DNA from: Symbiodinium sp. CCMP2592
Lineage: Eukaryota > Sar > Dinophyceae > Suessiales > Symbiodiniaceae
Direction: 5' to 3'
Assembly (NCBI GenBank): GCA_905221615.1
Contig: CAJNDT010000513.1
Span: forward strand, 248,001 to 312,000
DNA: 64,000 bases
The stretch's first letter is position 1; each line of letters starts with the position of its first letter. The position numbers and the translations under genes were made by a program. The notes beneath the pieces were generated by a model. It had not been told where the DNA came from and did no database searches. It was given only the letters and a program-made list of their open reading frames with translations. Positions 1 through 64,000 of this stretch are shown here, in pieces.

Positions 1-989
1 GTCAACTGCTTGCTGAACACCTCGGATCGAGCACAAAGGATCTGCGAGTGGGCATGGATCACCTGGTCCTGCACCATGAACCTCACATCGCTGAACTTGC
101 CTTCCTCCAAGAGCGCCCGTGTGTCGCCAGTCATAGTTGGCTGAGGAACCTCCCCTACAAGGCTGAAGGGCACCGAGTCTGCCCACCTGTCGGGACGAAC
201 TTCAAGCTCGAACTTCACGGTCAACGTGTCGTTCTCCACCCATTCGGACTGCAGCAGCTCCTCATGGCTCAGCCCAAAGATGCCCGGTGAAGCAGGAGGA
301 TGACCCGGCCAATGCACATCGGGGCCGTATGCAGCCCACCTGTTTGGGTGGCCGCGGTGGACGACATCTCGTGTCTCGCCCCACTGCAAGAACTCACCGT
401 TACGCGCTTTGACGTAGATGCGATACCGAAGCATAACGCGAGCGTCCGTCGACAGCACTATGGCGAGAGACCCATGATAATCCTGACAAAGCTCGCTTGC
501 CCACGGGTTGCAGCAAAACACGAACGTCTCATCACCCAAATGAAACACCTCGGATTGGACAAGGTACTCCTGGTCGTCCTGTTCAATCATGCCCTTCAAC
601 CAGGAGTAGCCTGTGATTCGCCAGACGTACTCGCCCTTGGCGACCTGTTTTGCGCAGTCAGTGCTGTTTCCACCACTAGCCAGCAACACAGTTTGGGGCC
701 GTATGTATTCTCCGCCTGGTCGTCCAAGATCGGAGGATTCGACGAAAGAAAGCCAACTGCTCTGGTCCTCATCCAAGGACCGTCGACGCTCGGCTTCACG
801 CTGATTTTCTTGCTGCTCCATTTCCAAACGCTGCCTCGCAAAGTCCAGCTCCATACGGAGCCTCTGCCGCTCCGCCGCCTGGGCCGTCTCGGCCTTGAGC
901 TCCTGCCGCCTGGCCCTCTCTGCCGCAATTTGGCGCCGGGCGGCCTCGATCTCTGCTCGCAGCTCTTCGGCTGTACGTGCTGTTGCCAT
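1..989 (-). CDS. MATH-BTB domain protein, 5' part (runs off the window)
   Basis: Open from an ATG at 989-987 to the window edge (329 codons, no intron). An in-frame stop at 1022-1020 lies just upstream and the ATG context is good (ACCATGG). Residues about 5-75 are a charged, Ala/Glu/Arg/Gln-rich probable coiled coil. About 85-285 read as a MATH/TRAF-like domain (EYVWRITGYSWLKG near its start; SHEELLQSEWVENDTLTVKF near its end). About 292-329 begin a BTB/POZ domain (KFSDVRFMVQDQVIHAHSQI). MATH-BTB proteins are usually substrate adaptors for cullin-3 ubiquitin ligases; that role is inferred from the family. The continuous exon contrasts sharply with the shredded neighbouring genes and may mean a retrocopy origin. 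An out-of-frame ATG at 1051 could act as an upstream ORF. Confidence 0.9.
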   Translation of the reverse strand, partial: MATARTAEELRAEIEAARRQIAAERARRQELKAETAQAAERQRLRMELDFARQRLEMEQQENQREAERRRSLDEDQSSWLSFVESSDLGRPGGEYIRPQTVLLASGGNSTDCAKQVAKGEYVWRITGYSWLKGMIEQDDQEYLVQSEVFHLGDETFVFCCNPWASELCQDYHGSLAIVLSTDARVMLRYRIYVKARNGEFLQWGETRDVVHRGHPNRWAAYGPDVHWPGHPPASPGIFGLSHEELLQSEWVENDTLTVKFELEVRPDRWADSVPFSLVGEVPQPTMTGDTRALLEEGKFSDVRFMVQDQVIHAHSQILCARSEVFSKQL

Positions 990-1217
990 GGTAGAGGGCC
1001 CAAGAAAGACCTTGCTACGCTAGAGATGAAGCGGCTGCTTCGCCGAGACATGGTGGGTTCTGCGAGCTAGAGCAGCTAGGGTTCTCAATTGAGGGTTGTT
1101 AGTGAGAGCCCTTGTTTGCTGACACACGAGACAAATCCAAGGCTCCGACTAGATCTACATTCTGCATGATACACACTCTCAAGATCTACAAGCTCCGAAT
1201 TTGGAGGAGACTTTCGC
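990..1217. other. short intergenic spacer between tandem minus-strand genes
   Basis: About 230 bp separate the TPR gene stop from the MATH-BTB ATG. The spacer holds the MATH-BTB leader. I saw no TATA-like box, no spliced-leader relic and no hairpin. Confidence 0.5.
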
Positions 1218-1466
1218 TTAAGAGTTTATGGTCCTGCAGGCCATTCCAAGTCCTGATGCGCCGTGCAGTTCGGGCACTTGCATTCCACAGATGGATTGAG
1301 AAGCATGGCGAAGTTGCCTAAACGCTATAAACCCCCAAACCCCTAAGCCCTCAAACCCCCAAACCCTAAAATCCTAAACCCTAAAACCCTAAAAACCCTA
1401 AACCCTAAACCCTAAAAACCCTAAGCGAAGTTGCCTTGCGGTTCTATGATGCCTTGGCATTGCCAA
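1218..1466 (-). CDS. terminal exons of the TPR gene, interrupted by a telomere-repeat intron
   Basis: The exon halves 1466-1435 and 1317-1218 flank a 117-bp intron. Joined, they make 44 codons in phase with the preceding exon (2126-2079), ending at a TAA at 1220-1218. A second frame (…NFAMLLNPSVECKCPNC…, stop at 1228-1226) is also open and has a slightly better third-position GC, so the final frame is not certain. Intron removal preserves either frame because it restores the same uninterrupted sequence. Confidence 0.6.
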
Positions 1467-4400
1467 CTGGCTCGATGGAGTGAGTCATGCTAAACCCAAC
1501 GAGACCGCATAACTTTATTGAAACCTTAAGGAACCTAAGAATAAAAAGGCCTCTCTTTTTGGTATTGGGTAACTTTATAAGGAACCTAGGACTACAAAAA
1601 GGGAATCAGGGTACTACTGGGCATCCTAGTTATTGAAACCTTACGGAACCTTCTGTGCCATAAGTCCGAAGAAACTGCAAAATGCTGTCCTGAAACCCTT
1701 ACACAAACCACCCTAAGCCCTAAATTATCACTATAATATGGGGGCTTCGTAATCAGAGTAGGGTTTTGGGGGCCTATTTTAGTCTATCTATAATAAGGGC
1801 CTCCCCCCCCGGACAAAAAAATAGTATTTTGGTAATTATCAGACCCCTATATCATACCCGCAGAATACCCTTTAAAGTAACCTTGATAGGACCCTTTAGA
1901 AAAATCCTTGAAGGTAACCCTAAAGCAACACTAAGCCCTGAAGCCCTCGGGAAACCGTAAACCAACAAACACCTCGACACCCTTAATTAAGGATTATACC
2001 TTATTAAATCATAGTAGGGATCCCTAATATGATTTAAGGTATAATCTTTAGTTAAAGGATTTTGGAAGGTCTCGACACCCTGCGGATCTCCTTGGCCAGC
2101 CGCTCTGCCTCCTCGAAGTTGTCGTCCTGTGCGGTGCCCCAGAGGGAGTTTCCGAAAATTAGGGGTACCTTGATTTGGGGTCCTTATAACAAGGATCCTA
2201 CTATTTAGGGTACTATACTAGGGTCCCCTATTTTCGGAAGCTCCCAGAATCCAGAGGTCACTTGGTCTTCTACTCCAGCGTCTATAGGTCAGAAGCTTAT
2301 TGCGTGAGATTTTTAAACTGCGATTTTTCTACTGGGTTTACTAAAGCGTTCAGGGATCAAAGCGGGGGTTTATGAAGTTTTTCGGCCGTATGAGCTCTTC
2401 TGGCAATTCTACGAGGTTTATGGCTTCTGTAAAGTTGCTGAGTGGGGTTCCGGCGGGGTCTATATGCAGTTATTGGACTTATAGGGTTTATGTCGAGATC
2501 CGACTTCATGCGGGGCATGGCAGGTTTTTGAAGGTGTTTCAGAGGGCTTCTACGATTTCAGGTTTTGCGGTTTGTCCTCAGCAGAACTCGGGGGAAAAAC
2601 CTCCAGGGGCAGGACAGGAAGACCAGGAGACTGTGTGGAACCATGCAAAGGCCTACCTGTATACGACTAAACTTGAAGGGCTAAGGCCTGGGCACAACTC
2701 GGGACACGTATCGCAACGCCAGGACAGACAGGAGGCACACGGTTTAGGGTTTAAGGGTTCGGGCTTAGGGTTTAGGGGATCCGCAGCACCTCACCTATCA
2801 CTAGGCGCACCACTCGGAACAGGCACCTTGATGTGCAGGTTGGCAAGCTGCATCATGGCATTCGCCTGCCGTCGTCACGTCTTTTCGGCTCAGGGTTCAA
2901 TTGCTCGAACCAAAGAAAACCCAAGTCTAAACCCCTGAGCCTTCCTTCCTTGCTTCCTTGTAAGGATACATCCGTGCATTCGTGCATCCATGCATACATG
3001 CATACATACATGCCATGCCATGCCTTGCCATGCATAGATAAATACATACATCCAGAGGAAAAGATTCCCCGAATTAACAATAAGCTGTATTTGGAATATG
3101 TATCCTTACAGAGCCCGACTGTTCCGGCAATGTGGCCAGGACAGACTGCGCCAGTAGAAGAGTGTAGCCCAAACTTCCCCACACTTTGGATCATGACCTA
3201 CACAAGCTCCAATTTCGGGTCACACTTCCCGGCAACGGGTCAGGTATGAGTGGAAGATGCTCCTGCAGTGTCACGTGTCGTAGTTGAAACGAAAAGGAGG
3301 AGACAGACACTGTGGCTGCACTACTATAACTTAGTTGCTGAGTTCCTAAGCCCCCCGAGAGTGTACACTTTTATTTCTATAGTGGGTAGTCGTATCCGAA
3401 AAAGTGTAGTGTGTATCCACTCAGCTACGAAGATAATCCAAACCCTGACTCTGACCCGACTCCCTGCCGACCCCAAACCCCGTATCAAAACCCCCAAACC
3501 AGCCCTAACCTGCTTCTCTACCGGCCTCCATGCTCAAATCGTGCAGTGATCGAAGCACCTGACCATCTCTTGCGATACTTTGCAAGGTTATGGGTTTCGT
3601 TCAAGGGATTTTAGGATCTCTGCTATGGGGAATTTAGGTTTTGGGGGTTGTAGGTTTGGGGATTTCAGGCTTGGGGACTTTAGGTTTAGGGCAGTTTAGG
3701 GATTGGGATCGGGTTCAATACACTGCACGCAGTGCTGTAGCAGTGCATTCGGGTTTAGGGATCGGGGCTTTAGCCTTTGCTGGTGTCGGGGGTTGAGGGC
3801 TGTCTAGCGGAATATACGAAGGTCAGCGAGCAGCTCAATTTCTGCATAGCATCAGTGAAACAGGGACTGTACAGGGCCTCTCTACCCTACACTACCCCGA
3901 CACTGCCGTGAGCCTCTGACGAGGCTTCCCCTCGCCATTCCCGGAGCTGGCTCGGCAAGGTCATTCCTAAACTACCACAAATCATGGACTTCAAAAATCC
4001 TCAAAGATCCCCAGCAAAAACCATCACGAGAACCTTACAGGCCGACAGCTTAGGCCGACAGCTTGCGCCGAGGCACTGCGAGGCGCTCTTCAGCGTTCTC
4101 CAGCGCTGCATCAAGGTCTCCCATCTGACTGCCTGAGGGCTCTCGGATAGATGCAGCCCTTAGGATAACAAGGAGGCTTTCACAGAGAGAGTTGCATGGT
4201 CGAGATCAACAACTGCACTCCCTAGTTCGGCTTTGGCAAATGCAAGGACGGAGGGTTAGACGGCAGGCCAGCACTGAGGTTCCATATTCAAGCGTAGTAT
4301 GTACTTAGACTCTAAAACTGCCAAAAGGCGAAACCCACCAAGGTCAAAGTGTATTCCATACAAGTACGTGGCCTCCTTACATAAACTCGGACAAACCTAT

Positions 4401-7400
4401 GTGCGCCCACTGTCGGCGCGTCCGGGTGGAGCGGACACTCACCCCCGAGCCCCAAGCTTTGAGCTACCGACTTCAGAAGGTTGTGCGTACCCGCAAGTGA
4501 AGATGTCTGCAGTCTCAAACGATGCTTTTGTGTGAAATTGTACGTAGATACACACACACACACACACCCGGAACAATACAGACGTTTGCACGGCATGTCT
4601 GTGTGGACTGGATGTGTGTGTGTGTGTGTGTGTGTGTGTATCTATACACACTAAACCCTAAACCCTAAACCGAAACATGGTCCCCAAGCCTATGCTCCAT
4701 GCGGTCTTCAGTTCGGCTGTCAGACGAAGGAGCAATCGAAACCCTGTTCTCAAACTTGGTGGTCCAGTGGTTGACGAGACCACCCGGAACGCATAACATT
4801 GAAAACCTGGAGCTCTACATTATAGCATATTGTACCAATACATACAAATAAATAAACATATATATATATATATATAATAGAGATAAATACAGATATAAAT
4901 AAAGAAAGACTGGATTGTTTGTCTGAGGTTTTGGAGGGCTTTCGACTCTAGTCGCAACTCAGAAGTATTCAGACCTCTCCAGTAAGCTAAACCGTTCGAA
5001 ATCGGAAACTCTCCAAGCCGCCGGACACCTACGCAACAATCCCAAACCCTGAACCCTACCTATAGTCTCCATTGCAGTTCCTTTTTCTGGTTTGACCAAC
5101 AATACATTAAGGATCCTATTTAGGTAACCCCAAAAAAGAAACTACAATGGAGACTATAGGTAGCCCTGAGGGTCCAAATAGTCCTTACTTATGGTTCTTG
5201 ATACCTAAAACGGCCCTCGAGTCCTATACCGGAGTACTTGGACTCTTTGGGTAGGACAAAAGCAGAAAAAACAAACCCTACACCCTGAACCTTAGCACAA
5301 GAGCAGGAAATGCATTGCTCAGGGCCAGGCGGAGATCTGCCATAAAGTGCAGGCATTGCGCCTTCCGACGGCCGGGTTTTTGCATCCAAGAGGGCTTCGA
5401 ACTTAGAGTTTTGGCTTAGGGCTTCTAGGGATTCTATGGATTCGTAAAGCTTTATTGTCTAAGCATAGGCAACTAATTCAGTGCAGTTTCTATCGGTTGG
5501 TACAGATTGTACGGAGTACCTGTGGATCCAGTAACCTGCACGTGGATTATGTATTGCTTGGTTTCTGTGCCCAGAAGCCATTAACCACAAGATCAAGCGA
5601 AGTAAAATACAATTGCATTCATCAACTTTCTTAAAGAGCCCCGTCTAAACTGACCCCAGCACCCCTGGGAGCCTGGAGCCCCGAAGACTTGAACCACCTC
5701 GAAGCCCCAAGCCCCCAAAGTCCAAACCCCAAAAGGCATGCCCCTTAACCTCATCGAATGCAGAGAGATGTTTACACAAGTACATTCAACGACGACATAT
5801 GAAACCTCTCACAAGAAACCTAACAACCCTATGATCCTGCCCTGTACATACACAAAACAGAAGGTCGTGACCCTTTCAGTATGGGAAATAGCCTTCAAAA
5901 CAGTGGGTTTTTGAATCTCCAGGTATATCCGAAACCCTAAACTCCAAACCCCTAAACCCTTACACACTTGATCCCTTAACCCTACACCCATCTGAACTAT
6001 CCAAATCGAGATACACGATTAAAAATGCTGAACCTAGAACCCTAGCATAAATTATAATATTAGCTGTTTCTTAGGGATTATCATAACCAAAAATTATTTC
6101 TAAGTACCCCTACTGGACCCAAGAGTAACCTGGGAACAAAAGGGTGCCCTTTTTGGTTTAGAGGAGCTTATAAGGGAACCTGAACCCTAAAAAAGGGAGT
6201 AAGGGCCTACTCTAGGTCCTAGCCTAAGAAAAGAGGCCCTGGGCTCGTTCGGCCTCACCACGGGGCCAGTAGGACTCCTGGAAGAACTCCTGGGCCTGCT
6301 TGGCAGACCTCGTGTTTGGGCCGGTTTGGGGGTTTAGGGGTTGAGGGTTTAGGGGTTTAGGGTGTAGAGGTTTGCGGGTGTGAGGGTTTAGGGTTTAGGA
6401 TGGTTTCGGGGTTTAGGGTTTAGGGGTTTAGGGGTGTGAGGGTTCAGGGGTTTGGGGGTGTAGAGTTTCAGGTTCTCTGTTAGGGGTTTAGGGGTGGAGG
6501 GCTTAGGATGGTTTCGGGATTTGGGGTATCGGTATAAGGGTTTTGGCTTTCGGGTTCAGGGATGGTCAGCAGTTTAGGGTTTAAGGTTGGCAGATCTCCC
6601 TCGCTTTAGAAGTGCTTTGGGCTTTTGAGATTGGAATGCGGTTTCCTTTTCTTCTTCCATTAACGGCTTCTATAAGGACTCTCTGAAGAGGTCGAAAGGT
6701 TTCCTTCAAAGGTTCCTTCCAAAAGGCAAGTCTTGACCCAGGTCTTCAACCGTACCCTGAAGCCCAGCCCTAAAGACCATACATCTTTACACATCAACTC
6801 CAACCTTGCAACCTGGAAGCCTTAATTCTACTCCTGGTCAGAAGAAGGGCCATACTGTTTAGGGTTTAAGGTTGGGGGTTATGGTTATGGTTCATAATCC
6901 TAAACCCTAAACCCCATAATGTTTGGGTACAATGAAGATCGTGAACCCTACGTCAATCCCCAAGACGTCCCGCTGAGAGCCGGTCTGCAGAGCTTCCTCC
7001 CGCTTCCCCATAGCACCGTTCGCCATGGCTTCACGGAGCACTGCCCTGGGCCGTGGGTTCCTTTAAAGGGCTACTAGAAGGGTTCCTTTAAAGGGCTCTA
7101 TAGGGGTTTAGAGTTTCCGAAAATTAGGGGTACCTACTTGGAGGGTCGGGGGACTTAGCAACTGGTTATCCCAAGGACTTATAAGTTATAAGTACCATAA
7201 CCCCAATTAGGGTCCCCTTTAGGGTACTTATAAGTCTACTTACTACCTACTTACTAAGCCCCCCGACCCTCCAAGTAAGGGTCCATGTGGGAGTTTCCGA
7301 AAATTAGGGGGCCCTAGTATAGTACCCTGAATAGTAGGATCCTTATTACAAGGACCCGAAAATGACGTAGCCCCTAGTTTTCGGAATCTCCCATGTACCT

Positions 7401-10400
7401 CTCATCATGGATCTGTATAGGGGCTTTGTAAGGGTTCGCTAATCGGGTGTGATCGCAGTTAATGCATCTCGGCTTTCCTGAGGGCCCCATGTTCCTCTAC
7501 AGTACATAATATTACTTAAGCCTCACAGGTTCTCCTGCATCAGGTCCTTAAGTCCAAGGGTACATGGACCTTTTAAGCTTCGTGTTATTCTTAGTGCAAT
7601 TCGGCAGAACCCAACCCTGACGCCGAACCCCTAAACCCCTAAACCCTAAACCCTGAACCCCTAAATCCTAAACCCTTATGCCTAACCTCAAGCTGCCCGA
7701 AGCCTCTTGCTTCTCTTGGGGAGGGTAGTGCTGGTGGAGCTTGGAGAGATTAAGTGATGATATCGACGGTGCTGTCTTTCATGCAACCTGAGCCCTCAAC
7801 CCAAACCACAGCGATAGTCTTAGATACTAAGTTGCTTTCGAGTCATGGTGATGACCCTGCGAAGTCGAAACCCTTCAACCCCACCCTACTTCAGCCGTCC
7901 CTAAATACCTCCCTGCATGCTCCACTGCTTGAAAACTGGAACAAACCTGACACTCCGAATGTAATGTAGGGTCGGAATAAGTACCAATAGGATCCGCTTA
8001 TGATCCCAACATCCAACGATCCCAGCATCACAATCATACTATACTTGAAATCGACCCCGAAGGCTCTTCCAAGCATCAGGGGCCCTATACTACACCCCCC
8101 GCCCTTAGAACCATAATAAGGATAATAGTATTTAAGAATGTTCTCTTGAGTTTTATCTGAGCAAAAATACAAAACAGCCTAAGGACACGATACTATAGTA
8201 TACTCTATATTGGAAGCTGAGGTCCCGACATCGCTTCGGCGCGCTTGTCGCCATTCTTCTGGGCCATGCTTCTGGCCTTGGGGTTTGGGGGTCTAGGGCT
8301 GTAGGGTTTGGGGTGGAGGGGCTTAGGGGTTTAGGGTATGTGGGGTTGCAGGGTTTAGGGTTGAGTGTTTAAGGAAATTAGGGCTTGGGTATCAGGGCTT
8401 TTAGGACAGGCTGTAGAGCGTTGGGGCTGAGCACCGTGGCCAAGACCGATTAACCTTCTTGATTACCTTGGGGTTCGAGAAACTTCACAAGAGTAAAGGC
8501 TACATACAAAGCCCCTAAGAGAGGGTTCGTCATAGACGGGTCCCGGAGATAGTGATAGAAATCGAAGGCGCAGGGCTAAATCCTAAACCCTTATAAAAGC
8601 TGTTTTTGAATCCTAGAAGGAGTTCAAGACTCTTGACAGTCGGCTTGCATTGTCCAGACAGAATATTTTTTGCCCCCCCACATCGCAAAGAACCACAACA
8701 TGAGCAGCACCTGATGCCTAAGCAGGAACCTCCACTCCCCGCATTCCAGACCTTCTGCTATGGTTTCGGGCTTAGGGATCAGCATCCGGGAAGGAAGATT
8801 TGGGGATTACGGTTCAGGGTGCAGGGATTTGGTCGTAGACTGCTCCCGGAACCCGAACGAAGACAGCAAAACAGAAACCCTGTACACTAAGCATATACCT
8901 AAAACAACACAGAACCGGTCTGAACCCCCAGACACTGCTGTGAAGCCCTGTACAACCTGTAAGAAGGCCGTAAACCCCATCACAGAAAGCCCCTAATCGC
9001 TGAACACCCGAACACCCTACAGCCCAAACGCTGAATCCCAAACCAGAAAGCCGAAACCCCTAAAACCCCAAACTCCTAACGCCCTAAACCCCCAAAACCC
9101 TAAACCCCAAAATCCTAACCCCCTTAACAGCCCTATACTCGAAATCCACAAACCAAAAAAAAAACAAAAGCCAAAAAGCCCAAAAACAACTAGAGACCAC
9201 AACCAAAAACCCAAACGACACCCACAAAACACCCCAAACCTAAGGTCTGAGCCTCCTTGGCGACCCTAAGAGCAGCCTTCGGATTCCTTCCGGTCAGAGC
9301 AGTGCGCACGGTTCGGTCTCTTAGGGTCTACAGGGCTACGATTTAGGGTAGAATCTTAGGGTCCCTTTTTGGGCCTTAGGTTCCTTTACACGGTTTAGGG
9401 TTTTGGCGTTTTAGGGTTTTTGGGGGTTTAGGGTGTAAGGGTAGGTTTCAATATGTTTCAATGGTTTAGGGTTTAGGGTTCAGGGCTGACATATTTAAAT
9501 TTTTTGGCACCTAGGCAACAACCTGTAAAAGATTCGCTGTACTGTCTCCAGCAGAAGTGGGTTGGTTTCCAGAGTTGTTGTTTATCTTACCTTTGGTTAG
9601 TAGGGAATGGAAGAATGGTAGTAATAGTAGTCATAATTGTACCCCATTCCTCCATTCCGTACTAACCAAGGGTAAGTTACTTGAACTGCTGCTGGCTGAA
9701 TTAAGGCCTTCTAAGCGGTCAAGTTTACACATCCCCAAACTGCAAAAAAAGCCTCTGACGATGCCTCAGGGCATTTTTTCTTCGTGAGGTCGTGGGCTCC
9801 CCAGGCTAGGCTCCCTGTAGTTTGAGGTTTTAACAAGTTTTAGGGGTTTAGGGTTTTTTGGATATCCCGTCTTGGGATTTAGGGCTTTAGGGGTTTAGGA
9901 CCCCAAACCCTAAACCCCAAAACCTAAACGATATCCCATACACTCAAAGGTACAGGTCGCTCTCCTCTGCCGGAAGAGCAGCGCATCGATGAGGTTCTGC
10001 TGTAAGCGAGCTGTCTCCTCTCATCTCCAGTGTTCACGGTTTCGGGGGGCATGGTTTAGGGTTTTATGCTGGCCGCGTAATCGCGTATGGAGCGTTGAAG
10101 ATTAGGGGTTTCGTAGGACTTGAGAGGTTTGGATTTGGGGGTTCAGGCCTTTGGGGCTTCAGGGCGTGGGTTTTTTTCAGGTTCCAGGTGTTTTGCTGCT
10201 CTACCGGGGCTCGAAGCCAGTCTCTTGCAAGCATGTATATAAATTGGGGGACCCTGGCATGTAATATTCCCAACGATTCAAGCCCCTACACCCTAAACCC
10301 AAGCTACTTTCGATTTAAGACGGTTTAGGCGTTCAGGGCCTAGTTTAGGGTTCTGGATGCTTCTGGGTCCCTGGAACACAGAATCTCCTGCATGTCGCCA

Positions 10401-11473
10401 GCAGCCTGGGCCAAGCCAATCGTCTTGTCCTGAGATCAGCTTGCAGGTTTCTCACGTTTTGGGCTTTGCTGGGAAAGTTGTGCAACAAGGAATCCGACAG
10501 TCCAAGGTTCGAGTCTATACTGAACTTAGATTGTTACAGCCTTCAGGGGTCCGACTTGGGAGTTTGGCTTTCGGTTTACATCTATAACCCACGGGTAAAA
10601 GGAGGGACCCTCAATAAGGAGCCTTAGGTATATATATATATATATATATATACCCATATAGCTATTATATACCCATTATATAGCCCATTATAGGGCAGGA
10701 GTCCCCGTTAAGGGTCCCTCCTTTTCCCCTTTGATATAAATTTCAACCCCATAGGCTGGCTAAATTGATGGTCCTCTACCCCCTGCAGCGAGACTGATTG
10801 CACCTCGTCGGGCTGCGTACTACTCTACACTTATCCCGGGGACTATCCCGACTGAACTGAGCAGCTCATGGGACTTAAACAGTAAAGGTTGTATAAGAGG
10901 GTTGTAAGGGGTTTAGGGTTACTTTAAATGTTCTCTATGAGGTTTACGGTTTAAGGTAGCTATAAGTAGGTTTATCAGTAGGGTTATAAGTATGATCTCG
11001 AACTGCATGAGCTCTAAACCTATACACCCGAAACCTTCAAACCCCCCGACCGCCAGTTATCACCTCCACCTCTACTAGTTCATGCTTGGGATGGTATTAA
11101 ACATTAGGGCTTGGGGTCTAGATCCCTTACTGGGTTTAAGTACCCATAAGCATGATAAATGTTATCCAACTATCACAGATTCTAGGTAGAAGGCGAGCGG
11201 CCAAGGTCTCCACGGCCTCGTTGATGTCCTCGCAGCAAGACTTCGCTCGACAGGCTTTTGGTCTAGTTTAAGGCTGTACGGCTTAGGGTCGTTCGGGCAA
11301 TTTTCACTAGCTGGTTGAGGTCAGAGTTGACGATTACAGCGAATCCGAAGCCCTAGAGCGGCCAAGGAAAAAGGTCGCTAGGCAACTCAACCTTTGTAGC
11401 AAAATATCATCATGGTAAGCTTGTTACGATTCTTGCCTGACTCCTGACAGATGTGAAACCATGGATGGCCGCG

Positions 11474-11552
<79 letters not shown>

Positions 11553-14500
11553 GATTGCACGAATTTCCGATTCAAGGTCCCAGAACTACGGAGGCAGCAG
11601 GCTTGCAGCCGCCCAGGTATTAGCAGCAATATCCAAACGAAATTACATATTCAGCTCCTGACCCTCAAGCTTCACGTACTTTGCAAATTTGAGGGGTTGT
11701 CGCCAACTGTGGAGATTTCCATCCCTGCCCAACCCGACCAGCATTTCCCGAAGGCCTAATCCCTCATCCATCAACCCTAAGTCGTAGTTTCTAAACCCTA
11801 TACACCTTGGATCTGAAACCCTACACGGAGTACCCTGTCTGAGGGGAGGGGGGTCCTAATGTATGCTGTAGCTCGTGAGTGGGCATTGCGGTTTTGCAAG
11901 CGAGGGTTGTCGGGGCACCGATGTAGACCTAGGCCACGACCACCACGCTCCAAACTCTAGACTAACAGCCCTACCTAGAGGCTCCATAGTAGTTCCTTTT
12001 TGGGTTTCATATGTAGAAAAAGGAACTACTATGGAGCCTAAGGGTACACCCAACAACTCCCAAACCAAAGCCGCCAAGGCCGTACACCCTTTAGCTCTTA
12101 ACTTTCTGCAGACACCAAATCCCCGAACTCTAATCCCTCTTTAAAACTTCCAAGCCTCAAAAGCACAAAATCACCGAACCGGAAGAGCTTTAAAACTCTC
12201 AAAGCCTAAGCCCCCCAAGTTAATTCCCAAACCCTAAGAGCCCTGACAGCCGAAATGCTCCGAAACCTGAGCGCCCTACAACCCCAAATCCCAAAGCCTA
12301 AACCCCTAAATCCCAAAATAAAGGGCCGCAAAATCCCCGAACGGGGGCTTTAGGGCTGAGGGCCTTGAAGGCTTTGAACCCCCGAACCCGGGAGAGCCTT
12401 GGCTTTCATGTGGGCTTGCGCCACCCCGAAGAGGAGCTTCCTGAGCGGAAAACCGTTGGGCCCCTGCCCCGGTTTAGGGTTTAAGGTGCATAGTGGTTTA
12501 GGGTTTAGGGATTTAAGGTATAGGGGTTTAGGGTTTAGGGGGGTTTAGGGTTTAGGGGGTTTAGGGTTTTGTTTAGTGCACTTCTCGATTTGTGCATTTA
12601 GGGGTAACAATGCTCTTAGGGGTATAGGGTTTAACCGTGACCACAACCCCAGGCACAAAACAACAAAAACACGTGTTTTTTGGAGCGGCTCAGAAACACA
12701 AACATGAATCATAGTCATAAACGCCCTCGTGCAACACACCCAAAACCACAAAACCCTTGTAGCACATTTGCTGTGCGGCTACCCATTATATCTGTCTTCT
12801 CAATTCTGAAGTTTCTAGGCACCGGCCCTTAACCGCTACGGCTACACCCCAAACACGAAACCTTCAAATCTAGGGGCCTTAATAATTGGAATATGGTTAT
12901 TGGGCCCACTATACTCTAATTATAATAAGGAACCTCCAAGATAGTATCGGTGAATAAATATTAAGGGCCCTGTATACCTTGTCTCTTCACCTTGCGGGCC
13001 CTAAACCTAAACCCAGAACCCTGGCCACTAGCCCTGAAAAAGGTGCAATGCCTGACGGTTTAGGGTTTAGGGTTTAGGAACTATGACCTGTATTTCCATA
13101 AATCAGAGAGACGAGATATAGACGTACCAGGAGCAAAAGCTCCAGGTAAAGATGAACCGGACCTTTCCAAAGAGAGTTAACTGTGCAGGTCACATGTGGA
13201 CTGAAATGTCAGGGCAGGCATTGTTTCCAGAATTGCAGCTGCCTTGTAACAGTCGGACACGGCCGGGATACTGGCTTGCACAGCGCAGAGTGGCGGTGGA
13301 GACTGCTTTTGTACAGTTTCGGGCCAGGCGTCGCCCAAACTGGGATACTGCGATAGGCCTGTAAACCATATTGCAAACTGCTGATTGTTGATTGAGGCTT
13401 TCTGGTTTTATGATGCCCCAAACCCAAAACACCTCCCCCGCTGAAGATGTAGGGTACTCGGAGTTTAGGTCTGGGGTCTGGGATCCCGGCGCACTCCAGC
13501 GCTTGTCTCCCATGGTGTCTGCAATTGCACGGGCCTGGTCCACTGCCTCAATGGCCTGGGGGCGGATGTGGGAGTTTCCCGAAAATTAGGGGTACCTTTT
13601 TGGGGGGTCCTTATGATAAGGATCTTACCATTTAAGGTTTTATGTTCGGCTATTTTGGGAAATTCCCATGTGCTTTCTTGGGGGTTTGACGGGGGTTTTC
13701 CCAGGCTTGTTTAGTAACACGTGCGAGCTCCAGATATGCGTTGGTAAAGTTCTCAGGGTCTTGAGCTTCGGGGCGTCAGGTTTACAGTCAACATTTTTCA
13801 GGTTTAGAGAATCTTTAACAGGTGTGTGCGGGACTTTGGACTTTAAACGAGGCTTAGGGCCTTGACATTCATGTCTAGCATCAGGCCAACGGCATCTCAT
13901 CAGGCGTCTCATTTCAGGTTGCATGGCAAAGCGAAAGTCGCGTCCTCCGGCTGCCAGTTCACGTCTCCCAATGACAGCTGCCACAACAGGTGTGAGTAGC
14001 CAAAGACCGAAACAAGCTTCCGTCATGCGGGGCGTTAGCCGCCTGGCATCGGGACCAGCCCTGAGCCCGTTTTCCTCAGAAGAATAACCAATACTATTGT
14101 GGGGCTCCTCATTTTTATTGTTGTAATTATAGTATCATGAATAATGGGCCCCAAAACCCTTTTCCAATTATTTTAAGGAAGAATGTCCGAGTTCTCTGGA
14201 ATCTTGATGGTCGGGTCCCGCTCCTGACGCGCCCTTCACCATCACACGAGCGCGCCGAGCAAGAAACTACCTGGCTGGGCGCACTCTTTAAGAGGTCTTG
14301 CCTGCGCCTGGACGACCGCAAGTGTGCGATGAATGGCCAAGGTGTCCGGGAAGAGCGATTTGTTGAGCTCCACTCGCTAGAACAGATCCTGGCTATCAGA
14401 TCGATCCCTGTGAGGAAGAGGCAAAAGTCGATGCCAATTCATGTACACCTCAATTGCAGCTCATTTAGCACCGGGTTCAAGGGTTCTGGGTTTAAAGGTT

Positions 14501-17500
14501 TCCTGCTTTAGGGCTTACCTGCTCATCTAAACCCACGAAAGTATTCACCATAATGACAACAACACGTTAACACGAAAAAGCGTTCTGAGACTCATGGGGT
14601 CCAGGTAAGGTGGTTGAGGGTTGTAGGCGTTAGGTTTTGAGACTATGACGTCATGGGGGCGAGGCCCATCGGACGCTTAATATGGAAGCCTAAATACCTA
14701 CCAACAGGGGTATACAAATGGGGTTTAGACTTCAGGGAAGCCTAAACCACATCCGGTACTATTCCTTAGGGTTCCTTATTGTGGGTATGCTATAAAGCAG
14801 CCCTAAAACCCAATTCTGATGATCAAGGCCCCAGCATGCCCCGATGCCAGGAGCGCTTCCCCTTTCCCCAGCCTTTCCCCTGAAACAAGTGTGCAGGGCC
14901 AAATATACAAATGTTTGTCAGATATGTATGGCTGCGTGACTAGATGCTGTTCGCTAAGCCGCAAAACGTTCAGAAGTCTGCGAGATTGATGCAGACCACG
15001 ACTGGCCAAAGCAACCAAAGCCTTGACCCCTTCAGCAAAGAAAAGAGCTACAGCGGCAACCATCTGACAATCCTACTCTAAACCACTTGGACCCCAAGAC
15101 CCTGAAACCTACAAACCCTGAGCCCTAAACCCTAAACACACACTGCAAGGCGCACAGTTAAAACCACAAAACAACATCGTGCCGCCGGCCTTGTCCGGCT
15201 TGTCGAGCACAATGTAGACCTTATGTATTTTTCTGTGTTAGTTTCGCTTCATGTAGCCGAATAGAATACATTATGATACAACATAGTATGACATACTACA
15301 AGGCAATCTGTGAAGTTGTAATATGCTTTATCTTAACTAGGAACTAGGAACAAAGTCCTCAGCCCTAAACCATAAGTAGAAAAGGATACCGCTGAAGATC
15401 CAAGAGACACGGCCCATGGCATCCTTGACCATGCCCTGATCGGCTTAGGGATATTTCGGTTTAAGGGAATTTTCGGCTTTGGGGTGCGGGGTGTATCCAG
15501 TTAAGGCTCATGGGTTTTAGGGTTTAGGGATGTTAGATTTCACGGCGTGGGGCTGACATCTTGAGGTTCGGGGAAGTATACAGCCCCAAAAAGGCAAATA
15601 AGCAAAACTAAGGATATGGATATCCCATATAAATCCCCTTTTATGTAGCCCAATAAGGTAGGGATATCCCTATAAAATGCTTATGCTGATGTGCTTTTTG
15701 GGGGTCCCCAAAGTAGGGTCTTGAGAGTTAAGGCTCATGGGATTACAGTACGATTCTGGGGCATAGCAACTTGGAACTGAGGGTTGAAGCTTTAGGGTTT
15801 CTTTAGATTATAGGATCCTTAAGGGGGGGTGGTTCAAGGGGGGAGGGTACTAGGGAGCCTTGGGGAACCTTAGGGAAGCTTAGGGAGTATTGGGGAATAA
15901 TGGGGACTACTAGGTTACCTACCCCCCTTGGACCACCCCCCCTTAAGGACATCCTAATTAGAGTAATGTAGGGGCCTTCATACTTAGAATTGGGTTTTTG
16001 GGGCCCTTTCTACTATAATCATAATAAGGATCTAGGCCCCTCTATTATGGAGCTTTCGTCGTAGGGCTCAGGGCTTTTTGGAGGTAGGCACTTTGGGGGT
16101 GGAGATTCTCGAGCCTCAGGATCTAACACCTCTCGAAAGCTAAACCACTTCCCCTCTTATAGTAGAACCCTTCTAGACCCCCTTTAAGGAAACCCTACGG
16201 CTATGGAACCCTATAGTACCCTAAAAGGAACCCTAAACCATACTTACTAAGTCCCATGGTACCAACCCAAATATCCAACACACAAAGCCACTGAAACAGC
16301 AACCACAAGAACACACTAAATCTCGAGCCTTTCTTATGCCGAGTAAACCTAACTCGAAACAAAGAACTGTTCAACAACAATGTGTGTATATATGTATCTG
16401 TCTATATATATATATACATTTCGAGCCATGTCTACTTGCAACTATAACCATTGAATGACACCCCGACTCCCCCTTCGAAAAACCAAAACATGCACACTAA
16501 CGATGACAGTAGTATTAGTAGTACTATAGCTTCAAGAAGAAGAATAATAGCAACAATAACAGAAAAAACATACAAACACGACAATTATTTAGAGGATAAG
16601 CAGTACCAACACTATGAACGGAATAACGAGTGGCCTGGCCAAGCAGGCAGTCCAGCTCTACGAAGCGGTCGAAGGCGTTCTTGGCGAACTTCAGCGCCGG
16701 CTTGTACCTTACTGGAGGAGCCTTAAGGGCTTTGGGGTTTGAGGGTTGAGGGTTTAGGGTTTAGGGTTTAGGGTTTGAGGGTTTAGGGTTTAGGGTTTAG
16801 GGTTTGAGGGTTCAGGGTTTAGGGGCCTTCAGGGGTTTAGGATTTGAGGATTCTAGGGGCCTGAAGAGGTTTAGGGTTAAGGGGCCTGAAGATTTCGAAG
16901 AAGGATTGAGTGGTATATGCTACAGGGGTACCTTAAGGGCTTAGGAGCTTCGTGTTTGGGGTTTGGGCTAAGGTGTTTAAGGCTTACTCTAGGGGCCTGA
17001 ATCATTCGATTCGAGTAGTCAAAACACTTGCAAGGAAACTCTTGCTTTAGGATTTTGGGCTTTGGCAGTTTTTGTATACAAGATTGGGGTTCTATGTGTA
17101 AAAGGAGTGAGTCAGGATTTTGAGAGTAGGGTTTTGGGGCATGTTATGGTTCACTCATAGGAAACCCTGAGGCCACGAAGACTATAGGAGCCTCGAGCCT
17201 TGGTAATTCCAATAGGGTTTTTTGGGTATGTAAGGAACCCAAGGAATGGCATTGTTACTGCTTCATGCTTCTGCAGTACCCGAGTTTGCTTGGTTTGTGG
17301 TGTTGTAGTTCTTTGGCGAATGTCTGTTGAAGCTTGAGTTTAGGGCATGTTTCAGGCTGTAGTTACTGGTGGTACTTTACTCGGGTTCATGAAGGTTTTT
17401 AGGCATTGGTACGTGGAGTTTTGCCACTTTTTAATTTGCGGCAATAAGGGCACTAGAGTCACTAGAATGGCTCTATCTCATATTGTGCTTGGGTCTTGGG

Positions 17501-20500
17501 CTGCTGATAAGCACGGCTTCTTTAGTCAGGTCGGTTTGAGGCTGGGAGGTTAGAAGGAGGGTTCAACAGTGTTACACCTTTCTTTCGTTCACCTGAAGTG
17601 CTGCCGCCTGAAACGAAGAAAACAGGATACACCTGAATGCCCTTGCGGTTTTCAGAATCACTAAAAAGCTCGCAGGCTTTAGATAGCTTATGCAAGAGGG
17701 CTGTTTGAGCTCTGTCATGATCTCGATGATCATGTACACGCACATGGCCTGCCATCAGAGTTCCAAGTCTTCGGTAATGGAGGGGTCGGGGTAATCAGCA
17801 ACACTGTCTTCTTGATGGTATTACAGTCCCCATTCCAATCTATACAGCTCTAAGCATAACGTACTCGAAAGCGCATTATCAGTAGTAAGGTAGTAAGGCC
17901 CCCTAGGATGCGTGTAGGCTTATCTGCCCTTTCGAGCTACAGCAACATCGTTTACTTGAAAAAAGTGCATTCGTGGAGCTGCAAGGGGCTCCAGGAAACT
18001 GGTATATACCAGTTTCTATACCCCCCCTTAGAACCATAATAAACAGTAATATGTTTGATATTCTCCTGGGTCTTATATGAACAACCTTAACCCCAAGTAA
18101 CCTACCTGTTCAAGGACTTATATAAAGAACTCATATTAGGGAACCATAATTAAAAAAGGTAGGTTCCTTAGGGTCCAGGAAAATATGTAAAAAAATCCTA
18201 AGGAGACCGTAGGTTTAAGTAAACAGGAAGCGGCTAACACTTTGAGCTTGAATGCAGTGGTTTGCAGTAGAAGCTGGCTGTCTGTCAACGACGAGACTTA
18301 ACACCCAAAGGGTCCTAGGTTCTGTTATGTGGAATACTTCCCCAAGTCATAATAGTAATTCCTAAAACAGAAACCCTACACTGTACTATATCGGTACTCT
18401 GGACCCTCTGGGACACTGGGCTAGAGGCCAGATCCACCCACGCCACGTCCTACAGAGCATACTTTGATAACTCTACTATCATTGCAGGCCGTGTGTGGTA
18501 CTCAGTTGGTACGCTTCCTGCCGCATCTGAGGCCGTGAGTCGATGCTTGAAAGCCTCATAGAACAACTTTGGCATGAAGGTACAGGCCTCTAGCCTTCGA
18601 GAGCTTGGGTTTAGTCCAAAACTCACGGCCCAGAGCAGGTGCCGTAACATTAGGAGGCCCAGGATCTCAACTCAAGCCCCAACCGCCCATCTCCCAGGTC
18701 ACACTAATACTTAAGCCCTCAACCCAGAGCCCAAAGTGCCACGCCCCCTGCGAGCTTTCAACAAAGACCCATATAAGGCCCCCAAAAAGCACATAAGCAA
18801 AAATTAGGATAGCGATATCCCATATACATCGCCTTATAATGAAGCCCAGCAAGGTAGGGATATCCCTACAATAAGCTTATGCTTATGTGCTTTTGTGGTT
18901 CCGAACCAAATTCCCTCGAGCGCCTCGCGGCGATGCTTGGCACCGTTGGGAATGCCCGCAGGGCCGATGGCCCGGAAGATTTCCAGCGTCTGAGGGAGGG
19001 CTTGAGGCCAACCTACTAGTCGGGTATCATGTGGAACTGAAGGTTAACCTTCTTGGTTATATAGGGAATATAGAGGGACTCTACTGCCCCAAAACTACGA
19101 GGCCAAGAGGTGGGCCCCATGTTGGTGTTGTTGTTGTTGCTGTTGCTGCTGCTGGTGTTGCCAGATAAAGCTAAAATACTTGGAATGATTCTATATTATA
19201 TATGAATAGAACAAAAAATGAATAGAACAAAAATGAAAAACATGTGGAATTTGTGTAAAAGCTTCCATTGGTGGTATTGTTGCAGGTGCTGTGCGGCCTC
19301 CGGTTAGATTATTGACATACTTCTGATTCCTGCCACGCGTCTTAGTTGAATCTGTAAAACAGCAGAGGCTGTGGTGAAAGTCCAAACTAGGCAGGTTGTC
19401 ATTAAGGACCATAACCTACTTTACCATATAATGAGAGAACATGAACAAAGTCCTGGTTCTGCCGACAGCTGAAGCTAAACTCGTCAAGTCAACAAAAGCT
19501 CTGCAAAGGGGCCCGCGAACCTTACACCCTAAAGCCTAAACCCAGTTAGCCTTTCTCAATACCTCTGCTAAATCCAAAGGTTCTCCGAGATCTAAGATTC
19601 CAGACCCTATCCGGCAGTTTAGAGTTCAGGGCTCAGTTCAGGTCTTAAGATTACTAGACCCAAGAGTAACCTAGGAAGAAAAAGGGTGCCCTTTTTGGTT
19701 TAAAGGGGGTTATCAGGGAACCTAAACCCTTAAAAAGGGAAGAAGGGCCTACTCTGGGTCCTAGATTATGTGGTTTGGGGTTTGGGGGGCTTGGGATTGT
19801 CGGGCTTGGGGCCTCAGGGTTTATGGTTGTGTCTGCTTCGCCGGCAGTCTGGGAAGGCGCACTTCTGTCCCAAAAACCTAAAGCCTAAACCAAAGTAAGC
19901 CACGCCCAACCCCATGAGCTCTAAACCCAAAAACCCTTATGGATCACTGTGACCCTTGTAGGAGCCCTTGAAGGAACCCTACAAGGATGATCCCTAAACC
20001 CCTCAAGCCCACAAACCCTCCTGATACTGACCCTTAATTACGCCTGACAGGAGCCCTTCCTCAACGAAGAACCCCAAACCCTAACCTAAAATGTCCCCAA
20101 ATAGCGGACAACACTTAACCCAAGGAGCCCTACAGACCCTAAACCCTAAGAGCCCTACGCCCAAAGAGCCCCAGAGCCTGTTCCGCCAAAGCCAAGGCTT
20201 TCTTGGGCCAGCGGCCGTAAAGCAGCCAGCCTTACGAAACATGGGCCTTCAAGTTTCGGGTGTTTCTTGGAGTTTAGGGTTGGGGATTAGGGGTTTGGGG
20301 TTGAGGATCTCAATTTGGGGTTTAAGATTCAGGGTTTTGGGGTTGAAGGGGGGATTTCATGTCTTGGGGGCATGGGCTCCCAGCCTTCAAAGAAACAATG
20401 TATGTATAAGCTCCTACAAATCTCTGTACGTACCTTAGTACGTACCTTAAACGCTCTACAAAGCCCTTAAAGGAATTCTTGAGAACTCAGGTATTTAGGA

Positions 20501-23500
20501 ACCACTAAGCCCCAAACCCTATCATACCCTCTAAACCGTCACCCCTAGACCTTAGAATATCAGACCCTAAACCTCTTTGTCCCCTAGAACCTAAGCGCGA
20601 AACCTGAAAATCAAACTCGACACCCCGAATCTTCTTCTACCTTTAGGGCCCCTTAGAATATCAGACCCTAAACACCCTACTAACCCCAAAAAATCGTGAG
20701 ACGCATGGGAATCAGGGACTGAACCGTTGCGGTCACACCCCTCAACCTGTTGTCTATACCCCCCCTAGAACTTTAGAACCATTTCATATTCTCTTGGTTT
20801 TATATGAACAAAAATATAAACAATTCCTAAGGAGACGACAGTTTAACTAACTCTAGTGAGGGGAGTAATTAGCAACGGTGACTGGATTGATCAGTAGTAA
20901 CTCGAAGTACTACTATGTTTACCCCTCAACCTGTTGTTGCGGCCTGCCATCGCGTGACTCTGCACTGCCTCCTGACGCCTGCATCGGTCGGGGGCTCCGG
21001 GTTCAGGCTCTCTCCTTCAATAACCGGGCCCAAAAAAGTTTAAACTTTCTAAGATAGACCAAATATATAAGGCCAAAAAGTTTAAAGTTCCTCCATTGGC
21101 TATCTAAGCAGGGCTTTAGGGTTGAGGGTTTCGGGGTTTAGCGTTTATAGGGGCTCAGGGTTGCCTTGGGGGTTTAGGCGTTACTTCGGTTGAGGGGTGT
21201 TTGGGTTCAGGGCGTTTGGGTTGCTTTTGGGGTTTAGGGGTTATATGGGTTTTGGGGGATAGTCGGTTTGGGTTAGAATTTGGGGATTGTGGTTCAGGGT
21301 GTGGGATCTAAGGCAGACCAATGAGCTCAATGAAGGCATATCGGCATATACCTGAACCAGGACGGTTTCTTATGGGTTCTGTAGGCCACATAATGCAGGA
21401 ATATATACCCCTACGAACTCTATGCGGCTTGCTGAGAAACGGGTTGCGGCGCGGGATTTGGGCGACTATGGATGGGCCAGGTTTCGCAGGCCCAAAGCGC
21501 GGCACTGCGAACAAGAGTGATGGTCGACCGCGGTCTGTCGTCCAACTTTGCTTCTCGGTAGCAGAGCACAGGGCCTTTTTGGCATGGAACCCTTTGCGTG
21601 ATCGGTGCTGCGTTTCGCTGATGATGGCCCCGGGAGGGTTGCTGAAGGTGACCGGAGATCCCAACCTGAGTGATCGCCGCGGGTCCCTGACAAGGGATGC
21701 TCTTGCCCCCTCGAAGGCTCCCCCGTGCGGCCGGCTGCACATGATCAGGGTTTTCTTGGGGTCAATCTCCAGTCCCCGGCATGCGAAGCGCTCCTCAATG
21801 GCTCTCAGGGCTGCTTGTATGCAAACCGGGTTTGCTCCCCAAAGGTAGGTGCTGGACCTCAAATGTCGGCATTTGGTAGGGTTTCCCATAGAAATCTCGG
21901 TAATTCCCCACTGGAATGTTGACAGCGTTGTAAAAGCATTGCACGGAGGGCGTCATCCATCAAGGCCCCGACTCCCAAGGGCGCCGGTGGGAGCTTCTCA
22001 TTGGGTCCCCTTCCACAGTAAGTATGTCCTTGACGTCATGGACTACCTCGTGAATTGCTTCCCCGATGCCGGCGCTGGGGAGAAATAGTTCATGTTATCA
22101 TAGGGAGCCTTAAGGAAATTGGGGTAACATGGGGGCCTTAATCATTAGAATAGGGTTCTGGGGCCCAAAATTCTATCAACATGATTATAAGCAGCCTTCA
22201 GCGAATAGGAATAGCATTACTAGACCCAAGAGTAACCTAGGAATAAAAAGGGTGCCCTTTTTGGTTTAAAGGGGCTTATAAGGGAACCTAAACCCTAAAA
22301 AAAAGGGAACAAGGGCCTACTCTGGGTCCTAGATTACCATCTAAACCCTCGACACTAAACCCTGCTCCCTGGACCTTAATCCCCAAACCCCAATCCCTGA
22401 TCCCTAAAACCCCAATCCCGCCATCACTACACCCCCAAAACCTAAAACCCTAAACCCCAAACCCCAATCCTCAAACCCAAAATCATAACCTCCCTAAACT
22501 CTACTCCCTAACCCCCAATCCCTAAAACCCAAAGTCTTACTCCCCTAAACCCTACAACCCTACAACCCTAGCCCCCCCCCTCCCGGTCCTGAGTCCGAGC
22601 TCGCGCCAGAGAGCCATGGCGGCTTTACCCTTATCCATGGCTTCGTCGACCTTCCTGCGGTGTACTTGGAGGATCGTGGGACTTAGTAGCTAGGGTTATA
22701 TACTATTCATGTATAACTATACTTATAACTACTTATTACCCCAATTAAGGTACTTATAACCATACTTACTAAGTCCCATGATCCTCCAAGTGCGGTGTAG
22801 GGTCGCCGTTTAAGGCTCCTTTAAAGGCTCCTTTAAGGGCTCCATTAAGGGATCTATGAGGATCTATAAGGGTTTAGGGTTGGGGGGTTTCGGGGTTTCG
22901 CGGTTTTGGGGGTTTTAGGGAATTGGGGTTTAGGGCTTTGGGGTTAAGGGGCTTGGGATTGGGGTTTAGGGCTGCCGTTTAGGGCTTCCTTTTGGCTCCT
23001 TTAAGAGATCTATGAGGTTCGAAAAGGTTTAGGGTTGCGGGTTCCTTCAATTCAAGGGTCACTAGAAGCGATCTTTGAACGGTCTATGAAGCTGACGGTT
23101 CCTTTCAGGGCTCCTTAAAGGTGTCACTATCTTGGATCCATGAGATTCTATACGGGTGTGAGGCGTAATTAAAGCTCAGGTTTAGGTTTAAGGCTCAGGG
23201 TTTAGGGCTTACGGTTTAAGGTTTAGGTCCGGTTTAGGATGTTTACACGGGATCCAGATGGTTCCATGGGGGGACTCAACAGGTTTCCTGCTGTAAATTT
23301 GTGGCAGCTATACGGTTTGGATTCATGATACAGGGTTCAGGGCTTAGGATCTAGGTCTTAGGAGTTAGGGGTTTATGTCGGGCTTCATGAAGTTGCACCT
23401 GGCGCTGACGTACATGTGATTGAGGTGATGCTCATGTTGAAAAGGTTCCCCAATCAGGCAAAGGCCTCTTGGTGCGAAGATGCTCGCGGCTATCTTGCTG

Positions 23501-26500
23501 GGTACGCATGGCTGCAGTTTAAACCACCACAGGTCCCTTTGTGATGATCCTGGCTTTCAGTGGCTCTAGGATCGCAGCAACCTTCGGAGATGATTGCAAC
23601 CCAGCTTGAATGGCAGCCTTCTCCATCAGCCGGTTGTCGTGTGAGCGAGGGATGTAGGAACCAAATTCCAACTCCAACTCATCCAAAAGGAACCCCAACA
23701 GCGGACGCCATAAGCTAAGCGCTTTATTAGAACCAGAATAAACACAAGAAGCGAGACTCCCTTCGAGGAGTAATGAACATGAAACCTAAGACTGAGCAGG
23801 TTTAAGCTTTCGGGCTACAAGGTTCAGGCTTTAGGTTAGGGCTTCAGGGGGTTTAGGGCTTTGGGGTGTTTAAGGTGGAGCTTGGATTTTGAAAGAACAA
23901 ACAGATATTTGAAGTCAAAATCAGACACCGAAGCCCTAAACTCAACCCTAAACTCACACCGCTCACCCCAAACCCTCCATGTGGCCTAAAACCCAGCTGT
24001 TTAGGATTTAGGGTTCAGCGCTTCCTAAACCCTGAACGCCTAACCCCGTTCACCTAAGTAAACGCCGAACTCCGAATCAACGCGCGGACCTCCAAACCCT
24101 AAATCTTTAAAGACCGAACTCCTGCACCCCAAAATCCGAATCTCTCGAACAATAAAGCTCCGAAATCAAAAACCCTACAAACCTAGCATCCACTACCTAT
24201 GGTCTCCATTGTAGTTCCTTTTTTGGCTTAACCAATTATATATTAAGGATCCCAAAAGGTAATCCCAAAAAGGAACTACAATGGAGACTACAGGTAGGCT
24301 GCCTTTACAATTTTTGGAAGGCCTCAAGACTTAGCTGCCAAGCTAGTCGGCAAAACACCGTCAGCTTGGTGGGTTTAGGGTTTTTTGGAGCGTTCCTGTA
24401 AAGACAGATACACGCTAAGTATCAGAGTTCGATTACCCCGAAGCTCCTAAAACAGGCAACAGTTCAAAGGCTGGCAGCAAAAAACAATGTTTCTAGCTTC
24501 TCAGCTCAGCTCCCAATCGGGAAATCGAAAGCCCAATGCCCTAAACCCACAGACTGGAATCCCTGACCCTAAGACCTTGTAGAACCCCCATAGAAACCTC
24601 GCACCGATGCTTTTGGGAACCCTTAAAGGAGCCCTTATATGAGCCGCTAAAGGAGCCGCTTAGAATTTTCATAATGTCATAGTATCTCTTGCAGGAGCCC
24701 TTGAAGGAGCCCGACAATAATATGAACCTCATAGATCTCTCATAGCGTCCCGTAGCGGAGCCCGTAAAGGACCTTAAAGGAACGCCCCCAGATCACTTAT
24801 GGTGTCCCTTAACTTAGAGCAGCCCTCTTGAGGAACCCGTAAAAGAGCCCTCAAAGGCACCCGAAGAGGCCCAGTCTCTAAGGGACCTCTGCGAGCTGAA
24901 AGCGAGGCCGGCAACGTTGAGGGCTTTGGCAGTGAGGAACTTGTCCCCCAGCTCCTGTAACTGATATGTTGATGTTGCTCAGTGTCTCCATGCTGTGCAA
25001 TATGTGTACATATATATGTACATACAGAGGGAGAGAGAGAGAGAGAGAGAGAGATAGAGAGAGAGAGTCTTTTCTGTTGCTTCCAAAGGCTGTTTACTTC
25101 GAATTGCGATCATGCCATGCCTTACAGCAGCTGCAGCTGCTCGGGTTTCAGCTGTGGGATTCGGGACTCCCCAGCTCCCACAGTTGTGTTTCTTAAAATT
25201 TCCCATACCCCCTTAGGACCATAATAACAATAATATGTGTAGTATACTCTTGGGTTTTATATGAACAAAAATGAAAAATCCTAAGGAGACTACAGTTTAA
25301 CTAACTACAGTGAAGAGCAGCAATGCTGAGTGGGTTGATCGTAACTCTAGGTTTAAACTATGTGTATGCTTTCTGAATCTGTCTGTGTTTTGGAATGTTT
25401 TGGAAGGTTGGTTTCAAGTTTTCCCAACGTTCGGCGTGTGGTTATTCTGCGCCTGGTGTCTTAGCAGTAGGGCGGCCTTCTTATCCTTTAGGGGTGTGTG
25501 CAACGGGTACGTCGGGTGCAACAGGCTTTATGGACGAGTTACCCTGTCATTGGGGCTCGAGGTACTTAGGGCTTGGGGGGCTGGGGATTTAAGACTTACC
25601 CTTAACACCAAATTCCATAAACTGGCAGGTTTGGACCCCTTAATTCGTAGGTATTCACTGCCAAAAGAGCAAAACCGTGGTTCCCCACCCAAGGCATGAG
25701 GATTCAAAGCGTCGCAGTGTGTCAGTTCCAAGCTTGACCCACGAAGTTTGCGCACCCCTAAACCCTAAACCCCACTTTTCCCAGTAAAGAGCATCGAGTC
25801 CCAAATTACAACTTGGAGCTCATAACTTTAGTTAGGATGTCCTTAAGGGGGGGTGGTCCAAGGGGGGTAGGTAACCTAGTAATCCCCATTATTCCCCAAT
25901 ACTCCCTAAGCTTCCCTAAGGTTCCCCAAAGCTCCCTAGTACCCTCCCCCCTTGAACCACCCCCCCTTAAGGATCCTATAACTTTAGAGCAGGGTTTGGG
26001 GTTTGGGTCTTGGTTTAGGGCTTAGGGTTTAGGGAGTGGCGGTGCAGCCCTCAACCCTCAACCAAACATCCGAAGCCGCTCGACCCCAGAAAGCCTGAAA
26101 CGAACCCGCCAACCCGACGTTGGGGCACGTTATGGTATAAGCGCTAAACCCTAAACACTAAACGCCCTAAACCCTAAACCCCCAATACATTGAGAATGAT
26201 TCAAGCCCCATGTGCTACAACATGAACCCAACAGACCATGAGCCTCAAGCCCTCCAACTCTAAAGTCAGGAATATGGGGGCCCTCGATAATTTCTATAGG
26301 AGGTGCGTTTAAAGCCGTTGAAAAATTAGTAGGCAAGATCTTCTTAGGCCCAATAAGAGCAAATAAAACATGTCCCAAAGCACTACCTAGATGACACCTG
26401 CATCCATTACACCGGAAAGAAATACCTGTCCCCCAGAGCCCGACCCACCAGTCCGCAGGTAGTTTCTCTCTACATCAGGTCCCTTGTTAGGTACACCAAA

Positions 26501-29379
26501 CTAGTACCGAACCGCTATAGTACCCTTTTTGAAACCCGGCCTTTAACCCTTAGAGTAGTATCCTAAACCCTAAACCCTACGCGACCGTAAATTCAAAAGA
26601 CTACCCCCGTAGCCTCCGCGATCTGCAAAGCAGAAAGAGCTTCCTTCAAGGTTGCTGTAGGCTTTCGAATCTGGGGTGGGGGGTTCGCGGCTAAGTGATT
26701 AGGGACTCGGGATTGGGATGTAGGCCTTGTAAAGATTAGGTTGGTTGGCGTTTAAAGACACAAGTGTGACATGTCAGGGCAAGGAGATGAGGGGCAAAGG
26801 AGCCTTGGGTGCTTGCACCGACAGGTGCCCCGACCCCCAGGAAGCCGAAGCAACTACGGCAGCAGTGCCTTTGCAGGATGCCCCTGCCGGTATTAGGGTT
26901 TAGGGTTCAGGGTTACCGGCTGAGGTCTTGGGCACACTGCTTGCAATACGAGTTCAAAAGCCACAGATCCCTGTTGGGAAGGCAAAGGTGGCCTCATTCA
27001 GCCAAAGTACTTATTCAGAACCACGCTTACCCTTCTGGTACTGTACAGTTTGTAATCTCACCATCTTCCGGGTACTTCGGCCCTTGAGTTGAGGCTAGGT
27101 CGGCATGTCCAGGGTTTAGGGATTCAGGTCTAGGTGGCCTCCTGTGTAATAGTGTGCTTCTTGCTTGAACCGCAAGACTCTCGTCGTGGTAGAAGTTGAC
27201 AGACTTGTGAGCCCGAAACCTCCGACATACTTATTCTGACCACAGTGCCGGACTGCTAAACCCTCAAAAGTTCAGACAACAGACAATACCGCTAAAACTT
27301 CAATTTCTAAAGCTCCAAGTCAAAAAGACATGCACGCAACAACAAAACGAAGACTAATTCATCCCTTGAACCCCCTGAAAGGACATGCGGTGTCTTAGCA
27401 ACAGCAAAACGTCAAGAACGACTGCAGCTGTAAGACTAGAGACTCGGATAAACGGTGGGTTCTGAACATTGACCAGGGTAATGTAGGAACCTGATTCAGA
27501 AACCCTGGGCAGATAACCCCAAAATCGTAGGTTTTATATTCGGAACCCTAATAAAGGCCCAAGGATTCTTAATCAGCAATCCCCCCAAACCCTACTAGTA
27601 CCCTTAACCCTAATAAAGGCCCAAGCTTTCTTAATCAGGTTCCTACATTAAGAGCGAGAAAGCCTTGAAGCGTGTGGTGAAGCCGCAGAGTTTGCGCCTC
27701 AAACACAACCTTCCGCAACCTTGACCCTAATGTAGGGTCCTTAAATAGAACAACGTTTTAGGGTATCTTAGACCATAATGTTAATAAGGAACCACCAAAA
27801 TATAGTATAGGTAATTATTGAGGCCCCTATAGTACGAGCATGCAAGAAAAGACGGTCCGAGAGCATGTCGTCGTACATGAAGAACTTGTAGTGCGCCATA
27901 GACATGACCATCAGCGTCAAAGCCTTCAGTGGTCAAACATGATTGAGGTCTTTCGAATACCAAAAAAATTCATAATTCGAGCTGCTACCACCGGACTTGT
28001 GAGTTGCTTTTGTTCTTTGTTTGTTTGGGGGGGAGGGGGTTTGGCGGTTCCGGATGTGTCGATAGCTGGGGGCAGCTTTTCATGGTCGGTTTCGGAGTGG
28101 TTCAGTTTGTGGTCTGGGCTTTTACAGGACATCCTCTACAGGTTGAGAATGTGATTATGCCTCTCGCGCCATAGCGCTGAGGATTCCAGCGCCGAAAAAT
28201 TCCAAACCCTGAAACCCCAACCCCGAACAACCCTAACCACCCTGGACACTATAAACCCTAAAGTCTAACCCCCTAAAACTCTAAACCCCTAAACCCGTAA
28301 ACGCACGAAGCCCAAAAAGGTGAGCTACAAAAGTATTGGTTGGATTGCAGGAATTCTCATAGCGTAACGACCTGAAGCCTCGAACAGTCGCACTATTACC
28401 GTTCCCAATCAGTACGATCCTGACTGTTCCTCTGCTTCTTTCTATGCCTCTTGATGACGAGCCTGTAGAACCCAAACGAAAACCCCCATGGCATCTGTTC
28501 GAAACTACCCTGCGGGAGGTACGTCTCTCAAACCCCAAAGCCTAACTACTCGTCTGCCTCGAACTTTGTGTCCTGGGTCTGCTGGAAAGTCTGCCTCGGA
28601 TTGCGAACGGCAAAGTTCGGGCTAAACGGGTAAAGCAAACTCGGTTTTTACAGTGGCTGTATGGGGGTGTGCACGGGTGTTAGAGGGTTTTCTTGGTGTT
28701 AGAGTGGCTTTTGGCATCTATAGGGCTCTGGGAGTTTAGGGCAAAAGGGTTGAAGGATAGAGATTTTGGGCTCTGGGCAGTAAGGGGTTGTGTAGGATTG
28801 TGGGGATTTAGGGGTTGGTTGGTTTAGGGTTTAGGGTTTAGGGTAGAGGGTTCAGTGTCGAGCCGATCCAGCTTGCGAGATACCGCAACCTTTCCTCTTA
28901 ACTATGGTAGGATCGTAACACTTCCCAAAATGTCTCAGGCAGCCTGCTCAGCTATCCCGGCTTAGGGCTTTTTTCCCTGTGAGAAGACATTTAGTGTGGT
29001 TTCGGGGTTGGCGAGTTTGCGGCGCAATGCAGCCGCGAAGGCTTGCCGGCCTGCATTGCATGAAGGCGTCATGGAGCTTAGCCATCCCCTGTGCGTTGTG
29101 CGTCTTTGTTGCTTATTTTGAGGGTGCATAATTTCATGTCCGATTCATCCTCAATGGCACAGATCGTGTATTGAATGGCTTCTGGGTCATCAGCCGCTCT
29201 GAGGCTATAGAACCTTGGTAAGCCCTTAACCGCAAGCCCCGTATATGACAGCTAAGAGACTTCTGTTCATGTGATCCTACTGGCCGACACTTTGCCAGTG
29301 GTTGCGGCTTCGCTACATTACCTATTGAGAGTTATGAAGCTACCTTGACCTACGCAAACACGCAGACTCAGACAGATGT

Positions 29380-29414
<35 letters not shown>

Positions 29415-32400
29415 TGCCCGCTCTCGCAGTCAGCATCAAAGATGCGTGGTCGGACAAAGCCGATAGCGCCACCGGAACGAAGCACGGCGATAAACCTACG
29501 CAAAGCCCCCACATGCTAAACAACCCATAAATTCGAAAGTGGAAAATACTAAAACGCCGAACCTTCGAAACCCTTACCCCTTAAGCCTATTCCTAGACCC
29601 CTAAACCCTGCAACTAATAAACCCACAACTGACCAAGAACCTCGAACCCGCAGCCTTCGACCGGCGACCCGCGAGTCGACAATCCATAAATCAAAGGGGA
29701 AAAGGAGGGACCCTTAATGGGGACCCCTACCCTATAATGGGCCATATAATGGGTATATGATAGCTATATTAAGGGTATATACCTAGGGGTCCTGATTAAG
29801 GGTCCCTCCCTCCTTTTACCCTTGGATGTAGATTTTGAGTGTCCCTTAATGTAATTATAGTATAATATATCCCGAAACCCTATTCTAATTCTTAAGGCCC
29901 CTATATTAGCTCTGCCGACTTCCCTCTGTTCCTTCGGATTCTTAAACTATCCAGAGCACCATCAACGACAACCACGAACAGCCTCTACCCCAGACCCCTG
30001 AACCATCAACCTCAAATCCCAAAGTGCAGCCGAAAGGGCAATGCTTCCTGAGCACTGACCAGCGACTCCTTCGACCGCGGCGCTTTCGGAGCTTAAGGTG
30101 CTTTCGAGTTTTGATGTTGGCTAACTTTGACGGCAACCGCTTACACATGAGGCCCTGGTTGCTAGAGGCCCGTCGTAATAAATAGCCACAAGGATGAACC
30201 CTACACCCTAAACCCTACCCGAAGGCCCCATAGTAGTTCCTTTTTGGGATTACCTTATGTGCTTCGATCTAAATACGTTACGAGCCCCCAAAAGGAACCA
30301 CTATGGGGCCTATGGGTAAAGCCTGAACCCCTTAAAACAAAGGGTCGCAGGGTACTCTGGGCGACCTAGCTGGGTATTTCTTGAGGGCTTCTTTAGCGAT
30401 GGCCTAGGGACGCAGAGTTTCTTGTGCTAGGGTCTAGGATGGTTTAGGGTTTGTCAAACGGGAAAAGGGGGACCCTTAATGGGGACCCCTACCCTATAAT
30501 GGGCTATATAATGGGTATATAATAGCTATACAAAGCGGAAAAACCTAGGGCTCCATTAATAAAGGGTCCCTCCTTTTACCCTTGGAGTTTAGGGCAGCCA
30601 CCGTTCTTCTTGCATGCGGACCTGTGGATCCCATATCCCCTTCTGTCACAAGGGTTGTATTCTGTTACTGTTAGATGCCGAGACCCTAAGCCGAGTTACT
30701 GGATCGCAACCCACGCTGAGCTTGAAACACATAGCAACCCTGAGCCCGAAGCCCTAAACCCGACCTATAGTCTCCATTGTAGTTCCTTTTTTTGGCTAAC
30801 CAAGATCTCTATTATAGGATCTTAACCATAAAACTGGCTAACCCAAAAAAAGAACTGCAATGGAGACTATAGGTAATATTACCTGCCTCTACCCAGTCCC
30901 TGCCATGACTACATCCCGACCATGGCTTTCGGAGTAGCACTGCATATGATACATCAAGCAAGATCCCTACATGACAAACCCAAAACCTGCAAAACCCAAA
31001 AACAACAACTACAGCCTAAGCCGTGTACGGCGCCCAATTCAGCAAGCATGAGCCACTGCAGCAGCATGCAGCAGCGCTGCTAGCTACTGTTCTGGGGATG
31101 CAAAGCTTGGACGTTTAGGGCTTACCTTAACTGCAAGTAACCTACCTTTCAAGGACTTACATAAAGAAATCATATTAGGAAACCCTAAATAGGTAGGTTC
31201 CTTGGGGTCCAGGTAATCTCTGGCGGATTACAAGTTCGGGTTCAAGGTTCCGGGCTTTGGTGTCTGAGGCTTCGGATTTCGAGCTACGGTTGGTGATATA
31301 AATCCTGCATTACCTTAAGGATCCTAGACTATGGGAATTACGGTATATTCCTTATTATGGGTAATGCATGTTTTCTATATCATCAGCAGTAGGTCGGACA
31401 TTCGTCGGTCGTATGGCTTGGCATGATCCGCGAGCCTGGCGTTTCTTGCGACCCCGCTTGTCGTGGTTAATCCTCAGTTGGAACTGGGGTCTAGGGCTTC
31501 ACAGGTCCAAGGTCTCAAGGTCTCAGGTAAGTACGACAGTGTACTAGACTATACTATCTTAAACTATACGATTATGCCTTCACTACTTTTTACGATAGGT
31601 TTCTACAAAGTACGGTACTTTATCATACTGCGTCATGCTGCGAAGAACTAGATTCTGCAACAGTAAGCTGCATGAATCGGCATTATTCTATATACATGAT
31701 CCACGGTCTGAGGGCTGAGAGTTCGGATTCGAGTATCAGCGCTTAAGACACGTCGACGGGATGTTGTGTTCAAGATCTTCGCGGGCTTGGAGTTGGGGAA
31801 TCATCGGACCTCTCAAAAGCTGGATTGGGTGGGGCGTGGCATTGAGCATCCGGGTTTTGGTTGAGGTTTTGGGTTGCAGGACCCCCCCAAGGGCCTTAAC
31901 AGAGCCCTTATGGCCCTTCATAGTGGATACTTGGGGTAAGTAGAGGGTACTTGAAGGGTTTCCGTTTTCAAGCCCTGTAAGTCTAAATCCCCAACTCCCC
32001 GAAGTTCCAATCTCCCTCAGGGAATTTAAATCCTTTAGGCCCTTCGGCTGAAGCTTGATGGTTAGAGCTCCGAGAAGAGACAGACTGAACATCAAACGGC
32101 ACCAAACCACCAACAGCCCCTCAATCTAGAAGAGTGGATAGCAACATCAGCTATAGCAACCAACGTAACCATAGAGATGCAATCTCGACATAAACGTGAA
32201 CGTTGGCATGACAAACATTGTCATCCCAAAAGGGTCCAAAGTACGTTTATAGTAGAATGTGAGTTCCTATATTAGGATTTACTATTATACTTTGGGGTAG
32301 TATCCCCCCTTAACAGTACTTAGGACCCTTTGGGCATCTGCAGGCAGGAGTCTCTGCCAGAGCCAGCAGCATGGTGGCCTGTCCGCGCTTGTTCCCAGAG

Positions 32401-35400
32401 GCGCGGAACTTTTCCGAATACCTCGGTATGGGGTTTAGGATTCGGAGTTTAAGGGTACAGGGCCGAAAGTCGCTCAGGGTTGAGAACGGCGGAGTCGGGT
32501 CAAGGAGGATAGGGATTTTCCCACCCGGAACCCCAAAACTCGAAACCCGAAACTCCGAATCCAAACCGAGGTTCATGGTGTGGGGCTCGGGACTACGGAT
32601 GTAGGAAGCCCAGACCTTCCAAAAAACCTTAATTAAGGAATATACCTTAAATCATATTAGGGATCCTACTATGATTTGAGGTATATTCCTTAGTTAAGGG
32701 ATTTTGGAAGGTCTGGAAGGGTAGGGGCATGCAGTTTCGAGTCCAGAGCCATGGGGCTTCTTTGTGCTTTCTTTATAGGGGTCTCCGGGTTCAGGGATGG
32801 GTGGGCTTCCGGGCTCAGGGCCTACCGCTTTTGCTTTTCGGATCTTAAATTTCGTGTCGAAGCCCTGAAAGGGGTGATGCCGAAGAACTGGTGCACAGTC
32901 CCATAACGCAATGCCAGTACATGGGACTTTCAGAAACAAAAGGCCCGCAACATTCCGTCAGTTCAAGATCCTTTGTATGTAGGTTGTAGACACTTGTATG
33001 TACAGACACACTGATGTGGGTGCAAATAGAAGTATGTGTGCATATATACACTTACCTTTATGTTGTTTTTAAATATGCTGTCCCTACCGGGAGTGTTTGA
33101 ATTAAGCCTGCACTGTGTGTTGAGCTGCTTTACCGTACCTGGAGCCCTTAGACTGGGTTGCGACCCTATGACTCAAGTGCGTCTCACACTTGAAAAAAAA
33201 TGTTTGCTTATAGGACACACGAGAAAGCCGCAAAATTCGAAAGCTATGAGGCTCTGGCTCCCGAGAGCACCCTATAAATCCATCGGGCAGACCGCTGTAG
33301 CCCTCCAAGAACCAAACCAATGTAGGAGCCTTCATCGCTTGAATAGGGTTTTGGTGTATATTCTACTTATAATAAGGACCCCCGAAAACATACCTATAGT
33401 CTCCATTGTAGTTCCGTGTTGGTGTTACCTTGTAGGATCCTTAAAACAAAGTTGGTTAAACCAAAAGGAGGAACTACAATGGAGACTATAGGTGGTGTAG
33501 GCAATTCTTTAGGCCCCTATCTTAAAGCCTCCGGCCCTAAACGGCGGAGGCTCCAATGAACTACTAAGTGGTGTTGAGCCCCTGTCAGAATAAGGCCCCC
33601 ATCGAGTATTGTAGCGGCCTTATATAATATCTATAAAATAAAACTACGTAGGGTTTTGGGGCCATATTATACTATAGCTATAATAACGAAACCCCCAAAA
33701 TCCTACAGTACGTTTGTAGAACCTTCCGAAGACAGATCTCAACATCATAGCCATCAGCATGACCATCGGGCAGCATCACCTCCACCATCATCGCCACCTT
33801 CAGATCCTCTACATGCATTACCATCCCCTAAACCCTAAACCCCTAAACCCTAAACCCTAAACCCCTGAACCCCTCTAAACCCCTAAACCCCCTAAACCGC
33901 TACACCCTAAACCCCAAACCCTAAACCCCTACACCCTAAACCCCTAAACCCTAAACCCCTACACCCTAAACCCCTAAACCCTAAACCGCTAAACCCCTAA
34001 ACCCCACAAACCCCTAAACCTCTAAACCCCTAAACCCTAAACCCCACAAACCCTAAACCCTAAACCCCTAAACTCCTAAACCCCTAAACCCCACAAACCC
34101 CTGAACCCCAACATCGTGCCGAGAAGCTGTCCCACGATACTGAGGGCCTGCTGAGGCTTCTCCTGCCTCATCGATGCAGGAAACTACCCAGAACTTCCAA
34201 AATCCCTTAATTAAGGATTATACCTTAAATCATATTAGGGATCCTACTATGATTTAAGGTATATTCCTCAATTAAGGGATTTTGGAAGGTCTGGGTAGGG
34301 GACCCTTTAAAAGGGAATCCTTTAAGGGTTCCTTAAAGGGATTTAAAAGGGTTCTATAAAGGGTTTAGGGTTAATGCTTTAAGGGTTCCTTAAAGGGATC
34401 TATAAGGGCTCTATAAAGGGTTTAGGGTTAATCCTTTAAGGGTTCCTTAAAGGGATCCATAAGGGTTCTATAAAGGGTTTAGGGTTAATCCTTTAAGGGT
34501 TCCTGAAAGGGATCTATAAGGGTACAAGAAAGGGTTTAGGGTTTAGAGTTTCCGAAAATAGGGGGCCGTAATATAGTACCCTCAATAGTAGGATCCCTAT
34601 TAAAAGGACCCCAAAATAAGTTGCCCCTAATTTTCGGAAACTCCCTCATCGATGCAGGAAACGAACGGGTCAGCGCGCTTTCGGAAGGTCTGCGCACTAA
34701 TGCTGTTTAGGGTTGAAAGGTTTAGGGGTTAAGAGGTTTAGGGTTTACGGGTTTGAGGATTAGGGTTTAGGGCTTAGGGTTTTCGGGCTTAGGGTCTAGA
34801 GTTTAGGGGTTTCGGGTTTAGGATTCTGCGTCCGCTAAATGAGACCGAAACTATAAAGTCTACGAACCTCGAGCCGCCCAGCCGGATGTAAACTAACCCT
34901 CCTATAGGGGGTCCTGAATAATTCGAATAGGGTTCCCTTTAAAGGGTTCCTTCGAAGGGGTCTATAAGGGATCTATAGTAGGATTCTATAATGTAGGGGT
35001 CCTGAATAACTGGAATAGAGTTTTGGGGTCCAGTATACTATAACAATATTTTGGAACCACCAAAATAGTGTAGGTAATCATTTAGGCTCGTATATTAACC
35101 CTCCTATCCCTTGCTCGAAGCTGCTCTTTACACTTTACACTTTACGAAGTCCATGATTCGATGTGCAAGGTTACCACAGAAGTCGGAGATACAACAGGAA
35201 ACTTTAATGCTTATGCTAAGTGTTACGGTCTCAAGGCTTCCAGCTGAAGGATTGTAGACACCACTCGGAGCTATACATGTCCGTTCTACCTGACGGTACA
35301 CAAGACTTGTGTTCCTAGGCTAAATCTATAAACTGCGCTGAGAAGAAAACCTGTCGGCATCGAACAAGCCCCGGACAACTCTCTTCCGCTGTTCTTGTCG

Positions 35401-38400
35401 TCCCAGAGAGTCCATATATAATACACATTGACAAAGAATATAGAGCCCCGATGCAAATCGGACTGTTTTTTTGTGCAGGGGTAGACTGAACTACATCTGT
35501 ATTAAGGACACTGTGAGGATTTTGTGGGATCAGGCCCCAAAAGACCATCCTTATCATAGCTTTCAGAACCTACAGTAGAAGCCAGAAAGTTGGGACACCA
35601 TTATCCCGATGCCCTTAAGGTAAAGTATAAGGGATCCTAGCACGAATCCTGAGTCTTTAGTAGGGCTACTACTAGGGTCCTAATATACCCATATTATGAA
35701 TATTATTCAACTATTACTGAGTGGGGCTGTACCCAAGTAATGTACTGCAGCGGCCGAGACCGCGGCATGGTTGAGGCCATCTGCCGGTGGGCATCCGAGA
35801 GCATGTACAAGGCATCTATGAGGCCCGACTCACCTGGGCGAAAATTGGGGGGGTACCGAAAAAGGTATCCTTTAAGGGTTCCAAGAAAGGGACCGATAAG
35901 GGTTCTACAAAGTGTGTAGGGTTTAAAGTCTCGGAAAATTGGGGGTACCTTATTTTGGTGTCCTTAAAAATAAGGATCCGACTATTCAGGGCACTATATG
36001 AGGGTCCCTCTTTTCGAAAACCCACCATTTACAGCAAGCGGGTGAGTGTTGAGTGCATGAGGGTTAATGTAGGATCCTGATGAAGAAACCCAGGGCCTAT
36101 AACCCCAAGATATTAGGATCCTTGTCAGTTCCTACATTGGGGGTTTCGGGTTTAGGGTTCCTTGGATATGCTTCTTCGATTCGTGATAGCGCTGCGGGCT
36201 GGGAAAAAGAATACAGGACCTGGCCTGAACACTTCGAACACAGTCCGGGTGGTTGATCATAGAAAACTAGAACCACGGAGCATACAAAGAGGTTGGGTAC
36301 TGCCCCAATACAGTATAAGGTAAAAGCCAGAAAGTTGGAATATGATTATCCTAACCCTTCTATGGTAAATTATAGGGTATCCTACCATGACACCATATTC
36401 CAACTTTCTGGAGTTCCCTGTATAACAGTCTATAATGGGGACTTATAAAGGCCCTAATAAAACTATACTACGGGTATTATCCAACTGTCACTGAGTGGGG
36501 GCAGTACCCAACAAAGGGGTACTCTTACCGCCCAGACCTTCCAACATCCCCTAATTCCTATCCCTTAATTAAGGAATGTACCTTAAATCATAGTAGGATC
36601 CCTCCTTAATATGGTTTAAGGTATATTCCTTAATTAAGGGATGTTGGAAGGTCTGGGTACCGATCAGTGAGATCTCCACATCACCTCCCTCTGAGGCTTG
36701 CAGACTCCTCAGGGCCGGACTGGGTGAGAATTCATTCTCAACCCCAAACCCTACTTGGAAGGGCAGGGGACTTAGTAAGTAGATTATAAGTAGGGTTATA
36801 ATTGGGGTAACTCCATTTAGGGTACTTATAACTCTACCTATAACCTACTAACTAAGTCCCCTGCCCTTCCAAGTAAAGGCCCTAAGCCCCTAAGCCCTAA
36901 TAAACTTGTGCAGCAAGGCATGAATCCCTTTGAAGATCCTCATGGTGCCTGTGAGTTCATCTTCAGCAGCTTTGGCGCCCGAAGCCCCAGGCATACAGAG
37001 AGGGTCCGGACATGACATCAAGAGGAGAACATGATTAAAACCCTTATGGATCCTTTTAAGGAACCCTTAAAGGATTAACCCTAAACCCTTTATAGAGCCC
37101 TTATAGATCCCTTTAAGGAACCCTTAAAGCATTAACCCTAAACCCTAAACCCAACGCTAGCTTACACCTGGGGCTTTGGACTTACCCAGCCCGAGATGGG
37201 AGTGTCCGAAAAGAGGGGACCCTAAGATAATGCCCTAAATGGTAGGATCCTTAGTACCAAATCAGGGTACCCCTACTTTTCAGAAACCCCGAAATCTTCT
37301 GGCCCAGGTGATCCCTGATCCCTGAACCCAAAAACCTGGACTAAACTCCAACCCCTAAGCTGCAGAAGTCGAAAACCCCAAACCCTAACAAGGTAGTATA
37401 GGGGCCTTAATATATAGTACATATAAGTATTTATGAAGGCATCTATATCAGCGACTTGAATACCGGTGAGATTAGAATTAGGTCTTGGGGGGGGTCTATT
37501 GGAGTACAACAAATTGTAGCAATAAGAATAACAACAACAATAGATGATTATGCACTACGAACAAAAAGAACACTATCAATGTGTGAGGCTGGTAACAACA
37601 ATAAGAAGTGAACCATGAGTTCAGATCACTACCAAATATTCAGACCTGTATGCGACTAATAAACCCCACCAGAGTGCACAACCAAACCTCTGAAGACTCA
37701 TGCAAACACTCCCTAAACCCTAAACCCTAAACCCTAAAGCGGAGGGCCCCTATTTCTAAACCCTCAACCCCTCATCCTGAGCCTCAAGCCCGGCGCCGAA
37801 GCTCAAAACACATGATTCTCACGATCCCTAAACCTCTACAGGGAACTCCAGAAAGTTGGAATATGGTGTCATGGTAGGATACCCTATAGTTTACCATAGA
37901 AGGGTTAGGATAATCATATTCCAACTTTCTGGCTTTTACCTTAAACCCCTAACGGTCCTAACGATCTCTGCCTGCATCCAAAGCACCTTCGGGTCCCAAC
38001 TTCTCAAAAATGCTCACAGCTTTGTCCAAGCTCGCGATGCATGCCTCAAGACTACACAGTGTTTTAAGGTTTAGGGTTATAAGGCATAGGCTTTGTAGGG
38101 CTTCGGGTTAGAGGGTTTAGGGCTTATAGAGTTTAGGGTAATAGGGTTTCGGGTAAGAGGGTTTAGAGTAATAGGGTTTAGGGTTATCGGCTTTAGGGTT
38201 TATAGGGTTTAGTGTTTGGGCACTAAAATACGAAGGACCTACATGGGGGTTTCCGAAAATAAGGGAGCCTACTATAGCACCCTAAATGGTAGGATCCTGA
38301 TTACAAGGACCCCAAAATAAGGTACCCCTGGGTTGTTTTGGTTTGTCAACGGCCTTTTCTGCTTGCTGTGGCTCACACTCTAAAGGGCCCTGCAGTTGAC

Positions 38401-39735
38401 CAAAGACCCACCCATTCTGTGAACTAACTCACTGCTTGCTGATGAGCTGTGGAGGCATGGGGACGGGAGCAACTTAAAATCATGGAGAGACGCGCGACAA
38501 CGTCAATCTGAAGTGCGAGCTCATTCGTACTTCGAGTCCTTATGGCTACAAAACCCTATATACTCCCGACATAGACCCCACAACAAAAGAGGTGAGGTAA
38601 ACCATCTAAGAGCCGCATTGCACACTAGAGCCCTCAAAGAGCGAAGCTCGCGGTGCCTCAAATTGCTCATCGCGGATCTCTGCCTCCGCCTTCGAGTAGA
38701 GGGACACCGCCTGACAGGATGTGGTGAAAGCAGTGCAGCTCGAGATCTAAATAATCGTTACATTGGGGTTTGAAGGGGTTTACTTTGAGACAGTCCTAAA
38801 TGGGACGATGAAGGGATGTACTTGCTAGCACATCGATTTCTCAATCATTACATCAAGGTTTTTGAGGATTGAATGATGTCATACGGCGGCGTGCCGTCAT
38901 GTGGCTAGAGGTGTCAGCATCTTGGGCGTTTATGGCTTGAGCGTTTTGGCTAGGTGGCTGATTGCATGTAGCCAAATTCTCCTTGTTCACCAAAGCACCG
39001 TTACAACTGACTCGACGAAAAGAAACCGTCGATTCGCTTCATTGTCAGACCCTATCTACAGAACCCACCAGGTACCTCAAGCCCATGCGGTTTAATTAAC
39101 CAACCCCTCTACAGATCTCCACAGACTTCCGACTGCCCTGGTTTACTACACCGGCGGCTGAACCTGGATAACTGAAAAGGTTAGGTTTGGGAGTCTTGGG
39201 ACAAGCGACGCGGAATGAAAGCACGCAGCAAGCTGAACAACAACACGCCGGTATAGAATCTAACAGACGAAATGCATCTTGTTGACCAACTGCTGAAACA
39301 GCCCGTTGCCATAAGCCCTAGACCCCAAAGTGCTGGAGCCTGGCTACCGGTTAAGCTGCAGAGCTTCAGGGCTCCAGGACTACCCCGAAACACTAAACCT
39401 GGTCGAGTCTGGAGTCTTGCAGATTCTTGTATATGGGTGGTTGTCAATATTAGGGTCCCTTTTTGGGTCCTTATTATAATACGGCACCTATTATTTGCGG
39501 TACCCCAAAAGGGGCCATAATTTTGACAACTACCCACACACTGTTACATACTCTGAAAAGGTTTCGGGTGGTAGTACCGGAGAGTCGCGATCAGCAAACG
39601 TGCAACTTAACAACAAGAACTTCAACACTCAAAACCCGAAGCCTAAACCCTAAACCTCTAAACCCTAAAGAATCCCAGCCCCTGCACGACAACGGCCTCT
39701 CGTTTGTCTGCCATTGGCACCGCCTCTGCTTCTTG
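1218..39735 (-). CDS. TPR-repeat protein gene split into about 45 small exons
   Basis: Exons (minus, 5' to 3'): 39735-39682, 38710-38626, 38389-38351, 38044-37987, 36969-36906, 36719-36661, 35833-35746, 34689-34645, 34166-34116, 32421-32339, 31456-31400, 31079-31048, 30154-30060, 29495-29418, 29204-~29100, 29088-29051, 26654-26605, 24954-24887, 23714-23550, 22654-22589, 20978-20944, 20230-20159, ~19868-19840, 18989-18914, 16707-16635, 15435-15390, 15219-15179, 14376-14271, 13964-13933, 13555-13491, 12440-12398, 11240-11199, 10819-~10789, 10429-10370, 10017-9963, 9317-9256, 8276-8230, 7045-6974, 6308-6239, 5361-5326, 4124-4056, 3145-3110, 2865-2827, 2126-2079, 1466-1435, 1317-1218. Joined pieces read as kinesin-light-chain-like TPR helices, e.g. 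GDKRAEAM|AVLREAMANG, LANLHIK|DDNFEEAERLAKE and GDKRWSA|KLLFGVAQAHM. Ten consecutive junctions from 38044 to 29418 keep phase. TPR arrays are protein-binding scaffolds; the partner is unknown. The 5' end is not found, some exon ends are guesses, and spurious exons are possible. Confidence 0.72.
1308..1436. mobile_element. telomere-like array acting as an introner, 12-bp TSD
   Basis: GCGAAGTTGCCT occurs at 1308-1319 and again at 1425-1436, directly repeated on each side of about 105 bp that is nearly all CCCTAAA-type repeat. On the coding (minus) strand the inserted copy gives ...CAAG|GCAACTTCGC [TTAGGG repeats ...GTTTAG]|GCAACTTCGCC, a GC donor and AG|G acceptor (intron 1434-1318). Splicing leaves one copy of the duplicated target. 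Confidence 0.8.
1515..1651. mobile_element. family I2 TIR element inside a 22-bp direct repeat
   Basis: The body (about 1533-1629) matches copies at 39947-40058 and 62178-62309 (core TTTTTGGTATTGGGTAACTT, right end GGGCATCCTAG). The flanking 22 bp at 1515-1536 recur with one mismatch at 1630-1651, much longer than the 4-bp TSD seen for relatives. The left end is degraded. Confidence 0.6.
1736..1856. mobile_element. family E TIR element (degenerate)
   Basis: Family E consensus features: a start like GGGGCCTTAAT, then AATAGGGTTTTGGGG, ACTATAATCATAATAAGGA and an end like TTGAGGCCCCTATAT. This copy contains a C-tract and is diverged. Confidence 0.55.
1981..2080. mobile_element. family C TIR element next to a TPR splice donor
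   Basis: AATTAAGG/CCTTAGTTAA hairpin with a central GGGATCCC and right end TTTTGGAAGGT. CTCGACACCC is repeated on both sides (1974-1983 and 2071-2080), and the left terminus was lost. The element starts 8 nt inside the intron whose donor is at 2079/2078. Confidence 0.7.
2144..2245. mobile_element. family A TIR element (copy 1)
   Basis: Termini GGGAGTTTCCGAAAAT and TTTTCGGAAGCTCCC; centre AAGGATCCTACTATTT. AGA is repeated at both flanks. It lies 18 nt upstream of the acceptor of TPR exon 2126-2079. Confidence 0.8.
2965..3055. repeat. CATG/CATA-rich microsatellite
   Basis: An irregular run of CATACATG, CATG and CATC units inside a TPR intron. Confidence 0.7.
4550..4642. repeat. inverted (CA)n / (TG)n pair
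   Basis: A (CA)9-type run at 4552-4567 and a (TG)14-type run at 4612-4639 face each other across about 45 bp, so the strand could fold into a hairpin. Confidence 0.7.
5059..5160. mobile_element. family D TIR element (copy 1)
   Basis: CCTATAGTCTCCATTG...CAATGGAGACTATAGG with internal AGTTCCTTTTT / AAAGAAACTAC and a central AAGGATCCT. Flanks read CTA|...|TAG, consistent with a TA TSD as in Tc1/mariner-type MITEs. Confidence 0.8.
6112..6222. mobile_element. family I TIR element, TSD CCTA
   Basis: CTGGACCCAAGAGTAACCTG... ...CCTACTCTAGGTCCTAG. CCTA occurs immediately on each side. It ends about 16 nt from the donor of TPR exon 6308-6239. Confidence 0.75.
6320..6545. repeat. degenerate TTTAGGG array
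   Basis: About 30 imperfect TTTAGGGG/GTTTAGGG units in the intron just upstream (minus strand) of exon 6308-6239. Confidence 0.8.
7111..7392. mobile_element. half family A + family B + complete family A cluster
   Basis: A family A left half (7111-7132) is broken by a family B element (7137-7275: CTTGGAGGGTCGGGGGACTT ... CCCCGACCCTCCAAG). A complete family A copy follows at 7289-7392 with TSD ATGT on both sides. Confidence 0.75.
8088..8200. mobile_element. family G element (diverged)
   Basis: CCCTTAGAACCATAATAA ... TTCTCTTGAGTTTTATCTGA ... CCTAAGGA, shared with 18010-18215, 20756-20870 and 25205-25300. Confidence 0.6.
8275..8400. repeat. degenerate TTTAGGG array
   Basis: GGTTTAGGG-like units directly abutting the acceptor of TPR exon 8276-8230 (intron end CCCCAAG|G). 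Confidence 0.7.
9040..9235. repeat. CCCTAAA/CCCCAAA-rich stretch
   Basis: Mixed CCCTAAA, CCCCAAA and A-rich units in a TPR intron; not perfectly periodic. Confidence 0.6.
10588..10731. mobile_element. family F TIR element with (TA)n core
   Basis: GGTAAAAGGAGGGACCCTCA...TTAAGGGTCCCTCCTTTTCC. The centre is TATATA-rich (10628-10650) followed by CCCATTATATAG units. Confidence 0.75.
11475..11552. repeat. (CA)n microsatellite
   Basis: About 38 CA units with one CAA interruption. Confidence 0.95.
11971..12046. mobile_element. family D2 short TIR element
   Basis: GAGGCTCCATAGTAGTTCC ... GGAACTACTATGGAGCCT around a short loop; a D-like subfamily shared with 30215-30318 and 43179-43250. Confidence 0.7.
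12471..12571. repeat. TTTAGGG array
   Basis: GGTTTAGGG/GGGGTTTAGGG units upstream (minus strand) of TPR exon 12440-12398. Confidence 0.8.
12872..12976. mobile_element. family E TIR element
   Basis: GGGGCCTTAATAATTGGAAT...ATAATAAGGAACCTCCAAGATAG... with family E spacing. Confidence 0.65.
13570..13667. mobile_element. family A TIR element, TSD ATGT
   Basis: GGGAGTTTCCCGAAAATTAG ... TTGGGAAATTCCC; ATGT repeated on each side. It ends 14 nt before the acceptor of TPR exon 13555-13491 (CCGCCCCCAG|G). Confidence 0.8.
15584..15703. mobile_element. family Q TIR element
   Basis: CCCCAAAAAGGCAAATAAGC ... GCTTATGCTGATGTGCTTTT, with internal GATATCCC/GGGATATCCC. The second copy is at 18778-18897. Confidence 0.7.
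15821..15956 (+). mobile_element. family O TIR element
   Basis: AGGATCCTTAAGGGGGGGTG ... CACCCCCCCTTAAGGACATCCT, with internal GGGAAGCTTAGGGAG. Nearly identical to 25832-25977 in reverse orientation. Confidence 0.75.
15963..16048. mobile_element. family E TIR element (deleted copy)
   Basis: TGTAGGGGCCTTCATACTTA ... ATAATAAGGATCTAGGCCCC; about 20 bp shorter than other copies. Confidence 0.6.
16733..16830. repeat. TTTAGGG array
   Basis: About 12 GGTTTAGGG/GGGTTTGAGGG units, 26 bp upstream (minus strand) of the acceptor of TPR exon 16707-16635. Confidence 0.85.
18010..18215. mobile_element. family G element with nested family H (18084-18179)
   Basis: Outer G: CTATACCCCCCCTTAGAACC ... CCTAAGGAGACCGTAGGTTT. 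It is interrupted after TTATATGAACA by H (ACCTTAACCCCAAGTAACCT ... GGTAGGTTCCTTAGGGTCCA). H stands alone at 31124-31213. Confidence 0.75.
18307..18412. mobile_element. family P TIR element
   Basis: CAAAGGGTCCTAGGTTCTGT ... GTACTCTGGACCCTCTGGG. Confidence 0.65.
18778..18897. mobile_element. family Q TIR element beside a TPR exon
   Basis: CCCCCAAAAAGCACATAAGC ... GCTTATGCTTATGTGCTTTT. It begins about 17 nt past the donor of exon 18989-18914. Confidence 0.75.
19015..19095. mobile_element. family R element
   Basis: CTAGTCGGGTATCATGTGGA ... TTGGTTATATAGGGA, shared with 48970-49055. Termini not defined. Confidence 0.5.
19654..19764. mobile_element. family I TIR element, TSD ATTA
   Basis: CTAGACCCAAGAGTAACCTA ... 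CTACTCTGGGTCCTAG flanked by ATTA. Confidence 0.8.
20756..20870. mobile_element. family G element
   Basis: TACCCCCCCTAGAACTTTAG ... TTTTATATGAACAAAAA ... CCTAAGGAGACGACAGTTTA. Confidence 0.6.
21308..22088 (-). pseudogene. decayed non-LTR (LINE-type) reverse transcriptase fragment
   Basis: Minus-strand frames contain RT-like blocks: ALMDDALRAM, WGANPVCIQAALRAIEERF, GLEIDPKKT and, in another frame, ITLVRSAALWACETW. The blocks change frame between about 21740 and 21650, and the position expected to carry the catalytic ADD triplet reads RSS, so it is inactive. It lies in the TPR intron between exons 22654-22589 and 20978-20944, same strand. Family assignment rests on motif order only. Confidence 0.6.
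22220..22332. mobile_element. family I TIR element, TSD ATTA
   Basis: CTAGACCCAAGAGTAACCTA ... CTACTCTGGGTCCTAG, ATTA on both sides; about 90% like 19654-19764. Confidence 0.8.
22340..22580. repeat. degenerate CCCTAAA/CCCCAAT stretch
   Basis: About 240 bp of CCCTAAACC, CCCCAATCC and CCCTACAACC units, ending just past the GA-type donor of TPR exon 22654-22589. Confidence 0.75.
22665..22790. mobile_element. family B TIR element, 9-bp TSD, at a TPR acceptor
   Basis: CTTGGAGGATCGTGGGACTT ... AAGTCCCATGATCCTCCAAG. TGCGGTGTA is directly repeated at 22656-22664 and 22791-22799. On the coding strand the second copy supplies the acceptor CACCGCAG|G of exon 22654-22589. Confidence 0.85.
24196..24294. 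mobile_element. family D TIR element
   Basis: CCTATGGTCTCCATTGTAGT ... ACTACAATGGAGACTACAGG, central AAGGATCCC; CTA|...|TAG flanks. Confidence 0.8.
25021..25070. repeat. (GA)n microsatellite
   Basis: About 20 GA units with a GATA interruption. Confidence 0.9.
25205..25300. mobile_element. family G element
   Basis: TACCCCCTTAGGACCATAAT ... TTTTATATGAACAAAAATGA ... CCTAAGGAGACTACAGTTTA. Confidence 0.65.
25832..25977 (-). mobile_element. family O TIR element, 10-bp TSD
   Basis: TTAGGATGTCCTTAAGGGGG ... CCCCCCTTAAGGATCCT. ATAACTTTAG is directly repeated at 25822-25831 and 25978-25987. Inverted relative to 15821-15956. Confidence 0.8.
27479..27650. mobile_element. family S TIR element with internal duplication
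   Basis: TAATGTAGGAACCTGATTCA ... AATCAGGTTCCTACATTA. The 3' arm (ACCCTAATAAAGGCCCAAG...) is tandemly duplicated around a CCCCCCAAACCCTACTAG spacer. Confidence 0.75.
27728..27835. mobile_element. family E TIR element
   Basis: TAATGTAGGGTCCTTAAATA ... AATAAGGAACCACCAAAATA ... TTGAGGCCCCTATAGTA. Confidence 0.65.
29389..29416. repeat. (CA)n at a splice donor
   Basis: About 12 CA units. On the coding strand it starts immediately at the end of TPR exon 29495-29418 (GGGCAT|GTGTGTG...), so the GT run may supply the donor. Confidence 0.8.
29692..29825. mobile_element. family F TIR element
   Basis: CAAAGGGGAAAAGGAGGGAC ... GTCCCTCCCTCCTTTTACCC with TATA-rich centre. Confidence 0.8.
30215..30318. 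mobile_element. family D2 TIR element
   Basis: CTACCCGAAGGCCCCATAGT ... ACTATGGGGCCTATGGGTA. Confidence 0.7.
30455..30585. mobile_element. family F TIR element
   Basis: CAAACGGGAAAAGGGGGACC ... GGGTCCCTCCTTTTACCCTT; close to 29692-29825. Confidence 0.75.
30764..30873. mobile_element. family D TIR element
   Basis: CCTATAGTCTCCATTGTAGT ... TGCAATGGAGACTATAGG. Confidence 0.8.
31124..31213. mobile_element. family H TIR element (solo)
   Basis: ACCTTAACTGCAAGTAACCT ... GGTAGGTTCCTTGGGGTCCA; defines the ends of the nested copy at 18084-18179. Confidence 0.7.
31288..31388 (+). mobile_element. family J TIR element
   Basis: TTGGTGATATAAATCCTGCA ... GTAATGCATGTTTTCTATAT with AAGGATCCTAGACTATGGG. Inverted relative to 49676-49785. 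It ends about 12 nt from the donor of TPR exon 31456-31400. Confidence 0.7.
32226..32334. mobile_element. family P TIR element, TSD CATC, at a TPR donor
   Basis: CCAAAAGGGTCCAAAGTAC ... GTACTTAGGACCCTTTGGG; CATC on each side. On the coding strand the TSD (GATG) lies exactly at the GA-type donor of exon 32421-32339. Confidence 0.8.
32609..32716. mobile_element. family C TIR element
   Basis: CCAGACCTTCCAAAAAACCT ... GGGATTTTGGAAGGTCTGG; centre TTAGGGATCCTACTATGATT. Confidence 0.8.
33314..33524. mobile_element. family E element with nested family D (33393-33492)
   Basis: Outer E: AATGTAGGAGCCTTCATCGC ... TTCTTTAGGCCCCTATCTTA. D sits at E's AAAACA|TA|GTGTAGG site with TA (now TG on one side) duplicated, so D inserted later. 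Confidence 0.8.
33826..34112. repeat. CCCTAAAC array (about 290 bp)
   Basis: The longest telomere-like array in the window: CCCTAAACCCCTAAACCC units with frequent variants. It ends 3 bp from the donor of TPR exon 34166-34116 (GGCAC|GATG). Confidence 0.9.
34167..34663. mobile_element. composite intron (C + 57-bp repeats + A) in a 19-bp direct repeat
   Basis: CCTCATCGATGCAGGAAAC occurs at 34166-34184 and 34644-34662. Between them are family C (34187-34295), four 57-bp tandem units (34314-34541) and family A (34546-34645). On the coding strand each repeat carries GATGAG|G, so the acceptor (GATGAG|GCAGG) comes from the duplicated copy; joining the flanks gives one open TPR exon. Confidence 0.75.
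34314..34541 (+). repeat. 57-bp tandem repeat, 4 units
   Basis: Unit begins TTAATCCTTTAAGGGTTCCT and ends AAAGGGTTTAGGG; unit starts at about 34314, 34371, 34428 and 34485. Two inverted units lie at 37035-37145. Confidence 0.9.
34993..35096. mobile_element. family E TIR element
   Basis: TAATGTAGGGGTCCTGAATA ... GGAACCACCAAAATAGTGTA ... TTTAGGCTCGTATATTA. Confidence 0.65.
35573..35737. mobile_element. partial K plus right half of family L
   Basis: CAGTAGAAGCCAGAAAGTTG (K left end) runs into the L tail ATTATTCAACTATTACTGAG...GTACCCAA. It looks like a deletion derivative of the K-in-L arrangement at 36293-36511. Its end is 8 nt from the donor of TPR exon 35833-35746. Confidence 0.6.
35927..36026. 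mobile_element. family A TIR element (diverged)
   Basis: GTCTCGGAAAATTGGGGGTA ... GAGGGTCCCTCTTTTCG with central AAGGATCCGACTATT. Confidence 0.65.
36064..36138. mobile_element. family S element (short)
   Basis: TAATGTAGGATCCTGATGAA ... GTCAGTTCCTACATTG. Confidence 0.65.
36293..36511. mobile_element. family L (hAT-like) element with nested family K
   Basis: L termini TTGGGTACTGCCCC ... GGGGGCAGTACCCAA. TSD CAAAGAGG (36285-36292) / CAAAGGGG (36512-36519), 8 bp with one change. K (36318-36420: AGGTAAAAGCCAGAAAGTTG ... GGAGTTCCCTG) sits inside with TA on both sides. Confidence 0.85.
36531..36657. mobile_element. family C element on a splice donor, TSD TACCG
   Basis: CCCAGACCTTCCAACATCCC ... 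GGGATGTTGGAAGGTCTGGG; TACCG repeated on both sides. On the coding strand this makes ATCG|GTA[C element]CGGTAAGAG at the end of TPR exon 36719-36661, so both TSD copies contain a usable GT. Confidence 0.85.
36754..36873. mobile_element. family B TIR element
   Basis: CTTGGAAGGGCAGGGGACTT ... AAGTCCCCTGCCCTTCCAAG. Confidence 0.75.
37035..37145 (-). repeat. two inverted units of the 57-bp repeat
   Basis: AACCCTTAAAGGATTAACCC and related segments match the reverse complement of 34314-34541. Confidence 0.8.
37198..37290. mobile_element. family A TIR element (diverged)
   Basis: GGGAGTGTCCGAAAAGAGGG ... TACCCCTACTTTTCAGAAA, central TAGGATCCTTAG. Confidence 0.65.
37839..37941. mobile_element. family K TIR element, TA TSD
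   Basis: CAGGGAACTCCAGAAAGTTG ... AACTTTCTGGCTTTTACCT, TA on both sides; almost identical to the reverse complement of the nested copy at 36318-36420. Confidence 0.8.
38245..38329. mobile_element. truncated family A element
   Basis: GGGGGTTTCCGAAAATAAGG ... AAAATAAGGTACCCCT; right terminus absent. Confidence 0.65.
39434..39535. mobile_element. family M TIR element
   Basis: TGGGTGGTTGTCAATATTAG ... ATAATTTTGACAACTACCCA. Confidence 0.75.
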
Positions 39736-39946
39736 CTTCGGTCGTCGGCTCGATTTAGGGTTTAGGGTTTAAGACCACTTATGGATGAGGGCCTTACCAA
39801 CTGAGTAACTAAACTAGGGTTTGGGGGGATGTTACACTATAACTATAACAGGGGGCTGCAAGACATACTCTTGCAAGATATTCAGTCAGGAGAGGTGGTG
39901 TGATTGCTTCTTGGCTGACTGTCCGGATGAAACAGGACATCGGCTA

Positions 39947-40058
39947 CTAGGATACTCAGTAACCTAAGAAGAAAAAGGCCTCTCTTTTTGGTATTGGGTA
40001 ACTTTATAAGGAACCTAGGACTACAAAAAGGGAATAAGGGTACTACTGGGCATCCTAG
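39947..40058. mobile_element. family I2 TIR element
   Basis: CTAGGATACTCAGTAACCTA ... GGGCATCCTAG; best-preserved I2 copy. Confidence 0.75.
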
Positions 40059-40165
40059 ACAGAGTTTCTATATGTAGGCCTTCACAGAGTTCAGCGGTAG
40101 AGCAGATGCAGGGGCCGTTACATGTTCCCATGTGTACGTATAGGATGTTGGGCTATTTTGCAAAT

Positions 40166-40267
40166 GGGAGTTTCCGAAAATCAGGGGTACCTTATTTTGG
40201 GGACCTTATAATAAGGATCCTACTATTTAGGGTACTATATTAGGGTCCCCTATTTTCGGAAACTCCC
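40166..40267. mobile_element. family A TIR element, TSD AAAT
   Basis: GGGAGTTTCCGAAAATCAGG ... CCCTATTTTCGGAAACTCCC; AAAT on each side; a near-consensus copy. Confidence 0.85.
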
Positions 40268-40873
40268 AAATATGTAAACCTACGGGCTACCAGCGGGAAT
40301 TGACTACCAATACCCTCAGGCATGCATGACTACTCATACCCTAGGGCATGCAAGAGCCTAGGTTTTGGTGATTCTTGAAGCATTTCGACCTCGATCCCTC
40401 AGCCCCACCTGACCCTCGTAAAACCCTGGCTTTTTGGGGCTTCCTTGTTAATTATTGCTTCCAAAACAAATCCAACGAGTTTCTGAGAAAGTATGCCCTC
40501 TAAGACAAACCCTAAACCTGAGACCAATGCAATACATCGACTTTGACACCCCGAAGAGCACGATCATCTGGAGCCGAGGTGCTTTTCTCACAGCTTGGAG
40601 AGCAGGCGTGGAACGTGGAGCGTGGCGCGATTACTTCTGCAGAGTGCAGGTCCGATATGGTCAAGATTTCCAGGCAATGATCGCTGAAGTGATTGCCGGA
40701 GGACGAGGTTTCCCAGGAGTTCTGGTTGTAGCGACTCTATGCCAATGCCAAGCTTGCAGTGCAGTGGGAGAGTGGTTGCGTGGTAAACAGATAGAACCGT
40801 GCTCATGATCTTCAAGGACACGCCGCTTGAGCCCTGCACAGCCAGCAGCATCTGTCTGGGCAGTGTTCATGGG

Positions 40874-40996
40874 TTGGGTACTGCCCCCCATGCAGTAACA
40901 GTCTGTAATCGGGCTACTATTAAGGGTCTGATATATCTATATACTGAATATCTACTGAATATTATCCAACTGTTACTGAGTGGCGGCAGTACCCAC
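40874..40996. mobile_element. family L (hAT-like) element, 8-bp TSD
   Basis: TTGGGTACTGCCCCCC ... GGCGGCAGTACCCAC. TTCATGGG is directly repeated at 40866-40873 and 40997-41004. Confidence 0.85.
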
Positions 40997-41635
40997 TTCA
41001 TGGGCATACACCCAATTTAAATGGCTGGTAATTGCTGTAGACCGACTAAACCTGAAACTGGAGCCTGAAGGTACAAAAAACTAACACCGAAACTTCGGGG
41101 CAGTGGGAACACTGCATGCCTCAACCAGACATGCCAAACCATATAAGCCTTCATAGACCTTAAGACCCTCGCGCTGAACATCCTCAAAACTCTTACACCA
41201 AGCCAGCAAGGGCTGCAACATCGCGGCCGATAAAGCTCGAATGTGGGTTTACAAACTCACGGAGATAAATCTGAAAGTGTGTATACCAATATGGATAAGC
41301 ATGGGTTCTCATTTATCAACGAAGGTTGAAGGATAGACAGATAGATGGAAAGGAAACATATCGGAGAACAGCAGACGTTGAGGTCTAATGTAGACTCTAA
41401 CTTGGAGAATCCTGAGTATGAGGACCCGTACACAATGGTCACTCAACCTCCACAACTACTGGACTTTGAAGTAACCATGGAGAAAAAGTGTAGACTGTTA
41501 TTTCATCATGGTTCCTTTAAGGGGCAGGTACCAAAAACATGTATTCAAGTATGGTACTCCAAAACCAGGACTAGGCACTTTGACCTTCAGAACTTTAGAG
41601 ACTTGAGGGTTCAAGCAAGTGAGGTCTCAAACAGT

Positions 41636-41756
41636 ACTTAAAGGATCATGGGACTTAGTAATTGGGGTGATAAGTAAGGTAACTACCCTTATAAGTAGAC
41701 ATAGCCTTAGTTAAGATACTTATAACCCTACTTACTAAGTCCCATGATCCTCCAAG
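41636..41756. mobile_element. family B TIR element
   Basis: CTTAAAGGATCATGGGACTT ... AAGTCCCATGATCCTCCAAG. Confidence 0.75.
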
Positions 41757-42479
41757 TAGTACGAACGGGTTAATCTCTTATTGCGCACTATATTGGAGTT
41801 GCTTCCCGGGGTTGAACACTGGAGGTTGCCTTTTTTTCTCTCCAAGCTGCGAAAAATCTAGGACCATCGCACTTTCTTCTCGTGATGAGAAGAGCCAAGA
41901 AGGAAAGATCATGAACCCTGGGTTTAGGGTTCCGGGCTTTGGGTATAGGGTTTAGCATTTCGGGGTCCATTCGTTAGTGCTCGATGTTGGTAGATGACTC
42001 AAGATGATGTAGAGGCAGCAAAGGCAACTCGTCTCCAATTCAACCCAGCTGGATGGGAGTATCGACCCGAATATTCATCCCCATGACTAGTAGGATGCTT
42101 GGTGTAAGGACCCTTGTTACAAAAGGCACCCCGCATTGAAGACACCCTCAGATCGGAAGCAATCCGCAGTTACCAGTGCATGCCAGCCAGTCTCCAGCTG
42201 AGCTCTCAATGTCAATGTGGGCACACTTCTTCTATGACGACTGGAGACCTAACCTCCGCTAACCCGCTTGAACCAAAAATGCAACTCCCTGACAATATGT
42301 CGTCCCAAGCCCTAAACCCAGACTCTAAACCCTGTAACCCCTAAACCCCTAACCCCAAAGCCTAAACCACACGGGAATTACACGCATGGAGACCCAGCTG
42401 GCATGCCGTGAGACTTCACTTCCGGGAGCCACAGGCTCGCTTTGCGAATCTGTGAGAACTAATATTAAGAACACAACCG

Positions 42480-42580
42480 GTTTATAGTTTGGAGTTTGGG
42501 GTTTAGGGGTTAGGGGGCTTAGGGTTTAGGGTTTGGGGTTTAGAGTTTGGGGTTTAGGGGTTTAGGGTTTGGAGTTTAGC
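42480..42580. repeat. TTTAGGG/TTTGGGG patch
   Basis: Imperfect GGTTTAGGG and GGTTTGGGG units. Confidence 0.7.
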
Positions 42581-43178
42581 GTTTCAAACTACGACTAGAG
42601 CTACGATAGCGGCTCCTACCAGGACTAGGATTACTATTGGGGCTGCTGATCCTGTTCCACTCAGGGCCCAGCGGAACTGCGAGTGTGTCAGCTTGATTCT
42701 TTGCGCTGCACATCTAGGGCTGTAGGGGTTTAGGGCTGTCTATGATGTGCAGCCGATAGCCTGGACAGTGAGCGAGTGTGTAGGACAGGCAGTGATGCTC
42801 AACAGCGTGAAATCGCATGCATGCGGCTCCCATCAATCACGACATCTTTTGGCTGGAATTGTCTCCAAATCCAGATCCGTTGAAGGCTGCTGTTGAAAAC
42901 ACACGACGCGCTTAGGGCCTAGTGGTCCAAACAATCTTGCCAACGCCCTGGGTTCAGAGACTCTCACAGCATTGAACTTGGTTGTTAGCCAGCGCTTGGC
43001 GTACAGCCGAGACGTCCTTGACAAGACATTCCGAATCTCAGACCGTTATCTGGCGACCTAGAAATATTGGTCGGTTTGAAGTTCAGGGCTTAGTAGTAAG
43101 GGTAATCCAAACTCAATTCGACAGCAATTAACTGAACAAAAACTCACGTCCCTAGATGCAGCATTTTCACGCATGTAA

Positions 43179-43250
43179 CCGTAGGCTCCATAGTAGTTCC
43201 TTTTTGGGATTGCCTTATATGATCCTAAATAATGAACCCCAAAAAGGAAT
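43179..43250. mobile_element. partial family D2 element
   Basis: GTAGGCTCCATAGTAGTTCC ... CCCCAAAAAGGAA; right terminus decayed. Confidence 0.6.
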
Positions 43251-43576
43251 CCGATAATTATTCAAATTTCCCGAGAGCTTAGCTCCCTGATAGACTTTAG
43301 GGCCTCATGTAGCAGCTGAAGAGCCGATCCCCAATGTGCCAGCTTTCCGTATTCGTAACTTCTGGTACATACCTTCCTGAACTAACCAGTGGTTTTGGAG
43401 TTCCCTGGGCTCTTTAGCTCCTTATTCAATAGGGGTTATCATCATCCCTGGCTCCTTAACTCCTCCAACATCGAAGGTTAGTTAAGCACTCTACTAGAAT
43501 ACCAAATACTCCACTTGGCTTCCATCGACATTTGCTTCGGGCGAACCACTAGCTGCCCTAGCTGTACTTTGAGCCA

Positions 43577-61488
<17,912 letters not shown>

Positions 61489-61498
61489 CGACCCATGG

Positions 61499-61600
61499 GG
61501 TCTTAGGTACTGTTATGGGGAATACTTCCCCAAATCATAAAAGTAACTCCTAATATAGAAACCCCACAGTCGACTTTCGAGGTACTTAGGACCCTTTGAT
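61499..61600. mobile_element. family P TIR element
   Basis: GGGTCTTAGGTACTGTTATG ... GAGGTACTTAGGACCCTTTG; 10 nt upstream (coding strand) of the first RER1 ATG. Confidence 0.65.
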
Positions 61601-61714
61601 TTGGGAGAGAAAGTTACAGATCTAGGGCCATGTGGGTGTTGAGGTTGGGCTTTTTCGGAACCCAGTCGAATCCTAAAGATGCAAGGATGTACGGATCCTA
61701 CTACTCAGGGTCTA

Positions 61715-61823
61715 CCTATAGTCTCCATTGTAGTTGCTTTTTTTGGTTATCCAATTATATGGTTAAAACCCTGTACTAGAGATTTGGGTTAACCAAAAAA
61801 GGAACTACAATGGAGACTATAGG
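61715..61823. mobile_element. family D TIR element
   Basis: CCTATAGTCTCCATTGTAGT ... AACTACAATGGAGACTATAGG. Confidence 0.8.
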
Positions 61824-62033
61824 TAGATTAGATTGGGTCCCCAACCTAAACCTGTCAGAGTCATTGCTCTGAGAACCCTCTTTCAGTTGGGGCTGTCTTA
61901 AAAAAGTTGGGGGCCGCGGGGACTTATGTAGGAAGCCTATCTTCGATATACTACACCCCTAAACTCTGAAAGCATGGACGCTGAACCCAAGACCCCAAAC
62001 TCAACCGACACAGCCGTATTTGGACTCATTTTT

Positions 62034-62138
62034 GGGGGGTTCCAAAAAAGTGGGGGACCCTAGTCTAGTACCCTAAATAGTAGGATCCTTATTATGAAGG
62101 CCACCAAATAAGGTACCCCCTAATTGTCGGAAACTACC
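62034..62138. mobile_element. family A TIR element
   Basis: GGGGGGTTCCAAAAAAGTGG ... CCTAATTGTCGGAAACTACC. Confidence 0.65.
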
Positions 62139-62177
62139 ATTTCTCGAGCCAGAGAGCCCCAACAGCCTTGACCAATT

Positions 62178-62309
62178 CGAGGATGCCCAATAACCTAGAA
62201 AAAAAGGGCTCCCCCTAAACCCTAAACCCTGAACGTTTTTGGTATTGGGTAACTTTATAAGGAACCTAGGACTACAAAAAGGGACTATGGGTACCACTGG
62301 GCATCCTAG
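62178..62309. mobile_element. family I2 element carrying a telomere-motif insert, TSD AATT
   Basis: CGAGGATGCCCAATAACCTA ... GGGCATCCTAG with AATT on each side. At about 62211-62233 a CCCCTAAACCCTAAACCCTG stretch replaces the CTCTC seen in sister copies. Confidence 0.8.
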
Positions 62310-62544
62310 AATTAGACGGGCAGGACAATCCTAAAGCTCAAAGGGCCTAAACACCTAAGCAACTACATCTGTAAGCTCCTTGGAGCCATACAAGGTAATA
62401 CATTCAATAACTCCAGTGAGCTTATTCTATAATTAACCAAATCGCAGCATGCCTCCTAGAAAGCCTAATAACCCTTCAAGAACTTGTGAAGGAACCCCTT
62501 AGCCTAAACGCCATACAACAAGAACAGTCAACATCCTGAAGCCT

Positions 62545-62653
62545 CCCAGACCTTCCAAAATCCCTTAATTAAGGAATATACCTTAAATCATATTAGGGAT
62601 CCTACTATGATTTAAGGTATATTCCTTAGTTAAGGGATTTTGGAAGGTCTGGG
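62545..62653. mobile_element. family C TIR element
   Basis: CCCAGACCTTCCAAAATCCC ... GGGATTTTGGAAGGTCTGGG; near-identical to 32609-32716. Confidence 0.85.
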
Positions 62654-62898
62654 CTTCAAAAGGTATCCCTTATGGCCCCCCTTAAACACACCAATAAACC
62701 CTACAAGCCTTAAGGTTTAAAACCCCAAAACTGCAAACCCAACACCCTTATCGGAACAAAAACCCCAAACGGCCCTAAACCCTAAACCCCTTGGGTTGTC
62801 CGCCAAACACAACCACTTGAAGGAGCTCTTGCAGGAACCGTTGAAGAAGCAACTTGTCCTCCATAGAGCCGGCTCAGGGAAGTCTTCAACCTGGACAT

Positions 62899-62975
62899 AA
62901 GGGTTGAGGGTTAAGGGTTAGGGATTAGGGTTTAGGGGTTATAGGGTTTAGGGTTTAAGGTTTAGGGTTTGGGAT
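62899..62975. repeat. TTTAGGG array
   Basis: GGGTTTAGGG/GGGATTTAGG units. Confidence 0.75.
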
Positions 62976-63165
62976 TTAGGATGCCTATAAGGTCTCCGTT
63001 TAGAGGGATTCCAAGGATTCCATTTTATTCTAAGTGGCTCATAAGGGATACCGTAAGGGTTACTATATGGTTTACTACATGGGTCTATGAGGGCTCCTTT
63101 TACAGGGACATATCTGCATGAAGGGTACTGTGAGGGGTACGATATGGTTTACTATTGGTACTATA

Positions 63166-63238
63166 TGGGCGGTTGTCAATATTACAACGTAGATATTTAG
63201 GGTACCCAACCGGGGACCATAACTTTGACAACCATCCA
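63166..63238. mobile_element. family M element (short), TA TSD
   Basis: TGGGCGGTTGTCAATATTAC ... CATAACTTTGACAACCATCCA; TA on each side. Confidence 0.75.
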
Positions 63239-63326
63239 TATGGGTTCCTATAAGGGCTCCAAAAAGAGGACTGGAGGTTAGCGAGTTTAAAGATGAGGGG
63301 GTTCAAATTCTGTGCATGTTCTCATT

Positions 63327-63430
63327 TGGGTGGTTGTCAAACTTAGGGTGCCTTTTTGGGTACCCTAAATAATAGGTGCCGTATTATATTAAGGACCCCA
63401 AAAGGGACCGTAATTTTGACAACCACCCAT
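63327..63430. mobile_element. family M TIR element
   Basis: TGGGTGGTTGTCAAACTTAG ... TAATTTTGACAACCACCCA. Confidence 0.8.
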
Positions 63431-63520
63431 TTGGGATTTAGGCTGGGGCGTGGAGCACTCCGCATACAAATGCGATGCCACTCCGCAATCTACTCGATTC
63501 TCGGCTAGAAACCTAAGACT

Positions 63521-63631
63521 CATGTAGGAACCTGATGAAAAAAAACCCTGGGCCTTTAAGCCCAAAGTAGCAGGATTCAGATAAGGAGCCCTAACAAAGG
63601 CCCAAGGTTTGTTAATCAGGCTCCTGCATTA
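63521..63631. mobile_element. family S TIR element
   Basis: CATGTAGGAACCTGATGAAA ... TTAATCAGGCTCCTGCATTA; reference empty version of the nested copy at 50043-50268. Confidence 0.75.
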
Positions 63632-64000
63632 CTAAGAAACTCTGCGAAGTTCAACAATCAGGCTCAATCGCTTGAGAACCCTAAGCTTGATTCGAATCAT
63701 GGTTCCACTCCAGCTGCGCAAGTTGAGTGCCTTGAAACTTGAAGCATGGGTGTCCATAATGATGTAGGATGCAGACATCGACCGCCAATCAATCAATCTC
63801 TCTCTAAGCAATACACTCCCAAACTCGCATTCTCACGGTAGGATTTCGCAGTGAAGCTTTCAACTTCACTTCGGTTTCGAGGTTACCAAGTAGTTGTTGG
63901 AGTAGTTAGCCAATTTAGCGTACACCGTTCTTTCTCCCTTTCCAATACACGTGCAAAATAGACCGCGTAGGTCAGTGTTTTCGTGCTATTACAGACCTGG

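Follow-up and report, generated by a model that had tools for sequence, protein, structure and literature searches.

Short interstitial telomeric sequences of mammals are telomere arrays inserted at double-strand breaks (PMC7215372, PMC2246262). Human telomeric insertions are found in introns and none (0) in exons, and a plain target duplication is recorded at 3 of 66 horse loci (PMC7215372). Direct repeats also accompany the neointrons of Daphnia, where they measure 4–12 bp and arise from staggered breaks (PMC4202315). The introners of Symbiodinium microadriaticum have a 4-bp target duplication together with inverted repeats (PMC9860276). More generally, the introners of Symbiodinium and other algae (PMC9860276) and of Amoebophrya (PMC7789003) form similar copies, often with inverted repeats, and have direct repeats of 3–9 bp. 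The telomere repeat of dinoflagellates is given as TTTAGGG (PMC11453091).

Here we describe a telomere-like array between two copies of a 12-bp repeat in a stretch of 64,000 nucleotides from Symbiodinium sp. CCMP2592. This whole stretch is called the window, and negative positions lie to the left of its first base. The locus has in common with the mammalian short interstitial sequences a short telomere array, a duplication (seen at some of the mammalian loci and read there as staggered-break repair) and bases in telomere register at the junction (PMC7215372). Its repeat is TTTAGGG rather than the mammalian TTAGGG. Also unlike the mammalian sequences, the array is degenerate and lies in a genome in which about 10% of random DNA is telomere-like, and no empty site was seen for it. 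The neointrons of Daphnia likewise hold an insert between direct repeats of similar length, but those inserts are introns in coding exons, whereas the present one lies inside an intron (PMC4202315). With the introners the locus shares an insertion with direct repeats, a duplication of a kind that can supply splice sites (PMC9860276, PMC7789003). In its working the insert resembles the mammalian telomeric insertions. Unlike an introner, it has no similar copies among the matches from the best 40 of 917 candidates, and no inverted repeats at its ends.

Anatomy of the repeat and the array

The sequence GCGAAGTTGCCT forms an exact 12-bp direct repeat, without strand assignment, with copies at 1308–1319 and 1425–1436, 117 bp from start to start. 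Between them, at 1320–1424, lies a degenerate array of telomere type; its TTTAGGG strand is the minus strand, which is also the sense strand of the enclosing gene. The original prediction had described a 12-bp duplication flanking about 105 bp of CCCTAAA, and its letters are correct. A third copy of GCGAAGTTGCCT was not found in the window at up to two mismatches. The CCT within the 12-bp repeat also fits the telomere register, so the target duplication may be anywhere from 9 to 12 bp long.

Compared with a perfect repeat, the 105-bp CCCTAAA array has 88 matches, 12 insertions and five substitutions. Its edit distance per base is 0.162 against a median of 0.342, and among arrays of at least 60 bp only 8 of 164 are equally pure or purer (the array's own segment is counted in the 164). 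The changes are unevenly spread: the third of the array that adjoins ...AACTTCGC (minus strand) has inserted bases only, and the third far from it has three substitutions and five insertions. The array is situated at about 249,320 on a contig of 1,254,698 bases. It has two features of a short interstitial telomeric sequence, a non-terminal telomere array and a trace of repair, here the 12-bp repeat with three bases in register. Rfam gave no match, and a search for a spliced-leader relic gave none at up to three mismatches.

The flanks of the unit are unique in its own genome (one candidate, which is the locus itself), and the other genome matches are restricted to the array, at query positions 117–230 (99 matches listed including the locus itself, from the best 40 of 917 candidates scored). 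On these matches, the unit is not a copy of a larger element. These matches bear on whether a transposable element or introner with telomere-like repeats inserted here and caused the duplication. The introners of S. microadriaticum offer a precedent with their target duplications and inverted repeats (PMC9860276), and the present locus does have a target duplication, of 12 (or 9) bp. We nevertheless regard such an element as highly improbable. Among the matches listed from the best 40 of 917 candidates there is no close copy, the best match other than the locus itself being 89% and confined to the array, so that no introner copy family is seen. Terminal inverted repeats, present in many introner families, are absent from the ends of the unit; the sole inverted pair found in 1100–1700, at 1213–1227 and 1415–1429, does not coincide with them.

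Frequency of repeats abutting telomere-like arrays

We surveyed 203 arrays with a score of at least 20, of which 80 lie in the window and 123 come from twenty other 10-kb stretches of the genome. Only one of the 203, the array at 1320–1424, has an exact direct repeat of at least 9 bp that abuts it at both ends within 3 bp. For the control, left flanks were paired with the right flanks of other arrays on the same strand; 3 of 20,442 such pairs had a repeat of this kind, which corresponds to 0.03 cases expected among 203. With looser placement, and counting repeats with at least nine non-telomeric bases, 0.45 cases were expected and one was seen, the same array. The abutting repeat is more than chance. 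Target duplications at array matches elsewhere (ten arrays at seven loci, L002–L008) gave nothing better than a 9-bp CT simple repeat.

It could still be argued that the repeat is a coincidence or a later local duplication, and that the array has some other history, for example spread by slippage. Direct repeats of at least 11 bp within 1 kb are frequent, with 66 pairs in the window after filtering. In addition, at a loose threshold (score 13, which gives 129 telomere-like stretches in the window, compared with 80 at score 20) two weaker stretches lie near direct repeats of 11 and 13 bp, and these repeats belong to longer imperfect duplications. The copies of GCGAAGTTGCCT, however, abut both ends of the array, a placement for which the expectation is the 0.03 cases given above, and we judge coincidence unlikely. 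The anatomy is best read as telomere-type DNA that was inserted with duplication of its target, as originally predicted.

The enclosing gene and intron 34

When exon-like peptides from the minus strand were used as queries in a protein search, in which only the 7,996 candidates sharing the most words were scored, 19 related proteins were returned, mostly of 808–820 residues. The precomputed domains among them include PF00550 and PF13424, which we take to be the acyl-carrier domain and TPR, respectively, and one of the proteins is named tetratricopeptide repeat protein. An earlier version of the joined peptides matched no family when scanned against Pfam. Residues 1–531 of the relative P0121 (814 residues) map exon by exon onto the minus strand from 39714 to 2088. 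Residues 527–653 are found at −1017 to −7910, to the left of the window, and not between 2088 and 1; matches to residues 651–670 and 667–678 and a weak match to 678–712 reach −12260, and the remainder of the protein was not found. When joined, the exons form a stop-free stretch of 653 codons, with 645 identities to P0121 among the 653 residues. This TPR/acyl-carrier gene occupies 2091–39714 of the window on the minus strand with exons 1–34 and their introns, the later exons being located beyond the left end of the window.

Exon 34 (DDNFEEAERLAK; 2126–2091, minus strand) precedes intron 34, which extends on the same strand from 2090 to −1028 (1–2090 in the window) between protein-anchored exons. 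The intron is 3,119 bp long and GA-AG by the boundaries set here, and the exon after it lies at −1029 to −1066, also on the minus strand. Intron 34 contains the array and, in addition, a nested intronless BTB gene. The site had been predicted to be inside an open exon, and it is instead within intron 34 of the TPR/acyl-carrier gene.

The exons flanking intron 34 encode adjacent residues of a conserved protein, and the residues on either side are directly joined in 13 of the 19 relatives. The motif that follows the junction is present in 14 of the 19, and P0137, a gene model, has 30 extra residues at the junction. The searched motif is absent from the other five, which include P0122, a model that ends near the junction. 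At least two relatives, P0133 (with a TRINITY name) and P0131 (with a GFBE accession), appear to be assembled transcripts, which would mean that RNA from other strains or species joins the exons that flank intron 34. No frame through 1226–1490 continues the TPR/acyl-carrier protein. As the relatives join the flanking exons, 1226–1490 is not an exon of the enclosing gene, for which the array consequently does not stand between exon sequences as a spliceosomal intron does. The proposal that the array itself became an intron does not agree with these joined residues.

The nested gene is a single-exon BTB gene that encodes 508 amino acids, including a BTB domain, and runs from 989 to −534 (1–989 in the window) on the minus strand, the same strand as the enclosing gene. 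Its relatives are named BTB/POZ and MATH domain proteins. A predicted protein, P0003, resembles the DNA upstream of the BTB gene at about 1002–1055 (E = 4e-4) and, by eye, as far as about 1128; nothing in this similarity was seen to reach the array. Comparison of BTB proteins with the empty site gave three weak matches with E of about 0.03 each, which for 139 queries is about the level of chance.

Could the array be spliced out of a different RNA, for instance a leader of the BTB gene or the transcript of an unrecognised gene, as a GC-AG intron with splice sites taken from the target copies? The minus strand does read AG|GC at one copy and TTTAG|GC at the other, and GC-AG is the normal type here, being found in 25 of the 40 introns of the enclosing gene (with eight GT-AG and seven GA-AG, by the boundaries set here). 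The array also brings stop codons in two minus-strand frames and in the plus-strand frame that was looked at. Against this, the site belongs to an intron of the enclosing gene, and the unit is shorter than all 40 introns (189–3,119 bp). The minus strand of the unit has 12 AGG motifs, each of which is a possible acceptor. The best frame across the empty site reads along the plus strand, which does not have the neat GC-AG pair. The codon score of this frame, 8.4, is equalled or exceeded in 17% of random genome windows, though in only 0.6% of base shuffles, and its peptide matches only itself in its own genome and nothing in the protein database, the latter a result limited by the short peptide. 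Two minus-strand frames were considered as the last exon of the upstream gene and dropped, as the protein family continues beyond the BTB gene. Splicing of the array itself seems very improbable on these grounds. The donor AG|GC and acceptor AG|G that had been put forward do exist as letters of the minus strand, but they are weak evidence because any duplication of AGGC provides them. Likewise, the recovery of the sequence after splicing, whichever frame is read, is a property of any direct repeat and does not speak for splicing here.

A probable insertion at a repaired break

We consider that the 117-bp unit is probably a short interstitial telomeric sequence that was put into a pre-existing long intron by the repair of a staggered break. 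We infer the following order of events. A staggered double-strand break would have occurred within the existing intron 34, and fill-in of the overhangs would have duplicated 9–12 bp of the target. The filler between them would be of telomere type. Either telomerase added it to the minus-strand 3′ end ...AACTTCGC, or it was copied from the degenerate telomere-like DNA that is abundant in this genome; its far end would have been joined at AGG, a sequence in register with the repeat. A staggered break, telomere filler and fill-in together would explain both the duplication and the clean borders. The unit would leave the RNA along with the rest of intron 34, making splice sites of its own unnecessary.

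The two sources of the filler can be weighed against each other. The purer third of the array next to ...AACTTCGC is consistent with telomerase synthesis from that end, and the same pattern is also consistent with the capture of an already degenerate piece. Capture is plausible because, at the same threshold, 9.9% of random loci and 26% of the introns of this gene are telomere-like. The presence of a substituted array beside identical target copies suggests that the filler was already degenerate when it arrived, which argues against fresh, faithful synthesis by telomerase; from the comparison of copies and array, capture appears to be favoured. As a general route, insertion with duplication has against it the other 202 of the 203 arrays, which have no such repeat. 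A search for this intron in the DNA of relatives returned nothing, and no empty site was seen.

The insertion would be a dinoflagellate counterpart of the telomeric insertions made in break repair, and it is no demonstration that telomere DNA makes introns: of the proposal that telomeric insertion is a source of introns, the insertion is supported and the making of introns is not. The intron setting of the gene, about a quarter telomere-like and strand-ordered, may matter more than this single insertion.

Telomere-like DNA in the introns of the enclosing gene

The 40 protein-anchored introns (minus strand, from 39696 to 1 and on to −7835) total 45,666 bp. Telomere-like DNA accounts for 29% of this length with a threshold score of 15 and for 26% with one of 20, compared with at most 1.3% and 0.6%, respectively, in two sets of dinucleotide shuffles. 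In random loci (the twenty 10-kb stretches L009–L028, 200 kb) the proportion at score 20 is 9.9%, with none in the dinucleotide shuffle.

The two strands are balanced in total over the 40 introns (14.7% and 14.4%) and ordered along them. In 50-nt bins over the first 300 nt the G type makes up 25–38% and the C type 4–10%, and over the last 300 nt the C type makes up 26–39% and the G type 0–7%. With introns treated as independent, the nearest array within 200 nt is of G type at 21 of 27 donors and of C type at 24 of 25 acceptors, so that 45 of 52 fit the order (p = 7e-8). For arrays with a score of at least 40, leaving out intron 34, 16 of the 18 G-type arrays fall in the 5′ half and all 14 C-type arrays in the 3′ half. 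The base skew also reverses sign from one end of the introns to the other, in agreement with this order. In several introns the G array begins within about 30 nt of the donor and the C array ends within about 30 nt of the acceptor; others depart from this. The order, with TTTAGGG towards the donor and CCCTAAA towards the acceptor, was demonstrated in a single gene, over its 40 anchored introns.

Exact repeats across the intron ends have a mean of 3.38, against 3.03 with the ends mixed (P = 0.006; longest 8). A hairpin between the intron ends was also considered and rejected: the mean duplex energy is −164.0 against −159.1 for shuffled arms, and 19 of the 40 introns gain more than 5 over the shuffled arms. 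The 5′ arms of different introns pair equally well with each other (−164.7), and a special hairpin is not supported. At other loci, evidence for the same strand order is mixed. The gaps between a C array and the following G array look slightly more coding (33 gaps, p = 0.035). For codon-scored open reading frames in the random loci (score of at least 10, 300 nt), 17 of the 29 nearest arrays fit the order (p = 0.46), divided into 13 of 16 for an upstream C array and 4 of 13 for a downstream G array.

One explanation of the strand order would be that introns here are regularly built with telomere-type DNA, laid down with its G strand to the donor and its C strand to the acceptor. Both ends of a break in a gene would receive a cap from telomerase and the caps would then be rejoined, so that introns would grow from healed breaks, and the array at 1320–1424 would be a small example that can still be recognised. 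We think this doubtful. Alternatively, the order could come from selection on splicing, as TTTAG|G close to the true acceptor would create false ones, and C-rich sequence would suit the 3′ end of an intron. If the order holds across genes, it would point either to break healing as a source of long dinoflagellate introns or to strong splicing selection on the strand at intron ends. A search by title and abstract, with most subscription papers beyond reach, found no description of telomeric repeats with introns in dinoflagellates.

Other telomere-like stretches in the window

Two further places in the window combine telomere-like DNA with repeats. The telomere-like stretch at 27544 sits in a longer imperfect duplication; the surrounding segment, 27480–27649, is bounded by AATGTAGGAACCTGAT and its inverse and has, by eye, a longer imperfect direct repeat inside, and it looks like a small inverted-repeat element. 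At 52566–52644, 17 bp of telomere repeat (AAAACCCTAAACCCTAA, 52597–52613) lie between 31-bp direct copies with three mismatches, as counted by eye. This may be a second telomeric insertion with a duplication, older than the first to judge by the divergence of its copies.
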